From Hyphomonas sp. CY54-11-8 (lineage in GTDB: Bacteria > Pseudomonadota > Alphaproteobacteria > Caulobacterales > Hyphomonadaceae): a stretch of 64,000 nucleotides of DNA. Position 1 is the first letter of the stretch, and the number at the start of each line of letters is the position of its first letter. The stretch lies in the NCBI RefSeq assembly GCF_000682735.1, contig NZ_AWFD01000005.1, forward strand, positions 1 through 64,000, read 5' to 3'. Below the pieces are notes generated by a model that saw only the letters and a list, made by a program, of their open reading frames with translations, did no database searches and was not told where the DNA came from. The position numbers were made by a program, and so were the translations under genes. Positions 1 to 64,000 of the stretch are shown one piece after another.

Positions 1-516
1 TCGCCGGGTGGCTGTTTGCAACGGGGTGTCGGTCGGCGGGATAAATGGATGGTGGCAGCTGAGCAGGCGGATGTCTTCGGCAGCATCCCGCTGCAGAATG
101 CCGTCCAGGTCTTCAAGATCCACGGACCCTTCAGCCCAGTTTCGTCGCGCCTGCCAGCCGCGGGCCGTATTCAAGCCATCGATTCGGATATTTCCCATAC
201 GCAATGGGAAGGAAAACTCGGATAGATACTTCTCATACCGCCCGAAGGGGTTGAGCACGCGGTGATGCAACTGGAACATCGGCGTGTCGTGATTGCCGGG
301 CGTACAGGCACACGGCAGGCCGAGCCCCCGCAACCAGTGCCGGGCCGCGTCGAACTCCCGGCGTTTCCCGCTTTGCGTCAGGTCGCCTGACACAACGACC
401 GCGTGTGGCGCAATCTGTTTGATATATCGGGCGGCGGCATCGAGTATGCGGGGATCAGCGGCGCCGAAGTGAATGTCTGCGAGATGCACAAGCCTCAATG
501 GCTCGTCTCCGCACAT
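1..516 (-). CDS. Metallophosphoesterase (calcineurin-like), 3' part outside window
   Basis: The visible N-terminal ~170 residues carry the ordered metal-binding motifs of calcineurin-like phosphoesterases: a DIHFG block near the start, SGDLT, GNHD and a CHHPF block, as in the class III phosphodiesterase (Icc/CpdA-like) group. The protein is cut by the window start, so the last motif (GHxH) and the length cannot be judged. ATG at 516 lies inside the end of the upstream kinase gene. A TTG at 498 that overlaps the kinase stop as TTGA is an equally likely coupled start. Cotranscription with the lipid-kinase-like gene is inferred from the overlap. The substrate is unknown. Confidence 0.85.
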   Translation of the reverse strand, partial: MCGDEPLRLVHLADIHFGAADPRILDAAARYIKQIAPHAVVVSGDLTQSGKRREFDAARHWLRGLGLPCACTPGNHDTPMFQLHHRVLNPFGRYEKYLSEFSFPLRMGNIRIDGLNTARGWQARRNWAEGSVDLEDLDGILQRDAAEDIRLLSCHHPFIPPTDTPLQTATRR

Positions 517-1361
517 AACACACGGGCCGCCTGGCCGATTAATTCGACATGGACCGGCGAGGTGAAACTCACTTGTTCGCCGTCCAGTGTTGCCGGGATC
601 TCCGCGCCGCCAAGATCATGCACCGTGACACTGTTGGTCACATCATGCTGTACCGGACCGGCATCTTTCCAGCCATGAATCATGGCATCCAGCGCGGTGG
701 AAAACAGCTCCATCGTGCTGCCTGGATCAATTGCCGCAACTTCAAATGCCGGGGACGGACCGCTGGTAATCGCGACGGCGGCGGCAACCGCGCTGATTGT
801 TTGTTCAGACAAGCCAGACTGGCCGTCCCTTGTCTTCCAGGCGAGGCGCAATCGGGTCTCAATGTCCAATACGTTTCCCTCGACAAGTGCCTGCGCAGCA
901 TCACGAAGCTCTCCCTTGCGGACAGCCTCTCGCGTTTCTGCCAATCCCGTCAGCCTGCCGAGCAGCGTAGCGATATAGAATCGTCTGTTTTCAATCTTGC
1001 CTGCAGCGATTGTTTCCACATCTGGCTTCGACAATACGTGATCAAGAATCTGATACCAGGCGCCATCACCGTACAGGCGTTTCGGCAACATGTTCATTGT
1101 CCCGCCAGGCAGCGCGAGCACCGGAGGACCGGACATGCCGCAGGCCGTCAGAGCACAGGCCAATGTGCCGTCTCCGCCCCAGACGACCACGGCATCCGCA
1201 TCACTGCCCGCAGCCGCGCGCACATGATTCTCGAGTTCGTCGGATCCGCAATGCAATTGCTTGATATCATGGCCAGACGCCTTGATCGCCGCTTCCAGCT
1301 CATCCGCCGCGCCTTTCGGCACGGTTCGGGACAGGGGATTGATGACCACTGCGAGTTTCAT
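495..1361 (-). CDS. Diacylglycerol kinase catalytic domain protein
   Basis: A 288-residue protein of the DAGKc/YegS-like lipid kinase family, which phosphorylates diacylglycerol or related lipid substrates with ATP. The nucleotide-binding signature GGDGT is at residues 62-66 and the second glycine loop LPGGTMN is at 84-90. The length is close to that of YegS-type proteins. The reading frame stays open to 1424, but ATG 1361 has a good ribosome site (GAAGGAG, 8 bases upstream) and gives the typical start with an MKLAVVINP strand. The last 22 bases overlap the downstream phosphoesterase gene. The true lipid substrate cannot be told from sequence. Confidence 0.85.
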   Translation of the reverse strand: MKLAVVINPLSRTVPKGAADELEAAIKASGHDIKQLHCGSDELENHVRAAAGSDADAVVVWGGDGTLACALTACGMSGPPVLALPGGTMNMLPKRLYGDGAWYQILDHVLSKPDVETIAAGKIENRRFYIATLLGRLTGLAETREAVRKGELRDAAQALVEGNVLDIETRLRLAWKTRDGQSGLSEQTISAVAAAVAITSGPSPAFEVAAIDPGSTMELFSTALDAMIHGWKDAGPVQHDVTNSVTVHDLGGAEIPATLDGEQVSFTSPVHVELIGQAARVLCAETSH

Positions 1362-1439
1362 GTCGGAATCTCCTTCAACAGAGTTCCAACGCACCAGCCA
1401 AACGCATGTTCCATGACACGACACCGGAACCTGAGAGGC

Positions 1440-1667
1440 TTATGGGCGTTTCCAAGCCATGGCTAATTCATCTACCACCCGCCTGAGCCCGATCTGCCAC
1501 CTTCCCGTACGCTCAACCTGGAAGGCGACAATACTATCATTGGGCCGCATTCGCGGGCCGCGCGCTTTTGGTGCCCTGGCGTCTCTCATGCTGGCAGGCA
1601 TCCTGTCGCTCTTCACGTGCCTTAAAGCTGGAAAAGCGAATTCTGTTACCCAAACAAGAAAAGGCAC
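1440..1667 (-). CDS. Possible small hypothetical protein
   Basis: The 408 bases between the kinase start and the entericidin gene hold no recognised gene. The best candidate is this minus-strand frame of up to 75 residues. Its C-terminal half reads like a basic amphipathic helix (GRWQIGLRRVVDELAMAW) and has internal Met starts around residues 22, 27 and 40. No convincing ribosome site is seen. An overlapping plus-strand frame of similar size (1459-1698) is at least as long, so coding is uncertain. Confidence 0.2.
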   Translation of the reverse strand: MPFLVWVTEFAFPALRHVKSDRMPASMRDARAPKARGPRMRPNDSIVAFQVERTGRWQIGLRRVVDELAMAWKRP

Positions 1668-1724
1668 TGTCTTGTTGCTTGCCTACAGCAAGGTCTGAAT
1701 TCATTTTATACTCTGCATAAAGAA

Positions 1725-1748
1725 AGAGCGCACCGGCTGGCGCGCTCT
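1725..1748 (-). terminator. Rho-independent terminator of the entericidin-like gene
   Basis: On the minus strand a stem AGAGCGCGCC / GGTGCGCTCT with a four-base loop is followed by a T-rich run (CTTTCTTTAT). It starts about 20 bases after the stop of the entericidin-like gene. Confidence 0.7.
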
Positions 1749-1769
1749 CTCCTCCCCGATGTCGAAAGT

Positions 1770-1931
1770 TTAGTTCGACATCTCTTCTTTGACCTTATCG
1801 GCCGAGTCTTCAATCACGTCACCGCCAGCCTGGATATCTTCACCAGCGCCAGCAACCGTATTGCAGGCCGCAGCCATAAGCGTGATCAGTCCAAGACCAG
1901 CAAACTTCAGTGTATTCTTAGCGGTGTTCAT
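1770..1931 (-). CDS. Entericidin EcnA/B-like small lipoprotein
   Basis: A 53-residue predicted lipoprotein. A lipobox-like LMAAAC places the lipidated Cys near residue 23, and it is followed by the [15 protein letters not shown] segment typical of the entericidin A/B family of small envelope lipoproteins. These are widespread in alphaproteobacteria, mostly without known function. ATG 1931 was chosen over the longer frame from 2009 because it is preceded by an AAAGGAA ribosome site and gives a compact signal peptide. The gene is monocistronic, with its own terminator. Confidence 0.85.
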
Positions 1932-2076
1932 GAATATTTCCTTTCTGTCGAACCATGCACCAGAAACGTTCAGCAGGCGGCATGGTTCCAGAATCTTTTC
2001 CCGGAACACTTCCTGGTCGGATCCGTTATCTGATCATCGGCACCAACGCCGAAGAGAAACAACAAAGGAGACTATC

Positions 2077-2250
2077 ATGCTTGGCTGGGCCATTGCATTT
2101 TTCATTCTCGCCATTGTCGCTGCTGCTCTTGGCTTTGGTGGTATCGCTGGCGCTTCTGCCGGTATCGCGCAGATCCTGTTCTTCGTCTTTCTCGCCCTTC
2201 TTGTGCTGACCTTCGTGGTGCGAGCGGTGAACGGGCGAAGCGTGACCTGA
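2077..2250 (+). CDS. DUF1328 (YtjA-like) small membrane protein
   Basis: A 57-residue protein with two hydrophobic helices and the opening [20 protein letters not shown], characteristic of the UPF0391/DUF1328 family of small inner-membrane proteins. The family is often stress-induced and has no known biochemical role. ATG 2077 has a strong AAAGGAG ribosome site. The gene is single, and a terminator follows within 25 bases. Confidence 0.85.
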
Positions 2251-2271
2251 CCTGCGGTCATAGAAAGCAAA

Positions 2272-2306
2272 AAGACAAGGGGTGCCTGAGGGCGCCCCTT
2301 TTTGTT
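2272..2306 (+). terminator. Rho-independent terminator after the DUF1328 gene
   Basis: A GC-rich stem (AGGGGTGCC / GGGCGCCCCT) with a TGA-containing loop is followed by TTTTTG. It lies 22 bases after the stop codon of the DUF1328 gene. Confidence 0.8.
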
Positions 2307-2443
2307 TGGCTCAATTGGGATTTTCCGACCCGTTTGCGCCACGATGGCATGAACCTCGAAAACTGGATGGGGCATCGAGGCCAACAAGATGCGCTACTTC
2401 ACCACGAAAAGGAAGTGATCGAGTCCCTGGATTAGATGAAGGA

Positions 2444-2517
2444 TGGAGCGGGTAGACGGAATCGAACCGACATACTCAGCTTGGAAGGCTGCTGCACTAC
2501 CATTGTGCTATACCCGC
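2444..2517 (-). tRNA. tRNA-Gly (anticodon TCC)
   Basis: A 74-base cloverleaf with encoded CCA. The acceptor stem GCGGGTA pairs with TACCCGC, the D-loop contains the AATGGTAG block, the T-arm has GGTTCGATTCC, and the anticodon loop CTTCCAA carries TCC (plus-strand complement at 2483-2485). It lies 25 bases downstream of tRNA-Tyr on the same strand, so the two are probably cotranscribed. Confidence 0.95.
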
Positions 2518-2542
2518 GTCGCAATCATGCAGCCGCCTGAGG

Positions 2543-2626
2543 TGGTGGAGGGAGCTGGATTCGAACCAGCGTACCTTGCGGACCAGATTTACAGTCTGGC
2601 GGTTTTAACCACTCACCCATCCCTCC
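2543..2626 (-). tRNA. tRNA-Tyr (anticodon GTA)
   Basis: An 84-base tRNA with encoded CCA. The acceptor stem GGAGGGA pairs with TCCCTCC, the T-arm has GGTTCGAATCC, and the anticodon GTA (complement at 2590-2592) sits in loop CTGTAAA. A long variable arm is present, as expected for a class II tRNA-Tyr. It is divergent from rlmB, whose start lies about 110 bases away. Confidence 0.96.
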
Positions 2627-2734
2627 ACGGGACCTCACGGGCTGCACGGCGTTGACGCCGTCCGACCGGGGCTTCACATAGGCGCCGCAGCACCGCCGAT
2701 CCACACCGGAAGCGGCCTTATAAGGAAACACCAA

Positions 2735-3571
2735 ATGGCGCGCAACCATGGAAGACGGCGAAATGCACAAGGCCGCCCGGGACGCCCACAGGACGGCACC
2801 CCGCCGCAAAGTCACCGACCCGGTCCCCGGCATCCCAACAAGGGCCACACAACCAGCGATTCTGGCGTCTGGATCTGGGGTGTCCATGCCGTCGAAGCCG
2901 CCCTGGCCAACCCGGAACGCAAGCTGATCGAGCTCCTCGCGACCGAAAATGCCGCGGCCCGCCTGCCTGCCGACGCGCCGAAGCCGCAAATTGTGACAGC
3001 CAAGGACATCGACCCGCGGCTGCCGCCCGGTTCGGTCCATCAGGGCCTCGCCCTGCGTGCAGAGCCGCTGGATCCGGTCGCGCTGGAAGACCTGATCCAT
3101 GAAGGCGTTGAGCGGATCGTCGTGCTGGACCAGGTGTCCGACCCCCACAATCTGGGCGCGATCTACCGCTCGGCCGCTGCCTTCGGCTTCGGGGCCCTGG
3201 TGCTTCAGACCCGGAATGCCCCGCCGATCACCGGAATCGTCGCCAAGAGTGCAGTCGGTGCCATCGAAACCGTGGCCGAGGCCCGGGTCGTGAACATTTC
3301 CCGTGCCCTCGAACAGCTGGGCGAGGCGGGGTACCACACGGTTGGCCTCGCCGGCGAGGGCGAGGCGGACATCGCGCAGGCCGTCAAAGGCGCAGGCAAA
3401 CTGGCCATCGTACTGGGCGCAGAAGGCCCGGGCCTCCGCCCCGGGGTCGCCAAGGCCTGCGCCGAACTTGCCCGCATCCCGATCAGCGCCGCCATGGAAA
3501 GCCTCAACGTGTCCAATGCTGCCGCAATTGCGTTCTACGAAGCAGCTCGGAACAGTTTTCCCGGGGGCTGA
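2735..3571 (+). CDS. rlmB: 23S rRNA (guanosine-2'-O-)-methyltransferase RlmB
   Basis: A 278-residue SpoU/TrmH-type SPOUT methyltransferase. It has a basic, low-complexity N-terminal tail (to ~45), a substrate-binding domain beginning with the WGVHAVEAAL block (48-56) and the three SPOUT motifs: DQVSDPHNLGAIYRSAAAFG (132-150), VLGAEGPGL (227-234) and the MESLNVSNAAAI knot motif (254-264). The family methylates the 2'-O of G2251 in 23S rRNA. ATG 2735 has an AAGGA site 8-9 bases upstream. TrmH was considered, but the L30e-like N-domain and full length favour RlmB. Confidence 0.92.
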   Translation: MARNHGRRRNAQGRPGRPQDGTPPQSHRPGPRHPNKGHTTSDSGVWIWGVHAVEAALANPERKLIELLATENAAARLPADAPKPQIVTAKDIDPRLPPGSVHQGLALRAEPLDPVALEDLIHEGVERIVVLDQVSDPHNLGAIYRSAAAFGFGALVLQTRNAPPITGIVAKSAVGAIETVAEARVVNISRALEQLGEAGYHTVGLAGEGEADIAQAVKGAGKLAIVLGAEGPGLRPGVAKACAELARIPISAAMESLNVSNAAAIAFYEAARNSFPGG

Positions 3572-3612
3572 ACCTCTGCTAGGGTCTGCCCCGGATTCAC
3601 CGTACGGAGCAC

Positions 3613-4506
3613 GTGACCGCCATGTTGAGATTCCTCTCCATCCTCGTCCTTCTCGCTGGCCTGCTCGTGGCGGGTTATGGCGGTTCGCGCCTGATGGAGG
3701 TGTATGCCCCGAAATCCGGAATGACGGTCGAGGCGATGCCCTCCGAGGAACCGATCATGATGGATGATGTGACCGTCGAAGCACTGCCTGAAGCAGAAGC
3801 CCTGCCGCCGATCCCAGACGAAGAAATTCTGGCCGAGACGGCATCGGTTCCGTCTATTTCCCGGTCACTGCCGGCTCCGACGCTGGACGAGCCCATGTTC
3901 GGCACAGAAGGCGTATCCGGTAGCGGCGCAGCGGATGCCGGCGCCATGGCCAGTATCGAAGTGGCCCCGGATGTCATGGCGCCCGCCCCGTCCGACGCTT
4001 TCCTCGAAAACCTGAAGACGGTGCCGGTCGCCCATGAGACGCCCACCACCGCAGAGTACAAGCGCCCCTTTGAAGCGGTGCTCGCCATTGATGCAACCGG
4101 CGATTCCACAGCGGTCGACGCCCTGCCGGGCCATGGCAATATTTCCGAGGGCACCGCTCAGGTGTCCAAGACCGTGGAAGCGCGCCTGTCAGGGTCAGGC
4201 TTCGCTATCAAGGCAATGACGCCTGAGCAACAGACCATCTCGCCGCTGACCGAGAACACCTGGCGCTGGTCGGTCACCCCACTGACCGCCGGCAATCAGG
4301 AACTCACTTTCGACATCTATGCCATTGATGACGGTCCGGCCGTGCCGCTGCGGACATTCCACAATACGGTGACGGTGAAGGTGACAGGCCTCAATCGCGC
4401 GATCGCCTTTGCAGACCAGGCAAATCCACTGGCGGTGTTCCTTGGCGGGGTCGGCTCCGTGCTCGCCGGCCTGTTCGGCGCCATCAAGTTCGTCCGCCGC
4501 CGCTAG
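3613..4506 (+). CDS. Hypothetical membrane-anchored protein with a predicted beta-rich domain
   Basis: A 297-residue protein of unrecognised family. An N-terminal hydrophobic helix (about residues 5-24) is followed by an acidic, proline-rich stretch (to ~130), then a domain of alternating strands (about 140-265; blocks such as VEARLSGSGFAI and TWRWSVTPLTAGNQELTF). It ends in a second hydrophobic segment with a terminal RRR tail. This suggests a periplasmic domain anchored at both ends. The start is uncertain: GTG 3613 sits 3 bases after GGAG, while ATG 3622 is 12 bases after it. It is not visibly linked to rlmB by function. Confidence 0.7.
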   Translation: MTAMLRFLSILVLLAGLLVAGYGGSRLMEVYAPKSGMTVEAMPSEEPIMMDDVTVEALPEAEALPPIPDEEILAETASVPSISRSLPAPTLDEPMFGTEGVSGSGAADAGAMASIEVAPDVMAPAPSDAFLENLKTVPVAHETPTTAEYKRPFEAVLAIDATGDSTAVDALPGHGNISEGTAQVSKTVEARLSGSGFAIKAMTPEQQTISPLTENTWRWSVTPLTAGNQELTFDIYAIDDGPAVPLRTFHNTVTVKVTGLNRAIAFADQANPLAVFLGGVGSVLAGLFGAIKFVRRR

Positions 4507-4613
4507 AATATCCGGCAAGCCTGCCCGGTTTGCCTGACCGGGTTCAGGCTTCCGTTTCGCCAAGATAGCGGCCGCTTTGACTTTGCGTTCAAAGGCCGGT
4601 TTGACTGGCGGCT

Positions 4614-7448
4614 ATGACCAAGACGACTGCCACGCCGCCTTTGACCCTTGATGCTGCGCAGGAATTTCTGCGGGAACAGGCCCAGCGGATCGATATCGAC
4701 CCGATGACCAATTCGGTCTTCGCGCTGACCCAGACGCTGTTCCGGGATCTCGAAGATGGGAAAATCACCCAGACCGACCTCGCAGCACTGGCTAATGAAG
4801 TTCACTTTGAACTCATCAATGAGCGCGCCGAACGTTTCCGCGCCCAGCATGCCGGAGCAGATGAGACTGCCGCCTGGGCGCCGCTGGTCGCCCGCCTGGA
4901 GGAGATTGCGAAGGAGGGGTTTGAAGCTTTCGCCGCCGCGATCGCGCAGGAACGTGGCGGGCTCGTTTTTACCGGCCACCCGACTTTTGCGCTGTCGACG
5001 GAGCTGCGCGCCGCCTTCGCCGCCCATGTCAGCAAGCCTACCAAAACCAGCCGCACCCGTCTCGCCAAACTGATCAAGACCGACAACCGCGCCTGGAACC
5101 AGTCGATCAGCCTCCATGGAGAGCATGAGGAAGTGCAGGCGGCCCTCGAAAACGCCGCGCACGCCCAACGAAGGATGGCGGAGACCATCCTCAAGATTGC
5201 GAGGAAGAGATTCCCCGACCGCTGGCGGGCGCTTCGCCCTGCCTTGCCAACCCTGGCGTGCTGGGTCGGCTACGACCTCGACGGCCGGGCTGATATTCAC
5301 TGGTCGCAGTCCCTGACCTTCCGCCTGACCGAAAAAGCCATGCAGCTGGAGCGCTATGCGGCACGCGCGCAGGACATACTCTCCAGAACCGGGAAGTCGG
5401 CGTGGCTGGATGGGCTGGCCGGGCATTTGCGCCAGGCAGCGGCGCTGACGCGCAAACATGCCGCCCTATTTGCAGCGGACCTGACCAATGCAGACAATCT
5501 TGTCACAGCAGCCAACGCGATCACTGAACACGCGCCGCACACCATTCTGGACGCCGAGGAGGTTTTGGATAGCCTCGATGAGGGCGTGCGCAATGCCAGC
5601 GACGATCTTGCCGCCGAACTGATCGCCTTCCGTGCCGAAGTCGAAGCCCAGCAATTGGGAACCGCGCGCATTCACTTGCGCGTCAACGCCGCTCAGGTTC
5701 GTACGGTGATCAATCGCGATCTCGGCCTCGAGACCGAAGACCGGGAGCTCGGCCGGGTCGCGCTGGCGGAGCTTGCTCAGAAGGCCCGCAAGTCAAAACC
5801 CGTGAAAGTGAATTTCGGCGATCTGTTCATGGAACAGTCGACCGCCCGGCGTCAGTTCATGATGTGCGCCCAGATCCTGAAACATATTGATGCCGGATCC
5901 GTCATCCGCTTCCTGATCGCCGAGAGCGAGAACCCGGCTACGGTGATGGGGGCCCTGTACCTCGCGCGCCAATATGGCGTCGATGAGATGCTGGATATCT
6001 CACCTCTGTTCGAAACCCCCGAAGCGCTTGAAACGGGCGGGCGCTTTATCGAACGCCTGCTGGAGGAGCCGGAATTCCTCGCCTATGTGAAGCAGCGTGG
6101 ATACCTCTCCATCCAGCTTGGCTTTTCCGATGCCGGACGGTTCATCGGGCAGGTCGCCGCCGACATGGCGATCGAGCGCATCCACAACCTCATCTCCCGG
6201 GCGCTGGCCGCCAGGAATGCCGGCGTGGACCTGCTGATCTTCAACACGCATGGCGAATCCATGGGGCGGGGTGCCTGGCCCGGCACATTCGAACAACGCT
6301 TCGATCACCTGCTGACACCATGGACCCGCGCCGGCGCAGAAATGCGCGGGCTGAAGCTGCGCCACGAGGTCAGCTTTCAGGGCGGGGATGGCTATCTCCA
6401 TTTCGCTACTCCGGTCCTTGCAGACGCAACCATGGCGGCCTGGGGCGTGCACACTTTCCAGCCTGTGGACGAGACCTCGAAGACAGACCCGTTCTATACG
6501 CGCACGGATCTCGTCTGGGATTTCTACCGCGCCCTGCGCGCCTGGCATGAGCGCCTGTTCGTGAACCCGGATTATGGCCGCCTGCTCGGCGCCTTTTCCA
6601 GTGGGCTGACGGTCAAGGCCGGGTCACGTCCGAAGCGCCGTGCGGCCGGCCCTTCCGGCCCACGCTCGCTGCGCGCGATTTCCCATAATGCGACCCTGCA
6701 GCAGCTGGGTGTTCCGGCGAATACCGCCGCCGGGATCGGCTCCTCCCTGCAACGCGAAACCGAGCGGCTGGTGAACCTGATCGATACCAGCCCCCGCATG
6801 CGGCACCTCGTTTTCCTCGCCGCAAAAGCCCGCGGCCTGACCAGTCTGCCTGCGCTCCGCGGTTATGCCCGCGTCTACGACCCCGGAGTGTGGATCGCCC
6901 ATGCCCGCATGATGAAGACCGAAAGCGGCGCTGCCGCCTATCGCGCAGTCTATTATGCTCTACGCGCAGATGAGACCGCTGTCTCAATCGACCGGATCGC
7001 CAATCTGCTATCGGTAGACCTGCGTCGGTTCGACCGCCTGACCGCCCAGCTGGAGGATGCCCCGTCGACGGAAGAGCGTCATGAGAATCGCCTCGCCCTG
7101 CACGTACTCCATGCCGTGCGCCAGGCCTTGATGATGCGGGCTTTCGCGCTCGCAGGCAGCCTGCCGCGCCTTTCAGAGCGCCATGACGCCAGCGCCCGGG
7201 ATGTCGTCAACATGATCTCGGAAATGCGCTTTGCCGAGGTCGTGGAGCTGCTGGGTGAAATCTTCCCCTGCGCCCGGAGCGAGGACACGCCCCTGCAGGC
7301 GCTGACCGAACCCGGCAGCCAGATGCGCAGCGCTTCCTATGGCTACGAACGGATCCATAAGGACATCATCGATCCATTGGATGAGATCGGGCGCACACTG
7401 CATGGCATCAGCCTCGCCATCACACACGCCTATGGCGCATTCGGCTAG
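4614..7448 (+). CDS. ppc: Phosphoenolpyruvate carboxylase, divergent class
   Basis: A 944-residue protein with family-typical length and order of motifs, expected to make oxaloacetate from PEP and bicarbonate (anaplerosis). The N-terminal catalytic-histidine motif reads VFTGHPTF (His ~122), against VxTAHPTE in classical enzymes. The central LGFSDAGRFIG block replaces LGYSDSGKDAG. The glycine loop is THGESMGRG rather than FHGRGGSIGRGG, keeping the His and the second Arg but two residues shorter. A late FQGGDGY block stands for the usual QGE/QGQ region. It is probably an active member of a divergent alphaproteobacterial group, but loss of the first loop Arg makes the activity worth testing. Confidence 0.8.
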   Translation: MTKTTATPPLTLDAAQEFLREQAQRIDIDPMTNSVFALTQTLFRDLEDGKITQTDLAALANEVHFELINERAERFRAQHAGADETAAWAPLVARLEEIAKEGFEAFAAAIAQERGGLVFTGHPTFALSTELRAAFAAHVSKPTKTSRTRLAKLIKTDNRAWNQSISLHGEHEEVQAALENAAHAQRRMAETILKIARKRFPDRWRALRPALPTLACWVGYDLDGRADIHWSQSLTFRLTEKAMQLERYAARAQDILSRTGKSAWLDGLAGHLRQAAALTRKHAALFAADLTNADNLVTAANAITEHAPHTILDAEEVLDSLDEGVRNASDDLAAELIAFRAEVEAQQLGTARIHLRVNAAQVRTVINRDLGLETEDRELGRVALAELAQKARKSKPVKVNFGDLFMEQSTARRQFMMCAQILKHIDAGSVIRFLIAESENPATVMGALYLARQYGVDEMLDISPLFETPEALETGGRFIERLLEEPEFLAYVKQRGYLSIQLGFSDAGRFIGQVAADMAIERIHNLISRALAARNAGVDLLIFNTHGESMGRGAWPGTFEQRFDHLLTPWTRAGAEMRGLKLRHEVSFQGGDGYLHFATPVLADATMAAWGVHTFQPVDETSKTDPFYTRTDLVWDFYRALRAWHERLFVNPDYGRLLGAFSSGLTVKAGSRPKRRAAGPSGPRSLRAISHNATLQQLGVPANTAAGIGSSLQRETERLVNLIDTSPRMRHLVFLAAKARGLTSLPALRGYARVYDPGVWIAHARMMKTESGAAAYRAVYYALRADETAVSIDRIANLLSVDLRRFDRLTAQLEDAPSTEERHENRLALHVLHAVRQALMMRAFALAGSLPRLSERHDASARDVVNMISEMRFAEVVELLGEIFPCARSEDTPLQALTEPGSQMRSASYGYERIHKDIIDPLDEIGRTLHGISLAITHAYGAFG

Positions 7449-7456
7449 GACCGTAA

Positions 7457-8464
7457 TCAGTATACCGGAATGCGGGTGTCCCGGGCGTTGAGATTGACGC
7501 GGCTGGAATAACGGCCACTGTCCGGCATGCTGAGGACGACCCTTTGGCGCCGGCGATCGATCTGCAGTCTGAAAGACGAAAGAAGGTCCAGCCCCAGCAC
7601 CATCGCGGGCTCCTCCTCAAGTCCGAGGTATTTGAACAGCGGCGGGTCGCTCACCAGTATGTCGACACCCGACATCCGGTAATCCCCGATGGCCAGCATC
7701 CGGACAGAGGCGATCCGCAGGGACTGGTCGCCACCTGTGGCACCCTGCAGGATCTTCGTCTTCTCTTCATTGGTTCTGGTGTGGGACTGTTCTGCAAACC
7801 GACTGTTGATAAAGGTCACGCTGGAACCGGTATCGACCAGTGCGCGGCCTTTGCGGCCATTGATCCGGACATCCACGAAAATCAGGCCGTTCTCGTCAGT
7901 GTATTTCATTGAGCTTGGCACCAGCCGGGCAGACCGGTCGGGGCGTCCATCATAGACCATGACACGCAAATTCTCGAAGTCGAAGTCGATAACATCCCCT
8001 TCGAAGGCATTTGCCGGCAGCACATTCTGCGTCCCGGTGACATTCAGGTCGACGTTCAGCGCTACCTGTACATCCTTCTTTGCCACGTTCCCGACGAGAA
8101 GCGTATCCAGTTCGACAACCGGATAGATTTCTTCCCCGGTCAGCCCCAGCACGCTGATCATGGGCACATTGTCATCCAGTTCCGGAAGCTGAGCCAGGCG
8201 CGCCGTGCGGCGGTTGATCATGGGAAATGTTGCGGCCGTATCGATGATACCGGTCGCCCGGTCATTCCCGTTCACCTCGAGACGGACGACCATGTGATCG
8301 TATTCATTCACCTCGAACGGGATCACCTGGCGCTCACTGGCCAGCGCCGGGAAAAAGCCCAACAGGGCCAGAACACTCAAGAAGGCACCTTTGATGTGCC
8401 ACCCGGACGCCATTTTGGTCGTCCGGCGTTTCGACTCCCTCGTCATTTGCTCAATATCCCACAT
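7457..8464 (-). CDS. Two-domain retropepsin-like aspartyl protease, exported
   Basis: A 335-residue protein with an N-terminal signal/anchor helix (about residues 22-43) and two tandem retropepsin-like folds. The first has the active-site position IIDTA (Asp75-Thr-Ala) and the second ALVDTGSS (Asp211-Thr-Gly). Each is followed by the hydrophobic strand expected of the fold, and a late VLGLDLLSSF block is typical of such bacterial periplasmic proteins. Retropepsins normally dimerise through two DTG triads, and here both lobes are in one chain. Starts at 8446 and 8413 are also possible. It is convergent with ppc, with 8 bases between stops. The substrate is unknown. Confidence 0.82.
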   Translation of the reverse strand: MWDIEQMTRESKRRTTKMASGWHIKGAFLSVLALLGFFPALASERQVIPFEVNEYDHMVVRLEVNGNDRATGIIDTAATFPMINRRTARLAQLPELDDNVPMISVLGLTGEEIYPVVELDTLLVGNVAKKDVQVALNVDLNVTGTQNVLPANAFEGDVIDFDFENLRVMVYDGRPDRSARLVPSSMKYTDENGLIFVDVRINGRKGRALVDTGSSVTFINSRFAEQSHTRTNEEKTKILQGATGGDQSLRIASVRMLAIGDYRMSGVDILVSDPPLFKYLGLEEEPAMVLGLDLLSSFRLQIDRRRQRVVLSMPDSGRYSSRVNLNARDTRIPVY

Positions 8465-8589
8465 CCGATAGGATAAACAAAATCACACTGTATTGACGTT
8501 AGGTACTCTGCCCCGGCGTCACGACTTCCGCTGCCCCTTACGTTCGCGTAAACCTGCGTGACACAAACTGAGGAAACCGGAGACTGATC

Positions 8590-9840
8590 ATGGCTGACGC
8601 CTTCATCATCGACGCCTGCCGCACACCGCGCGGTATCGGCAAAGTCGGCAAGGGCTCGCTTGCCCACCTGCACCCACAGCACCTGGCCGCGACCGTGCTG
8701 GGCCAGATCGCCGAGCGCAACAAGCTCGACACTGCCACTGTCGACGACGTGATCTGGGGCTGCTCCAGTCAGCGCGGCGCCCAAGGTGCCGACATGGGCC
8801 GCATGGCCGCCCTCGATGCCGGCTATGACATCAAGGCCTCCGGCGTGACACTCGACCGTTTCTGCGGTTCCGGCATCACCACGGTGAACCTCGCTGCGGC
8901 GCAGATCATGTCCGGCATGGAAGATTGCATTGTGGCCGGCGGCTGCGAGATGATGAGCTACACGGCAGCCACGGCAGACCCGAAAAACCCGCCGATGATG
9001 GACGCCGGCAACCTCCACCTGCGCGAACTGCACCCGCAGTCCCAGCAGGGCTGCTGCGCCGACGCCATCGCCACGCTCGAAGGCATCACCCGTGAAGCCG
9101 TCGACCAGCTGGCCGTGGTCAGTCAGGAACGCGCCGACCGCGCCCTGAAGGAAGGCCGTTTCAACAAGTCGGTCGTGCCGGTTTACAATCGCGACGGCAC
9201 ACTCGCCCTCGACAAGGACGAGTTCCCGCGTCCAGGCACCTCGATGGAAAGCCTCGCTGGCCTGAAGACCGTGTTCAACATGTTCTGGGACGTGCCGGTC
9301 GACGACAAGGGCATGACCTATGGCGGTCTGATCGAGAAAGTCTATCCGCAACTGAAAGGCAAGATCCAGCACGTGCATCATGCCGGTAACTCCTCCGGCG
9401 TCGTCGACGGCTCCGGCGCTGTACTCATGACGTCCGAAGGCTATATGAAGAAGCATGGCCTGAAGCCGCGCGGCCGCGTTGTTGCCACGGCGAACATGGG
9501 CGACTGCCCGACACTGATGCTGAACGCTCCGGTTCCTGCGGCACAGAAAGTCCTGGCCAAGGCTGGCCTGACCACCGGCGACATCGATGTCTACGAAATC
9601 AACGAAGCTTTCTCGGTCGTCGCCGAGAAGTTCATCCGCGACCTCGATCTCGACCGCAACAAAGTCAACATCAATGGCGGCGCCATGGCCCTCGGCCACC
9701 CGATCGGCGCAACCGGTTCGATCCTGATCGGCACCGCGCTGGACGAGCTTGAGCGCTCCGGCGGCCGTTATGGTCTGGTCACCATGTGCGCCGCTGGCGG
9801 CATGGCGCCTGCGATCATCATCGAGCGTCTCGACGCCTGA
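8590..9840 (+). CDS. Acetyl-CoA C-acyltransferase (thiolase)
   Basis: A 416-residue thiolase with all catalytic features: nucleophilic Cys92 in RFCGSGITT, the [14 protein letters not shown] block with the general-base His (~370), and the second Cys (~400) in MCAAGGMAP. It catalyses reversible condensation/thiolysis of acyl-CoA, acting in beta-oxidation or acetoacetyl-CoA formation. No beta-oxidation partner lies next to it, so the chain-length preference cannot be inferred. The start has a GGAGA site. The gene ends at a strong terminator, which separates it from the iron-uptake genes. Confidence 0.93.
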
Positions 9841-9869
9841 TCGCCTGCCTGAAGCAGGCACACAGACAA

Positions 9870-9905
9870 GCGCCCGGTCCTGGTAACGGACCGGGCGTTT
9901 TCCGT
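9870..9905 (+). terminator. Rho-independent terminator after the thiolase gene
   Basis: A stem CGCCCGGTCC / GGACCGGGCG with a short loop is followed by TTTTCC. It lies about 30 bases after the thiolase stop. A smaller GCCTGC / GCAGGC hairpin sits just before it. Confidence 0.85.
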
Positions 9906-9940
9906 TCTGGTTGCGCAAAAACCACAAATGCGAATGCGTA

Positions 9941-9978
9941 TGAGAATTATTTGCAATATTACTTGCGATTCATTCTCA
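9941..9978 (+). promoter_or_regulatory. Fur-like operator dyad before the siderophore receptor
   Basis: Two 16-base arms, TGAGAATTATTTGCAA (9941-9956) and TTGCGATTCATTCTCA (9963-9978), form an inverted repeat matching at 13 of 16 positions, with a 6-base spacer. Each arm resembles the TGAGAATnATTnGCAA-type Fur boxes found before TonB-dependent receptors in alphaproteobacteria. The dyad ends 53 bases before the receptor ATG. Iron-repressed control by Fur (or Irr/RirA) is inferred. Confidence 0.65.
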
Positions 9979-10031
9979 CTTTCATTAGGCCGTCTCCACC
10001 GACTGCATAAGCGGTCCTCAGGGAGAACGAA

Positions 10032-12251
10032 ATGAATAGAGCCATTCGCAAGCCGCGGAGCCTCCGCACACAGGTTGGTATGTATGCGGCGGTTGCCGTC
10101 GCCGCCGCCGCCCCCGCTTTCGCAGACGAGTCCGACGAGCCGGAACTGCGTAACGAGACGATCACCGTCACCGACGTGACGGCAGACACCAACCCCTATG
10201 GCGACCCGAATGCGCCCTATCGAGCGATCCGCTCGGCCAGCGGCCTCTTCACGGAAGACCTGCTCGACACGCCGAAGACCATCACGGTCATCACCGACGA
10301 GACGCTGCACGACCTCGGCGCCAAATCCTTCCGTGACCTCTTCCGGTCCCAGCCGGGCATCACGCTCGGTACCGGCGAGGGCGGCAACGCGTTCGGCGAC
10401 CGGATCTTCATCCGTGGCTTCGATGCCCGCAATGATGTCTATGTCGATGGCGTCCGCGACCCCGGCGTCGGCTCCCGCGAGACCTTTGCGGTCCAGCAGA
10501 TCGAAGTGCTGAAAGGCCCGTCGTCTGCTTTCGGCGGCCGCGGCACGACCGGCGGCGCTGTCAGTCTCGTCTCCAAGAAGCCGGGCCAGGGCGACTGGGG
10601 TGATGTCGAGTTCACGCTCGGCTCCGACGCAACCCGCCGGGCCACCCTGGACGTGAACCATGAAGTCACCGACACGCTGACCGTCCGCCTGAATGCCATG
10701 ACGCACGATTCCGAAGTCGCCGGGCGCGATGAAGTGTTCAACGACCGTTGGGGCCTCGCCGCCGCCGCAGAGTGGACGCCGACCGATGCGCTGACTTTCG
10801 GTTTCGATTACTACCATCTGTCTACCGACTACCTGCCAGACTGGGGCCATCCCTACGACACGGAAAACAACCGTCCGTTCGCCGTGGACCGGGACAATTT
10901 CTACGGCGTCCTCTCCCGCGACTTCGGCGAAACCTTCGCAGACGTCTACACAGCCAACACAAACTGGGTGATCTCAGACAAGGTCGAGTTTGCCTCCACT
11001 CTCCGTTATGGCCAGAGCAAGAACGCCTACACAGCCTCGGCCCCGGAACGTCCGGACCCCGTCGCCCGGACGGTGAGCGCCAATGCCAAGCGCCGGGATG
11101 CGATCACGGACTACTGGACGAACCAGAGCCGCTTCACCTTCCGCTTCGACACCGGCACGATCGGCCACACGCTGGTCACCGGCATCGAGCTGTCGCGCGA
11201 GGAAACGCTGAACCGCCAGCGCGCCTTCACGGAATGCGCCGAACTGCCCTGTACCGGCGCGGCTTCCAATCCGCTCCTGAACCTGGACAATCCGGACAAT
11301 TCCATTCCGTGGGGCAGCGATACCGAAGTCACCGGCCGGCCGACGATCGAGACCGAAACGGCCGCGCTCTACGCGCTCGACACGCTGACCTTCAGCCCGC
11401 AATGGGAAGCCTTTATCGGCGTGCGGGCAGATACCTACTCTGCTGATGTGACCGGCCTGACCAATCGGGACGGCACACCGACACCAGATCGCAGCGCCGA
11501 CAGCGACTTCATCAACTGGCATGCCGGTCTTGTCTACAAGCCTGTCGAGAATGCCTCGATCTATGCAAGCTACTCCTCCGCTTCGAACCCGCCCTGCGAA
11601 CAGCTTGACGCTTTCGCCCTCGACTATGGCGGTTGCGATGCGCTGGTCGCGGCGATGGATCCGGTCGAGAACAATTCCTTCGAGCTTGGCGCGAAGTACA
11701 ATCTCGGCGGTCACCTCGACCTGACCGCGGCTGTGTTCCAGATCACCCGCGACGGGGTTCCGATTTCCAATGGCCGGGGCGCCACGACGGCCGGGTCTCA
11801 GGACCAGGAAGTAACCGGCGTGGAGTTCGGCGTGGCCGGCAACATCACCGAGAAGTGGAGCCTGTTCGGCGGTCTCACAATTTTCGAGACCGAAGTGACC
11901 GACAGCACCATCGCCTCGCAGATCGGCGAGATGTTCCCGAACGTCTCGGAAGAGAGCTTCACGCTGACCTCCCGCTACCAGTTCACCGACCGCCTGCACC
12001 TTGGCGGCACGGCTGGCTACAATAGCGAGAAATATGGCGGCACCGTCGCGGCGGGCTCGACCTTCGTGCCGGACTATTGGCGCTTCGATGTCTTCGGCGG
12101 CTACCAGCTGACCGACAATATGGAGGTGACCTTCAATATTCTGAACGCCACGGACGAGCTCTACTATGACGCGCTCTACCGCTCCGGCACGCCGTTCTCC
12201 TATGTTGCGCCGGGCCGCTCGGCCTTTGTGACACTGGACATCGACTTCTGA
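10032..12251 (+). CDS. TonB-dependent siderophore receptor
   Basis: A 739-residue outer-membrane receptor of the catecholate (Fiu/CirA-like) type. It has a signal peptide ending near AFAD (residue ~32), a TonB-box-like ETITVTD just after it, a plug domain (about 70-190, with the RIFIRGFDARNDVYVDGVRD and VEVLKGP-type blocks) and a 22-strand-type barrel ending in a C-terminal Phe. It would take up ferric siderophore using TonB energy. The Fur-like dyad upstream and the PiuC-type hydroxylase downstream support an iron role. Start ATG 10032 has a GGGAG site. The exact siderophore is not determinable. Confidence 0.93.
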   Translation: MNRAIRKPRSLRTQVGMYAAVAVAAAAPAFADESDEPELRNETITVTDVTADTNPYGDPNAPYRAIRSASGLFTEDLLDTPKTITVITDETLHDLGAKSFRDLFRSQPGITLGTGEGGNAFGDRIFIRGFDARNDVYVDGVRDPGVGSRETFAVQQIEVLKGPSSAFGGRGTTGGAVSLVSKKPGQGDWGDVEFTLGSDATRRATLDVNHEVTDTLTVRLNAMTHDSEVAGRDEVFNDRWGLAAAAEWTPTDALTFGFDYYHLSTDYLPDWGHPYDTENNRPFAVDRDNFYGVLSRDFGETFADVYTANTNWVISDKVEFASTLRYGQSKNAYTASAPERPDPVARTVSANAKRRDAITDYWTNQSRFTFRFDTGTIGHTLVTGIELSREETLNRQRAFTECAELPCTGAASNPLLNLDNPDNSIPWGSDTEVTGRPTIETETAALYALDTLTFSPQWEAFIGVRADTYSADVTGLTNRDGTPTPDRSADSDFINWHAGLVYKPVENASIYASYSSASNPPCEQLDAFALDYGGCDALVAAMDPVENNSFELGAKYNLGGHLDLTAAVFQITRDGVPISNGRGATTAGSQDQEVTGVEFGVAGNITEKWSLFGGLTIFETEVTDSTIASQIGEMFPNVSEESFTLTSRYQFTDRLHLGGTAGYNSEKYGGTVAAGSTFVPDYWRFDVFGGYQLTDNMEVTFNILNATDELYYDALYRSGTPFSYVAPGRSAFVTLDIDF

Positions 12252-12263
12252 TCATCCGAAAGA

Positions 12264-12300
12264 GGGGCGGCCCTTTCGGGGGCCGCCTTTCATTCTTTTT
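12264..12300 (+). terminator. Terminator between the receptor and piuC-like genes
   Basis: A stem GGCGGCCC / GGGGGCCGCC with a TTTC loop is followed by TTTCATTCTTTTTG. It lies in the 62-base gap after the receptor and may attenuate rather than block transcription into the hydroxylase gene. Confidence 0.75.
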
Positions 12301-12313
12301 GTAGAGTCCGCCC

Positions 12314-13000
12314 ATGCTGATCTGTATCCCCCAAGTCCTGACCAAGGCGCAGGTGAAAGACATCCGCCAGCTGATCGATGCTGCCGAGTGGGTGGATGGC
12401 CGCGTCACGGCGGGCGTCCAGTCCGCCGAAGCCAAGCGCAATACGCAGCTGCCGGAAGACAGCGAGGCGGCCCGCAAGGCGCAAGCCATGGTGAGCGTCG
12501 CCATTGGCAACAATCCGGTCTTCCTGGCGGCGGCGCTGCCGCAGAAAGTGTTTCCGCCCCTGTTCAACCGCTATGTCGTCGGCGACAGTTTCGGCGCCCA
12601 TGTCGACAATGCGATCCGTTCGGTCAAGAACTCGCCGGAGCGGATCCGGACCGACTTGTCCTGCACCCTGTTCCTGACCGAGCCGGAAGATTATGACGGC
12701 GGCGAACTGGTGATCGAGACGCTGTTCGGGGCGCAGGAAGTGAAGCTGGAAGCCGGAGACCTCGTCCTCTATCCGGCCTCCAGCCTGCACTCCGTCAGCG
12801 AGATCACGCGCGGCGCGCGGATTTCCTCCTTCTTCTGGCTGCAGAGCATGGTGCGCGACGATGGTGAGCGGACCCTGCTGTTCGATCTCGACCAGTCGAT
12901 CCAGGCATTGGTGGCGGAGAAGGGCCACAAGGACCCGGAAGTCATCCGCCTGACAGGCATCTATCACAACCTCATTCGCCGCTGGGCCGAGGGCGCTTAG
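12314..13000 (+). CDS. piuC: PKHD-type Fe(II)/2-oxoglutarate hydroxylase, PiuC family
   Basis: A 228-residue PiuC/YbiX-family dioxygenase. The iron triad is visible as His96-x-Asp98 (FGAHVD) and His159 (SSLHSV), with the 2-oxoglutarate Arg169 (GARISS) ten residues after it. Members are commonly encoded beside TonB-dependent siderophore receptors and are iron-regulated, and their substrate is unresolved. The gene begins 62 bases after the receptor. The ribosome site is weak, so readthrough or coupling from the receptor transcript is possible. Confidence 0.93.
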
Positions 13001-13243
13001 GTTTCCGCCAGCACCAGCGGCCGGACAGGCCGCAACACGCGGTGCTTCATATGTATAGAGATCATAGGGCGGCGGGGCATCGGCCACAAAAGTCGGTTCG
13101 ATGTTACCAAAACAGTCGACCGCCATCAGTGCGTCCCGCCCGGTGCGCATGTGCCAGCGGGCAACACGCAGCAGGTTCCACGCCAGCCATGGCCAGAACA
13201 CCGGCCAGACATGGTTGAAGAAAGGTTGGAGATCAGGATGCAT
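12997..13243 (-). CDS. Small hypothetical protein, probably frameshifted near its end
   Basis: From ATG 13243 the frame gives a protein-like sequence of about 65-75 residues: a Trp-rich hydrophobic segment ([16 protein letters not shown]), then a basic part and a [24 protein letters not shown] segment. If translation stayed in frame it would run antisense through all of piuC to 12290, which is implausible. A one-base slip near 13040 gives a tail [13 protein letters not shown] and a stop at 12997-12999, overlapping the piuC stop. The end coordinate assumes that slip. No function is recognised. Confidence 0.4.
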
Positions 13244-13396
13244 GCGCGGGAGGATGGCCCGCGCGCGACCCTGTGGGATTGAGCCCGCATTTCCGCGCCA
13301 CTTTCCCAACCGGGACGGGGCAGAGGCAAGGGGGATAGCGCCTGCTCTTTCCCCGCCCCTCGTTCCCCCTTAAGGTCCGCCCATTGGAGGAGCTTC

Positions 13397-14293
13397 ATGA
13401 AACACGCATCGCTTTTCGCCGCGCTGACAGGCGCCGCCCTGCTTGCCGCCTGCACGACCGCGCCCGTTGAGGCGCCGGCTGAAACAGCCGCCGCGCCTGC
13501 CTATGATGAAGCCTTCCCGCCTGCGATCGAAGAGGTCTCCTTCGACAGCCATGGCGACCGCCTGAACGGCCTGGTCTATGTGGCGGACGGGCCGGGGCCG
13601 CACCCGGCGGCGGTGCTGCTGCACGGCTTTCCGGGCAATGAAAAGAATCTGGATCTTGCGCAGGACATGCGCGCGGCGGGATGGAATGTGCTCTTCTTCC
13701 ACTATCGCGGCGCCTGGGGCAGCGAAGGCGACTACACCCTCACCCATGTGATCGAGGATGTCGGCGTGGCAACGGACTGGCTGCGCACCCATGCGGACCA
13801 GTACCGGACCAATCCGGATCATATCGTGCTTGTGGGGCACTCCATGGGGGGCTTTGCCTCGCTTCAGGCCGCCGCGCGTGACGAGGCCATTGCCTGTGCC
13901 GCGGGCATCGCCCCGGCAGACATCGGCGTGTCAGCAAAAGTGTTCGAGACGAACCCGGAGGCCAAGGCCGGCTTCATGGCCTACAGCGACAGTTTGCAGA
14001 TGCTGCACGGCCTGACCGGCGAAAAGATCATCGCCGAGGTGGAGGCGAACAAGGACGCGTTCAGCCTGCAGGGCCTGGCGCCAAAGCTGGAAGGCAAGCG
14101 CATCCTCATCGTTGGCGGCGACAAGGATGGTTCCGTTTCGGAAGAGCTGGTGATCCGCCCGCTCATTGCCGCTTATGAGGCAGACCCGGCCATCGACACG
14201 ACCGGCGTGATGCTCTCCGGCGACCACTCGTTCTCATGGTCGCGGGGTGAATTGATCTCTACCGTGATCAACTGGGCGGAGGCCTGCCGCTAG
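13397..14293 (+). CDS. Alpha/beta-hydrolase lipoprotein
   Basis: A 298-residue predicted lipoprotein (lipobox LLAAC, Cys ~19) with an alpha/beta-hydrolase fold. It has the oxyanion-hole HGFPG block (~77), the nucleophile elbow GHSMGG (~155), a KDGSV acid-loop region (~245) and the late GDHSFS block carrying the probable catalytic His. It is likely an envelope-attached serine esterase or peptidase of unknown substrate. A strong GGAGGAG site precedes ATG 13397. The stop TAG at 14291-14293 overlaps the stop of the convergent SpoIIAA-like gene within CTAG. Confidence 0.88.
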   Translation: MKHASLFAALTGAALLAACTTAPVEAPAETAAAPAYDEAFPPAIEEVSFDSHGDRLNGLVYVADGPGPHPAAVLLHGFPGNEKNLDLAQDMRAAGWNVLFFHYRGAWGSEGDYTLTHVIEDVGVATDWLRTHADQYRTNPDHIVLVGHSMGGFASLQAAARDEAIACAAGIAPADIGVSAKVFETNPEAKAGFMAYSDSLQMLHGLTGEKIIAEVEANKDAFSLQGLAPKLEGKRILIVGGDKDGSVSEELVIRPLIAAYEADPAIDTTGVMLSGDHSFSWSRGELISTVINWAEACR

Positions 14294-14652
14294 GCCGCCG
14301 TCCAGGCCATGGCTTCATCCAGGGAAGCGAGCGGGTACACCCGCATCTTGCCCGGAATGAGCGGCGCAAAGAAGCGCATGGAATTGGCGAGCCAGCCAAT
14401 GTCGGTGACCATCGCGATACGCTTGAACGCGGTGTAGTGCGCCGTGCCGAAGACCGCATCGTCCAGCATGGCATGGGCGGTGTAGGTTTCGAATTCCGGA
14501 CCGAAGCGGATCAGGATGCGCGCTTTGCCGTGTTCCTGGATGGCGGCGTCGACGGCAGGAACAAGGATCGTCTTGTAATCAGAGTCGGTGATCTTGCCCT
14601 CGGCATCGAAGGCAACAATCCCGGGCGGGGCGGAAGGGATGCGCTTGAACAT
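14290..14652 (-). CDS. SpoIIAA-like (STAS/SEC14 type) protein
   Basis: A 120-residue cytosolic protein of the SpoIIAA-like family (PF11964 type). It has an N-terminal strand GIVAFDAEGKITDSDY, a central KARILIRFGPEF strand-turn, an FKRIAMVTDIGWL block and a C-terminal LASLDEAMAW helix. Members are small, often single-gene proteins in alphaproteobacteria with no established biochemical role. The stop codon overlaps that of the convergent hydrolase gene. Confidence 0.82.
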   Translation of the reverse strand: MFKRIPSAPPGIVAFDAEGKITDSDYKTILVPAVDAAIQEHGKARILIRFGPEFETYTAHAMLDDAVFGTAHYTAFKRIAMVTDIGWLANSMRFFAPLIPGKMRVYPLASLDEAMAWTAA

Positions 14653-14724
14653 GGCCTTCAGATGGGCCCACCCTGCCCGTCAGGCAAATGAACTTGCGGC
14701 CATGTCGGCCTGGTTCGAGAAAGC

Positions 14725-15882
14725 CTAGTTCGGGCGGTCTTCTTCGTGGTCGCCGTTCCAGAAGCGCTTGATGCGGCCAAGGAAGCCCTCGCTTTCGGGG
14801 TGGCAGTCGGCGCCGGAGCAGTCGCAGAATTCGCGCAGGATGTCTTTCTGGCGGGGCGTCAGGTTGCGCGGCGTTTCGACAAACATTTCGACGAACAGGT
14901 CGCCGGTATGACCGGACTGGCGCACAGACGGCATGCCCTTGCCGCGCAGGCGCAGCTTGCGGCCGGTCTGGGCGCCTTCCGGCACGACGACGCGGGCGCG
15001 GCCACCATCGATGGTCGGGATCTCGATCTCGCCGCCAAGGGCCGCCGTCACCATCGGCACCGGCGCGCGGCAGTAGAGGTTCGGCCCGTCGCGTTCGAAA
15101 ATGTCATGCTCGACGACATCGACGAAGATGTAGAGGTCGCCCTTGCCGCCGCCATTGGCCCCGGCTTCGCCTTCGCCGGCGAGACGGATACGCATGCCGC
15201 TTTCGACGCCGGCGGGGATCTTCACGTTCAGCGTGCGCTCTTCGCGCACCTGGCCGGCGCCGCCGCAATCCTTGCACGGCTTCTTGATGGTCTTGCCCTT
15301 GCCGCTGCAGCGCGGGCAGGTGCGTTCCATCGTGAAGAAGCCCTGCTGGGCGCGCACGCGGCCTGCGCCGCCGCACGTGTCGCAGGTTTCAGGCTCGGTG
15401 CCCGGCGCGGCGCCCGACCCTTCGCAGGTCTTGCAGTCGACGGCCTGGGGCACGTGAATGGTTTCGTCCTTGCCGGAGAAGGCCTCGGCAAGCGTGATCT
15501 CGAGATCGTAGCGCAGGTCGGCCCCGCGCTGAGGGCCTGCACGGCGACGGCCGCCGCCGAACCCGCCTGCGCCGAAGACCTGGCTGAATAGGTCCTGGAA
15601 AATGTCTTCGGGGTGGACGCCCGCGCCGAACGGATTGCCGCCACCGCCCATGCCGTTTTCGAAGGCGCCATGGCCGAACTGGTCATAGGCCGCGCGCTTC
15701 TGCGAATCGGAGAGGATCGCATAGGCCTCGCCGACTTCCTTGAACTTCTCTTCGGCTTCGTGATCGCCCGGATTCTGGTCCGGGTGGTATTTCATGGCCA
15801 GCTTGCGGTAGGCGGATTTCAGCGCCTTCTCATCGACATCGCGTGAGACGCCAAGAACCTCGTAATAATCGCGCTTGCTCAT
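14725..15882 (-). CDS. dnaJ: Chaperone protein DnaJ
   Basis: A 385-residue type I DnaJ, the Hsp40 partner of DnaK. The J domain (1-70) has HPD at 33-35. A Gly/Phe-rich linker (~75-130) is followed by a zinc domain with four CxxCxGxG-type repeats (~150-215), then C-terminal substrate domains. The tail has an extra CDCSGADCHPES element, also seen in other alphaproteobacterial DnaJs. dnaK is not adjacent in this window. The upstream 136 bases to lpoA hold no gene. Confidence 0.97.
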   Translation of the reverse strand: MSKRDYYEVLGVSRDVDEKALKSAYRKLAMKYHPDQNPGDHEAEEKFKEVGEAYAILSDSQKRAAYDQFGHGAFENGMGGGGNPFGAGVHPEDIFQDLFSQVFGAGGFGGGRRRAGPQRGADLRYDLEITLAEAFSGKDETIHVPQAVDCKTCEGSGAAPGTEPETCDTCGGAGRVRAQQGFFTMERTCPRCSGKGKTIKKPCKDCGGAGQVREERTLNVKIPAGVESGMRIRLAGEGEAGANGGGKGDLYIFVDVVEHDIFERDGPNLYCRAPVPMVTAALGGEIEIPTIDGGRARVVVPEGAQTGRKLRLRGKGMPSVRQSGHTGDLFVEMFVETPRNLTPRQKDILREFCDCSGADCHPESEGFLGRIKRFWNGDHEEDRPN

Positions 15883-16018
15883 GGATGAATGGCTCGCCGT
15901 TTCTCTCTAGTCCTTTGCCCTGTCGCGTCATGTGGGGCGCGGATTACACACGTGCAAGGGAGGGATGCAGGCAGTTTACGTGGGGTTCCCCGTCAAATTG
16001 CCTGACGGATTGACTGGA

Positions 16019-17362
16019 TCAGCTCGGCCCCGGGCCAAACTGGCTCGCGCCCTTCTCGATCAGCTCTGCGCCGGTAGGGCGGATCTGCATCACGGCGAGG
16101 CCGCGCTGGCTGGTGCCGTCGAGGCGGAAGCGGAACAGGCCGTTAACGCCGAAGAAGCCGTCGGGATCTGTCACGCCATTGTATTTGAGGTTGTCTTCCG
16201 CCGCGAGGCGCACGGCGACGGCGGCCGCGTCATAGGCAACGGCGGCGAGGTCTGTCGGTGCCTTGCCATAGATGCGGCGATAGGCTTCGCGGAATGTGGT
16301 GAGGTTTTCCGGATCGGGCGTGGGATAGACGGCGCCGTCCAGCGTCGGCTCCCGCCAGATGGATTCATCGCTCCAGAGGCTCGTGCCCATCAGGGTGACA
16401 TGAGTCATGTCGACGCCATTGTAAGGCAGCAGCGGCGCGATGGAGAGCAGCTGCACGCCGCGCTCCGGGATCATCACGGCAATCTTGTTTCTCGGGCGGA
16501 CCTCGATCTCGGATTTGAGGATTTCGGAAACGGACCGGGCCGCTTCGGTGGCGCCGGTCTCCGGCATGTAGAAGGCGGAGGTCAGCACCACACCGCCATT
16601 ATTGAAGGCCTCGGTGCGAAGGGCGTTCTCGATCTGGCGGCCATAGGCGGTCTGCGGCCCGAGGAAGACATAGCTGAAAATGCCCTGCCCGGCCGCGTAT
16701 TCGACCATGCGGCGCACTTCCTCTTCCGGCGAGACGGAGGCCAGATATGAGCCGCCGCCTGCGGCTGAGCGGTCGGTCGAGAAGGCAATGACGGGGATCT
16801 TCTTGTCCTGCGCGCGCTCGCGGATGGCCTTCACATTGGCGCCGAACAGCGGGCCCAGCACGACATTGGCCTTCTCCTGAATGGCCTCGTCGATGCGCGC
16901 TTCGGTGATGGAGGTCTTGCCGGCCGTGTCCTTCGGGATGATCAGGAAATTGTCACCGGCATACTGGAACAGGGCCAGCTCGATCCCGGCCAGCATGCTT
17001 TCCGCTTCATTGCGGACCTGGGCATTCGGATGGGAGAACGGCAGCAGCACGGCGGCGCGCTTGATCTCGCGCCCTTCCATGAAGGCTGGCGTCAGGCCGC
17101 CATCGCCGACGACCTGGGTCAGGTCTTCCGGCTCGCCCAGATCCGTGACGTCGACGCCCTCTTCCGGCCCTTCCGTCGGGCCGGTCACCGGCTCTACCCG
17201 CGGGCTTCCCGTGCCGATCTGGACTGGCGGACGGGCTGGCGCGCTGGCACAGGCGGTGGCGAACAGGAAACCGATGAGAAGAAAGCTTGGCGCTTTGATC
17301 GTCCTGAGCAATGGTTGCAGCAATGTCATCTCCTGAAACATCTCCTGAAGCATCCGGCGCAC
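16019..17362 (-). CDS. Penicillin-binding protein activator LpoA-like lipoprotein
   Basis: A 447-residue outer-membrane-type lipoprotein (lipobox FATAC, Cys38) whose main part is a periplasmic binding-protein fold (about 90-440), as in the C-terminal domain of LpoA. LpoA activates the class A PBP1A in gammaproteobacteria. It is shorter than E. coli LpoA, lacking the long TPR domain. Position supports the call: it is divergent from rsmI with a yraN remnant beyond, like lpoA/rsmI/yraN elsewhere. The 5' ends overlap: starts at 17362, 17353, 17341 or 17329 are possible, all reaching into the rsmI frame. A generic amino-acid-binding role is less likely. Confidence 0.8.
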   Translation of the reverse strand: MRRMLQEMFQEMTLLQPLLRTIKAPSFLLIGFLFATACASAPARPPVQIGTGSPRVEPVTGPTEGPEEGVDVTDLGEPEDLTQVVGDGGLTPAFMEGREIKRAAVLLPFSHPNAQVRNEAESMLAGIELALFQYAGDNFLIIPKDTAGKTSITEARIDEAIQEKANVVLGPLFGANVKAIRERAQDKKIPVIAFSTDRSAAGGGSYLASVSPEEEVRRMVEYAAGQGIFSYVFLGPQTAYGRQIENALRTEAFNNGGVVLTSAFYMPETGATEAARSVSEILKSEIEVRPRNKIAVMIPERGVQLLSIAPLLPYNGVDMTHVTLMGTSLWSDESIWREPTLDGAVYPTPDPENLTTFREAYRRIYGKAPTDLAAVAYDAAAVAVRLAAEDNLKYNGVTDPDGFFGVNGLFRFRLDGTSQRGLAVMQIRPTGAELIEKGASQFGPGPS

Positions 17363-18258
17363 AGACGATTCCCGGCTGGCGCGACTCTAGGGGGGCCGGG
17401 CCGGACGGGCAACCGTCGCAGGCATTGTCCCCGGGTCTGTATGTTGTCTCCACGCCGATCGGCAACCTGCGGGACATTACGCTCCGCGCGCTGGACGTGC
17501 TGGCCGCAGCCGATGAAGTGCTGGCCGAGGACACACGCGTGGCGGGGAAACTCCTGTCCGCCTATGGGGTTAAGGCTCGCCTCAGCCCCTATCATGACCA
17601 CAATGGGGCGGAACGGAGACCCGAACTCCTGCGCAAGCTGAGCGAAGGCGCACGGATCGCGCTCGTCTCGGATGCGGGCACGCCGCTGGTATCCGATCCC
17701 GGCTGGAAGCTGGCGCATGAAGCGCTGGAAGCCGGCCACCGCGTGTTCCCGGTGCCGGGCGCTTCGGCCATGCTGGCGGGCCTGGTGGCCAGCGGCCTGC
17801 CGAGCGACCGGTTCTGCTTCGCGGGATTTCTGCCGCCAAAACAAGGCGCGCGAAAGCAAAGCCTCGAAAGCCTGAAGGCCGTACCGGCCACGCTGATCTT
17901 CTATGAGAGTGGGCCGCGCCTCGCCGATACGCTGGCGGACATGGCCGCCGTGCTGGGCCCCGGCCGGGCGGGCGCCGTCACGCGCGAACTGACGAAGCTG
18001 TTCGAGGAAACCCGGCGCGGCACGCTGGCTGACCTCGCCGCGCACTATGCCGAAGCCGGCGGCCCGAAAGGCGAGATCGTCGTGCTGACCGGCCCGCCCC
18101 TGGAAGAGGCGGTCACGCCGGAACATCTCGACGCAGCACTCCGCGAAGCCCTCGCCGATCAGCCGACCAAGGCCGCCGCCAATGCCGTGGCCGACGCCCT
18201 CGGCTTGCCGAAGCGGGACGTCTACCAGCGCGCCCTTCAGATCAAGGCCAATGGCTGA
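17311..18258 (+). CDS. rsmI: 16S rRNA (cytidine1402-2'-O)-methyltransferase RsmI
   Basis: A 315-residue tetrapyrrole-methylase-fold enzyme with the RsmI signatures: LYVVSTPIGNLRDITLRAL (from ~43), LAEDTR (~72), SPYHDHN (~92), LVSDAGTPLVSDPG (~117) and FYESGPRLADTL (~197). It 2'-O-methylates C1402 in the ribosomal P site. The first ~42 residues are unconserved, so the true start may be later than ATG 17311, for example 17323. The frame begins inside the 5' end of the divergent lpoA-like gene. Confidence 0.95.
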   Translation: MVAAMSSPETSPEASGAQTIPGWRDSRGAGPDGQPSQALSPGLYVVSTPIGNLRDITLRALDVLAAADEVLAEDTRVAGKLLSAYGVKARLSPYHDHNGAERRPELLRKLSEGARIALVSDAGTPLVSDPGWKLAHEALEAGHRVFPVPGASAMLAGLVASGLPSDRFCFAGFLPPKQGARKQSLESLKAVPATLIFYESGPRLADTLADMAAVLGPGRAGAVTRELTKLFEETRRGTLADLAAHYAEAGGPKGEIVVLTGPPLEEAVTPEHLDAALREALADQPTKAAANAVADALGLPKRDVYQRALQIKANG

Positions 18259-18264
18259 TCCGGC

Positions 18265-18759
18265 TCAACTGAGGAAACGCTCCATCAGTATGCCATTATA
18301 GGTAACCTCATCTACACGCCTGTAATCGCGGGAAATTCCGATCTGGCTGAAACCGAACTTCCGGAACAGGTCCGCCGCGCGCTGATTGCTGTCGAACACG
18401 ACCAGCTCGACCTTTGAAATCCCGCAGCGCGGCGCATGGGCGAGCGCTGCCGATATCAGCCGGCTGCCCGTACCCGCCCCGCGATGCGAGGTGAGAAGGC
18501 CCATGCCCAGAATACCCCGATGGCGGCACTCGGGAATCTCGACAGGGACAATATCGATCCAGCCGACCAGCCGTCCCTCATCCAGTGCACAATACATCGG
18601 CAGGTCATTGTCGATCATATGGTTCGGGAAGGCGCGTTCCGGATCGAAAGGCGGAAGCGTGACGCGGCCGAGATACCGCTTCTCGGCGGCAACCTCCTCC
18701 ACCGCCGCGCGCCAGGGACGGATCAGGTCCTTCCGCATATAGACAATATCGATGCTCAT
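18265..18759 (-). CDS. GNAT-family N-acetyltransferase
   Basis: A 164-residue acyltransferase-like protein. The acetyl-CoA-binding motif A region is LGMGLLTSHRGAGTGSRLI (Q/RxxGxG/A form, ~96-114), followed by an LVVFDSNQRAADLFRKFGF block typical of GNAT motif B. The frame is open up to 19023, but that part is the antisense of the yraN remnant. ATG 18759 has a GGGAGGAGG site. It sits between rsmI and yraN, which are neighbours in many relatives, so it is probably an insertion. The substrate is unknown. Confidence 0.85.
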   Translation of the reverse strand: MSIDIVYMRKDLIRPWRAAVEEVAAEKRYLGRVTLPPFDPERAFPNHMIDNDLPMYCALDEGRLVGWIDIVPVEIPECRHRGILGMGLLTSHRGAGTGSRLISAALAHAPRCGISKVELVVFDSNQRAADLFRKFGFSQIGISRDYRRVDEVTYNGILMERFLS

Positions 18760-18807
18760 GTCCGCCTCCTCCCACAGAGGTGCACCTGCCGGGATCGTAA
18801 CATCTGG

Positions 18808-19228
18808 TTGACAGACGACAACCAGAGCTTCCGATAGGCACCGGGCGAAGGGAGCGAGCAGCCGCTGGCGGAAGCCAGGCGGCAGGCCGCGGAGAAGCGC
18901 TAGGGCGAGCGGCTGGCGGCGCTTTAACTGCAGGCCAAAGGCTACCGCATACCTGAGCGGCGGTTGCGCGCCCATGGGAGAGATCGACCTGATTGCCAAA
19001 CGCGGCAACCTCGTCGCCTTCATTGAAGTGAAATTCCGGGCAGATGTTCAAATTGCCGCAGGTGCCGTCACACCATCCGTCTGGCAGCGTATCGCGCGGG
19101 CGGCAGATTGCTGGCTGGCCCGTCACCCGGCCCATTCAGATTACGGCTGGCATCATGACCTGATCGAGCTCGCGCCCCGGAAACTGCCGCAACATCTACA
19201 GGATGCATCGCGGCCGGGCATGGCATGA
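18808..19228 (+). pseudogene. yraN: yraN (UPF0102) remnant with in-frame stops and a frameshift
   Basis: The 3' part (from ATG 18974) encodes the conserved UPF0102 core GEIDLIAKRGNLVAFIEVK and the complete C-terminus ending RPGMA. The conserved N-terminal helix is still readable just upstream, but in the neighbouring frame: ARRQAAEKR, stop (TAG 18901), GERLAAL, stop (TAA 18925), LQAKGYRIPERRLR, then a one-base shift near 18970. A third stop (TAG 18835) lies near the possible start. An N-terminally truncated product from 18974 is possible, but no ribosome site is seen. It would lack part of the nuclease-like fold. Confidence 0.8.
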
Positions 19229-19371
19229 TGCGAGCCGGAGATTAACCGGGACTGCAGTCACGTTAACAACTCAAAGAAACTCATAGGTAGGCGGATGAGA
19301 TCAACCCGGGTTGTTTCAGACCACTGACAATAGAATTCCTCCAGAAATTAAGGCTTTGCGGCCACCTCCTG

Positions 19372-19386
19372 TTAACCCTCGATCAA
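19372..19386 (+). promoter_or_regulatory. Weak CtrA-like box before the diguanylate cyclase
   Basis: TTAA-N7-TCAA (one mismatch to TTAA-N7-TTAA) lies 60 bases before the diguanylate cyclase ATG, in an otherwise featureless 218-base gap. It is suggestive only. Confidence 0.25.
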
Positions 19387-19446
19387 ACCAAATCCTCTAA
19401 TTACCGACCCGGTTGGAGAGTTGAGTTTTAAGGGAGGCCATCAGTC

Positions 19447-20520
19447 ATGGATGCTGCTATTGCGATGCAAAAAGAGGCTGTGCTAAAATCTGCGCCAGCC
19501 TCTGATCTGAAGCAGGTATTCCGGAACGCACAGCGCGCGTTCGACCTGATCCAGAAGCACCGCACCCCGCCGGATCCCAAGACCTATGCCGTCTGGTATG
19601 CCTATGTGGAGGCCGTTGACCCGCGCGTGATCGAACGGGTGGACAGCGCAGTTGCCGAACATGGCACTCTGACGCCCTTTGACATCAACTCAATTTTCCG
19701 GGAATTGCTGACCGAGGAACCTGCCGCCGTTTCCGCGCGTCATACGATTGGCATGGCCATCGAAAAGGAAATCGATGAAGTCATGAAGATAATCCAGCAG
19801 GGTGTTCAGAACAGCGACGAATTCGGCGCCTCGCTGGACAAGGCCAACAGCGCCCTGCCCAAGGCCGTGTCTGCCGACAATCTGGCCTCGTTGCTATCCA
19901 ACCTGATGGAAGACAATCAGCGCATGGCCCAAACCACGCGTGAGCTGAACCAGGGCCTGATGGAGTCGCAAAAGCAGATCGCAACACTCAACCAGGAGCT
20001 GGAGGAAGTCCAGACCCAGTGTATGCGCGACCCGCTGACCGCGATCGCGAACCGCCGCGCCTTTGACGAGCGGCTTGAGCGCGAAGTCCGCGCCGCTGCC
20101 GAAACCGGGGAAAAGCTGTGCTTTGCCCTCGCCGATATCGACCATTTCAAGGCGGTCAACGACACCTATGGTCACCAGGTCGGCGATGCCGTGCTGCAGC
20201 AGTTCGCTGCTGTCGTGACGCAGAACATCAAAGGACAGGACATGGTCGCCCGCTATGGCGGTGAGGAGTTCGCGATCATCCTTCCGGAAACGGACCTGTT
20301 CTCGGCCTACAACCTGCTCGTGAAGATCAAGTACAACTTCAAGAGCTCTGAAACGCCGATCGACGGCACACTGAAGACGATCAAGGACGTGACCGCCTCC
20401 TTCGGCCTTGTGCGCTTCGAACCCGGCATGACGCCGCGCGACATGATCGAACAGGCCGATCACTTCCTCTACGAGGCCAAGAATGCCGGACGTGACCGCG
20501 TGAAAGCAAAGGGCTTCTAA
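19447..20520 (+). CDS. Diguanylate cyclase (GGDEF), cytosolic
   Basis: A 357-residue protein without membrane segments. It has an N-terminal helical domain (to ~150), a coiled coil (about 150-195; repeated heptads ending in LNQELEEVQTQC) and a GGDEF domain from RDPLTAIANRRAFDERL with the active-site loop RYGGEEF. It should make c-di-GMP from two GTP, with dimerisation through the coiled coil. The inhibitory site normally RxxD five residues before the loop reads KGQD, so product inhibition may be weakened. It is monocistronic, with a strong AGGGAGG site before ATG 19447. Confidence 0.92.
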   Translation: MDAAIAMQKEAVLKSAPASDLKQVFRNAQRAFDLIQKHRTPPDPKTYAVWYAYVEAVDPRVIERVDSAVAEHGTLTPFDINSIFRELLTEEPAAVSARHTIGMAIEKEIDEVMKIIQQGVQNSDEFGASLDKANSALPKAVSADNLASLLSNLMEDNQRMAQTTRELNQGLMESQKQIATLNQELEEVQTQCMRDPLTAIANRRAFDERLEREVRAAAETGEKLCFALADIDHFKAVNDTYGHQVGDAVLQQFAAVVTQNIKGQDMVARYGGEEFAIILPETDLFSAYNLLVKIKYNFKSSETPIDGTLKTIKDVTASFGLVRFEPGMTPRDMIEQADHFLYEAKNAGRDRVKAKGF

Positions 20521-20543
20521 CGCCCCTGCTTCAGGTCTCACCA

Positions 20544-20564
20544 GCGGAATCTACCGGATTCCGC
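20544..20564. terminator. Perfect 8-bp hairpin after the diguanylate cyclase
   Basis: GCGGAATC / GATTCCGC with a five-base loop lies 24 bases after the cyclase stop. No T-tract follows, so it is at best a weak terminator or an mRNA 3'-end stabiliser. Confidence 0.35.
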
Positions 20565-20661
20565 CAGCCTTCCCCCTCCGTCACCCACGTAGTTTCCCTG
20601 ATTGCTGATTCTGCCGTGCTGCGCGGTAATGGTGTGTCTACTCCGGTGGAGGGAGTGCATC

Positions 20662-21810
20662 ATGGATGGCAGCTTTTACTCGGGAGAATTGTCGGCTCAT
20701 ACTCGTGAGGATGGGCGTGAGTGGGACGAATTCTGCGCCGGAGTAGACGAATTTCTGGACCGCGAACTGACCGAAGACCTGCGCGAAGCTGGACGGCGGA
20801 CGACGGGGATGAAATCGGATGCGGAATCGTGCCGGATCTGGCGTGAAAAACTGAACACCCGCGGCTGGTACGCGCCGACCTGGCCGGTGGAACATGGCGG
20901 CGCAGGGTGGAGTGCGGAACAGCGCATCTATTTCGAAAATGCGTGCGCGGCCCGCGATGCGCCAATCCTGATGAATTCCGGGGTGCGGACGATTGGTCCC
21001 CTGATCATCGAAGCTGGCACGCCGGAACAGAAAGCCCGCTACCTGCCGGCCATCCTGAACGGCGAGCATGAATGGTGCCAGGGCTTCTCCGAGCCGCAGG
21101 CAGGATCTGACCTGTCGGCCCTGTCAATGAAAGCGGCGCGCGACGGCGACGATTTCATCCTGACCGGCAGCAAGATCTGGACGAGCTTTGCACAGTACGC
21201 GACACACATGTTCCTGCTGGCCCGCTGCGATCCGGGCGAACATGGCGGCAAAGGCGTCGTCTTCCTGCTGGTGGAGATGGACCGTCCGGGTATTGAAGTT
21301 CGCCCGATCAAGTTCATTGATGGTGAGTACGAAACGAACGAAGTGTTCTTCAACAGCGTACGCACGCCTATGGCGGACCGCATCGGCGAGATCGGCGAAG
21401 GCTGGAAAACGGCCAAGCAGTTGATGTCCATCGCACGCGGCAACAATACGACGACCGGCCTGCTGCGCCGGGCGATGCGCGCCGCGCGGCGGAACGCTGC
21501 GACGGGCGGCGCCCTTTCCGCCTCGCTCCAGATGCACTTTGCCGAACTGGAGATGCGGATCGACACGCTCGAAGCGCTGGATGAGCGGACGTTCAACGGG
21601 GTCGGCACACTGGTGGGCGGACCGGCTTCCTCGCAGCTGAAACTACTGGCGACAGAACTGCACCAGGCGATCACGGAAGCCGCGCTCGAAGCAGCCCCGG
21701 ACAGCGATTTCGCACAGGCCAAATACCTGGCCACCCGCGCCGCGACGATCTATTCCGGCACCAGCGAAGTGCACCGGAACATTCTCGCCAAGGCTATTGG
21801 CTGTCCGTAG
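20662..21810 (+). CDS. Acyl-CoA dehydrogenase family protein
   Basis: A 382-residue flavoprotein of the acyl-CoA dehydrogenase fold. It shows the FAD-binding QGFSEPQAGSDLSAL block (~136-150), the TGSKIWTSFAQ block (~165) and the C-terminal YSGTSEVHRNILAKAIG block, where the catalytic Glu is often placed. It oxidises an acyl-CoA to its enoyl-CoA, probably with ETF as electron acceptor. The substrate is not determinable. ATG 20662 is chosen over 20602 because of a GGAGGGAG site. The 3' end overlaps the convergent secreted protein gene by 17 bases. Confidence 0.9.
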   Translation: MDGSFYSGELSAHTREDGREWDEFCAGVDEFLDRELTEDLREAGRRTTGMKSDAESCRIWREKLNTRGWYAPTWPVEHGGAGWSAEQRIYFENACAARDAPILMNSGVRTIGPLIIEAGTPEQKARYLPAILNGEHEWCQGFSEPQAGSDLSALSMKAARDGDDFILTGSKIWTSFAQYATHMFLLARCDPGEHGGKGVVFLLVEMDRPGIEVRPIKFIDGEYETNEVFFNSVRTPMADRIGEIGEGWKTAKQLMSIARGNNTTTGLLRRAMRAARRNAATGGALSASLQMHFAELEMRIDTLEALDERTFNGVGTLVGGPASSQLKLLATELHQAITEAALEAAPDSDFAQAKYLATRAATIYSGTSEVHRNILAKAIGCP

Positions 21811-23020
21811 CGGGTGCCGGTTCCCAGTTTTCCAGCCACGCAATCGTAGAGATGGGTACCTCCATATCCGCTGTCTCTGCAGACCGCCAACTACCCTGCT
21901 GATAGGCGGCGGCGGTGCGATAGATGAGATTGCAGGCTGCCTTCCTGTCCGACACATGTACCGTGGCACCAAACATTTTTCCGAGGACGGAATAAAATCC
22001 TGAACTTCCACGCGCAGCGGCATAGGCGTCCATGGTGCGGCCCATGGATTCCATCACCTGCGCATCGTCCGCTGTTGCGCTGAACCAGTCTTCTGCGGGG
22101 ACTGGCCCGGCTGACACAAGCGGGTCCAGAGTGTCAGTCGGAACGACGACCGGCTGCGGCAGGGCGTCTTCGACAATTGCCAGCGTTCTGGCATTGAAGT
22201 CACGCCAGCTGTAATTGGTGGATTCCCCCGACTTCAGAATGGCATCCCGGTAGGCCTTCACTTTATCGACCAGCTCGCGGGCCGTGTCCGGATCTTCCTC
22301 GACAATGTCGCGCGCCCAGCTCAGTTGTGAGTTGGCGAGCGATTTGCGAGCGAGGTTTGGCGTACTGCTCAACTGTTCGGTCATCTCGCAGGCGCTGGCC
22401 ATGCGTTCCGCAAACGGCACGGCGACATGTCCGAACCGTCCGTTCCGGGTGAACCAGCTACCGGCAGCTGACACGTCCTGATACTGAACATCTCCACAGG
22501 TTTCTGGACCTTCCTCAGCGGACAGATAGGGGTGGGTCTTCCCGGCGCGCACATGCATATCCAGCAGGGACGAGATCAGGTTTGTGCGCAGATCGCTCTG
22601 TTCCGAATAGGACAAACCCATCTCTACCGGGAAATCGCCCTTCGCCACCGTGTATTTACGGTTGCGATCCGGCAGCGCCCAGAAGGCCTGGCTGTAGCTG
22701 AACGCTTTCTCGATCTCCGGCATGATCGCGTCGGCGCCAGCCTTCGCAGCATTGAGGTCTTGGGCCCTGGTGAGGTGGGCAACCACCGCATAGTGCAGCG
22801 CATAGGGGTTTTCGGGGCACCGGGTCGCCGCACCGTCGAACGCTGGCAAAACGTCTTCGAGACGAGAGCGCCTATAGCGGACATCCTCGACCGCCTGGAG
22901 CAATGACGCGACCAGACCGCCGTCGCAATCCAGGTCGGGCTGACCTTCCGCGCTCGTCGGGGCGGCAATGATCACCGCCATGACAAATCCAAGCGCACCA
23001 GCCTTTACTTTTCGCCACAT
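21794..23020 (-). CDS. Secreted hypothetical protein
   Basis: A 408-residue protein with a clear Sec signal peptide (hydrophobic core GALGFVMAVIIAAPTSA, cleavage near residue 24) and no family I recognise. The mature part is largely helical, with several Cys residues (CDGG, ATRCPEN, GPETCGD, ASACEM) that may pair in the periplasm. ATG 23020 has a GGAGGG site. The frame to 23071 is less supported. It is upstream-adjacent to a TetR gene on the same strand, 69 bases apart. Its stop lies within the end of the convergent acyl-CoA dehydrogenase gene. Confidence 0.75.
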   Translation of the reverse strand: MWRKVKAGALGFVMAVIIAAPTSAEGQPDLDCDGGLVASLLQAVEDVRYRRSRLEDVLPAFDGAATRCPENPYALHYAVVAHLTRAQDLNAAKAGADAIMPEIEKAFSYSQAFWALPDRNRKYTVAKGDFPVEMGLSYSEQSDLRTNLISSLLDMHVRAGKTHPYLSAEEGPETCGDVQYQDVSAAGSWFTRNGRFGHVAVPFAERMASACEMTEQLSSTPNLARKSLANSQLSWARDIVEEDPDTARELVDKVKAYRDAILKSGESTNYSWRDFNARTLAIVEDALPQPVVVPTDTLDPLVSAGPVPAEDWFSATADDAQVMESMGRTMDAYAAARGSSGFYSVLGKMFGATVHVSDRKAACNLIYRTAAAYQQGSWRSAETADMEVPISTIAWLENWEPAPATDSQ

Positions 23021-23089
23021 GAGATCCCTCCGGTTCACCCCCAAGTCGCAAGTTAAAGGCGTTCTGCCCACAACTCCAGAGGGATAGCT

Positions 23090-23749
23090 TCAATCAAATG
23101 GACGGCCTGTCGCGCCGCAGAAGATGAGCTCTGCCCCGCTCATGAAAATGTTTCGGATCGAAACCGTATGCAGGAGATCGGCGATGTCTTCCGGCAAGGC
23201 GTTCGCGTCGACATAGGGCAAGGAGTCTGCCTGCACGGCGCCCGCCGTCAGGTTCACCAGCGCCATCAGCATGCGCATGCCGCTACCGCTTTCCAGATCC
23301 ATATCCCGGTCCATTTTCTCAGCAACAGCCTGGCCGGTGGAGAAAATACGCTGCTTGGTGGAGACCATCGACTCCAGGGCAACATTCCGCTCGATCGTCC
23401 GGGCGAGCTGTGCCCGCAGCATGAGCATCGCGGGGAAGTTGATCATGCTGTCGATAAACGCTTCGCAAAAGGCCCTGCCCGACATGCCGGGCGTCAGCGT
23501 TTCACCCAGCTGCGTAAATGCCCGGATGAAAGCCCGCTCATAAATGGCGAGGAGCATTTCCTCCTTGTTGCCGAAATAGAGAAAGACCGTGCTCTTTGAC
23601 ACGCCGACATTGGCGGCAATCGCTGAAACCGCGAACCTTTCATTCCCCGATTGGAGGAGCAGCGCCTCAGCCGCATCGAGAATCTCTACACGGCGGGTTT
23701 CCTTTTCCCGGTCCGTACGCGCGCGCTGGAAATCTTCGCGGATTGCCAT
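23090..23749 (-). CDS. TetR/AcrR-family regulator (copy 1)
   Basis: A 219-residue TetR-type repressor. The N-terminal HTH (about 20-68) includes ILDAAEALLLQSGNERFAVSAIAANVGVSKSTVFLYFGNKEEML. The C-terminal ligand domain has an FCEAFIDS block shared with the next gene. The first residues MxIREDFxRxRxDRE also match copy 2 closely, so the two are paralogues from a duplication. The likely target is itself, its paralogue or the nearby monooxygenase gene. The ligand is unknown. Confidence 0.9.
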   Translation of the reverse strand: MAIREDFQRARTDREKETRRVEILDAAEALLLQSGNERFAVSAIAANVGVSKSTVFLYFGNKEEMLLAIYERAFIRAFTQLGETLTPGMSGRAFCEAFIDSMINFPAMLMLRAQLARTIERNVALESMVSTKQRIFSTGQAVAEKMDRDMDLESGSGMRMLMALVNLTAGAVQADSLPYVDANALPEDIADLLHTVSIRNIFMSGAELIFCGATGRPFD

Positions 23750-23919
23750 CAGGCACCTCTACCAATTGCCCGGATGGAATGAAGGCCCGCGAAACGCGAA
23801 CGCCTGCCTCGAATCGCATGCATTCCACCCAGAGCAGACGACTCATTCTCTGGGGGCACTTTATAGGCGGAATCGGTGACAGCAACGTCACATCCGCAAC
23901 CAACTGCATTACTTACAGA

Positions 23920-24570
23920 TCACGAATGCCGGATACCGATCATCAGGAGCTCTGCGCCGCTAAGAAACGCATCGCGAAAATCGAATGACCGAACGCCATC
24001 GGTCACATCTTCATCCAGTTTCTCCGTCGCCAGCAGCTTGCCGATGTCGGCCTGGACAGCGCCACACATCAGATTGACGAAGCTCTTCACCAGGCGGCGG
24101 CCCTGCCCCGGCTCCAACTTCAGCAATTCCTCGACCTTGTCCGCCGCCGCCGTCCGGTAGAGATATATCTCCTTTACGGCATCGTGGATGTAATCCTGGT
24201 TGAGGCTTTCTTCCACGACACGCATGATCATCGGGCGCATCAGGCGGAAGCCCGGAAACTCCACAGCAGTGTCGATGAAGGCTTCGCAGAACGCCTTGTC
24301 CGACATGCCTTCATGGACCCGGCTGAGGAAGGTCTCGAAGAAGTTTTTGCCGACGCGTGTATACAGCGTGGTCAATAATTCTTCCCGGTTCCGGAAATGC
24401 AGGAAGATCGTGCTTTGTGACACACCGAGGCGGCTGGCCACATTATTGATGGAGAACCTCTGATTGTGGGTTTCCAATACCAGCGCTTCGGCGACGTCCA
24501 GGATCGCGACCCGGCGGGCGGCGTTCTCCCGGTCGGACCGGGGGCGCATGAAATCTTCTCTGATATTCAT
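23920..24570 (-). CDS. TetR/AcrR-family regulator (copy 2)
   Basis: A 216-residue TetR-type regulator paralogous to the gene 170 bases downstream. It has the same opening (MNIREDFMRPRSDREN), an HTH with GVSQSTIFLHFRNREELL, and the shared AFCEAFIDT and GAVQAD blocks in the ligand domain. It lies between copy 1 and the Baeyer-Villiger monooxygenase gene, all on the minus strand. A terminator separates it from the monooxygenase. A short palindrome AGATTGAATCT (24582-24592) lies 12 bases before its ATG and may be its operator. Confidence 0.9.
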   Translation of the reverse strand: MNIREDFMRPRSDRENAARRVAILDVAEALVLETHNQRFSINNVASRLGVSQSTIFLHFRNREELLTTLYTRVGKNFFETFLSRVHEGMSDKAFCEAFIDTAVEFPGFRLMRPMIMRVVEESLNQDYIHDAVKEIYLYRTAAADKVEELLKLEPGQGRRLVKSFVNLMCGAVQADIGKLLATEKLDEDVTDGVRSFDFRDAFLSGAELLMIGIRHS

Positions 24571-24581
24571 CTCACCCCTTT

Positions 24582-24592
24582 AGATTGAATCT
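24582..24592. promoter_or_regulatory. Short palindrome before TetR copy 2
   Basis: AGATT-G-AATCT is a perfect 5-1-5 palindrome, 12 bases upstream of the TetR copy 2 start. It is short for a TetR operator and could be chance in this AT-richer gap. Confidence 0.25.
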
Positions 24593-24711
24593 CAAGAATT
24601 GAAAAGCCTGTAAGTAACCGTTAGTCATTTATGAAAGTGGCGCAAGACCCGGCGCGCACCTGATCTGCAACAGCCGTAACAGTCCTCGATCCGGAATGAC
24701 GTTTCGCCCAT

Positions 24712-24751
24712 AAAAAAAGCCCCTCCTGTGGGTTGCAGGAGAGGCTCTTTG
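24712..24751 (-). terminator. Rho-independent terminator after the monooxygenase gene
   Basis: On the minus strand a stem AGCCTCTCCTG / CAGGAGGGGCT is followed by seven T residues, 16 bases after the monooxygenase stop. Confidence 0.85.
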
Positions 24752-24766
24752 TTTGCACGCCGCTAA

Positions 24767-26305
24767 TCAGGCGTCGGCGGTTTCTGGCGTCTTGGCCTTC
24801 TGTCCGGAATAGTCGAATTCCTCTGCATCGAGGTCGATGTTCGGGATTTCTTCTTTCTCGTTCCAGTAGTCCTGCGTGTGCTGCCAGATATATTTGGAGC
24901 CGCGCTTCGGCAGGAGGTGCATGGAGCGCATGAGATAGCCGGGGTTGAAGTCTTCCGGGTCGATCCAGGGCAGGATCTCCATGTCCTTGTCTTCCTCGCG
25001 CAGCTTCACACGAACCTGCGTGACGCCCTTCTCGTCCATGTGCTTCAAGAGGCGGGTGATGAAGTCTCCCATCAGGTCAACACGAAGCGTCCAGGACGCG
25101 CGGAAGTATCCGAACACCCAGGCCATGTTGGGCACGCCGGTGAACATCATGCCGCGATAGGTGACCGTCTCGGAGAAGTCGACCGGCTTGTTATCCACCG
25201 TAAACGGAATATCGCCGAGGACTGAGAGATTGAAGCCCGTCGCCGTGATGATGATGTCGGCTTCCAGCTCCTGCCCGCCCTTGGTCAGGATGCCCTTCTC
25301 GGTGAAGCGCTCGATCTCGTCGGTCACGACATCGGCCTTGCCGGAAGCGATGCCCTGGAACAGGTCCCCATCCGGCACGAAGGCGATACGCTGGCGCCAC
25401 GGGCGGTAGCTCGGCGTGAAGTGCTTGTCGATTGGATAGTCTTCGCCAAGGAACGCCTTTACGCCTTCCAGAAGTTCCTGGGTGACCACGTCGGTCTCTT
25501 CCAGGCAGCGGCGGGTAAAATCGTGCTGGTCGAACAGGACTTTCTGGCGGGCGACCCGGTGGATCGTATCCCAGTCGATGCCGATCTTTTCAAGTTCGGT
25601 GACCATCTCGTTTTCATTCCGGCCCGGGATGAAATATGTCGGCGAGCGCTGCAGCACGGTGACGTGCTCCACTTCGCCTGCAATTGCGGGCACAACAGTT
25701 GCCGTCGTTGCGCCGGAGCCGATGCAGACAACTTTCTTGCCCTTGAGGTCGATGTCATCCGGCCACAGCTGCGGGTGGATGATCTGGCCCTTGAACTTGT
25801 CCATGTCCGGCCAGTCCGGCGTGTAGGGCTTGGTGTAGTTGTAATAACCCTGGCACATCCAAAGGAAGTTGCAGGTAAAGGTCAGCACTTCATCCGTTTC
25901 GATCCGGCGCACTTTCAAGGTCCACAAGCTGTCCTTCGAGGACCATTCGGCCGACAGGATCTGGTGGCCGTAGCGGATGTGCTTGCCGAGGTCATTCTCC
26001 TCAATCACTTCGCCCATATAAGTGCGGATCTCTTCCGCCGTCGCGATCGGCGTCCCGGTCCACGGCTTGAAGCGGTAGCCGAAGGTATAGAGGTCGGAAT
26101 CGGAGCGGATGCCCGGATATTTGTGCCACAGCCAGGTGCCGCCAAAGCTTTCGAGCTTTTCCAGCACGGCATAGCTCTTGCCGGGGCATTGCGTTTTCAT
26201 GTGATACGCCGCGCCGACACCGGAAATGCCGGCCCCCGCAATCAGCACATCGAAATGTTCCACCTTGCCCTCAGCGGGCTTTGCTTTCGTTTCCGTCCCT
26301 GTCAT
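24767..26305 (-). CDS. Flavin-containing Baeyer-Villiger-type monooxygenase
   Basis: A 512-residue class B flavoprotein monooxygenase. The FAD Rossmann motif GAGISG is at 24-29 and the NADPH motif GSGATT at 196-201. Between them is a full Baeyer-Villiger fingerprint FxGxxxHxxxWP (171-182). It should insert oxygen next to a ketone using NADPH and O2, giving an ester or lactone. The substrate is unknown. Start ATG 26305 has a GGAGA site. Two TetR genes lie just downstream and are candidate regulators. Confidence 0.9.
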   Translation of the reverse strand: MTGTETKAKPAEGKVEHFDVLIAGAGISGVGAAYHMKTQCPGKSYAVLEKLESFGGTWLWHKYPGIRSDSDLYTFGYRFKPWTGTPIATAEEIRTYMGEVIEENDLGKHIRYGHQILSAEWSSKDSLWTLKVRRIETDEVLTFTCNFLWMCQGYYNYTKPYTPDWPDMDKFKGQIIHPQLWPDDIDLKGKKVVCIGSGATTATVVPAIAGEVEHVTVLQRSPTYFIPGRNENEMVTELEKIGIDWDTIHRVARQKVLFDQHDFTRRCLEETDVVTQELLEGVKAFLGEDYPIDKHFTPSYRPWRQRIAFVPDGDLFQGIASGKADVVTDEIERFTEKGILTKGGQELEADIIITATGFNLSVLGDIPFTVDNKPVDFSETVTYRGMMFTGVPNMAWVFGYFRASWTLRVDLMGDFITRLLKHMDEKGVTQVRVKLREEDKDMEILPWIDPEDFNPGYLMRSMHLLPKRGSKYIWQHTQDYWNEKEEIPNIDLDAEEFDYSGQKAKTPETADA

Positions 26306-26579
26306 GGCTCTCCGTCCACCTGATCCCGCACCAACGGACCACCCGAAGGCGCATTTCTACACGTTTCATTGAAACCAGAAAAATCGCCCCCGCACTACGG
26401 GACACCCCGTATGACGTCGCGGCAGTGGGGCAAGTTTGCGCCCGTTTGAAAGGCCGGATTGCGGCTATGGCGGCGAAATCCCCTCACCCAGCCTGCACCC
26501 CAGGCGGCATGTGCCTTCACACTGCCGTAATCCTCTCGCATTTACCCTCAGAGATTATCGATTCTACTGACAGGCAGAC

Positions 26580-28583
26580 ATGGCGCAGAAGGGTAACAAG
26601 ACCCCGGCCCAACGGACGATAAAGGTGCCCGGCGGTGGCTTTGCCTCCCGTCATCCCCGTCTGGTGCGCTACACGCTGATCGTCTTTCTGGTCATCTTTC
26701 TGGTGGTCGGCGGCTGGGGCTTCTGGAAATGGCGCTCCCTTTATGCCGGCATGCCGAAACTGCCCGAAGTGGCAGACCTGTGGACTGTGAAGCGTGAAGC
26801 GGCCATCGAATTCATCGACCATGACGGCAACACGCTTGACGTGCGAGGCCCGCGCTATGGCCGGGCCACCTCGGTGGACCAGCTGCCGGAATATGTGCCA
26901 CAGGCCTTCATCGCCGCCGAGGACAAGCGCTTTTACGAGCATGACGGGGCCGACGATGCCGCCATCGCCCGCGCGGCCTGGTCGAACCTGCGGGCCGGCG
27001 AGACCGTCTCCGGCGCCTCCACCATCACCCAGCAGCTGATCAAGAACCTCGTGCTCACCTCTCACCAGACGGTGAAACGCAAGGCACAGGAAGTGAAGCT
27101 CGCCCGTGAACTCGAAACCAGGATGAGCAAGGACGAGATCCTCTCGCTCTATCTGAACCGGGTGTATTTCGGCGCCGGCCTCTACGGCATCGACGCGGCG
27201 GCGCGCTACTATTTCGGCAAGGAACCCCAGAAGCTGACCGTGGCGGAGGCCGCTATTCTGGCCGCCTTGCCCAAGGCTCCCTCCAAGCTGAACCTGCGGG
27301 AAAACCTGGAAGGCGCCAAAGAGCGCCAGGCCTATGTCCTCGCCCAGATGGTCGACCTCGGTTTCATCCGCCCTGCCGAGGCAGAAGCGGCCAAAGCCGA
27401 AGCCATCACGATCATCGATCCGCCAATATATGATCCTCAGCTCGGCTATGCACTGGACGCAGTGTCGGAACGGGTGAAGGCAATGCTGCCCCGCATTCCG
27501 GGAGACCTGGTCGTCACGGTCTCGCTGGACATCGACCTGCAGGAGAAGATCCAGGCTCAACTGGTCAAGCGGATGGAAAGCGATGGCGCCGAAGAAGGCG
27601 CAAGCCAGATGGCGGCTGTCCTGATCGGGAAAGACGGCCGCGTCGCCGCCCTTGTCGGCGGCACGGATTATGCGACGACCGAGTTCAACCGAGTCACACA
27701 GGCCCTGCGCCAGCCGGGATCCAGCTTCAAGCCGTTTGTCTACGCCACGGCGCTGGAAGATGGCTACTCGCCTTATGACGTGTTCGAGGATGCCCCCATC
27801 ACAATCGGCAAGTGGAGCCCGTCGAACTATACCGGCGCCTATCTCGGCCCCATGACGATGAGCGAAGCGATCGCGCGGTCCATCAACACGGTCGCGGTGG
27901 AGCTGACGCAACTGTCCGGCCCGGCGCGTGTGGCGGAAACGGCCCGGCGTTTCGGCATCACCACGAAACTGGAAGCCTACCCCTCTATCGCCCTAGGCAG
28001 CCAGGAAGTCTCCCTGTGGGAACTGACCCGCGCCTATGGCGTGTTCCAGTCAGGCGGCCTGAGGCTGGACCCGTGGCTGATCGAGAAGATCGAGGATTCG
28101 CGCGGCACAGTGCTCTACGAACGCCCGGACTATGAGCGTGACCGTGTGTACTCGGAAGGCCTCTCCCGGGACATGAACGCCATGCTCTACCGCGTCGTGA
28201 ATTCCGACATCGGCACCGGCGGCCGGGCCCGCATTGCGGGCTGGACCGTCGCGGGCAAGACAGGCACCAGCCAGGACTGGCGGGACGCCTGGTTCATTGG
28301 ATATTCGGCAGAATATGTCGGCGGCATCTGGGTCGGCAATGATGACGACAAGCCGATGAAGAAGGTAACCGGCGGCGGCCTGCCGGCAGACCTCTGGTCG
28401 GACATGATGGAACTCGCCCATGCCGGAAAGACGCCGGAGCGCCTGATCGGCGCCGAGAGCGGCCTGATGATCAGCGAGGAAGCCGAAGCGCGCATCGCCT
28501 TCTATCGCGGCCTCAGCCAGGCATTCTCCATCGCGGCCGGCCAGCCACTGGCCGGGCGCAGCGGCTACCGCGTCGAACGCTAG
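26580..28583 (+). CDS. Class A penicillin-binding protein (PBP1-type)
   Basis: A 667-residue bifunctional peptidoglycan synthase. It has an N-terminal membrane anchor (~31-49), a GT51 glycosyltransferase domain with catalytic Glu in AAEDKRFYEHDG (~114) and the STITQQLIKN block, then a transpeptidase domain with SxxK at 381-384 (GSSFKPF), SIN (~437) and KTGT (~552). It polymerises and crosslinks peptidoglycan in the periplasm. The compact length fits the PBP1A-like group without an OB insert. It could be the partner of the LpoA-like protein encoded 9 kb away (inference). Confidence 0.94.
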   Translation: MAQKGNKTPAQRTIKVPGGGFASRHPRLVRYTLIVFLVIFLVVGGWGFWKWRSLYAGMPKLPEVADLWTVKREAAIEFIDHDGNTLDVRGPRYGRATSVDQLPEYVPQAFIAAEDKRFYEHDGADDAAIARAAWSNLRAGETVSGASTITQQLIKNLVLTSHQTVKRKAQEVKLARELETRMSKDEILSLYLNRVYFGAGLYGIDAAARYYFGKEPQKLTVAEAAILAALPKAPSKLNLRENLEGAKERQAYVLAQMVDLGFIRPAEAEAAKAEAITIIDPPIYDPQLGYALDAVSERVKAMLPRIPGDLVVTVSLDIDLQEKIQAQLVKRMESDGAEEGASQMAAVLIGKDGRVAALVGGTDYATTEFNRVTQALRQPGSSFKPFVYATALEDGYSPYDVFEDAPITIGKWSPSNYTGAYLGPMTMSEAIARSINTVAVELTQLSGPARVAETARRFGITTKLEAYPSIALGSQEVSLWELTRAYGVFQSGGLRLDPWLIEKIEDSRGTVLYERPDYERDRVYSEGLSRDMNAMLYRVVNSDIGTGGRARIAGWTVAGKTGTSQDWRDAWFIGYSAEYVGGIWVGNDDDKPMKKVTGGGLPADLWSDMMELAHAGKTPERLIGAESGLMISEEAEARIAFYRGLSQAFSIAAGQPLAGRSGYRVER

Positions 28584-28634
28584 GCACCGCATCGCCCGAT
28601 TGCACCCGCCCCGTCATGCGCGTAGAGAGCGCCC

Positions 28635-29672
28635 ATGTTTGACGCCGTTGTTTTCGATACGCTTTCCCTCGCCTTTGAAGAGGCTGACCTGTTGCCGGAA
28701 ACGGGCAGCATCCTCTGCCTGCGCGCGGAGGCTGTGCCCTTCCTGATGCGCATGCCGAAGGAGCGGCTGACCTGCCAGAACAGTTTCAAGCCGGATCATG
28801 ACGCCCTGAAGGCCGCGGGGTTCACGGTCCTGCCGCCAGAGGCTGAGAGCTTTCCTTCCCCGGCGCTGACCATTGTCCTGCCGCCGCGCCAGCGCGATGA
28901 GACGCGCGCCCTGTTCGCGCGCGCCATGCGCGATGCCCCCATGGGCGGCGTGATCGTCGCCAGCCTGCCGAACACGCTGGGCGCCAAGACAGGTGAGAAG
29001 ATCCTGGCGGAACTGGCTGGCGAAACGCAGAGCCTCTCGAAACACAAATGCCGGGCCTTCTGGGCGGTGAAGACCGAAGACTGGAACGTTCAGCTGGCGG
29101 AAGAGTGGATCGCCTTCGACGCCCCTCAGGAAGTCGATGACGGCGCCCTGTGGAGCCGGCCGGGCCTTTTCAGCTGGGATCGTGTCGACGCGGGCAGTGA
29201 ACTGCTGGCTGACAGCATCCCGGAATGGATCCGAGGGCGCGGCGCAGACTTTGGTGCCGGCCAAGGCTACCTCGCGCGAGAAGTGCTGACCAACTGCCCG
29301 CATGTCGATAGCATGACCCTGTTCGAAGCCGAGTATCGCGCGCTGGCCTGCCAGCAGAAAAACCTCGAAGGCTTCAGCAACTGGACCGCCCATTGGGCGG
29401 ATGTGACGAAGAACGCACCTAAGGCCGAATTCGACTTCGCCGTCATGAACCCGCCCTTCCATGCTGGCCGGGCCGACAGCACATCTCTCGGTCAGGACTT
29501 CATCCGCGCTGCCGCTGACGCGCTGAAAACCGGCGGCACGCTCTGGCTCGTCGCCAATCGCCACCTGCCCTATGAGAGCGTGCTGAGCGAGTGCTTCAAG
29601 AGCCACGAAATGCTGGAAGACGAGGGCGGCTACAAGATCATCAAGGCCGAGAAGCCGAAGCGGAAGCGATGA
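28635..29672 (+). CDS. Class I SAM methyltransferase, RsmC/RlmG-like
   Basis: A 345-residue protein with a degenerate N-terminal half and a C-terminal MTase domain. The SAM motif is DFGAGQGYLAREVL (~198) and the catalytic NPPF motif VMNPPFHAG (~275), as in RsmC (16S m2G1207) and RlmG (23S m2G1835). The duplicated-domain architecture and the lysine/arginine-rich tail fit this family. It ends 10 bases before rsuA on the same strand, giving a probable rRNA-modification operon. RsmC versus RlmG cannot be separated by eye. Confidence 0.85.
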   Translation: MFDAVVFDTLSLAFEEADLLPETGSILCLRAEAVPFLMRMPKERLTCQNSFKPDHDALKAAGFTVLPPEAESFPSPALTIVLPPRQRDETRALFARAMRDAPMGGVIVASLPNTLGAKTGEKILAELAGETQSLSKHKCRAFWAVKTEDWNVQLAEEWIAFDAPQEVDDGALWSRPGLFSWDRVDAGSELLADSIPEWIRGRGADFGAGQGYLAREVLTNCPHVDSMTLFEAEYRALACQQKNLEGFSNWTAHWADVTKNAPKAEFDFAVMNPPFHAGRADSTSLGQDFIRAAADALKTGGTLWLVANRHLPYESVLSECFKSHEMLEDEGGYKIIKAEKPKRKR

Positions 29673-29682
29673 AGCCCACGCC

Positions 29683-30354
29683 ATGAAGGAAGCGCGACAG
29701 CTCGCGAAATACCTTGCCCATCTCGGCTATGGCAGCCGCAAGGAGATGGAGGCCGCCATCCGGCGCGGTCGCGTGACCGGCGAAGGGGATGACCTCCGCT
29801 TCGATGGCGAAGCGCTGGACCCGGCGCCCGGCATGGTCATCCTGATGAACAAACCGGCGGGCTTTACCTGTTCCCGCGCCGATCAGGGCCGGCTGGTCTA
29901 CGAATTACTGCCGCCACGTTTTCTGCTCCGCACGCCGCCGCTCTCAAGCGTCGGGCGCCTCGACGCGGAGACAACCGGCCTCCTTCTGTTTACGGATGAC
30001 GGGAAACTGCTTCACCGGCTGATCTCACCCAAGTCAGAGATGCCGAAGACCTATGAAGCCACCCTTGCCCGCCCGCTCAATGGCCATGAGGCAGACCTCT
30101 TCGCCAGCGGCACACTGATGCTGCGCGGTGAAGAGAAGCCGCTGCTGCCGGCGCAGCTGGAAGTGACCGGTGAGCGCACCGCCAGCCTGACCCTCACCGA
30201 AGGCCGCTACCACCAGGTGCGCCGCATGTTCGCCGCCGCGGGCAATCATGTCGAAAGCCTCCACCGCGCCGCCTTCGGCCCCCTCACCCTCGGCGAATTG
30301 CCGGAAGGCGAGTGGCGCCTGCTGTCTGGCGAAGAAGTCGCTTCTCTCGCTTAG
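29683..30354 (+). CDS. rsuA: 16S rRNA pseudouridine synthase RsuA family
   Basis: A 223-residue RsuA/RluB/E/F-family enzyme with an N-terminal S4 RNA-binding domain (about 5-45) and the catalytic Asp94 in GRLDAETTGLLLFT. Conserved KTYEATL and YHQVRRMFAAAGNHV blocks are present. It is likely to make pseudouridine 516 in 16S rRNA. It follows the RsmC-like gene by 10 bases, so cotranslation is likely. Its TAG stop overlaps the TAA stop of the convergent dioxygenase within TTAG. Confidence 0.9.
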   Translation: MKEARQLAKYLAHLGYGSRKEMEAAIRRGRVTGEGDDLRFDGEALDPAPGMVILMNKPAGFTCSRADQGRLVYELLPPRFLLRTPPLSSVGRLDAETTGLLLFTDDGKLLHRLISPKSEMPKTYEATLARPLNGHEADLFASGTLMLRGEEKPLLPAQLEVTGERTASLTLTEGRYHQVRRMFAAAGNHVESLHRAAFGPLTLGELPEGEWRLLSGEEVASLA

Positions 30355-31205
30355 GCCGCGGCGTTGAAATATGGCCGGTCGCCCGCGATGGTAACGCGTT
30401 CCATGATGCGCACATTCGGGAAATAGTCGCTGGCCGCATAGTGCTGGCAGGCGCGATTGTCCCAGAAGGCGAGCGAGCCCGGCGCCCAGCGGAAGCGGCA
30501 CTGGTATTCCGGAATGGCGGCGCGGGAGTAGAGATACTTCAGCAGGTCGTCGCTCTCCTTGCGGTCCATGCCCTTGATATGATCCGTGAACGCTGTGTTG
30601 ACATAGAGCCCGCGCTGGCCCGTCTCAGGATGGGTCCGGATCACGGGATGCTCCATGGGCGGGTATTTCGCATGGAGTTCGGTTGCATCCTTCTTCAGGC
30701 GCTTGGCGAAGACGCGGGCGATATCGTGCACGGCCGTCATCTGGCAGAGCCGCTCCTTCAGTCCATCGTCCAGGTCCTCATATGCCATCACCATGTTGGA
30801 GAAGAGCGTGTCGCCGCCGACCTCCGGCAGCTCGATCGCACGCAGGATGGAACCGAGCGACGGGGCTTCCCGCCAGGTGACGTCCGAATGCCAGGAGTTT
30901 TCGGTACCGCGTGAATTCGGCCCATGGGCAATACGGAGGACTTCGCGGTCCGGCTGTTCCAGCGGCGTGGCGGGATGGATTTCAAGCTCCCCGAACTTTC
31001 TGGCGAAGGCGATGTGCTGCTGGCGGGTGATGTCCTGATCGCGGAAGAACACGACCTGATAGCGCAGAAGCGCCGCGCGCACTTCGGAAACAAGCGCATC
31101 GGTCGGGTTTCGCAGGTCCGCCCCGATCAGCTCCGCTCCTATCGCTGGCGACAGGCGGCGTGCCTCGAATTGCGTGAAAGCGGTCTCATTGTCCGAATAA
31201 GCCAC
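30351..31205 (-). CDS. TauD/TfdA-family 2-oxoglutarate dioxygenase
   Basis: A 284-residue Fe(II)/2-oxoglutarate dioxygenase. The metal site is His106-x-Asp108 (SWHSDVTW) and distal His255 (ACQHYA), with Arg near 266-270 for 2-oxoglutarate. VVFFRDQDIT and GGDTLFSNM blocks are typical of TauD. It probably hydroxylates a sulfonate or related substrate, but no sulfonate transporter is adjacent, so the substrate is unknown. GTG 31205 is chosen because GGAGGAAC lies just upstream. The frame extends to 31319 without support. Confidence 0.88.
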   Translation of the reverse strand: MAYSDNETAFTQFEARRLSPAIGAELIGADLRNPTDALVSEVRAALLRYQVVFFRDQDITRQQHIAFARKFGELEIHPATPLEQPDREVLRIAHGPNSRGTENSWHSDVTWREAPSLGSILRAIELPEVGGDTLFSNMVMAYEDLDDGLKERLCQMTAVHDIARVFAKRLKKDATELHAKYPPMEHPVIRTHPETGQRGLYVNTAFTDHIKGMDRKESDDLLKYLYSRAAIPEYQCRFRWAPGSLAFWDNRACQHYAASDYFPNVRIMERVTIAGDRPYFNAAA

Positions 31206-31417
31206 GTTGTTCCTCCGATTTATATTTTCAGTGAGTGTAGCAGCCAGATCCGGGTCTGGGAAAGCCAGACAGAAAGTCGGGCGGCGCGGGTGGAAATTGG
31301 GAAGTTTCTCACACGGCATTGCCGTGCCTCTGAACCAGCCTTTCGCTCAAATTCCAGCGCTCTCTTTAATGGAAATTTCAACTACTTTCCGTAACCAAGG
31401 CTCAATTGCGCCCCAGA

Positions 31418-31443
31418 CCGGAATTCAGGGCCGGAATTCAGGG
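31418..31443 (+). repeat. 13-bp tandem repeat
   Basis: CCGGAATTCAGGG occurs twice in direct tandem (31418-31430, 31431-31443), 41 bases before the probable TTG start of the ATP-grasp-like gene. No function is apparent. Confidence 0.8.
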
Positions 31444-31483
31444 TCTGCGCATCAGATTTGGCCAGGAAGGCCAGGGAGTCAGA

Positions 31484-32461
31484 TTGTCTTTAAGGCATCA
31501 CCGCGTCGCGATACTTCACACCCCGGACATGCCGCGAGGCGCGCGCATCCATCTGGTCTGCATTATTGAGGACGCACTGAAACGACTGGGCGTGGATGTC
31601 GTGCACCTGTACGGAACGGACGAATTCGTTCCCGCTGACCTCCTGTTCGTTCATTATGACCGGTCCGTCGTCCCCCCGCACATTGCGCGCTTTGCCAAAA
31701 AGTACCGCCGCCGGATCAACGCAGATGCCCGCGATATCCGGAAGCACACCTATGCCGATGGCCTGCTGACTCGACACAGCACCTATGACGGCCGGGTCAT
31801 CGTCAAATCGACGCTGAATTATGGTGGCCAACCGGAAATCAATTCCCGGTCCCTTCTGACGCGCATCCGCCAGAAGGCCAGCCGCCTCGCGGGCCTGCAA
31901 GACACGCCGCTGATCCATTCCAAACAGGACTACCAGATCTTCGAGCGGCTGTCTGACGTACCTGCGCCATATTTCTCACAGCATCATGTGGTACAGAAAC
32001 TGTTGCCGGAATGGGATGGCGAAAAGAATGTGCTGAGAGAGTATATCTTCTTCGGCGATATTCATTTCGAGAATATCGAACGCTCATCGGACCTGATCAT
32101 TACTGAAGACGAGAACGTGTCCTGCCGGCCATTCGTTCCGCATCCGCGCCTCCTGGAGATGCGCGAGAAGCTGCATCTCGACTATGGCAAGCTCGACTAC
32201 ACGATGATCGATGGTGAGCCGTTCATCTTCGATGCGAACAAGACGCTGGGCCTGGGCGAGTTTGTCGATACCAACTCAGCCAGCACCGAATATATCAGTA
32301 TGCTGCATGCGTTCGCGCTTGAAATCGTTCGGATCGTCAACGATCAGGAGTTCCGCACCTACGATATCAGCCGCCTGCACGGCGCCCGGACACCAATCCC
32401 AGTGCGGCGGTCTCGACGCCAGCCGAGCGTCCAGCCAGCTGCCAAAGTACAAAATGGCTGA
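31484..32461 (+). CDS. ATP-grasp-like protein of unknown function
   Basis: A 325-residue protein that looks like an ATP-grasp fold. It has an N-terminal RVAILHTPD strand and a central VVKST/NYGG-type loop (IVKSTLNYGGQPE). The VVQKLLPEWDGEKNVLREYIFFGD block resembles the ATP-grasp adenine/phosphate region, and the late DYTMIDGEPFIFDANKTLG block resembles the metal-binding E/N region. The TTG start at 31484 follows GGGAG by 5-6 bases and keeps the first strand; ATG 31529 would cut it. The C-terminal 95 bases overlap the convergent flippase gene. A role in glycan or cell-surface synthesis is inferred from the neighbour only. Confidence 0.65.
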   Translation: MSLRHHRVAILHTPDMPRGARIHLVCIIEDALKRLGVDVVHLYGTDEFVPADLLFVHYDRSVVPPHIARFAKKYRRRINADARDIRKHTYADGLLTRHSTYDGRVIVKSTLNYGGQPEINSRSLLTRIRQKASRLAGLQDTPLIHSKQDYQIFERLSDVPAPYFSQHHVVQKLLPEWDGEKNVLREYIFFGDIHFENIERSSDLIITEDENVSCRPFVPHPRLLEMREKLHLDYGKLDYTMIDGEPFIFDANKTLGLGEFVDTNSASTEYISMLHAFALEIVRIVNDQEFRTYDISRLHGARTPIPVRRSRRQPSVQPAAKVQNG

Positions 32462-33842
32462 CCACATAGGTCAACGCGCCAAGGCCTGACAGGCTCACGG
32501 CCCGAACCAGCACGGACACAAGGGCATCGTCCCCTTCTGCAAACAGCATGGCCCTCGCCGTGATCACCACGCTGGCCATGGCAAGGGCTGCTCCGGCAGA
32601 GCGGACGATCGCACCGGCCTGGCTTGCAAGGCTGACCCCGGCAATTCGTGAAACCAGACTGGCACACAATCCCCACCAGATGACCGCCGTTACCACTGTG
32701 GCCCAGAGAGCGCCTTGAAGCCCCGCGAAATAGACGCCAGCCAGGATCATCGGCAGATGCACCAGCGCTGAAATCACCTTCACCTTGAACACGGCGCGCG
32801 TATAGCCCAGCGCAGTTGTCAGCGACGTGCAGAGCCCTGCCAGAAGGTGGAATGCCATGGCAGGGGCGATGAAGCCCAGGACGAGCGCCGCGACAGACCA
32901 TTTCGGTCCGAGCGCGATGGCGATGACTTCAGGCGACAGCAGCCCCATGCCAACGCACACAGGTGCGATAAAGGCGAAGCCCGTGTGCATGGCCTTCAGA
33001 AAGGTTCCGCGAAGATGTTCGGCATCGTGGCGGATTGAGCTGAATGCGGCAAAAAGGGTGCGTTCCATAGGCGCATAAAGCACAAGTTCCAGCCTGTCCG
33101 CGAATTGCGAGCCGACGGACCAGGCGCCAAGGCGCGAGGTGCCGACAAACTTGCCGATCAGGAATGTGCCCGCTGTGTCGCGCACGCTATCGGCAATCTG
33201 GCCGAGGCCCAGCCAGACAGAAAAACCGAAGAACTTCCGGAACTCCGACAGGCAAAAGGCCGGCAGACGCGGACATAGCACATAGGACAGGATCACCGCT
33301 GCAACGCCAGACGCGATCAGGCTGAGCGGCAACGCCCAATAGCTGCGGGTCGCGACGCTTATGCCGAGCACGACGGCAAAGGACACCAGCTTGGTCAGTG
33401 TCTCCACCAGCGCTTCCCAGCGGAAATCCATGTCGCGGGTATATTGTTCGAACCACGCATTCCTGAGGCCCAGCAGGACCGGATAGGAGGCGAGCGCGAG
33501 CACAATCGCCAGGAGGCGCGGATCGTCGAACACAATCGCGATCGGCCAGGCGGATGCGGCCATCATGCCCGCAACAATGAGACCGCGCAGGAAATTGATC
33601 GTCCACGCTGTGTTGAAATCGTCCCTGGTTGCGGTCTTCAGCTGCACGAGGGCCGTGCCGACTGGCAGCTCCACCAGCGCCGCCGCAATCCCGAATACGC
33701 CCATCGCGATCGCGACCACGCCGAAATCTTCCGGCATCAGGAAGCGCGCCGCAATCAGTGTGCTGGCGAGGCCGACGACGTTGCTGAAAATCCGTCCGGC
33801 GAGCAGCCAGGACGTGCCCTGCAGGATCTGCCGCTTTAACAT
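32367..33842 (-). CDS. Polysaccharide flippase (MOP superfamily, Wzx-like)
   Basis: A 491-residue integral membrane protein with about 12-14 predicted helices. The N-terminal QGTSWLLAGRIFSNVVGLASTLIAARFLMPEDFG block is characteristic of the oligosaccharide flippase (polysacc_synt/MVF-like) group, which moves lipid-linked glycans across the inner membrane. It stands without a local glycosyltransferase cluster. Its 3' end overlaps the convergent ATP-grasp-like gene by 95 bases, an unusually long tail-to-tail overlap. Confidence 0.87.
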   Translation of the reverse strand: MLKRQILQGTSWLLAGRIFSNVVGLASTLIAARFLMPEDFGVVAIAMGVFGIAAALVELPVGTALVQLKTATRDDFNTAWTINFLRGLIVAGMMAASAWPIAIVFDDPRLLAIVLALASYPVLLGLRNAWFEQYTRDMDFRWEALVETLTKLVSFAVVLGISVATRSYWALPLSLIASGVAAVILSYVLCPRLPAFCLSEFRKFFGFSVWLGLGQIADSVRDTAGTFLIGKFVGTSRLGAWSVGSQFADRLELVLYAPMERTLFAAFSSIRHDAEHLRGTFLKAMHTGFAFIAPVCVGMGLLSPEVIAIALGPKWSVAALVLGFIAPAMAFHLLAGLCTSLTTALGYTRAVFKVKVISALVHLPMILAGVYFAGLQGALWATVVTAVIWWGLCASLVSRIAGVSLASQAGAIVRSAGAALAMASVVITARAMLFAEGDDALVSVLVRAVSLSGLGALTYVVSHFVLWQLAGRSAGVETAALGLVSGRRAGG

Positions 33843-33975
33843 GGAGCTCCCTGCTGCCAGATCCCTCCCGCCCGGATGGGCGGAGCTTCATGGCATATAA
33901 CCCGGCAAGTTTAAGGAACCCTTTGTCTGGTTCCTCCCTCTAGCGCCCTGCCCGTGCGCACGCTACATCGCCGCC

Positions 33976-35796
33976 ATGGCCGCACCCCCACTGATCACGC
34001 TTACCGATGTTCGCCTCTCCTTCGGGGGCAAGCCCCTGTTCACGGGGGTCAGCTTCTCGCTGTCCAAGGGCGAGCGCGTGGCGCTGGTCGGTCGCAACGG
34101 CGCGGGCAAGTCGACGCTGATGAAGATCATTTCAGAGCGCGTGGAAGCCGACAGCGGAGACGTCTGGCGTCAGCCGGGCATCACCTTCGCCAGCGTCGCG
34201 CAGGAGCCGGACCTTGCCGGCTTCGAATCCGTACTCGCCTATGCCAGCGAAGGGCTCGACGGCGCCTATATGGCCGAGGCCGAATTGTCGGAATTCGGCG
34301 TCGAGGCAGATGCAGACCCGGCCACGCTCTCCGGCGGCCAGCTGCGCCGCGCCGCGCTCGCCAAAGCCTTTGCCGCCGATCCGGACGTGCTGCTGCTGGA
34401 CGAGCCGACCAACCATCTCGACGTACCTATGATCGAGCAACTGGAAGCACGCCTGAAGAACTTCAACGGCGTCGTGCTGGTCGTCAGCCACGACCGCCGC
34501 TTCCTGGAGAACATCTCGACCAACACGCTCTGGCTGCGCCAGGGCAAGGTGCTGAAGAGCCCGGACGGCTATGTGAAGTTCGACGAATGGGCCGAACAGA
34601 TCGAGATCGAGGAAGAACGCCAGCTGCGCCGGATGACGACGCACCTGAAGGACGAGCAGCACTGGCTGGCCCGCGGCGTCACCGGCCGGCGCAAGCGCAA
34701 CCAGGGCCGTCTCGCAAAACTGAGAGACCTGCGCGCCGAACATGCCGAGATGCGGTCCGCCCTTCAGGACCGCAAAGCCACCGCCGACCTCAGCGTCGAC
34801 GCCGGGGATTCGATGAGCAAGAAGGTGATCGAGACCCGGCACCTGACCAAGACTTATGAAGGCCCGGATGGACCGTTCACCCTGGTCAACGATCTCTCCA
34901 TCAGGATCCTGCGCGGCGACCGGATCGGCATCATAGGGCCCAATGGCGTCGGCAAGACGACACTGGTCAAACTCCTCCTCGGCCGGATCGAACCGGACAG
35001 TGGCAGCGTAAAGCACTCCAAAACGCTGCAGGTGACCTATCAGGACCAGACGCGCGAAACGCTGAACCCGAAGGACACGATCTGGGAAGCCCTCGCCCCG
35101 AATGGCGGCGACTCCATCATGGTGCAGGGCCGACAGCGGCATGTCGCAGCCTATGCGAAGGACTTCCTGTTTGCGCCGGACCAGCTGCGCCAGCCGGTCG
35201 GCGCCCTCTCCGGCGGGGAACGCAACCGGCTCGCCCTTGCCATTGGTCTTGCCCAACCGTCCAACCTGCTCGTGATGGACGAACCGACCAACGATCTCGA
35301 CATGCAGACGCTGGACCTGCTGGAGGACATGCTGCTCGGATATGAAGGCACGCTGATCCTGGTCAGCCACGACCGGGCCTTCCTCGATGCCACCGTGACC
35401 AGTTGCCTCTGCCCTGTCGGCAATGGCGAATGGATCGTCACGGCCGGCGGCTGGAGCGACGCGCAGGAACAGCTGAAAGGTTTCCGGCAGAGGGGCGAAG
35501 CAGATGCTCCGAAGGCGGAAAAACCGAAGACAGACAATGCACAGCGTCCGAAACCTCAGACGAAGCTCTCCTTCAAGGATGAGCATCGTCAGAAGGAACT
35601 GGACGCGTTGATCCCGAAGCTGCAGGCCGAAATCGCCAAGCTGGAGCAGGACATGTCCGATCCGGGTCTCTATGCCCGCGATGCGGATGCCTTCAACAAG
35701 AAGTCCGCCCGCGTCGGCGCAGCGCGCGAAGAGCTCGACATGGCCGAAATGGAATGGCTGGAGATCGAGGAAAAGCGCGAAGCGCTGGCGAAGTAA
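33976..35796 (+). CDS. uup: ABC-F family ATPase (Uup-like)
   Basis: A 606-residue soluble protein with two ABC cassettes and no membrane domain. Cassette 1 has GRNGAGKST (~38), LSGGQLRRAALAKA (~118) and LLDEPTNHLD (~140). Cassette 2 has GPNGVGKTT (~322), LSGGERNRLALAIG (~414) and VMDEPTNDLD. An Arg/Lys-rich interdomain linker and a C-terminal coiled coil (about 535-606) fit Uup. ABC-F proteins act on ribosomes or structured nucleic acids. The Uup assignment within ABC-F rests on the C-terminal domain. Confidence 0.88.
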   Translation: MAAPPLITLTDVRLSFGGKPLFTGVSFSLSKGERVALVGRNGAGKSTLMKIISERVEADSGDVWRQPGITFASVAQEPDLAGFESVLAYASEGLDGAYMAEAELSEFGVEADADPATLSGGQLRRAALAKAFAADPDVLLLDEPTNHLDVPMIEQLEARLKNFNGVVLVVSHDRRFLENISTNTLWLRQGKVLKSPDGYVKFDEWAEQIEIEEERQLRRMTTHLKDEQHWLARGVTGRRKRNQGRLAKLRDLRAEHAEMRSALQDRKATADLSVDAGDSMSKKVIETRHLTKTYEGPDGPFTLVNDLSIRILRGDRIGIIGPNGVGKTTLVKLLLGRIEPDSGSVKHSKTLQVTYQDQTRETLNPKDTIWEALAPNGGDSIMVQGRQRHVAAYAKDFLFAPDQLRQPVGALSGGERNRLALAIGLAQPSNLLVMDEPTNDLDMQTLDLLEDMLLGYEGTLILVSHDRAFLDATVTSCLCPVGNGEWIVTAGGWSDAQEQLKGFRQRGEADAPKAEKPKTDNAQRPKPQTKLSFKDEHRQKELDALIPKLQAEIAKLEQDMSDPGLYARDADAFNKKSARVGAAREELDMAEMEWLEIEEKREALAK

Positions 35797-35880
35797 CCTG
35801 TCCAAATTGAAATGGTGGCGGCGAACACTTCGTTAAGCAGGCCTTACTAGACTTGGGCCTGACAGATGGAGACGACGCCC

Positions 35881-36267
35881 ATGCGCCTGGTACCCCTTCT
35901 TGCCGCCTCGAGCGCGATTGCCCTGCTGGCTGCGCCGGCCTTCGCGGAAACCCCCAGCATGAAACCTGACAAGCCTGAACCCGCAAAAGGACAGGAAACC
36001 GGGGTCTATCGCTTCGGGGCCACTTATTCCGTGACGCCGGGCGATACCGCCTCCGCCTGCCAGTCGAGCTGCGCGGAAGATGCGCAGTGCGTTGCCTGGA
36101 GCTATGTGGCCACATTCGAAGGCGCCGATGCGCGCTGTGAACTGAAGCGCGGCGGCGGCAAGGCCCGTCCGAACCCGCTGGCCACCTCTGGCGTCTCGCC
36201 GACGCTTGCGGCAAAGTTCATCCCGGAACCGAAGCCCGAACTCGAAGGCGGACCAGAAAGTGAATAA
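35881..36267 (+). CDS. Exported PAN/Apple-domain protein
   Basis: A 128-residue secreted protein with a signal peptide (cleavage near AFAE, residue ~23), followed by a PAN_4-like domain (about 42-85). The domain carries a paired-Cys pattern (CQSSCAEDAQCVAWSYV ... CELK) expected to form disulfides, and it usually mediates protein or carbohydrate binding. The C-terminus is a short Pro/Glu-rich tail. ATG 35881 is preferred over 35866 because GGAGA lies 9 bases before it and the signal peptide then begins correctly. Confidence 0.75.
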   Translation: MRLVPLLAASSAIALLAAPAFAETPSMKPDKPEPAKGQETGVYRFGATYSVTPGDTASACQSSCAEDAQCVAWSYVATFEGADARCELKRGGGKARPNPLATSGVSPTLAAKFIPEPKPELEGGPESE

Positions 36268-36272
36268 GCGCT

Positions 36273-37871
36273 CTAGAGCGCCCGCTCTTTCGTAGCCGTG
36301 AAGCGGATGTCCGGGTTCTTTTCCTGGGCGTAACCGACATCCCACGCATTCTTGGCGAGATAGACCGGCGCATCGTCGAGGTCTGTGCCTGACGAGGACT
36401 TGTTCTTCTCAAGGAAGGCTTCCAGCACTTTCGGATCGTCACAGGAGAGCCAGCGCGCGACATTATAGGGCGCCGGTTCGAACACGACTTCCAGATTGTA
36501 CTCTGCTGCCACGCGCTCGATCATCACCTCGAACTGCAGCTGGCCGACGGCGCCGACGATCATGTCGGAACCGATGGTCGGCTTGAACAGTTGGGTCACG
36601 CCCTCTTCCGCGAGGCTTTCGAGGGCCTTGCGCAAGTGCTTTGCTTTCATTGGGTCTTTCACGCGCGCCCGGCGCAGAAGTTCCGGCGCAAAGTTCGGAA
36701 TACCGGCAAACTTGATGTCACCATTCTCCGAAAGACTGTCGCCGACGCGCAGTTGGCCATGGTTCGGCACACCGATCACGTCACCCGCATAGGCGGTTTC
36801 GGCGATCTCGCGGTCCTGCGCGAGGAACATCATCGGATTGTGGATATTCAGCTGCTTGCCGCCCGCCGTCTTCAGGCGCATCCCGCGCTTGAACTCGCCC
36901 GAACACAGACGAAGGAACGCCACGCGGTCGCGGTGGTTCGGATCCATGTTCGCCTGGATCTTGAAGACGAAACCCGACACCGTGTTGTCGTCGGCATGGA
37001 TGATAACCGGCTCGCCCTTCTTCTCGGCTTTCTGGTCACGCGGCGGCGGCGCATAGGCATGCAGCGTACGGAGCAGCTCCAGAACGCCGAAATGGCGCAG
37101 AGCCGAACCGAACACGACCGGCGTCATGTGGCCACCGAGGAAGGCTTCCTTGTCGAACTCCGGCAACAGACCAGTGGCCATTTCCATGCCTTCGGAGAGT
37201 TCGCCATAGACGCTCTCGTCGAGGTTCGCCTGAAGGGTCGCCTCATCGGCGGCAATGCGCGGTGCGGCGCCGATCTTCGGCGCTTCACCGGGGCGGCGTT
37301 CGAACTGGATCAGTTCCTTCGTAGCCAGATCGATCATGCCGGAAAAACGCTGACCGCTGGCCGCAGGCCAGTAGAGCGGCGCGGTATCCAGCTGCAGCTT
37401 TTCCTGCACTTCGTCCAGAAGCGCGATCGGGTCCTGTGCCTCGCGGTCCATCTTGTTGATGAAGGTCACGATCGGGATGTCACGCAGGCGACAAACTTCA
37501 AACAGTTTCAGCGTCTGTGGCTCGATGCCTTTTGCAGCGTCCAGAACCATGACAGCGCAGTCCGCTGCGGTCAGCGTGCGGTAGGTGTCTTCGGAGAAGT
37601 CTTCGTGGCCCGGCGTGTCGAGCAGATTGAAGATGAGATCCTCGAACTCGAAGGTCATCACGGAGGCCGACACGGAGATGCCGCGGTCGCGCTCGATCTT
37701 CATCCAGTCGGACGTAGTGCGCCGCGCCTCGCCGCGCGCAGCCACTTCCCCGGCCGCACGGATGGCCCCGCCGGCCAGCAGCAGGTTCTCCGTCAGCGTG
37801 GTCTTGCCCGCGTCAGGGTGTGAGATGATGGCGAAGGTCCGCCGGCGGGCGGCTTCTGCAGCGTGGGACAT
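36273..37871 (-). CDS. prfC: Peptide chain release factor 3
   Basis: A 532-residue translational GTPase. The G1 loop is SHPDAGKTTLTE (~18), the switch regions include RGISVSASVMTFE, and DTPGHEDFSEDTYR (G3) and FINKMDREAQDP (G4) follow, with C-terminal EF-G-like domains. RF3 recycles RF1/RF2 after termination. The gene stands alone, convergent with the PAN-domain gene (5 bases between stops). The ribosome site is weak. Confidence 0.95.
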   Translation of the reverse strand: MSHAAEAARRRTFAIISHPDAGKTTLTENLLLAGGAIRAAGEVAARGEARRTTSDWMKIERDRGISVSASVMTFEFEDLIFNLLDTPGHEDFSEDTYRTLTAADCAVMVLDAAKGIEPQTLKLFEVCRLRDIPIVTFINKMDREAQDPIALLDEVQEKLQLDTAPLYWPAASGQRFSGMIDLATKELIQFERRPGEAPKIGAAPRIAADEATLQANLDESVYGELSEGMEMATGLLPEFDKEAFLGGHMTPVVFGSALRHFGVLELLRTLHAYAPPPRDQKAEKKGEPVIIHADDNTVSGFVFKIQANMDPNHRDRVAFLRLCSGEFKRGMRLKTAGGKQLNIHNPMMFLAQDREIAETAYAGDVIGVPNHGQLRVGDSLSENGDIKFAGIPNFAPELLRRARVKDPMKAKHLRKALESLAEEGVTQLFKPTIGSDMIVGAVGQLQFEVMIERVAAEYNLEVVFEPAPYNVARWLSCDDPKVLEAFLEKNKSSSGTDLDDAPVYLAKNAWDVGYAQEKNPDIRFTATKERAL

Positions 37872-37964
37872 GTTGAAACGGCTCGTATTTTCCAGGCCGA
37901 GCCCCTAGCCGATTTAGGCCACGGATTGAAGGGCTGGTGTCAGGCGGAGTGTGCTGACAGTGCT

Positions 37965-38339
37965 TCAGGCAGCCTTCGGCCAGATCTGTTCAAGGTCCGG
38001 TGCCTGGCCTTCATGCTCATGGCGTTCACGCAGGCTGGCGAGGATCGTTTCCGGCAGGATCGTCAGGCGGGCTTCGCCAACGCGCTTCTCCTTCACCGGG
38101 AACAGGGCGGCATTGGCGCCAGTCTTGGCGATGATCAGGGCCGCCAGGTCTTCGACAAGGTTCACTTCCATCACGACGCCTTCATCGACATGGGCCGACA
38201 CGACCCGCGCAACGAATTCCAGCGCCTCACGCGCCCGCATGCTGGCAGGATCCCCGCAGCCAAGCACTTTCCAGCGCTTGGACAGATGAATTTCCGGGAT
38301 CGCCACGTCGACGATCTGTTCGTTCAAGAGAAACAGCAT
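37965..38339 (-). CDS. Conserved hypothetical protein
   Basis: A 124-residue cytosolic protein of no family I recognise. It has mixed alpha/beta character, with an N-terminal FLLNEQIVDVAIPEIHL block and a central EFVARVVSAHVDEGVVMEVNLVEDLAALIIAKTGANAALFP segment. A GGCGGGG site precedes ATG 38339. A CtrA-like box (TTAG-N7-TTAAC) ends 53 bases upstream of the start, hinting at cell-cycle control. Confidence 0.65.
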   Translation of the reverse strand: MLFLLNEQIVDVAIPEIHLSKRWKVLGCGDPASMRAREALEFVARVVSAHVDEGVVMEVNLVEDLAALIIAKTGANAALFPVKEKRVGEARLTILPETILASLRERHEHEGQAPDLEQIWPKAA

Positions 38340-38391
38340 AACCCCGCCTTGCCCAGTATCCTGATTCGAATTTCAAGCTGCCCGCACGGGG

Positions 38392-38407
38392 TTAGCGGGG
38401 AGTTAAC
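38392..38407. promoter_or_regulatory. CtrA-like box upstream of the 37965-38339 gene
   Basis: TTAG-CGGGGAG-TTAAC matches the CtrA consensus TTAA-N7-TTAAC with one mismatch. It lies 53 bases upstream of the minus-strand hypothetical gene start, a usual position for a CtrA-controlled promoter. The regulatory role is inferred. Confidence 0.45.
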
Positions 38408-38467
38408 AGAGGCTTGTCCTTCACAAAGGAATTTGCCGGATCCCACTACAGGATTCAGGCTTCTTGT

Positions 38468-38815
38468 TCAGGCGCCTTCCTCGACATGCTCGGTCAGGAA
38501 ATGGCGCCCCTCCTTGTCTTCGATTTCGACGACCCAGAGATCGCTGTCGCGTTTGCGCGCCCGTGCGACGTAGTCATCCACCAAATGCTCGTCCGGCCCG
38601 ACGCCCTGCGCGGTGAGATTCATGAAGATGCGGTCGCCATCCATACCCATGGACGGGATGTAGGCCGCCGCCGTTCCGTCCAGGCGCGCAACCTTCACCA
38701 GGACATCGCCGCGGTCATCGTCGCCATGCTGGACGATAAAGCCCGACGCGCCCGCGACTTCCGCCCGGCGGATCAGGGCCTCGATCCAGAGGCGTGTGGG
38801 CAGGCGCTCCATCAT
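38468..38815 (-). CDS. DUF1491 family protein
   Basis: A 115-residue soluble protein with the DUF1491 opening RLPTRLWIEALIRRAEVAGASGFIVQHGDDDRGDVLVKV and a conserved DLWVVEIED ending, a family restricted to alphaproteobacteria with no known function. ATG 38815 has GGAG 8 bases upstream; 38812 is also a Met. It is divergent from the small membrane protein gene, and a CtrA-like box lies between them. Confidence 0.88.
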   Translation of the reverse strand: MMERLPTRLWIEALIRRAEVAGASGFIVQHGDDDRGDVLVKVARLDGTAAAYIPSMGMDGDRIFMNLTAQGVGPDEHLVDDYVARARKRDSDLWVVEIEDKEGRHFLTEHVEEGA

Positions 38816-38864
38816 CGGGTGTCTCCTTCGAAACGGCATGATGCTTGCAGTTTCAGGTTCAGTG

Positions 38865-38880
38865 TTAACGCACTGGTAAC
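38865..38880. promoter_or_regulatory. CtrA-like box in a divergent promoter
   Basis: TTAA-CGCACTG-GTAAC has one mismatch to TTAA-N7-TTAAC. It sits in the 87-base gap between the DUF1491 gene (minus) and the small membrane protein gene (plus), and could serve either promoter. Confidence 0.5.
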
Positions 38881-38902
38881 GACTGACGGAAGGGGCCAGA
38901 GC

Positions 38903-39103
38903 ATGAAAAGCAGCGATCTGATCCTGCTGGCACCCGCCATCGCCTTTGCCGGTGGCCTGACCGGACTCATACAGCATTCAAACCATCCGGGCGACGTCCT
39001 GTTCCTCGCCACGTCCATCATCCTGTTTGCGATGGGCGCCGCGATATTTGGCGGACTGTTCCTCCTGTTGCGGTCGAGCCTGCCGGAAGACGAGGACGTC
39101 TAG
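38903..39103 (+). CDS. Small two-helix membrane protein
   Basis: A 66-residue protein with two hydrophobic helices (about 5-22 and 33-57) and an acidic tail PEDEDV. An AAGGGG site precedes ATG 38903; the longer frame upstream is the antisense of the DUF1491 gene. No family is recognised. The CtrA-like box 22 bases before the start suggests cell-cycle-linked expression. Confidence 0.65.
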   Translation: MKSSDLILLAPAIAFAGGLTGLIQHSNHPGDVLFLATSIILFAMGAAIFGGLFLLLRSSLPEDEDV

Positions 39104-39118
39104 AGGCTGACGCCCCCT

Positions 39119-40735
39119 TTATTGCGCCGCATCGTCCACGGGTTCGACATCGGCGTCGTGCGCCCGCGGCAAGGTCACGGACACGCGTGTGCCTTTGCCG
39201 AGGGTCGAGCGGATGTCGATCTGCCCGCCATGCAGCTCCGCAAAACGTTTGACGACGGCGAGGCCGAGTCCCGTCCCCTTCACGCCGCGGGCATTGCCGC
39301 CCTGTGCGAACGGCTCCAGCGCGAGGCGCACATCTTCCTCACTCATGCCGGCGCCCTTGTCCGCGACGGACAGGATGGCGGCATTGCCGCTGATTTCCGC
39401 ATCCAGCACGATAGCGCTGCCGCTGTCCGAGTATTTGATCGCATTGGACACAAGGTTCTGCCAGATCTGGCGCACGGCGCGCGCATCGGCCTGTGCCCAG
39501 ACTTCCCCATCCGCTTTCAGGCGCAATTTCACCCCGGCCCGTTCGGCCTGGTTCTCCAGCTGGCGGATCACGGACAGTGCAGAAGCAGACAGGTCGACTG
39601 GCTCCGGCTCAAGGCGATATCGATCGGCATCGGCCTTGGCGAGGTCCAGCATGTCCTCGACCATGAGGAGCAGTTCCTGTCCGCTGTCATGAATGATGGC
39701 CGGATAGTCCTGATAGGCTTCCGGTAGCGGGCCGCGCACACCATGGCGCATCATGTCGGCATAGCCGATGATGGCATTCAGCGGCGTTTTCAGGTCATGG
39801 CCCAGCGAGGCGAAGAAAGCCGTGCGCTGGCGGACGGCATCACGCGCACGCGTTTCGGCATCGACAGGAGGCACCTTGCCCTCCTGCGCCTGACGGTCGA
39901 CCAGCACGATATGCGTGCCGCCCTCGTAAGGCGTGGCGCAAAACGCGATCTTGCGGCCGTTGGCGAGGACCGCCTCCCCTGCCATCGCAGATGCGGTCAG
40001 CAGTTTGGCGGGCGGAGTCGAGGCGTCCAGAATGTCGCGCAATAGCGTGCCCGCACCGATGGCCGGCAGGCCGAGCCGGTCGCCGTCCGCCCCGCGGATC
40101 ATGCCGTCCGGCGTCACGTCCAGCAGGAGGACACCGGAATCGGCCGGAACAGGAATGGTCGCCTTGGCCGGATGAGAGACTTCGGCAAGCGGCGGCTGGT
40201 CTGCCGCTGCAGCCACGAGTTGTTCCTGCCCGCGAGCGAGATACCAGACCAGCAGCGCGCAGGTGACAAGCGCTGCAAAAGCCAGCAGCCGGGCGACGCT
40301 GGAGAAGCCCGGAACGGCCTCTCCCATCGGCAGAATCCCGATTTCGGACAACAGGATCGCCACGAAATAGGCCCCTGCGCCGAAGATCGACGCTTCCGCC
40401 GCCATGCTGGAATTATTGAGGCTGAGCGCCACGAGCGGTGCAATCACGAAAAGAACCGCCAACGGAGACATCGCTGCGCCGCTCAATGCGAGAGCGAAAG
40501 CGGCAAACACAGTCCACGCAATCACCAGAAAAGACGGGGCAAATTGGTTCAGAAGCCGATCTGGCCCCAGCAGCAGATACCCAGTCAGTCCGGGCAGGGC
40601 CGCCAGCCCCAGCCAGGCGAACGACAATGCCTCTCTTTCGCGCGAGACGAGAATGGAACAGGCAACCGCAACCACCATGGCCAGCCAGCCAAGGTGTATA
40701 ATCCGTAATCTCTGACGCTGCTTTTGGGGCAACAT
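39119..40735 (-). CDS. Membrane sensor histidine kinase (orphan)
   Basis: A protein of about 538 residues with six or so N-terminal helices (to ~190), a PAS-like region (about 215-310), then HisKA with the phospho-acceptor in FFASLGHDLKTPLNAIIGYADMM. The HATPase_c domain has NLVSNAIKYS (N box), DKGAGMS (G1) and GVKGTGLGLAVV (G2). No response regulator is adjacent. The start is uncertain (40735 or 40765; neither has a good ribosome site). The open frame running on to 41902 is only the antisense of the next gene. It is divergent from a secreted protein gene. Confidence 0.88.
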   Translation of the reverse strand: MLPQKQRQRLRIIHLGWLAMVVAVACSILVSREREALSFAWLGLAALPGLTGYLLLGPDRLLNQFAPSFLVIAWTVFAAFALALSGAAMSPLAVLFVIAPLVALSLNNSSMAAEASIFGAGAYFVAILLSEIGILPMGEAVPGFSSVARLLAFAALVTCALLVWYLARGQEQLVAAAADQPPLAEVSHPAKATIPVPADSGVLLLDVTPDGMIRGADGDRLGLPAIGAGTLLRDILDASTPPAKLLTASAMAGEAVLANGRKIAFCATPYEGGTHIVLVDRQAQEGKVPPVDAETRARDAVRQRTAFFASLGHDLKTPLNAIIGYADMMRHGVRGPLPEAYQDYPAIIHDSGQELLLMVEDMLDLAKADADRYRLEPEPVDLSASALSVIRQLENQAERAGVKLRLKADGEVWAQADARAVRQIWQNLVSNAIKYSDSGSAIVLDAEISGNAAILSVADKGAGMSEEDVRLALEPFAQGGNARGVKGTGLGLAVVKRFAELHGGQIDIRSTLGKGTRVSVTLPRAHDADVEPVDDAAQ

Positions 40736-40885
40736 ATTAATACCCCGGTGAGATTCATTAGGCATTGTAACGGTGTCGGCGGTTTCTTGCTGTATTTGTA
40801 ATGCAAGAAGCGGGCAAGCTGCTGTTCCCCCCTTGGGGAAGTTCGGGCAGAAAGTATCGTGTGTCGCGTGAGGGAGTGAGCGAAC

Positions 40886-41884
40886 ATGAATTCCATCAGA
40901 ACGATCGGGGCTATTGTTATCGCTATGGGGATGGCTCTTGGAGCCTCCGCACAGGAAGGCCAGCCCAAAGAGAAGAAATCCGGTGATGCGATCTCTGAAT
41001 CCGCTGCCGTTTACGCTACCTACCAATCCGAAGTGACGGACGTAAAAACGAAACCGCTTGGTTCTGCCAGCGATATCGACCACGCCCTGAACTCGCTCGG
41101 CGGACACAATCCGGACCAGCTTTCGCAGGGCTGGATTTCCTATTCCGCGCTCATCGCCTCTCAGGACCCTGAATATCGCGCCGCAGTCCGCGACATCGCG
41201 GATTTCTATGGCCGTGATGCCATGATGAACGGTCTGGCCAATGATGTGCGCTATGCCCGTACGCTGAATGGTGGCGACACGGCCGTCAGCGCCGCGCTCG
41301 CCGCAACCGAGGCCGACAGCCGTCGCCTCTCCAGCGCTGCCGCCTTCGTGAAGGAACAGGCCTACTCGCTGCAGGCCTCCGGCTGGGCCAAGGCGAAGAT
41401 CGGCAATTCGGGCGCAAAGGCCACGACCCTCGACAAGATCCAGAAGGCCGGCATCCCGGCCAGCCAGCCGCTGGTCAACGCTTTCAGCGCGTCTGATATC
41501 GATGGCGTGCTGGTGCAGGCTGGTGTCCCCGGCGCCCCGTCGCTGTGGGACAATGTCTCCGGCGCCGCCAGCGCCGTGCGGTTCCCGGCAGCCATGACGT
41601 CGGGCCTCAAACTCAATCGCAAGCGCGTGAAATATGGCAAGGAACCGATCGCCGACCAGATCGCCACGCTCGCCGCTTTCCGCGTCATGGGCTCTGAAGC
41701 CGCCACCCCGGCCCAGATGTCCAGCGCCATGTCGGAACGCGAGACCCGCGGCTGCCTGAACATGGCCAACCTGAACCTGCAGCAGTGTGTTGCCGCTGCG
41801 AACCAGCAGTACGAAGTACCTTTCTGTATCGGAGAGCACGCGCTTGCCGATGTGGGTAAGTGCATCGGTGGGGTCTACCAGTAA
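40886..41884 (+). CDS. Secreted hypothetical protein
   Basis: A 332-residue protein with a signal peptide (cleavage near ASAQ, residue ~23) and no recognised domain. It is helix-rich and Ala-rich, with three late Cys residues (GCLNM, QQCVAA, FCIGE) and one near the end (KCIGG) that could form two disulfides. A GAGGGAG site lies about 12 bases before ATG 40886. It is divergent from the orphan histidine kinase and has its own strong terminator. The 5' leader contains two small hairpins (around 40795 and 40830). Confidence 0.75.
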   Translation: MNSIRTIGAIVIAMGMALGASAQEGQPKEKKSGDAISESAAVYATYQSEVTDVKTKPLGSASDIDHALNSLGGHNPDQLSQGWISYSALIASQDPEYRAAVRDIADFYGRDAMMNGLANDVRYARTLNGGDTAVSAALAATEADSRRLSSAAAFVKEQAYSLQASGWAKAKIGNSGAKATTLDKIQKAGIPASQPLVNAFSASDIDGVLVQAGVPGAPSLWDNVSGAASAVRFPAAMTSGLKLNRKRVKYGKEPIADQIATLAAFRVMGSEAATPAQMSSAMSERETRGCLNMANLNLQQCVAAANQQYEVPFCIGEHALADVGKCIGGVYQ

Positions 41885-41907
41885 GCCCCTACCATCTCTC
41901 AACCTTC

Positions 41908-41946
41908 ACCCCCGGGGCCCATGGCCGCCGGGGGTTTTCTTTTTTG
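41908..41946 (+). terminator. Rho-independent terminator after the secreted protein gene
   Basis: A stem ACCCCCGG / GCCGGGGGTT is followed by TTTTCTTTTTT. It ends 13 bases before the sufE start, so sufE needs its own promoter or readthrough. Confidence 0.85.
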
Positions 41947-41958
41947 GCAGGATGCCCC

Positions 41959-42390
41959 ATGTCACGGGCCATGAGCATTGCTGAAACCGCCGCAGACATT
42001 CGCGAAGACTTCTCCTGGCTCGAAGACTGGGAAGCGCGCTACGCCCACATCATCGACCTGGGCAAGGCGAACCCGCCGCTGGAGCCGCATGAGCGGACGG
42101 AAGATACCCGGGTGCGCGGCTGTGCCAGCCAGGTCTGGCTCGTCACGGGCTGGGAAGATGGCAAGCTGGTGCTGCGGGCCGAGTCTGACGCGATGATCGT
42201 TTCAGGCCTGATCGCCCTGCTCGTGGCGCTGTACAATGGCGCCACTCGCGACGAGATCCTGTCCTTCGACGCGAAGGCTTTTCTGGATGAGATCGGTGTC
42301 AGCGGCGCATTGACGGCCCAGCGTTCGAACGGCCTTGCCTCCATGCTGGCGCGCATTCAGGACGACGCGAAAGCCATGCCTGCGTCCTGA
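41959..42390 (+). CDS. sufE: Cysteine desulfuration protein SufE
   Basis: A 143-residue SufE-fold protein with the acceptor Cys55 in RVRGCASQVWL and the usual IREDF/LEDWEARYAHIIDLGK opening. It accepts persulfide sulfur from SufS for Fe-S cluster assembly. The rest of the suf operon is not in this window. ATG 41959 has an AGGA site; the frame upstream overlaps the terminator and is not used. Confidence 0.93.
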   Translation: MSRAMSIAETAADIREDFSWLEDWEARYAHIIDLGKANPPLEPHERTEDTRVRGCASQVWLVTGWEDGKLVLRAESDAMIVSGLIALLVALYNGATRDEILSFDAKAFLDEIGVSGALTAQRSNGLASMLARIQDDAKAMPAS

Positions 42391-42470
42391 TCCGATCGCA
42401 GCAGGCCATCAGCGCCGGCAAGCCGCATCTTCAGATCCCTCGCCTCGCCGTGCCCGGCTCCGCAGGGGAT

Positions 42471-42968
42471 TCAGGCGGCGTACAAGTTGGTTTTCTGGTG
42501 GATAGCTGCGCCACCGGGCGGCGTGAGCAGCAGACGGCGGCTGGCCAGCTCTTCATCATGGCACAGCACCTGGTTGATCCGGCCATCCGCCCCGGCCAGC
42601 GGCAGGCGGAGCCAGGCGTGCAGCCGTTCCCCGGCTTCGATCACACCGCCAACCGGCACCCCCCGGTCAATCGCAGCGGACAGGCCGAGCGCGTAGGTTT
42701 CGGCTGCGGTACCAGCGACATCCTCGATCCGGCGGCCGCGGGCTTCAAATCCCAGCAGGTCGCGCAGGCGGGACCCGGCGATTCGGAAGCGCCCTGCCCC
42801 CGATTCGTCGAACTCTACGATGGAAATGCTGGCCAGCACGGACCGCAGGTGTCCCGGGTCAATCGATTCGCGGCGCGGGACACCGTCCGATTCGCCCAAG
42901 CGGCACCAATAGTCGACAAGGCTGCGCTGGACAGCAGTTACGCCTCTGAAAACATTCTGTTTGGTCAT
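42471..42968 (-). CDS. PAS-domain protein (PAS_5 family)
   Basis: A 165-residue protein with the alphaproteobacterial PAS_5 (PF07310) pattern: LVDYWCRLGESDGVPRRESIDPGHLRSVLASISIVEF at the start, then GRFRIAGSRLRDLLGFEARG. It is a stand-alone PAS module without an output domain. Family members are often linked to cell-cycle or envelope stress, but the function is unproven. It is monocistronic on the minus strand. Confidence 0.82.
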   Translation of the reverse strand: MTKQNVFRGVTAVQRSLVDYWCRLGESDGVPRRESIDPGHLRSVLASISIVEFDESGAGRFRIAGSRLRDLLGFEARGRRIEDVAGTAAETYALGLSAAIDRGVPVGGVIEAGERLHAWLRLPLAGADGRINQVLCHDEELASRRLLLTPPGGAAIHQKTNLYAA

Positions 42969-43117
42969 CTTCAGCCACCCCCGTGGTGATTCGATAGAAT
43001 CACCTATCGCGCGAGTTGCAGGTCCGAATCAAGAGTCTTTGTGATGTTTTGTTAACCAAGATTACCCAAATATTTTGTTTCGCTTCCGGAACAACAAGTA
43101 TTCGTGGCCGAGTTCTT

Positions 43118-43531
43118 TCACTTGTCTGCGCGGCCAAGCCCCATCTTCTTGGCAAGCTTTGAGCGTTGGCGGGAATAGCCCGGCGCGACCATCGGATAGT
43201 CTGCCGGCAAGCCCCATTTGGCGCGGTATTCTTCCGGCGACATGTCGTACGAGGTGCGTAGATGGCGCTTCAGGGATTTGAACTTCTTCCCGTCCTCCAG
43301 GCAGATCAGGAAATTGTCGGACACGGATTTCGCAACAGGTACAGCAGGTTTGGGCTGCTGGGGCTGGGCTTCATTGCCCGCAACGGAAGACAGCGACTTG
43401 TGAACCAGACGGATCAGGTCCGGCAGGTCTTCTGAAGCGACCGTGTTGTTGCCGACATACGCCGCCACGATCTTTGAAGCATATTCGACCAGGGCCTGTT
43501 CGCCCCGTTCACCCGTTTTTGCGTCTGACAC
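43118..43531 (-). CDS. MucR/Ros-family transcriptional regulator
   Basis: A 137-residue MucR-type DNA-binding protein. The N-terminal oligomerisation part has ALVEYASKIVAAYVGNNTVA. The C-terminal zinc-finger region is CLEDGKKFKSLKRHLRTSYDMSPEEYRAKWGLPADYPMVAPGYSRQRS. The finger reads Cys-x2-Asp rather than Cys-x2-Cys, a variant known in MucR proteins. MucR proteins silence or tune cell-cycle and surface genes together with CtrA. GTG 43531 is preferred (GGGGG upstream); ATG 43561 is possible. Confidence 0.88.
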   Translation of the reverse strand: MSDAKTGERGEQALVEYASKIVAAYVGNNTVASEDLPDLIRLVHKSLSSVAGNEAQPQQPKPAVPVAKSVSDNFLICLEDGKKFKSLKRHLRTSYDMSPEEYRAKWGLPADYPMVAPGYSRQRSKLAKKMGLGRADK

Positions 43532-43597
43532 CTGCTTGCCCCCTGCAACCCAGCTAACCATCAGCAACTAGTCACGGCCCGACAAACGTAAATCCCC

Positions 43598-43640
43598 AAA
43601 AAGCAGACGCGGCCCCTGCCATACCAGCAGGGGCCGCGTC
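43598..43640 (-). terminator. Rho-independent terminator of the antiporter operon
   Basis: A long stem GACGCGGCCCCTGC / GGCAGGGGCCGCGTC with a six-base loop is followed on the minus strand by TGCTTTTTGG. It lies 27 bases after the last antiporter gene and isolates mucR downstream. Confidence 0.88.
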
Positions 43641-43666
43641 AGTGCCTTGGTTTCAGGCAGGCTTGT

Positions 43667-45430
43667 CTAACCAACAGCCATGAAGGACAGGAGCAGGACA
43701 ATGCCAAGCAGGGCCGCCGTCCAGATCGTCATCGCACCGTTCAGCACTCCGCCGCGGGCCAGTTCACCGCGCGGACTGAACGCCGCTTCGATCCAGTTGT
43801 AGGCACGGCTTGTGATCCGGAAGAAGGCCGCCGTCATCGCCGGACCTGCCTTGCCCCACACCGTTCCGGCCCAGGTGACCAGACTGTAGCCCACTTTGCG
43901 GTAGGACCAGTCGCTGTCGAGGATCACGCCACGTTTCTCCGGCGGGTAAACGTGGAAACGCTTCAGCAGGACGAAGGCAAAGATGGCGAAGATCAGCAGC
44001 TGGAACTGCGTGATGATGTGATCGAACGAGAACAGGTGGTGATGGGAATAGCCCATCGCCTCCTCTCTGTAAGGCAGCAGGCCGTAAAGCCATTCATGGC
44101 CGAAGCCCGGGAACAGCGCCGGCAGGCCGAGGAAGATGCACAGGAACGCCGCGATGCCCATCGCCAGCAGCATGTTGAACGGTGCTTCCTTCACGCGCAG
44201 GCCACTGTCATGGCCGAAAAAGGCGTAATACGGGATCTTGATGCCCGAATGCTCAAGCACACCAGCCGAGGCGAACATGAGCATCAGGAAGATCACCGCA
44301 TAGCCGGCGGTGGCCACTTCCGAGATGATCATCGACTTGGTCACAAAGGCGGAGAACAGCGGGAAGGCAGAAATCGCCATTGCACCGATGATGCAGAACA
44401 GGGTCGTCCACGGCATGGACCGGTGCAGACCGCCCAGCTGGCTCGCCTTCACGGTACCGGTACGATAAAGCACGGCGCCCATCGACATCATCAGCAGGCC
44501 TTTAAAGAAGATATCCGCAAAGGCGTGGGCTGCGACGCCATTGATCGCCAACGGCGTACCGATGCCGACACCGCAGACCATGAAGCCGACCTGGTTGTTG
44601 ATCGAATAGGACAGCACGCGGCGCAGATCGTTTTCGATCACGGCAAAGAAGACCGGGAACACGGTCATGATGGCGCCGATCCAGACCAGGTGCTCCTGCC
44701 CCGGGAACATGCGGGCCAGCGCATAAACGGCCAGTTTGGTCGTGTAGACCGACAGGACGACCGAGCCGACCACGGTCGCCTTCGGATACGCATCCTGCAG
44801 CCAGTTGTGCAGCAGCGGGAACGCCGCCTTGATGCCGAAGGCGATGAAGATGAACAGCACGCCCGGATCGGAAAGATCGGTGAAGGCTTCCAGCGAAAGG
44901 TCGCCGCGGGACTTCAGGACGTAAGCGAGACCATTCAGCAGCAGGACGCCGGACAGGACCTGCACGCCCAGATACCGCATAGCGGCGAAATAGGCTGCCC
45001 GCGTCTGCGCCCGCAGGATCAGGAAGACCGAGCTGATCGCCGTCAGTTCCCAGAACACGAACAGGGTCATCAGGTCGCCGGCCAGCGTCGCGGCGACGGC
45101 AGCGCCGGCGTAGAACAGCGCGGCCCCATCCTGGATCCGGTCATCGGAATGCAGGGCGTAGATGCCATTCAGCACGGCAGCGATCAGGAACGCCAGGCTG
45201 AAGATGAAGTTCAGCGCATCAACGCGGTAGAGCACCATTTTCAGGCCGAGCACCTGCGTCGTCACGAGATCCATGTTCTGCGGGGCGAAGACCAGCAGCA
45301 ACAGCGCCAGAAGCGGCGCAGCAATGGTCACCACCTGGCGCGCCTGGCGCATGGTGATGAACAGGCTCGCGACGCCTGCGATGATCAGCACCCATCCGGG
45401 ATTGAGACCTGCCAGCATGGACGGCATCAC
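43667..45430 (-). CDS. Cation/proton antiporter MnhD/NuoL-like subunit (third copy)
   Basis: A 587-residue membrane protein with about 14-16 helices of the proton-pumping quinone-oxidoreductase/antiporter family. Conserved Lys/Glu positions appear in the LMTLFVFWELTAISS block (~122), AFGIKAAFPLLHNWLQDAYPKA (~207) and AAHAFADIFFKGLLM (~310). A C-terminal extension after ~490 has two more helices. It is last in the operon, joined to the small membrane protein gene by ATGA. It is one of three such subunits. It probably replaces part of MnhA, but the MnhA-typical C-terminal domains are encoded separately by the DUF4040 gene. Confidence 0.88.
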   Translation of the reverse strand: MMPSMLAGLNPGWVLIIAGVASLFITMRQARQVVTIAAPLLALLLLVFAPQNMDLVTTQVLGLKMVLYRVDALNFIFSLAFLIAAVLNGIYALHSDDRIQDGAALFYAGAAVAATLAGDLMTLFVFWELTAISSVFLILRAQTRAAYFAAMRYLGVQVLSGVLLLNGLAYVLKSRGDLSLEAFTDLSDPGVLFIFIAFGIKAAFPLLHNWLQDAYPKATVVGSVVLSVYTTKLAVYALARMFPGQEHLVWIGAIMTVFPVFFAVIENDLRRVLSYSINNQVGFMVCGVGIGTPLAINGVAAHAFADIFFKGLLMMSMGAVLYRTGTVKASQLGGLHRSMPWTTLFCIIGAMAISAFPLFSAFVTKSMIISEVATAGYAVIFLMLMFASAGVLEHSGIKIPYYAFFGHDSGLRVKEAPFNMLLAMGIAAFLCIFLGLPALFPGFGHEWLYGLLPYREEAMGYSHHHLFSFDHIITQFQLLIFAIFAFVLLKRFHVYPPEKRGVILDSDWSYRKVGYSLVTWAGTVWGKAGPAMTAAFFRITSRAYNWIEAAFSPRGELARGGVLNGAMTIWTAALLGIVLLLSFMAVG

Positions 45431-45870
45431 GCGTCTCCCTCGGAAGTGTGGTGCGGCGCCGGCAGGTCATCTGCCATCGGCGCATCCGGATCGATGCCTT
45501 CAGGCGGTCCACCTGCATCGCCGTAATAGTTTTCGTCCCGGCGCAGCAGGTGGCCCAGCGGCCAGCCCATGATCACGGCGAACGCGAAACAGACAAAGCC
45601 CCAGACGCCATAGAAACCGGCATAATTGGCAAAGTTCAGGTACTCATGCCGCGCATGGAAGAAGTCGACAGAAATGACGGCCAGCGCCAGAACCATCAAC
45701 ACATAGAAGATGATGTTGCCGATGCCCTTGCGGTGCGTCCAGCCGAACAGGATCTTCGACAGCGGATGAATGCCGTCTTCCGACGGTGTGTTCAGATTGT
45801 GCACGGACTCTGCCGCACGCTTCACGAAGCGGCCGGAATTGTCGCGGCCATTTTCGGTCGGGTCGCTCAT
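45427..45870 (-). CDS. Small membrane protein embedded in the antiporter operon
   Basis: A 147-residue protein of no recognised family, with a hydrophilic N-terminus (to ~48), two hydrophobic helices (about 53-70 and 85-107) and an acidic, proline-rich C-terminal tail. It starts in ATGA overlap with the upstream D subunit and ends in ATGA overlap with the downstream one, so it is almost surely translated with them. It may be an accessory or assembly subunit of the complex. ATG 45870 is the coupled start; the frame open to 45966 is antisense overlap only. Confidence 0.78.
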   Translation of the reverse strand: MSDPTENGRDNSGRFVKRAAESVHNLNTPSEDGIHPLSKILFGWTHRKGIGNIIFYVLMVLALAVISVDFFHARHEYLNFANYAGFYGVWGFVCFAFAVIMGWPLGHLLRRDENYYGDAGGPPEGIDPDAPMADDLPAPHHTSEGDA

Positions 45871-47375
45871 GGCTGGCCTCCATCCGCGATGTATTCGACG
45901 CGATCCCCAACGGTCGGGGACAGGAATTTCGAAATCGGGCCGACCGCGAAGAACAGGATGATACACAGCGTGGCCGTGATCAGCGGCGCGACAACAGTGG
46001 GCATCGGGGCGCCGTCCGGACGTTTGAACGGCTTCGGTTCCTTCGTGCCGGGCGGCGGCAACAGCGCCAGCAGCGGGATCGGCAGCAGGTAGGCGATGTT
46101 CAGCAGCGACGAGGCGATCAGGACCAGAGACAGGTAGACATTGCCGTGGTCGATGGCGCCCTGCATCAGCTCATACTTCGGCCAGGCACCGGCGAACGGC
46201 GGCAGGCCGATGATAGACATGGAGCCGATCATGAAGGCAATGAAGACCAGCGGCATCTTCCGGCCGAGGCCGCGCATGTCGGAAATATTGGTCAGGCCCG
46301 TGGCGACGTAGATGGCGCCCGCGCACATGAACAGCGTCATCTTGCCGGCGGCGTGGGCAGCGATCTGAAGGCTGCCGCCGAGCCAACCGGCTGGATCCGC
46401 CAGCATCGCACCAGCGACGACATAGGAGAGCTGCGCAATCGTCGAATAAGCAAGCCGCGCCTTCAGATTGTCCTTTGTCATGGCGACCAGCGAGCCGACC
46501 ACCATGGTGAAACAGGCCACCCAGAGCACGAACTCGCGCGCGGGCGTCGCCTCCAGCAGGTCGGTCCCGAAGATGAAGATGGCGATCTTCATGATCGTGA
46601 ACACACCGGCCTTCACGACGGCCACGGCGTGCAGCAGGGCCGAGACCGGCGTCGGCGCAACCATGGCATTGGGCAGCCAGAAATGGACCGGCATCAGCGC
46701 CGCCTTGCCGACACCGAAGGCAAACAGGATCAGCAGCGCGCTGGCGACCGCCGGGCTGATGTCCACACCGGCGAGGAGACCGCCCGGCACGAAATCGAGG
46801 TTCTGCCCGGCAAGGACCCAGGTCCACATCACAGCTGGCAGAAGCAAGCCGATCGAGGTGCCCATCAGGGTCAGCAGGTAGATGCGTCCGCCGCGCTTGG
46901 CCGCGGCATCGCCCTTATGGGTCACCAGCGGGAAGGTCGACAGCGTCAGCACTTCGTAAAAAACAAACAGCGTGAACAGGTTGGCCGACATGGCGACGCC
47001 CAGGGCGCCGAAAATGGCGATGGCGAAGCAGATGTAGAAACGCGTCTGGTTCCGCTCTCGGTTCCCGCGCATGTAACCGACCGAATAGAACGAGTTCACG
47101 ATCCACAGGCCGCTGGCCACAAGAGCGAACAACATGCCCAGCGGTTCCAGCTTGAAGGCGAGGCTGAGGCCCGGCGCCGCCTGACCAAGGTTCAGTTCCG
47201 GGCGCTCCCCGCCTGCCACGTGCATGGTCAGCAGGATGATCACGACAAACAGGATGCCTGCGCCGGTGAAGGTCACCCCTTCCCGCAGGTTCGGTGACCA
47301 ACCCATCACGGCAATGCCGGCCGCAATCAGCAGCGGCAGGACAAGCGCGGCGAGGATCAGGGTCTCAGGGCTCAT
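45867..47375 (-). CDS. Cation/proton antiporter MnhD-like subunit (second copy)
   Basis: A 502-residue NuoL/M/N-family protein with about 14 helices. Channel residues are seen in LFTLFVFYEVLTLSTFPLV (Glu ~135), VGKAALMPVHFWLPNAMVAP (Lys ~222) and AHAAGKMTLFMCAG (Lys ~339). It conducts protons as part of the multisubunit antiporter. ATGA overlaps join it to the genes on both sides. Confidence 0.9.
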   Translation of the reverse strand: MSPETLILAALVLPLLIAAGIAVMGWSPNLREGVTFTGAGILFVVIILLTMHVAGGERPELNLGQAAPGLSLAFKLEPLGMLFALVASGLWIVNSFYSVGYMRGNRERNQTRFYICFAIAIFGALGVAMSANLFTLFVFYEVLTLSTFPLVTHKGDAAAKRGGRIYLLTLMGTSIGLLLPAVMWTWVLAGQNLDFVPGGLLAGVDISPAVASALLILFAFGVGKAALMPVHFWLPNAMVAPTPVSALLHAVAVVKAGVFTIMKIAIFIFGTDLLEATPAREFVLWVACFTMVVGSLVAMTKDNLKARLAYSTIAQLSYVVAGAMLADPAGWLGGSLQIAAHAAGKMTLFMCAGAIYVATGLTNISDMRGLGRKMPLVFIAFMIGSMSIIGLPPFAGAWPKYELMQGAIDHGNVYLSLVLIASSLLNIAYLLPIPLLALLPPPGTKEPKPFKRPDGAPMPTVVAPLITATLCIILFFAVGPISKFLSPTVGDRVEYIADGGQP

Positions 47376-48904
47376 CGGAACGCCTCCACACCGAAGGCTG
47401 CAGCGGCCGCGTCACGCGCGAGGCCGAGCGGGAAGTCCGCCGCGATGCCGAAATACAGATTGGCCAGCGCCAGGATCCAGAGCGGAACAAGCAGGAGGAC
47501 CGGTGCCTCCTTGCGTGTCTTTCGCGGATTAACCGGAGGCTGGAAGAACACCGCCTCCAGAACGCGGCCCATATAGATCACCGCCAGGAAGGACGAGAAC
47601 ACGACAAGGCCGACGGCCCACCAGAGGCCCTGGTCGAACAGGGCGAAGCCGAGCTGGAGCTTCGACTGGAAGCCCGCCGTCAGCGGCACGCCGATCAGCG
47701 ACAGCGCAGCAATGGCAAATGCCGTCATGGTCCACGGTGCTGACCGGCCAAGTCCGGCAAAGTCCCGTATCGTCGTGCCCTGGTAGGTCAGGACCACGCC
47801 GGCGACCGCCATGAACAGCGCGCCTTTCATCATGGCATGGTTGACCAGGTGGAACAGGCCAGCTGAGAGGCCCGCCGTCGTGCCGATCGAGACGCCGAGG
47901 ATCATGTAACCGACCTGCGCCACTGAGGAATATGCGAGGATCCTGCGCACATCGGTCTGGAACACCGCCTGGAAGCTGCAGACCACCATGGCCGCAATGC
48001 CAAGCGGCATGAGGATCGCGCTGAAGGCGGAAATCTCGAAGCCATAGTCCGGACGGAAGACGGTGAACAGGAACCGGATCAACGCATAGAGTGCAACCTT
48101 GGTCGCCGTCGCCGACAGGAACATCGTCACGAAGGTCGGGCTGTAGGAATAGGCATTCGGCAACCACTGGTGCAGCGGCCACATCGCGGCTTTGAGGCCG
48201 AGGCCAACAAGGATGAAGGCAAAGCCCGCCTGCACGCTGCGATGCCCGGCCAGTTCCGGAAGCAGCGTGGAAATCTGGTACATGTTCAGCGTACCGGTCG
48301 CGGCATAAAGGAAGCCGATACCGATGATGTAGAAGCTGGCGCCAAGCGTACCCATGATGAGGTAGTTGAAGGCGGCCGGCAGGGCCCGGCGGTCACGTCC
48401 CGATCCAAGCGCAACGAGCACATAGGTCGAGATCGAGGAAATCTCGAGGAAGACGAAGAGGTTGAACGCGTCGCCCGTGATCGCCACACCGTTGAGGCCC
48501 GCGAAACAGACGAGGAAAGCGGAATAGAACAGTGCCCGCTTCCGCTTGGGGATTTCCGCAACAACGGTCGGCCAGGAGAAGACCGAGGCCAGCAGGCCAA
48601 TCGTCGTGACGATCAGCAGGATCATGGCGTTCAGCGCATCGACGCGCAGCTCGATGCCCAGCGGCACAGGCCAGCGGCCGACCTCGTACGAAACAACACC
48701 GATCGGCGACGTCTGCACCAGGCCGAGCAGGATGAGCGCGAACAGGAAGCTGATGCCCGTCGCCGCAATAGAGATCAGCCACGCAATGCGGCCTGTCGGT
48801 ACAAGTGCCAGCAATGGCGCCAGGAACAGCGGCACCATGACGAGCAGCGGCGCGGCATGCGACAGCGCCCAGGCTGGCGCAGCATTCAGAATAGCGTCGA
48901 TCAT
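47372..48904 (-). CDS. mnhD: Cation/proton antiporter subunit D (first copy)
   Basis: A 510-residue membrane subunit of about 14 helices. It has the proton-channel motifs AFNLFVFLEISSISTYVLV (Glu ~145), GLGLKAAMWPLHQWLPNAYS (Lys ~248) and LVNHAMMKGALFMAVAG (Lys ~368). Position directly after subunits B and C matches MnhD/MrpD, or MbhH in Mbh-type complexes. ATGA overlaps join it to subunit C and to the second D copy. Confidence 0.92.
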   Translation of the reverse strand: MIDAILNAAPAWALSHAAPLLVMVPLFLAPLLALVPTGRIAWLISIAATGISFLFALILLGLVQTSPIGVVSYEVGRWPVPLGIELRVDALNAMILLIVTTIGLLASVFSWPTVVAEIPKRKRALFYSAFLVCFAGLNGVAITGDAFNLFVFLEISSISTYVLVALGSGRDRRALPAAFNYLIMGTLGASFYIIGIGFLYAATGTLNMYQISTLLPELAGHRSVQAGFAFILVGLGLKAAMWPLHQWLPNAYSYSPTFVTMFLSATATKVALYALIRFLFTVFRPDYGFEISAFSAILMPLGIAAMVVCSFQAVFQTDVRRILAYSSVAQVGYMILGVSIGTTAGLSAGLFHLVNHAMMKGALFMAVAGVVLTYQGTTIRDFAGLGRSAPWTMTAFAIAALSLIGVPLTAGFQSKLQLGFALFDQGLWWAVGLVVFSSFLAVIYMGRVLEAVFFQPPVNPRKTRKEAPVLLLVPLWILALANLYFGIAADFPLGLARDAAAAAFGVEAFR

Positions 48905-49425
48905 GCGGTCGCCTCGCTCACGGCTTTTTCCGCCTCGGCGTGCTGGGCCAGTGCGGTTTCAAGATCGATTTCATTCACTTCGTCATTCTCGATCGAGCCA
49001 TAGGCTTCCCGGATGCGCACGACGAGGGCGAGGCCGACCGACAAGGTCGCCACACCGACGACGATGGCCGTCAGCATCAGGACGTGCGGCAGCGGGTTGG
49101 AATAGGTATTGGTCAGGTGCGCCACGCGTTCGGCATGTTCCCCGCCTGCGGCCAGCACGGCATCGAGCGCCGCATGGCCGCCTTCTGTCTCCGCGCCGTG
49201 ACCAGCGCCATGATGTTCAATGGCATCATCACCGAACAGGATGGGCGCGGTGCCGCCGGAGACTTTGCCGAGGGTCACATAGAACAGACAGATCGTCGTC
49301 TGGAACAGGCCGAGGCCAACCATCCGCTTGATCAGGTTCTGGGACGCAAAAGTGATGTAGAGGCCGATCATCATCAGGACGATGACGACCCAGTAGTTCG
49401 CGCGTTCGAGCAGGAATTCCAGCAT
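48901..49425 (-). CDS. mnhC: Antiporter subunit C (NuoK-like) with a His-rich insertion
   Basis: A 174-residue NuoK/MnhC-like protein, longer than the usual ~110-125. Helices 1 and 2 (LLERANYWVVIVLMMIGLYI and the KRMVGLGLFQTTICLFYVTLG region) are followed by a soluble insertion (about 65-110) rich in His, Gly, Ala and Glu. The third helix (PLPHVLMLTAIVVGVATLSVGLALVV) then follows, with an acidic C-terminal tail. The insertion (EHHGAGHGAETEGGH and onward) could bind metal or dock to another subunit. Three bases separate it from mnhB. Confidence 0.9.
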   Translation of the reverse strand: MLEFLLERANYWVVIVLMMIGLYITFASQNLIKRMVGLGLFQTTICLFYVTLGKVSGGTAPILFGDDAIEHHGAGHGAETEGGHAALDAVLAAGGEHAERVAHLTNTYSNPLPHVLMLTAIVVGVATLSVGLALVVRIREAYGSIENDEVNEIDLETALAQHAEAEKAVSEATA

Positions 49426-49428
49426 GGC

Positions 49429-49881
49429 TTACCAGTCCTCGTCGCGGATTTCGGCCACGCGGCCGGCAAAGGCATAGAAGATCGTCAGCATCGCACCAGA
49501 CACGCCGCAAAGCACGCCGAGTTCGATCCCGAGAATGCCGATGTGCTGGCCGTGGTGCTCGCCGGGCGGCTCATGGAACAGGGCCTGGTATTCCAGATAG
49601 TGGCCGCCTTGCAGCATCGCCCAGAAGCCGACGCCGGCATAGATCATCACGCCGACTGCAGCGAGTGAGCGGGTGAAGACCGGCGGCACGGCGCGCATGG
49701 CTGCCGGCACCCCGAAGACGAGTGCATAAAGGATGACGGCGACGGCAATGATGACACCCGCCTGGAAGCCGCCACCGGGGCCGAAGTCACCGTGGAACTG
49801 AACATAGAAGGCAAACATGGTGATCACGGGGATCAGCATCTTAGCGATGACGCGCAGGATGACGTGGTGATCGGTGTTCAT
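49429..49881 (-). CDS. mnhB: Antiporter subunit B
   Basis: A 150-residue MnhB-family protein of four helices with the conserved FGPGGGFQAGVIIAVAVILYALVFG block (~32-56). An extra His/Glu-containing loop lies at about 103-117 (EPPGEHHGQH). It overlaps the upstream DUF4040 gene by ATGA and is followed by subunit C after three bases. Confidence 0.92.
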   Translation of the reverse strand: MNTDHHVILRVIAKMLIPVITMFAFYVQFHGDFGPGGGFQAGVIIAVAVILYALVFGVPAAMRAVPPVFTRSLAAVGVMIYAGVGFWAMLQGGHYLEYQALFHEPPGEHHGQHIGILGIELGVLCGVSGAMLTIFYAFAGRVAEIRDEDW

Positions 49882-50519
49882 GAGGGATCCTCATCACTTG
49901 CGGCCGAAGCCTTGCGTGTACTGTGATCACCCGAACGGCCTTCATTGCGGATACGCTCAGCCAGCGAGCGCTCGCCAAAACCGAGCAGCAGCGCGACGGC
50001 AAGGCCGGCGGTAAATACAACGCACGTTTCGCCCAGCGTATCGAAGCCACGATAGCTGCCGAGGACCGGGGTTACGACGTTCGGGATGCCCGTTTCGAAC
50101 CAGGCCACCTGAAGATAAGTGAGCCCCACGCCCGCATTGGCCGGCGAGGACGCATCGCCAAGGGCCGGAAGGTCCACAGTTGCGTAGATCAGGGCGGCGC
50201 CGGTCGCGAGGCAGACAAGCAGCGGGCCAAGGCGGAAGAAGAGCTTTTCCGGTTTCGCCGTGCGTGAGGTAAGCAGCATGGCACCCAGCAGGACGACCGT
50301 CGACATGCCGGCGCCGACGGCAGCCTCCGTAAAGGCGACGTCGACCGCGTCGACAGCGACATACCAGGCGGCGGACACGAGCGAGTAAATGCCAGACAGC
50401 ATCACGATCGCGAACAGGCTGCGCATCCGGGCAATCGCCACACCGGTCGCAAACAGGATGGCGAGCAGGAAAATGTTGACGAGGACGATACCGAAATCGC
50501 CGTTGAACATGCTGTGCAT
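49878..50519 (-). CDS. DUF4040/MbhE fusion subunit (MnhA C-terminal equivalent)
   Basis: A 213-residue membrane protein joining two parts usually found at the C-terminus of MnhA or as MbhD and MbhE. The N-terminal DUF4040 domain has a TEAAVGAGMSTVVLLGAML block (~64). The second domain has the VAWFETGIPNVVTPVLGSYRGFDTLGETCVVFTAGLAVALL block typical of MbhE/MnhB-N regions. It fills the gap left by the missing full-length MnhA. ATG 50519 overlaps the mnhG stop by one base, and the gene overlaps mnhB by ATGA. Confidence 0.85.
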   Translation of the reverse strand: MHSMFNGDFGIVLVNIFLLAILFATGVAIARMRSLFAIVMLSGIYSLVSAAWYVAVDAVDVAFTEAAVGAGMSTVVLLGAMLLTSRTAKPEKLFFRLGPLLVCLATGAALIYATVDLPALGDASSPANAGVGLTYLQVAWFETGIPNVVTPVLGSYRGFDTLGETCVVFTAGLAVALLLGFGERSLAERIRNEGRSGDHSTRKASAASDEDPS

Positions 50520-50890
50520 CAGGCGTCCTCCCCTTCCGCTTCAGACGTTCCGACCCGGCCGATGATCGGCTGGACACCGGCGGTGTGGGCCGCATTGGCC
50601 AGCGCATGCGACGCGGTCGGGCTGGTCAGGAAGATGAAGACGCAGATCGCGAACAGTTTGGAGATGACCAGCCAGCCCGGCGACAGCAGCATCATGCCGA
50701 ACAGCACCAATGCGGCGCCCGATGTGTCTGTGATCGAGGCGGCATGCAGGCGGGTATAGATGTCCGGGAAACGCAACACCCCAACTGTGCCGATGACACA
50801 AAGGATGGATCCGCCGAGGCACAGAAGTGCGCCCAGCGGGAAGCGGATCATTTCCCAGTATCCGTGAAGGTCAGCAAGGAACTCAGCCAT
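50519..50890 (-). CDS. mnhG: Antiporter subunit G
   Basis: A 123-residue MnhG/MrpG-family protein of three helices with the conserved GTVGVLRFPDIYTRLHAASITDTSGAALVLFGMM block (~34-67). It overlaps mnhF by 8 bases and the DUF4040 gene by one. It is a small structural subunit of the antiporter. Confidence 0.93.
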   Translation of the reverse strand: MAEFLADLHGYWEMIRFPLGALLCLGGSILCVIGTVGVLRFPDIYTRLHAASITDTSGAALVLFGMMLLSPGWLVISKLFAICVFIFLTSPTASHALANAAHTAGVQPIIGRVGTSEAEGEDA

Positions 50891-51179
50891 CGGCGTTGCC
50901 TCCCTGCCCGCGGCGCACCAGCGGCACCTGGAACGACCGGTAACGGAAGAACTTCAGGATCGCGATCGTCGAAACGAAGTTGATCAGCGCATAGGTAATG
51001 GCAATGTCGAGGAATTCCGGACGGTCCATCACAAAGCCCAGAAGGCCGAGCGCCAGCACGGTTTTCGTGCCGAAGGAGTTCACCGCCAGGATGCGGTCAT
51101 AAAGCGTCGGCCCGATAAAGGCGCGCAGCAGGAGCAGCGCCATTCCAAACAGGATCGCGATCAGCGCGGCGGCGGTCAT
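50883..51179 (-). CDS. mnhF: Antiporter subunit F
   Basis: A 98-residue MnhF/MrpF protein of three helices with the conserved LRAFIGPTLYDRILAVNSFGTKTVL block and a late FLDIAITYALINFVSTIAILKFF block. It starts in ATGA overlap with mnhE. Confidence 0.93.
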   Translation of the reverse strand: MTAAALIAILFGMALLLLRAFIGPTLYDRILAVNSFGTKTVLALGLLGFVMDRPEFLDIAITYALINFVSTIAILKFFRYRSFQVPLVRRGQGGNADG

Positions 51180-51664
51180 GCAGCAGCTCCCTTTCCGTCA
51201 ATCGCGCGGGCAGAGCGCTGGTCCATTTCAACAAAAGCTTCCGGCTGGGAATCCTGTTCGTACAGTCCGTGCACCAGCAGCTTGTCGCCTTCGATCTCCA
51301 CCGTCACGGTGCCCGGCGTCAGCGTGATCGAGTTGGCGAATGTCACCTTGGCGAGGTCCGATTTGCAGATCGTCTTCACCTTCACCAGCGCCGGCGCGAT
51401 ATCAAGGTCCGCCTTCACGCAGGCGCGGATGACGCTGATATTCGCCTTGACGATCTCCTTGGCCAGCCAGGGAAAGTAAAGGAGGAAACCGACAAGGCGC
51501 ACATAGGGCGAGCCTTCACGGTCAATGATGTCCAGCCTGTAGGCCAGAATGCACGTCACGATGAGCGAGATGCCGCCCAATGAAAGAATCAACGGGGTAT
51601 TGTGGCCGGACATTCCGAGCCAGAACGCCGCCAAAGCCAGTACCAGCCCCAGAAAATACGCCAC
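51176..51664 (-). CDS. mnhE: Antiporter subunit E, first gene of the operon
   Basis: A 162-residue MnhE/MrpE-family protein with two or three N-terminal helices. It carries the family's PWLAKEIVKANISVIRAC and LAKVTFANSITLTPGTVTVEIEGDKLLVHGL blocks. It is the first gene of a ten-gene minus-strand operon. GTG 51664 is chosen because GAGGG lies six bases upstream; TTG 51670 touches that site and is less likely. Confidence 0.92.
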   Translation of the reverse strand: MAYFLGLVLALAAFWLGMSGHNTPLILSLGGISLIVTCILAYRLDIIDREGSPYVRLVGFLLYFPWLAKEIVKANISVIRACVKADLDIAPALVKVKTICKSDLAKVTFANSITLTPGTVTVEIEGDKLLVHGLYEQDSQPEAFVEMDQRSARAIDGKGAAA

Positions 51665-51762
51665 GCGCAACCCTCTTCCGATCGCCCTTAACCGGGATTG
51701 GGACTAAAGGTGTTAAGTGGTTTTGAAAAGCCCGTTCCCGACGCTTTTACAGTTTTGAGCGG

Positions 51763-52965
51763 TTATCTGCCAAAAACCAGACGTGCTGTGCGCTGTGCCG
51801 TGGAGAACTCTTCTTCCTCGTTCGCTGGAACGGGCATGGCCGGCCCGCTTTGCACCGCTCCTGGCGAATAGGCAGACGACAAAGCCCAGTTCCAGTAACG
51901 CAGGATCGTCTGCGCCTTGGCGACGCTCAAAACTTCATAAACTTCAGAGACATGCTGGAACTGAGGGTGAATGACCCCCTCCTCCAGTTCGAGCGGCTTT
52001 TTGAGCGCGACCCAGAGAACCGGCAGGAAATCCCGTTTCACGCCAGTCGCCTTGCAAAGTACAGCCAGCGCCTCACCGCCCTCATCGCCCAAAATCTTGG
52101 CAGCGGTTACAGGTTTCACACCAGACAGGTATCCGATTTCCTGTTCGGTCTGCGCATCCATGCCGTTGAGGGCCGCGGCGTTGATGGCGCTTTCGAGGCT
52201 GTCGAAGGGACTGCGCTCAAGGGCTGCGCGGTTGCGCTGGCGGCGCTCGATCAGCTGGATGGCCTTGCGCGCGACAGGGTCTGCCCAGTTCTCCTCCGCG
52301 ATCATTTCAAAGACGTCCTTGCAGGAGTCGATGATTTCAAGCCGGTCGGACGCGTAGCGCAAAAGGATCCGTTTCCGGGTCGGGCCATCCGCCCACCAGA
52401 ACAGCGTCAGGGCGTGAGACGGGATCGTTTCCAGACGATCCGCGATCAGTGAACACAGGACCGGCAGGTCACGCGAACGGCGGACCAGCTTGTCCACCGC
52501 CTGCTCCGGCAATTCGGCACCTTTGTTGAGCACCAGTTCCTTCAGCACATGATCCTCGCCGGTTTCTGCGAGATGGTTGCTGACCGGTCCCGGAACGAAT
52601 TTCCGCTTGGCGATCGCAAGACGGTGTTCAGCTGTCCCGGTCATCGCAATGTCCAGCAGGTCACACGCATCAAAGGCTTCATTTTCTTCAAGAAGCGGCG
52701 CAGCGATCGCATACGGGCACTGCGCCAGGTACCGCAACAGCCGGCGCGGCGCCTCTTTGCTTTGCGCCAGTCGCCGGGCGCACATGGCGCGATCTTCATT
52801 GTCGGCGTGGAACAACATGTCGAGCAGGATATCCGCTGCCATATGGCGGTCCTGCTGGGTCAGGCGCCCGCCGGACGGCATCGAAACAATATCCACCAAC
52901 CGGCGGAACAGCGTGTTCCGCGCGCGGCCAATGCGTGGCTTTTCGGCCTGTTCGATCGATTCCAT
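51763..52965 (-). CDS. DUF2336 domain-containing protein
   Basis: A 400-residue soluble helix-rich protein of the alphaproteobacterial DUF2336 family, recognisable by the repeated short helical pairs with charged ends (for example DRHMAADILLDMLFHADNEDRAMCARRLAQSKEAPRRLLRYL). The function is unknown. It is transcribed toward the antiporter operon, whose start is 99 bases downstream of its stop. Confidence 0.82.
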   Translation of the reverse strand: MESIEQAEKPRIGRARNTLFRRLVDIVSMPSGGRLTQQDRHMAADILLDMLFHADNEDRAMCARRLAQSKEAPRRLLRYLAQCPYAIAAPLLEENEAFDACDLLDIAMTGTAEHRLAIAKRKFVPGPVSNHLAETGEDHVLKELVLNKGAELPEQAVDKLVRRSRDLPVLCSLIADRLETIPSHALTLFWWADGPTRKRILLRYASDRLEIIDSCKDVFEMIAEENWADPVARKAIQLIERRQRNRAALERSPFDSLESAINAAALNGMDAQTEQEIGYLSGVKPVTAAKILGDEGGEALAVLCKATGVKRDFLPVLWVALKKPLELEEGVIHPQFQHVSEVYEVLSVAKAQTILRYWNWALSSAYSPGAVQSGPAMPVPANEEEEFSTAQRTARLVFGR

Positions 52966-53040
52966 GTCGAATTCGTATCCGTTGAACCGGGAAAGGGTCG
53001 CAGGAAACAGTTAACGAGGGGTGGAATGTCTGGCGGTCTG

Positions 53041-53499
53041 CTAACCGCGGATACGGCCCGGATGCACCACCATGACCAGCAAGCTGGCGACCAGCATCAG
53101 GATGGAAAGCATGAACAGCTGTCCCCCGTCCGTCGCGGTGCTCGCAGGGTCCAGCGAAAGCGGGACATTCCGGCCAAGCCACGGCGACAGGTGAAACGCA
53201 ATTGCGGCGCCGCAGACCAGTGCGGCAATCGCAGCGCCGAAGCGCCGCGAGAATGGCAGAAGCAGAAAGAAAGCTGCGAACAGTTCAATGATCGCTATCA
53301 CGAACCGTCCAGCCGGCTCGAACAGGGAAACGCCTGAGCGCTCGGCAATGGTCTGGAACACGATATTCTGACCTGGCGCATCAAACAGTTTCACAGAGCC
53401 TTCGGACGGGTCCGGCAAAGGCGCAATTGCGGACTGGATGAACATGGCGATCAGGAACAGTGCCAGCGCCCAACTGATAAGATGTCTGAATATACGCAT
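53041..53499 (-). CDS. DoxX-like small membrane protein
   Basis: A 152-residue protein with four hydrophobic helices. An ERSGVSLFEPAGRFVIAIIELFAAFFLLLP block resembles the DoxX/DUF family core. No signature residue proves the family. It is a single gene on the minus strand, divergent from the MFS transporter gene. Confidence 0.65.
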   Translation of the reverse strand: MRIFRHLISWALALFLIAMFIQSAIAPLPDPSEGSVKLFDAPGQNIVFQTIAERSGVSLFEPAGRFVIAIIELFAAFFLLLPFSRRFGAAIAALVCGAAIAFHLSPWLGRNVPLSLDPASTATDGGQLFMLSILMLVASLLVMVVHPGRIRG

Positions 53500-53645
53500 G
53501 GTCCACCCTGGATACCGGCAGGTTTGTTAAGGCTACCGGTCGCAGCGCAGCAGCGCAACTGGTTGAAACCCGGCGTTTCTGTGGCGAAGCGGGCTTTCCA
53601 TCCCTGCCCGGGCTACCTAATGTCCCGCCTCGAGCGGGAGGTCGA

Positions 53646-55097
53646 ATGGACGAACAGGTCGAATCCATTGCCGACGAGATTACGGAAGAAGCGGCGGGCG
53701 ACGTCACTTCTCCGGTCAGCGGTGTCAGCGAAGCGCTGACAGCAGGCGCCTCGCTTCTGTCGACCGCCAGCCATTGGCGTGCCCGGCGCATCCGCCGGGT
53801 CGTGAAGATCGAGCTGCCGGCCTACCTTCTTGTCCAGTGCAGCTGGTTCATGGCGTTCGGCCTCCAGATGGTTCTGTTCCCCTACCTGATTACGGACGCC
53901 AATCACCTGCACCGGGACGGCCTCGCACTCGGCCTCGCCAACATGGCCTTGTCCGGTCCCTCCGTGATTTTCCTGCTGCTGGGCGGTGTGGTGGCCGAAC
54001 GCGCAGACGGCAAACGCCTGCTGATCCTGCTGCACCTTCTGGCAGCCGCGCCGGCGCTCGCGCTGGCAGCGTTCGTCTGGAAAGGCACCCTCACCTATCC
54101 CGCCATGATCGCCTATGGCCTCACCATCGGCACCGTCGGTGCCTTCATGATGCCCGCCCGGGACTCGATCGTGAACGAAGTCGTTGAACGCCGCGCCCGG
54201 GTCGGATCGGGCGTAACGCTGCAACTCGGCGTGACGCTGGCCACGATGGCACAGTTTGTCGCCCAGATCGGCGGACTGATCATTGGCGGCTATGCCGACA
54301 AGCTGACCAAGATGCCTGACTGGATGGGCGGCTTCGGGATCGGTCCGATCCCGGCACAGCAACTCCTTTTCATTCAAGGCACCGTCCTGGCACTGGGCGC
54401 CATCTTCGCGCTCTGGCTGGGCAAGGGCCGCCAGTTGCTCAGCAGCGGCCGGGGTGTAAAGGGCGCGCTGGCCGATATCGCCGATGGTTTCCACGCCGTA
54501 CGCTCTGACGGCAAGCTCTGGGCGATGACGGCCCTGATGTTCGGCGTCGGCATTTTCGTGATCGGCGCCTTCCTCGTCGTGCTGCCCATCGTGAACCGGG
54601 ATGTCTATGGCTTCGGCCCCGATGGCATCCGGGACATGTTCGTGACTTTCTGGATGGGCGCGTTCGTCTCGTCCGTGGTACTGTCGGTCTTCAAGCGCAT
54701 CAAACGGCAGGGCCGCCTTTTGCTCATCGCACAATTCCTGGCCTCGCTCAGCATCCTCCTGATGATGTGGCCGATCCCGCATTGGGGCTTCCTCACCATC
54801 GTGTTCGTCTGGGGGCTCGCCGCCGGTATTTCCATCGCCATGAGCCGTTCCATCGTTCAGGACGCCGCGCCGAAGGAAAAACTGGCCCGCGTACTGTCCA
54901 TCTACCAGCTCGGCTTCATGGCAGGCGCGCCGTTCGGCGCGTTCCTGATGGGGGCCCTGGTCGACCTGTTCGGTCCGGCGAAGATCGCCATCGTGCCGGC
55001 AGGCGGCATGATCATCCTGATCCTCTGGATGGTTTTCTTCACACCGGTCTGGAACATGAAAGGCTCCGCTTGGCTTGCCCATCGCGAAAAGGCCTGA
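53646..55097 (+). CDS. MFS transporter
   Basis: A 483-residue protein with 12 predicted helices after a ~60-residue hydrophilic N-terminus. The GGVVAERADGKRLLILLHL loop matches the MFS helix 2-3 motif (GxxxDRxGRR-like), and a KGALADIADGFHAVRSDGKL loop marks the centre. It looks like the MFS_3/EntS-like exporter group, but the substrate is unknown. ATG 53646 follows GGGAGG. Confidence 0.85.
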   Translation: MDEQVESIADEITEEAAGDVTSPVSGVSEALTAGASLLSTASHWRARRIRRVVKIELPAYLLVQCSWFMAFGLQMVLFPYLITDANHLHRDGLALGLANMALSGPSVIFLLLGGVVAERADGKRLLILLHLLAAAPALALAAFVWKGTLTYPAMIAYGLTIGTVGAFMMPARDSIVNEVVERRARVGSGVTLQLGVTLATMAQFVAQIGGLIIGGYADKLTKMPDWMGGFGIGPIPAQQLLFIQGTVLALGAIFALWLGKGRQLLSSGRGVKGALADIADGFHAVRSDGKLWAMTALMFGVGIFVIGAFLVVLPIVNRDVYGFGPDGIRDMFVTFWMGAFVSSVVLSVFKRIKRQGRLLLIAQFLASLSILLMMWPIPHWGFLTIVFVWGLAAGISIAMSRSIVQDAAPKEKLARVLSIYQLGFMAGAPFGAFLMGALVDLFGPAKIAIVPAGGMIILILWMVFFTPVWNMKGSAWLAHREKA

Positions 55098-55154
55098 AAA
55101 GTGCCGCCATTGCCGGGCTGACAATTGGCCAGAAGCCAATTAACCCGTGCAGAC

Positions 55155-56210
55155 ATGTCGTCCCTGCCACGCGCCACCATCCACCTGGACCATATCGTCG
55201 CCAATTGGCGCACGATGGCAGGCCTGCAGCCGAAGTCGACAACCGCCGCAGTCGTTAAGGCCAATGCCTACGGCCTTGGTGCGGAACCTGTGGCCCGCGC
55301 ACTGGCAGCCGCCGGGTGCAACACCTTCTTTGTCGCCTATCCGGAAGAAGGCGCGGCCGTTCGGAAGACCGTCGGGCCAGCCCCTGCCATATTCATTCTG
55401 AGCGGGCCTGCTCGCGCCACGATGCACCTGTTCCATGCACACGCTCTCACCGCAGTCCTGAACAGCGAAGCGCAAGTCAGTCTCTGGGCCGATATGGCGG
55501 GCCTGCCCTGCGCGCTTCACTTCGACACCGGCATGAACCGGCTGGGCCTGCCGGTGAGTGTGCTGGAATCCAATGGGGACGCGCTGCGCGCCCTGCAGCC
55601 GGTCCTGGTAATGAGTCACCTCGCCTGCGCCGATGAGCCGGACCATGAAATGAACGCCGCCCAGCTCGTCGCCTTCAGCGATATCGCAGCCGCCTTCCCC
55701 GGCGTTCCGGCAAGCCTCGCCAATTCGGCCGGCTGTTATCTTGGCCGCGATTACGGCTTTCAGCTCACACGACCCGGCCTTGCCCTTTACGGCGGCACGA
55801 CCCCCCCAGCCCGCGTGCAACTGCAGCACGCCGTTACGCTGGAGGCAGAGATCCTCAGCGTGTTCTCCGTCAAGGCAGGTGAAACCGTAGGATATGGCGC
55901 GACATTCAAGGCGCCGCAGGATATGATGCTCGCCACGGCCGGCCTCGGTTATGCCGACGGCATTCCGAGGTCTGCCTCCAACTGTTTCATCGGCTGGCTG
56001 GATGATCAGCCTTGCCCCGTCACCGGCCGGGTGTCGATGGACCTCATCACAATTGATGTATCCAAAGCACAGCAGGCGGCAAAAGCAGGCCGCCGCGTTG
56101 AATTCCTTGGCTCGCATGCCAAACTCGAAGACCAGGCCGCACGGGCCAACACGCTCGGCTATGAGCTACTCACAGGACTCGGGACACGTGTCGAACGCCT
56201 CTACCCGTAA
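55155..56210 (+). CDS. alr: Alanine racemase
   Basis: A 351-residue PLP-dependent racemase giving D-Ala for peptidoglycan. The Schiff-base Lys35 is in VVKANAYGLG, the general-base Tyr in GYGATFKAP (~245), and the substrate-binding FDTGMNRLGLP and GRVSMDLITIDV blocks are present. The ribosome site is weak for ATG 55155; TTG 55125 is an alternative. The end overlaps the mlaE start, so the two may be coupled. Confidence 0.94.
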   Translation: MSSLPRATIHLDHIVANWRTMAGLQPKSTTAAVVKANAYGLGAEPVARALAAAGCNTFFVAYPEEGAAVRKTVGPAPAIFILSGPARATMHLFHAHALTAVLNSEAQVSLWADMAGLPCALHFDTGMNRLGLPVSVLESNGDALRALQPVLVMSHLACADEPDHEMNAAQLVAFSDIAAAFPGVPASLANSAGCYLGRDYGFQLTRPGLALYGGTTPPARVQLQHAVTLEAEILSVFSVKAGETVGYGATFKAPQDMMLATAGLGYADGIPRSASNCFIGWLDDQPCPVTGRVSMDLITIDVSKAQQAAKAGRRVEFLGSHAKLEDQAARANTLGYELLTGLGTRVERLYP

Positions 56211-57000
56211 TCGCGGGATACCCAATCCGCTGGCCTGGATCGGCGCAGCAGCACTCGGCCTCTTCGGGGAGATCGGCCGACTGGCTGTATTCTCCGCCAG
56301 GGTAAAGGCTGCGGCCTTCTCGCCGCGCTGGTATATTGGCCAGATCTGGAAGCAGATCGTCCAGATTGGCTTTTTCTCCCTGCCGGTCGTGGGCATGTCC
56401 GCCATCTTTATTGGCGCCGCGCTCGCCCTGAACATCTATCAGGGAAGTGGCCGCTTCGGCGCAGAACAGTTCGTTCCGAACATCGTGGTGCTCGGCATTA
56501 CGCGCGAACTTGGCGCGACGATCACCGCACTGATGCTCGCAGGAAGGGTCTCTGCCGGTATCTCCGCAGAGATCGGTGCCATGCGCGTGACCGAGCAGAT
56601 TGATGCGCTGGAATCCCTGTCCGCATCGCCGTACCGCTACCTCTATGCCCCTCGCTTCCTTGCCGCGCTGATCGCCTTGCCACTGCTTGTGCTGGTCGCT
56701 GACATTATCGGCGTCATGGGCGGCTGGGCTGTGTCTGTCTTTGGCCTCGGCTTCGACTCCACGGTCTACCTTCGCAACACGCTCGACTTCGTCACCCGTA
56801 ACGACATCCTGACCGGCCTGATCAAGGCGGTGGTGTTCGGCGCCGTGATCGCGCTGATGGGTTGTTATCAGGGCGACAGGTCCAAGGCGGGCGCGACGGG
56901 TGTGGGCCGCGCAGCGACCCTCTCCATGGTCGGCGCCGCCGTCCTGGTGCTTGCCTCAAACTACATCATGTCGACCATCTTCGTGGAGGTCGGCCTGTGA
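56188..57000 (+). CDS. mlaE: MlaE-type ABC transporter permease
   Basis: A 270-residue permease of the Mla phospholipid-transport family with five or six helices. The conserved LARE-type block reads ITRELGATITALMLAGRVSAGISAEIGAMRVTEQIDAL (~110-147). It pairs with the MlaF ATPase encoded next. GTG 56188 follows AGGA; ATG 56161 gives a longer, less supported start. It overlaps alr at the 5' end and mlaF by GTGA. The substrate-binding mlaD gene is not here. Confidence 0.9.
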   Translation: MSNASTRNRGIPNPLAWIGAAALGLFGEIGRLAVFSARVKAAAFSPRWYIGQIWKQIVQIGFFSLPVVGMSAIFIGAALALNIYQGSGRFGAEQFVPNIVVLGITRELGATITALMLAGRVSAGISAEIGAMRVTEQIDALESLSASPYRYLYAPRFLAALIALPLLVLVADIIGVMGGWAVSVFGLGFDSTVYLRNTLDFVTRNDILTGLIKAVVFGAVIALMGCYQGDRSKAGATGVGRAATLSMVGAAVLVLASNYIMSTIFVEVGL

Positions 57001-57761
57001 CGACACCCATTCTCAGCCTGCAGAATGTCGAGAAGCGGTTCGGCAAGAACCACGTCCTGCGCGGCGTGACGCTGGATGTCGCCCCCGGTGAGAGCCTTGT
57101 CGTGATCGGCGGCTCCGGCTCGGGCAAATCCGTCATGCTGAAGAATGCGCTCGGCCTGATGACACCGGACTCCGGCAAGATCCTCTTCAACGGCGAAGAC
57201 GTGACCCAGGCAAAGGGCAAGACCCGTGCCCGCATGCGCGAGCGGGTCGGCATGCTGTTCCAGTCCGGCGCGCTGTTCGACTCGCTCACAGTCTGGGAGA
57301 ATGTCGCCTTCCGCCTCGTGAATTCCGGCGTGGTCAGCCGCGCCAAGGCGAAAGACCGCGCCATCGAGACGCTCAGCAAGGTGCGCCTCGGGTCAGATGT
57401 GGCCGACCTTTACCCGGCAGAGATTTCCGGCGGCATGCAGAAACGCGTCTCACTCGCCCGCTCCATCATTTCCAAGCCGGACCTGATCTTCTTCGACGAG
57501 CCAACAACAGGTCTCGACCCGATCACGGCAGACGCGATCAATGACCTCATCATCGAGCAGGTGCGCGGCCTCGGCGCGGCGACAGTGACCATCACCCACG
57601 ACATGGCGTCGGCTCGAAAGATCGCTGATGAAGTGGCCATGCTGTTCGAGGGTGAGATCATCTGGCGCGGCAAGGCGTCAGACGTCGACAATAGCGGCAA
57701 CCCGTATGTCGACCAGTTCGTACACGGACGCGCCGAAGGCCCCATCCAGCCCGCGCTTTAA
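56997..57761 (+). CDS. mlaF: MlaF-type ABC transporter ATPase
   Basis: A 254-residue ABC ATPase with Walker A GGSGSGKS (~40), signature ISGGMQKRVSLARS (~143) and Walker B LIFFDEPTTGLDP (~164), closest to the MlaF group (the GMQKRV form of the signature). It powers retrograde phospholipid transport with MlaE. It starts with GTG in a GTGA overlap with mlaE. mlaD, mlaC and mlaB are absent locally. Confidence 0.92.
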   Translation: MTTPILSLQNVEKRFGKNHVLRGVTLDVAPGESLVVIGGSGSGKSVMLKNALGLMTPDSGKILFNGEDVTQAKGKTRARMRERVGMLFQSGALFDSLTVWENVAFRLVNSGVVSRAKAKDRAIETLSKVRLGSDVADLYPAEISGGMQKRVSLARSIISKPDLIFFDEPTTGLDPITADAINDLIIEQVRGLGAATVTITHDMASARKIADEVAMLFEGEIIWRGKASDVDNSGNPYVDQFVHGRAEGPIQPAL

Positions 57762-57800
57762 GGTCTTTCTTCAGCCCGCGAACCCGCCTATCCCGACATC

Positions 57801-59183
57801 ATGGCCAAAACCGCTACCACCGCCTTTGTTTGCCAGTCCTGTGGGGAGGTTCACTCCAAATGGAGTGGCAAGTGTAATGGTTGCGGGGAGTGGAACACGC
57901 TGGTGGAAGAAGTCACCGGCGGAGTACCTGGCGGCCTCGCAGCGCCGAAGACAGGCTCCAAACGCTCCGGCAAGGTCGAATTCGTTGCGCTGAACGACAC
58001 GGCCGAGGCGCCGGCGCGCATTGTCATGGGCGTCGACGAGCTGGACCGCGTGTTCGGCGGCGGCATTGTCCCCTCGTCTGCGACGCTGATCGGCGGTGAT
58101 CCCGGTATCGGCAAATCGACCCTGTTGCTGCAGGTTGCCGCACGCCTCGCCCGCAACGGGCTGAAGACAGTCTATGTCTCTGGCGAGGAAGCCGCGCCCC
58201 AGATTCAGGACCGCGCAAAGCGTCTCAAAGTGGCCGAAAGCCCTGTCCAGCTCGCGACGGAAACGGACTTACGCAAGATCATAAGCGCCCTGAAGGCTGC
58301 CGAGCCGGACTTTGTCGTGATCGACTCGATCCAGACACTCTGGTCCGACAGTCTGGAAGCGGCCCCCGGCTCGGTCGCCCAGGTACGGGCCTGCGCGCAG
58401 GAGCTGACCCGTTGGGCGAAGAAGTCCGGCGCGGCGCTTGTCCTCGTCGGCCATGTCACCAAGGAAGGCACCATCGCGGGCCCGCGCGTTGTGGAACACA
58501 TGGTGGACGCCGTCTTCTATTTCGAGGGTGAACGCGGCCACCAGTTCCGCATCCTGCGCGCTGTGAAGAACCGGTTCGGTCCGACCGACGAGATCGGCAT
58601 CTTCGAGATGCACCAATATGGGCTCGCCCCCGCCAAGGAACCCTCGGCCCTGTTCCTCAGCGCAGATGGCGAGAGCGAAGGCGGCGCAGCAGTATTCGCA
58701 GCCATGGAGGGCTCGCGACCCGTACTGGCAGAAGTGCAGGCCCTTGTCGCCAAAAGCGCCTATGGCACACCGCGGCGCAGCGTGGTCGGGTGGGATTCCG
58801 GACGCCTCGCCATGTTGCTGGCCGTGCTGGAAGCGCGCTGCGGCGTCACGATGGCGGGCATGGACGTCTATCTCTCCGTGGCCGGAGGTTACAAGATTAT
58901 GGAACCCGCCGGCGACCTCTCCGCCGCCGCGGCCCTGCTCACTTCCCTGTCTGCCAACCCGGCGCCGGAACGCAGCGTTTTCTTCGGCGAAGTCGCCCTG
59001 TCCGGCGCCGTCCGCCCGGTTGCCCGCATGGAACAGCGCCTCAAAGAAGCCGAACGGCTCGGTTTCGAGCGCGCATTCGTGCCGGAAGGTGCGCCGACCG
59101 CAGTGGATGGCTTGACCGTGACGCCGATTAAACGGCTTATCGACCTTGTGGAGTTGCTTGCCCCGGACGCACTGAATGCTTGA
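57801..59183 (+). CDS. radA: DNA repair protein RadA
   Basis: A 460-residue RadA/Sms helicase-like ATPase. It has an N-terminal zinc ribbon CQSCGEVHSKWSGKCNGCGEW (11-31), Walker A GGDPGIGKST (~94), the KNRFG motif (AVKNRFGPTDE, ~255) and a C-terminal Lon-protease-like domain (from ~300). It promotes branch migration in recombination. The gene overlaps cvpA by 8 bases. Confidence 0.95.
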   Translation: MAKTATTAFVCQSCGEVHSKWSGKCNGCGEWNTLVEEVTGGVPGGLAAPKTGSKRSGKVEFVALNDTAEAPARIVMGVDELDRVFGGGIVPSSATLIGGDPGIGKSTLLLQVAARLARNGLKTVYVSGEEAAPQIQDRAKRLKVAESPVQLATETDLRKIISALKAAEPDFVVIDSIQTLWSDSLEAAPGSVAQVRACAQELTRWAKKSGAALVLVGHVTKEGTIAGPRVVEHMVDAVFYFEGERGHQFRILRAVKNRFGPTDEIGIFEMHQYGLAPAKEPSALFLSADGESEGGAAVFAAMEGSRPVLAEVQALVAKSAYGTPRRSVVGWDSGRLAMLLAVLEARCGVTMAGMDVYLSVAGGYKIMEPAGDLSAAAALLTSLSANPAPERSVFFGEVALSGAVRPVARMEQRLKEAERLGFERAFVPEGAPTAVDGLTVTPIKRLIDLVELLAPDALNA

Positions 59184-59721
59184 GTCCATTACAGCTTTCG
59201 ACGGAATCGCGCTGGCGGTTGTCGTGATCTCAGGGATCATGGGGTTTGCCCGTGGATTTCTAAGGGAATTGGCTACGCTCGGCGCATTTATCGGCGCGCT
59301 GGCCGCCGCCTATTACGCCCGCGTCTTCTTCCACGACGATCTTTCCGCCCTGCTGCCGCCGAATCTCGCGCCCTGGACGGCGGACGTGATTCTGCTGATC
59401 GTCGCCTTCATCATCGTTTATGTGCTGATTGCCTGGCTCGGGCAGCGACTTTCCAAAAATATCCACGGTGCAGAAGGCATTGGCATGTTCGACCATGTGG
59501 CCGGCGCCGTGTTCGGCGTGCTGCGAGGCTTCGTAGCCCTTGTTTTCTTTGTAGTCCTTCTGGGACTCGTGCTCGAACAGAGCCGGATTCCAAGCTTCAT
59601 CCAGAACGGAATCACCTATCCGCCGCTGCGGAATCTGGCCGATTTCGTGAATGTTGAAGCAGCCAAGGTGGGAAAAGAAGTGCAAGTCCCCCTTTCCTCT
59701 GAGGAGGAAAACGGGCAATAG
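59176..59721 (+). CDS. cvpA: CvpA family membrane protein
   Basis: A 181-residue protein with four helices and the CvpA opening FDGIALAVVVISGIMGFARGFLRELATLGAFIGALAAAYY. The family is needed for colicin V production and envelope homeostasis; the precise role is unknown. Its place between radA and purF is conserved in alphaproteobacteria and, for purF, also in E. coli. Confidence 0.92.
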   Translation: MLESITAFDGIALAVVVISGIMGFARGFLRELATLGAFIGALAAAYYARVFFHDDLSALLPPNLAPWTADVILLIVAFIIVYVLIAWLGQRLSKNIHGAEGIGMFDHVAGAVFGVLRGFVALVFFVVLLGLVLEQSRIPSFIQNGITYPPLRNLADFVNVEAAKVGKEVQVPLSSEEENGQ

Positions 59722-59760
59722 GCCCCTGTCGCAAGTCTGTCATCCAGGAGCGCATGTCGT

Positions 59761-61212
59761 ATGGTCCACTTTGATCACGATGACGACAAGCCCCGCGAAG
59801 AGTGTGGCGTCTTCGGTATTTTCGGAAATCACGAAGCGAGTCTTCTGACTGCGCTTGGCCTGCACGCGCTGCAGCACCGCGGACAGGAAGCCTGCGGCAT
59901 CACCTCTTTCGACGGCAAGCGTTTCCCCTCCGAGCGCCATATGGGCATGGTGGGTGAGCATTTTGGCGGAGACCTGCGGGCGCGCCTGCCGGGCCATGCC
60001 GCAATCGGCCACAACCGTTATTCCACGCAAGGCCGGCCGATGCTTCGCAACATCCAGCCGATCTTCGCGGATCTTGCCGGCGGCGGCTTTGCCGTTGCCC
60101 ATAACGGCAACCTGACGAATTCCCGCGAGCTGCGCTACCAGCTGGTCCAGGATGGGGCGATCTTCCAGTCCACCATGGACACCGAGGTGATCCTGCACCT
60201 CGTTGCCCGCTCCAGCCGTCCGCGTTTCCTCGACCGCCTGATCGACGCCCTGCAGAAGATTGAGGGCGGCTATGCCCTGGTCGGCCTGACCGGCAAGAAG
60301 CTGATCGGCGCACGCGATCCGGTGGGCCTGCGCCCGCTGGTGCTCGGCCGCCTTGGCGATGCGTATGTGCTGGCTTCTGAAACCTGCGCGCTCGACATCA
60401 TCGGTGCCGAATTCGTGCGCGAAGTTGAGAATGGCGAAGTTGTTGTCATTTCCGACAAGGGCATTGAATCCCATCGCTTCGCCCAGGCCCGCCCTGCCAG
60501 CCCCTGCATCTTCGAATATGTCTACTTTGCGCGCCCTGACAGTATCGTTCAGGGCCGCTCTGTTTATGAAGTGCGCCGCCGCATGGGCCACCAGCTGGCC
60601 GCGGAAACGCCGTGCGAAGCCGATGTGGTCGTGCCGGTGCCGGATTCCGGCGTACCTGCCGCGCTCGGCTTCTCAGAAGCCTCCGGCATCCCCTTCCAGA
60701 TGGGCATCATCCGGAACCACTATGTGGGCCGGACCTTCATCCAGCCGACCCAGACCGGCCGCCAGAGCGCGATCTCCAAGAAGCACAGCCCGAACAAGGC
60801 TGTGCTGGAAGGCAAGCGCGTTGTGCTGGTCGACGACTCCATCGTCCGTGGCAACACGTCGAAGAAGATCGTGCAGATGGTGAAAGAGGCAGGCGCCAAG
60901 GAGATCCACTTCCGCTCCGCCAGCCCGCCGATCGTGAACCCGGATTTCTACGGTATCGACATGGCCGCGAAGTCCGAACTGTTCGCCGCGATCCACACCC
61001 ATGAGGAAATGGTGCGTGAGCTGAAGGTGGACTCCCTCGGCTTCCTGTCGGTTCCGGGTCTCTACCACGCCATCGGCGAGCCGGTGCGCAACAATATGAT
61101 GCCGCAGTTCGCCGACCACTGCTTCACCGGCGAATACCCCACCCCGCTGGTCGATTACGAACATGACGAGAGCGACAAGGAGCGTCAGCTCTCCCTGCTG
61201 GACGACGCGTAA
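59761..61212 (+). CDS. purF: Amidophosphoribosyltransferase PurF
   Basis: A 483-residue enzyme for the first step of purine synthesis (PRPP plus glutamine). The N-terminal glutaminase nucleophile is Cys15 (EECGVFGI), exposed after removal of a ~14-residue propeptide. The HRGQE block (~44) is present, and the PRPP site is VVLVDDSIVRGNTSKK (~357). The presence of the propeptide suggests a Fe-S type enzyme, but cluster ligands cannot be confirmed by eye. Confidence 0.96.
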   Translation: MVHFDHDDDKPREECGVFGIFGNHEASLLTALGLHALQHRGQEACGITSFDGKRFPSERHMGMVGEHFGGDLRARLPGHAAIGHNRYSTQGRPMLRNIQPIFADLAGGGFAVAHNGNLTNSRELRYQLVQDGAIFQSTMDTEVILHLVARSSRPRFLDRLIDALQKIEGGYALVGLTGKKLIGARDPVGLRPLVLGRLGDAYVLASETCALDIIGAEFVREVENGEVVVISDKGIESHRFAQARPASPCIFEYVYFARPDSIVQGRSVYEVRRRMGHQLAAETPCEADVVVPVPDSGVPAALGFSEASGIPFQMGIIRNHYVGRTFIQPTQTGRQSAISKKHSPNKAVLEGKRVVLVDDSIVRGNTSKKIVQMVKEAGAKEIHFRSASPPIVNPDFYGIDMAAKSELFAAIHTHEEMVRELKVDSLGFLSVPGLYHAIGEPVRNNMMPQFADHCFTGEYPTPLVDYEHDESDKERQLSLLDDA

Positions 61213-61233
61213 GGCCTGCGCTAGACGCGCGGC

Positions 61234-61950
61234 ATGACCCAACCCCGCCTCATCCTCGTTACCGGCGCCTCCCGCGGCATCGGCCGGTCCGCCGCCCTGC
61301 ATCTCGCGAAACAGGGTGACATCGTCATTGCCATTGCCCGCTCGAAACTGGCCCTCGAAAAGCTGGACGACGAGATCCGCGCACTTGGCAGCGAAGCCGT
61401 TCTGGTGCCGATGGACCTGAAAGACACCAAGGGGATCGAGACGCTTGGCAAAGTGATCGGCGAACAGTTCGGACGCCTCGACGGCCTGGTGGCGAATGCC
61501 GGCATCCTTGGCACACTGGGACCGCTGGAGACCTGCGGCCCGCGCAGCTTCGAGGAAACAATCGCGGTGAACCTGACCGCCAATTTCCACCTGATCCGGG
61601 TGCTCGGCCCATGGCTGCACAAGTCGGAAGCCCCGCGCACCGTTTTCGTCACCTCTGGCGTTGCCCGTCACCCCCGCGCTTTCTGGGGACCTTACCAGGC
61701 CGCGAAGGCGGGTCTTGAGGCCATGGTGCTTGGCTGGGCCGACGAGCAGGAAAACCTGCCTTTGCGCGCGAACCTGTTCAATCCAGGTGGCACCCGCACC
61801 GGCATGCGCGCCGAAGCCATGCCGGGCGAAGACCCGATGAGCATTCCGTCAGCGGACGATGTGTCCGCTGAACTGGTGAAGCTCGTCAGCAAGGACGAGA
61901 CCCGTACGGGCCAGCTGGTCAACTATCGCGAAGTGGCCGCCGCACATTGA
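61234..61950 (+). CDS. Short-chain dehydrogenase/reductase
   Basis: A 238-residue SDR with the nucleotide motif TGASRGIG (10-17), VANAGILG (~86) and the catalytic YxxxK (YQAAK, ~152). It is likely NAD(P)-dependent, with an unknown substrate. It follows purF by 21 bases, and its stop TGA overlaps the next ATG by one base (TGATG), so the acetyltransferase is coupled. Confidence 0.92.
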   Translation: MTQPRLILVTGASRGIGRSAALHLAKQGDIVIAIARSKLALEKLDDEIRALGSEAVLVPMDLKDTKGIETLGKVIGEQFGRLDGLVANAGILGTLGPLETCGPRSFEETIAVNLTANFHLIRVLGPWLHKSEAPRTVFVTSGVARHPRAFWGPYQAAKAGLEAMVLGWADEQENLPLRANLFNPGGTRTGMRAEAMPGEDPMSIPSADDVSAELVKLVSKDETRTGQLVNYREVAAAH

Positions 61951-62420
61951 TGCCGGAGAAACCTGCTGTCCGGTCCGCCACAAGCGAAGACCTGCCGCTC
62001 CTGAAAGAATTCGAACAGGGCATCATCACGGCTGAGCGGCCGTATGATCACACGCTGAAGCCGGACCCGATCAGCTATTACGACATCGGAGAACTGATCG
62101 ATTCCGATGATGCAGACGTTGCCGTGGTCGAACTGGATGGCGAGATCGTTGCGTCCGGCTATGCCCACAAACAGCGTTCAAAACACTATATCCAGCACGA
62201 ATACCATGCCTTCCTGGGCTTCATGTTCGTCCGCCCGGAATATCGCGGACGCGGCCTGAACAAGATCCTGATCGATCATCTCACAGGCTGGGCCAAGGCA
62301 AACGGCCTCAGCGAGATCCGGCTGACGGTCTACTCCACGAATGAACCGGCGATCCGGGCTTATGAGAAGGCCGGCTTTGCGCCCTACATTACCGAGATGC
62401 GCCTGAATCTGGACGAGTAG
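61950..62420 (+). CDS. GNAT-family N-acetyltransferase
   Basis: A 156-residue acetyltransferase. The acetyl-CoA motif reads FMFVRPEYRGRGLNKILIDHL (~90-110), with a late STNEPAIRAYEKAGFAPYI motif B. Its start overlaps the SDR stop (TGATG). The last 32 bases overlap the convergent WYL regulator gene. The substrate is unknown. Confidence 0.9.
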   Translation: MPEKPAVRSATSEDLPLLKEFEQGIITAERPYDHTLKPDPISYYDIGELIDSDDADVAVVELDGEIVASGYAHKQRSKHYIQHEYHAFLGFMFVRPEYRGRGLNKILIDHLTGWAKANGLSEIRLTVYSTNEPAIRAYEKAGFAPYITEMRLNLDE

Positions 62421-63114
62421 TCTCGCGTTTTCGTTCCTCTTCGCGCACAGCTTCCCACCGCTTGCGCAAGCGGGCGACGCGTTCCGGGAAACGTATTTCC
62501 AGCATTTCAACCTGCTTCACCCGGTCGGTGCGAAAATGGCGGAAGCCTTCCCGCAGTTCGCACCAGGCGCACATCATGCGGATATCGTCGGCATAGACGA
62601 TCAGGAAGGGCCAGACCGTGCGACGGGTTATTTTACCAGCCTCATCGGAATAACTGAGGTCCAGCTTCTTCTGTGTCCGGATCGCTTCGCGGACCAGTGC
62701 CACATCGAAGGAATCCTCAGGCCGCTTGCGGAAACTGACCGGCACAAGCCCCGCATCCATGATGACGGGCTGGAGGTCCAGCGGCACGGCGGTCGAGAGT
62801 TTTGCGATCAGGTCTTCCGCCCCGCGAACCAGCCGCGCATCCCCGCGTGCTGCCACCCAGCGCGCCCCCAGCACGGCAGCCTCCAGTTCGTCCGTCGTCA
62901 GCATCAGCGGCGGCATGTCATATCCGGAGTCCAGCACATAGCCCGTGCCTGCCTCCCCGCGGATCGGCACACGCTGCGCGATCAGCTCTGCCATGTCGCG
63001 GTAGAGCGTACGCAGGCTGGTTTCAAGCTCTTCCGCGAGTTCCCGTCCCGTCACGGGGCGGTTCTTCCGGCGGAGGATCTGGATGATCTGGAACAGTCTC
63101 TCGGTGCGTCTCAT
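62389..63114 (-). CDS. YafY-type HTH/WYL transcriptional regulator
   Basis: A 241-residue regulator with an N-terminal winged HTH (RTERLFQIIQILRRKNRPVTGRELAEELETSLRTLYRDMAEL) and a C-terminal WYL domain; the WYL block reads TVWPFLIVYADDIRMMCAWCELREGFRHFRTDRV. WYL domains bind small ligands or nucleic acid. It is divergent from the GST-like gene. A perfect palindrome in the gap is a strong operator candidate for both. Confidence 0.9.
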   Translation of the reverse strand: MRRTERLFQIIQILRRKNRPVTGRELAEELETSLRTLYRDMAELIAQRVPIRGEAGTGYVLDSGYDMPPLMLTTDELEAAVLGARWVAARGDARLVRGAEDLIAKLSTAVPLDLQPVIMDAGLVPVSFRKRPEDSFDVALVREAIRTQKKLDLSYSDEAGKITRRTVWPFLIVYADDIRMMCAWCELREGFRHFRTDRVKQVEMLEIRFPERVARLRKRWEAVREEERKRETTRPDSGASR

Positions 63115-63135
63115 GAAAAGGACCCTACTGCCACG

Positions 63136-63159
63136 CTGCTGACACCATGCTGTCAGCAG
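63136..63159. promoter_or_regulatory. Perfect 9-6-9 palindrome, likely operator of the WYL regulator
   Basis: CTGCTGACA (63136-63144), a six-base spacer, then TGTCAGCAG (63151-63159) form a perfect inverted repeat. It lies 22 bases before the regulator start and 48 before the GST-like start. Autoregulation and control of the GST-like gene are inferred. Confidence 0.6.
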
Positions 63160-63206
63160 GCCTCCCGTATCAAGTCCTCATCGCAACCCGAACCAGGAGA
63201 AAGACG

Positions 63207-63947
63207 ATGATCACGCTTTACGGATGGGGGCCAATGTTCGACTGCCCCTCGCCCAGCCCCTATGTCATGAAGGCCGATATCCAGCTTCAGATGCTGGGCG
63301 TCGATTTCACCCGCGCCATCGCAGACCTCGACGCCGTGCCGAAGCACAAGGCTCCTTACGTCATCGATGATGGCCAGTTGATCGAAGACAGCAATTTCAT
63401 CCGCCATTATTACGAAACGAAGCTCGGCAAGGGCCTCTATGACGGCATGAGCGGCAAGGACATCGCGCTCAGCTGGGCACTCGAGCGAATGGCCGAGGGC
63501 CAGCTGAACAAGATCATGGCCTATGAGCGCTGGATGAAGGAGGACAATTTCAACAAAGGCCCGGCCCAGTTCTTCGCTGATGTCCCCGCCCCGGCCCGCC
63601 AGGCCGTGCTGAAGGAAGTCCGCGACGGCGTCGCCGCCACCAATATGAGCGAAGGCACTGGCCGCTTCACGGAAGCCGAGCGCATGCAACTCGCGGACTG
63701 GGATATCGGTGCCATCGCCATGCAGCTTGGCGAGCAGGATTATTTGCTGGGTGACCAGCCAACCTGTGCCGATGCCGCGGTCGCCGCCGTACTGATCTCG
63801 TGTGCGACGGAGTTCTTCAACACGCCGCTGAACGGCCTGGTCCGCAAGCATGACAATCTTGTGGCCTATCTCGACCGGATGACAGCCCGATATTTCGCGC
63901 ACGTTACATGGCCTGGATGGCCGGCACTGGAACAGGAGCCAGCCTGA
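63207..63947 (+). CDS. Glutathione S-transferase-like protein
   Basis: A 246-residue protein with a thioredoxin-like N-terminal domain (MITLYGWGPMFDCPSPSPYVMKADIQLQMLG) where the Pro-rich CPSPSP region sits at the usual GSH-activating position. It then has HKAPYVIDDGQLIEDSNFI, matching the GST cis-Pro/ED-S block, and a helical C-terminal domain. ATG 63207 follows an AGGAG site; the frame from 63147 crosses the palindrome and is rejected. The enzyme substrate is unknown. It is divergent from, and probably controlled by, the WYL regulator. Confidence 0.85.
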   Translation: MITLYGWGPMFDCPSPSPYVMKADIQLQMLGVDFTRAIADLDAVPKHKAPYVIDDGQLIEDSNFIRHYYETKLGKGLYDGMSGKDIALSWALERMAEGQLNKIMAYERWMKEDNFNKGPAQFFADVPAPARQAVLKEVRDGVAATNMSEGTGRFTEAERMQLADWDIGAIAMQLGEQDYLLGDQPTCADAAVAAVLISCATEFFNTPLNGLVRKHDNLVAYLDRMTARYFAHVTWPGWPALEQEPA

Positions 63948-64000
63948 CCGCCGGCGAGTCGAAAAAAATATGCCGTAATCTGATAATGTAAAACGAACTT

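Follow-up and report, generated by a model that had tools for sequence, protein, structure and literature searches.

Mrp antiporters of group 3 have been defined by the lack of mrpA and the presence of mrpD only, at times in several copies (PMC8415708). The same source gives, for the stand-alone Mrp of P. furiosus, the gene order E-F-G-B-B'-C-D and an MbhD-MbhE fusion. Na+/H+ antiport in E. coli has been reported for the cyanobacterial group 3 system of Aphanothece halophytica, mrpCD1D2EFGAB (PMC5703873), as has activity in an E. coli mutant for the predicted antiporters of the alphaproteobacterium Ehrlichia (PMC8395091). In addition, two MrpD-like subunits that replace NuoL have already been published for the rhizobial-type, or green, complex I (PMC9040806, PMC7415380).

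The window analyzed here, a stretch of 64,000 nucleotides from Hyphomonas sp. CY54-11-8, carries on its minus strand ten contiguous genes in the order E-F-G-X-B-C-D1-D2-O-D3, X combining MbhD and MbhE (Table 1). By gene content, this operon is a group 3 Mrp antiporter. It holds three PF00361 genes with products of 502 to 587 residues, together with mrpB, mrpC, mrpE, mrpF, and mrpG, each with a Pfam match, and no MrpA was found in the genome with TIGR00940 at E <= 1e-100. Groups 1 and 2 join an N-terminal antiporter domain to C-terminal domains of the MbhD/E type, in some cases also B, in one long MrpA; here, these parts are encoded by separate genes, D2 and X. In Mbh, the Mrp-like genes are ordered E-F-G-D/E-B-C-D. 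The first-pass annotation had seen this Mbh order and the three D-type subunits here, and both stand; the order is also that of stand-alone group 3 Mrp.

All ten frames are open. Overlaps of 1 to 8 bases occur at eight of the nine gene junctions; the ninth is a 3-base gap. Pfam matches were obtained for nine genes (MNHE, MrpF_PhaF, PhaG_MnhG_YufB, MbhD plus MbhE, MnhB, Oxidored_q2, and Proton_antipo_M three times). The curated NCBIfam cut-offs were passed by D3 (NF009310, PRK12668), X, MrpB, MrpC, and MrpG; D1 and D2 did not reach those of their top-scoring models (PRK12662 and PRK08375, respectively). MrpC carries a histidine-rich insertion. The gene set and the lengths of X and of the three D-type subunits agree with the earlier reading of this DNA; the listed MrpE start is a TTG at 51670, and position 51664, where the span of that reading (43667..51664) ends, lies two codons inward, at a Val codon of that frame. 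Elsewhere in the genome, PF00361 has three further matches, all at C7 (six in total), which we call NuoL, NuoM, and NuoN from their placement in the tree, NuoL also matching TIGR01974.

Table 1. Genes of the Mrp operon in the window, with their coordinates and the evidence for each
Gene	Product	Length (aa)	Coordinates	Strand	Evidence
E	MrpE (MnhE)	164	51176..51670	-	PF01899 E 2e-29
F	MrpF	98	50883..51179	-	PF04066 E 6e-19
G	MrpG	123	50519..50890	-	PF03334 E 8e-26; TIGR01300 over cut-off
X	MbhD+MbhE fusion, corresponding to the C-terminal part of MrpA	213	49878..50519	-	PF13244 + PF20501; NF009159 over cut-off
B	MrpB (MnhB)	150	49429..49881	-	PF04039 E 1e-27; NF009162 over cut-off
C	MrpC (NuoK-like)	174	48901..49425	-	PF00420 E 3e-18; NF005624 over cut-off
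D1	Antiporter-like, MrpD/MbhH/MbsH/NuoN side	510	47372..48904	-	PF00361 E 2.5e-63; MbsH match; tree
D2	MrpA-N/NuoL-like, without lateral helix	502	45867..47375	-	PF00361 E 5e-49; tree; TM8 His
O	Small membrane protein, two predicted membrane helices	147	45427..45870	-	Conserved before D3; model; hydropathy
D3	Antiporter-like, TM15 + predicted lateral helix 507-551 + TM16 564-586	587	43667..45430	-	PF00361; NF009310 651.6 bits vs cut-off 564

Among the 80 best loci of named genomes, 62 show the identical ten genes in the identical order, which excludes a chance arrangement. Of the other 18, six deviate through additional copies or split frames. The remaining 12 are partial: in 11 of these, D3 lies too near the end of the locus for the other genes to be seen, and L129 holds only D2-O-D3. 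All ten profiles were found in each of 34 alphaproteobacterial loci (L031 to L064). D3 is present in 36 of 142 sampled alphaproteobacterial genomes, about a quarter, and the set also occurs in records of gamma- and betaproteobacteria and of planctomycetes. Judged from these sequences, the set seems to be a genuine type of bacterial cation/proton antiporter, widely distributed, with three proton-channel-type subunits instead of two.

The first-pass annotation had described a full-length MnhA as absent. This is correct in that no full MrpA is present, but MrpA is divided rather than simply missing, its parts being recognizable in D2 by phylogeny and in X by alignment; simple loss was ruled out on these grounds. 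X aligns to residues 604-766 of MrpA in 7d3u and 654-809 in 6z16, and its listed matches include MbhD, MbhE, MbsD, and MbsE. D2 is the sister of MrpA plus NuoL (support 95/85), and its treatment as a true MrpA failed, a clade with MrpA alone being rejected by the AU test (p-AU 0.0076). MrpA is described as having an extra TM8 His together with the Lys (PMC7419157). This His is found in 51 of 52 D2-type sequences and in seven of seven MrpA, and in none of 50 D1, 51 D3, or 9 MrpD; the TM8 Lys is present in 48 of 49 D2 and in all three D2 of green complex I. The final hydrophobic segment of D2 spans residues 455-489, and D2 lacks a lateral helix. We also considered whether MrpA and the ten-gene set exclude each other. 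Among 96 sampled genomes, 13 have MrpA, 23 have D3, and three (G034, G087, and G091) have both, about the chance level, and the idea was dropped.

D1 falls on the MrpD/MbhH/MbsH/NuoN side of the tree (86/60), outside the MrpD clade, a joint clade with MrpD not being rejected (p-AU 0.37). D3 stands beside MbsH' of the P. furiosus MBS (93/92), a placement that is not firm, as MbsH' is a single long-branched row and grouping D3 with D2, MrpA, and NuoL is not rejected either (p-AU 0.24). The structure model of D3 (mean pLDDT 89.6, pTM 0.86) has a 45-residue helix at 507-551 followed by a last helix at 564-586, and the first four matches in a fold search with it are MrpA or NuoL. Confidence in this model is lowest for the predicted lateral helix and TM16, the blocks over residues 501-587 having pLDDT values of 56 to 83.

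The distance from the TM15 anchor to TM16 is 63 residues in MrpA (58-68, n = 11), a median of 88 in D3 outside complex I (79-102, n = 133), 104 in NuoL (99-107, n = 31), and 106 in D3 of green complex I (n = 6). It was measured from an alignment anchor, with the anchor residues of the three families matched by us, in a set without two truncated D3 rows and three of 14 MrpA rows that lack the anchor motif. Spacing by hydropathy alone was scattered (5-78 in D3, 8-77 in NuoL), in our reading because parts of the lateral helix are taken for membrane segments, and was replaced by the anchor. Lying between those of MrpA and NuoL, the D3 spacing fits the bracing of three pumps. Nevertheless, D3 with three pumps is shorter than NuoL with three, so the spacing is not a plain ruler. 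We found no published description of this series in a literature search that covered few subscription journals.

The small membrane protein O was given in the first-pass annotation only as an "orf," despite adjoining D3 in nearly every locus. Its listed frame, 45427-45966, encodes 179 residues; a start at the Met in 4-base overlap with the D2 stop yields the form in Table 1, closer to the size of its relatives. O is present in 35 of 36 D3-positive genomes and directly precedes D3 in 80 of 80 loci from named genomes. A model of moderate confidence (pLDDT 73.7, pTM 0.46) predicts helices at 50-71 and 86-109. Library scans gave no convincing Pfam or NCBIfam match for the family; the weak ones (best E 0.0018 and 0.0031) were taken as chance, none occurring in more than four of 50 members among the matches listed. 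The same literature search returned no published description of O.

We propose that the ten products probably assemble into a single cation/proton antiporter, a stand-alone complex of the group 3 Mrp type with three antiporter-like subunits. Its proton-conducting arm would be D3-D2-D1-C, tipped by D3, and X-B-G-F-E would form the cation-conducting end. The jobs of MrpA, united in one polypeptide in groups 1 and 2, would be spread over D2, with its MrpA-N/NuoL-related core, X, with the C-terminal part, and D3, which as an additional subunit of the channel type supplies TM15, the predicted lateral helix, and TM16. O would be a small membrane subunit that belongs with D2 and D3. Export of Na+ or K+ would be powered by protons entering through two or three channels, and an altered ratio of H+ per cation is therefore possible. 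An extra channel within one complex, as suggested in the first-pass annotation, gains some support from the channel residues, which all three D subunits of the window keep, and from the lateral-helix segment of D3, which exceeds its MrpA counterpart in length. The TM5 Glu and the TM7, TM8, and TM12 Lys are each found in 50 of 50 D1; in D2, the TM5 Glu, TM7 Lys, and TM12 Lys are found in 49 of 49.

An alternative that we find possible although rather unlikely is an ordinary Mrp with two working channels, D1 and D2, where D3 is mainly a structural clamp donating the lateral helix with O as its partner, and where the cation:proton ratio is unchanged. It draws on D2 lacking a lateral helix of its own, so that another part must supply one, and on the TM7 Lys, which, kept throughout D1 and D2, is often lost only in D3: in the sample, 15 of 49 D3 have another residue there (Asn in 13, Ser and Arg in one each), and Asn replaces it in six of six green complex I rows. 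The third channel thus need not work everywhere. The Lys is, however, kept in the D3 of the window and in 34 of 49 sample loci, and the TM5 Glu, TM8 Lys, and TM12 Lys of D3 are each present in 49 of 50. It is also kept in 80 of 80 named loci, but these were chosen by likeness to the D3 of the window, and we prefer the sample figure to the biased pooled one (120 of 135).

The operon might instead serve two assemblies: E-F-G-X-B-C-D1 as a small Mrp of Mbh-like build, and D2-O-D3 as a subcomplex acting by itself or docking elsewhere, for example on complex I. The single D described for the P. furiosus Mrp (PMC8415708) speaks for this, and D2-O-D3 is found inside the complex I cluster of L080 and, between unrelated genes, as a lone three-gene unit in L072 and L129. 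D3 spacing is unchanged in these lone cassettes (89 and 86, respectively), which lack the other seven genes, and is thus no proof by itself of contact with D1. Because of them, we judge separate assemblies and a portable module likelier, and the single complex less so, than we otherwise would. Still, the ten genes stand together in one order in most loci, with the window's junctions mostly overlapping, this genome has its own NuoL, and the genomes of L072 and L129 contain further antiporter-like genes that the lone units may serve; we regard two assemblies as improbable. The proposal that the operon encodes the membrane part of an Mbh/MBS-type redox-driven complex, its electron-transfer subunits being encoded elsewhere, could appeal to MbsH as the closest solved chain to D1 (246 bits), the grouping of D3 with MbsH', and the Mbh-like order. 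Pfam nonetheless detected no hydrogenase, sulfane reductase, or electron-transfer subunit among the ten genes, and the same ten recur in the same order in 62 of 80 named relatives; we consider this proposal very improbable.

The single ten-subunit antiporter remains our preferred reading. In addition, we see about an even chance that D2-O-D3 serves as a portable module at the distal end, forming a NuoL/MrpA-like tip that is divided and has a subunit of its own, O; it may end a three-channel Mrp, stand as a lone cassette or, with a longer lateral-helix segment, end complex I. In that case, green complex I would owe its tip to a D2-O-D3 cassette of the Mrp type and not to NuoL, and its D3, without the TM7 Lys, may not pump as assumed. 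How ion stoichiometry is set is an open question, touched by the number of antiporter-like subunits and the adaptation of the lateral helix in complex I relatives. The antiporter proposed here would exemplify a complex with three pumps and no redox chemistry, sharing its tip with green complex I, and the Asn in all green-type D3 rows calls for caution about claims of an extra proton pumped by that enzyme.

The complex I clusters that we examined, which from their gene content we take to be the published green complex I, have two MrpD-like subunits, which belong to families D2 and D3 and flank O. They differ from the operon in forming an NADH:quinone oxidoreductase cluster, in D3 spacing (106 versus 88), and in the Asn at the TM7 Lys position; here, D2-O-D3 follows an Mrp D1, and NuoL is not replaced. 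In the literature covered, we recognized no published description of a three-D Mrp with such a small gene. The group 3 locus of "Ca. Nitrospira alkalitolerans," compared by description only, has nhaB, bicA, and motB in its region, and that description, as far as it goes, names no O-like gene. The Ehrlichia antiporter genes (E, F, G, DUF4040, B, C, and D) share the F-G-DUF4040-B-C run, but D and E are at other loci, and no O is named in the account consulted (PMC8395091). The Aphanothece system also has more than one D gene, two as against three here, in another gene order (PMC5703873). The first-pass annotation had inferred an Mrp on the Mbh plan and had named, as a finding that would refute this, a prior description of the same set as a standard Mrp group; such a description largely exists, in group 3 Mrp with the P. 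furiosus order (PMC8415708). Like the mrpEFGBB'CD operon of P. furiosus, the Hyphomonas operon has no mrpA, places an MbhD-MbhE fusion before an MnhB-type gene, and runs E-F-G-X-B-C-D, but where the former is described with a single D, the latter adds D2, O, and D3 (PMC8415708).

The operon is present in the order proposed by the first-pass annotation, E-F-G-X-B-C-D1-D2-O-D3, and by gene content it is a group 3 Mrp antiporter (the published class without MrpA and with one or several MrpD-like subunits) extended by D2-O-D3. Here X is an MbhD+MbhE fusion equivalent to the C-terminal part of MrpA, D1, D2 and D3 are antiporter-like subunits of 510, 502 and 587 residues, and O is a small membrane protein. 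At eight of the nine junctions neighbouring genes share 1 to 8 bases, and a 3-base gap separates B from C. The genome comprises 3.9 Mb, with the window on contig C5. Over the best segment, the window's D3 shares 84% identity with its counterpart in a MAG titled Hyphomonas sp. and 71% with the one in Hyphomonas johnsonii, making a Hyphomonas species the most likely source. MrpC carries a histidine-rich insertion; its match covers 174 residues, versus 110 to 129 in 86 of 119 loci, and several of the longest among the remaining C matches belong to Hyphomonas, Henriciella and further genera or species of the same order.

Locations of the operon and of related loci
Feature	Location	Strand	Detail
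Ten open genes	window, 51670 down to 43667	minus	
Nine Pfam-named genes		minus	MnhE, MrpF, MnhG, MbhD+MbhE (one protein), MnhB, NuoK-like protein, three Proton_antipo_M
O, tenth gene	window, start read from 45870	minus	147 residues
MrpC	window, 48901-49425		histidine-rich insertion between second and third helices
Lone D2-O-D3	L072:7151-10716		
Lone D2-O-D3	L129:7693-11186		
Complex-I-like cluster	L086 (G449:C16:1-9500)		in a relative

The D3 family (NF009310) scored above its curated cut-off in 32 genomes of an alphaproteobacterial sample of 142 (36 at E < 1e-100, by row count), in 31 of 41 genomes comprising the source and its nearest relatives, and in 15 of 299 sampled across the phylum. 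Matches to all ten profiles were obtained for each of the loci L031-L064, 34 in number and belonging to 33 of the 36 D3-positive alphaproteobacterial genomes; the apparent swap of neighbouring genes in L035, L045 and L051 is put down to an artefact of sorting by stop-to-stop frames. Among named genomes, where the best 80 of at least 573 confirmed stretches were kept, the window's order recurs in 62 of those 80 when sorted by match position. Six of the remaining 18 carry additional copies or split frames. The other 12 are partial: in 11 of them D3 lies within 4.5 kb of the locus start, and one is the lone D2-O-D3 of L129. Of 20 listed loci from records titled as other groups (Gammaproteobacteria or orders within them, Betaproteobacteria, Planctomycetota, Nitrospira and Sulfopaludibacter), 17 show the exact order, two (L108, L116) have a second X match and L137 is cut. 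MAG titles may be wrong.

Further observations concern individual loci or genomes. The record titled Candidatus Sulfopaludibacter (L095) has the operon with a D3 70% identical to the window's, and is perhaps a wrongly binned contig. One open frame matches both X and B in L031, L038, L054, L059, L062, L073, L076 and L085, which may be a fusion occurring naturally, as in model PRK12507. Genome G213, of the same phylum, has three D3 copies (L072-L074), two in operons and one as a lone cassette.

O directly precedes D3 in all of the best 80 named loci. Its profile matches 36 of the 142 alphaproteobacterial genomes, namely, 35 of the 36 D3-positive ones and, weakly, one other (G097, E 7.5e-4). In G106, the only D3-positive genome missed, D3 is divergent and adjoined by a weak O match (17 bits). 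The profile rows were mostly drawn from these same genomes, so their matches are in part a given; this does not apply to the near absence of O among the 106 D3-negative genomes. Structure model and hydropathy both give O two hydrophobic helices, and its conserved C-terminal end reads roughly LR..L.R.EDYYD. Scanning 50 members yielded no convincing Pfam or NCBIfam family.

The first-pass annotation had described all three D subunits as MnhD-like and called for their phylogeny. The tree holds 86 proteins, and its deep branches call for caution, as it draws mainly on alphaproteobacterial references, to which nine fragments of solved chains were added. D1 forms one clade on the MrpD/MbhH/MbsH/NuoN side (86/60), and MbsH is its best-matching solved chain. 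D2, with its counterpart from green complex I (the published rhizobial-type complex with two MrpD-like subunits in place of NuoL), stands beside MrpA+NuoL (95/85); its placement in a clade with MrpA alone was rejected (p-AU 0.0076). A one-residue histidine insertion in TM8 occurs in 51 of 52 D2-type and 7 of 7 MrpA rows and in none of 50 D1, 51 D3 and 9 MrpD rows. According to the Mrp structure paper, the TM8 pi-bulge of MrpA contains an added histidine that is conserved in NuoL (PMC7419157). D3 and green D3 form one clade that appears beside MbsH' (93/92), a position that is not firm.

Glutamate in TM5 and lysine in TM12 are retained in 50/50 D1, 49/49 D2 and 49/50 D3 rows, and the TM7 lysine in 50/50 D1 and 49/49 D2 rows. 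In D3, the TM7 lysine is found in the window and in all 80 named loci, a set selected for likeness to the window, and in 34 of 49 sample loci, the others having Asn (13), Ser (1) or Arg (1). All six green-type D3 rows (L080, L091, L092, L218, L220 and L221) have Asn. MbsH has Glu at this position, and its authors still regard it as a pump. In the proposed mechanism, protons entering by two or three channels would drive cation export.

The last hydrophobic segment of D2 ends at residue 489 of 502, leaving no room for a lateral helix. The D3 model, good overall (mean pLDDT, 89.6), has a predicted lateral helix at 507-551 followed by a helix at 564-586, both in a weaker region with blocks of 56 to 83, and its first four fold matches are MrpA or NuoL chains. 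The spacing between a residue where TM15 begins and the first part of TM16 has a median of 63 in MrpA (n = 11), 88 in D3 outside complex I (n = 133; 87 in sample loci only, range 79-92, n = 47) and 104 in NuoL (n = 31), and is 106 in all six D3 from green-type loci. The five-pump complex of Manganitrophaceae is reported to have a 26-residue insertion (PMC9040806). Set against two, three, four and five pumps, the series of 63, 88 and 106 residues and then 26 more is consistent with D3 bracing D2 and D1, as support rather than proof. Spacing as a simple ruler is spoken against by NuoL, which has three pumps yet 104 residues, and by the lone D2-O-D3 cassettes, which keep the same spacing (89 and 86). 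As a separate observation, L108 (titled Planctomycetaceae) and L116 (titled Planctomycetota), whose two X matches are consecutive in the operon, have D3 spacings of 102 and 101 versus the usual value of about 88.

Both lone cassettes are three-gene units flanked on each side by unrelated opposite-strand genes, flagellar and regulatory in L072 and transporter and ion channel genes in L129, and both genomes have other antiporter-like genes. L080, which continues in L090, has the order NuoJ, NuoK, D2, O, D3, NuoM and a NuoN-like frame, then matches to the 20, 30, 49 and 51 kDa subunits; two more genomes of this family gave single matched neighbours only (NuoM type in L092, NuoG type in L091), and L218, L220 and L221 were counted as green by script from a downstream NuoM-like match. 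We take these clusters for the published green complex I. Green D3 is nested within the Mrp D3 rows (99/89) and green D2 branches as the sister group of all Mrp D2 (98/84); therefore, only D3 suggests which way the transfer went. Elsewhere, the L086 cluster encodes a 49 kDa-type protein with a further match to a heavy-metal-binding domain, followed by NuoH-like, NuoJ-like and three antiporter-like proteins.

We found no description of O or of the lateral-helix spacing series. The surprise value of the system as a whole is moderate, because additional D genes, like the tip with two MrpD-type subunits, have already been published.
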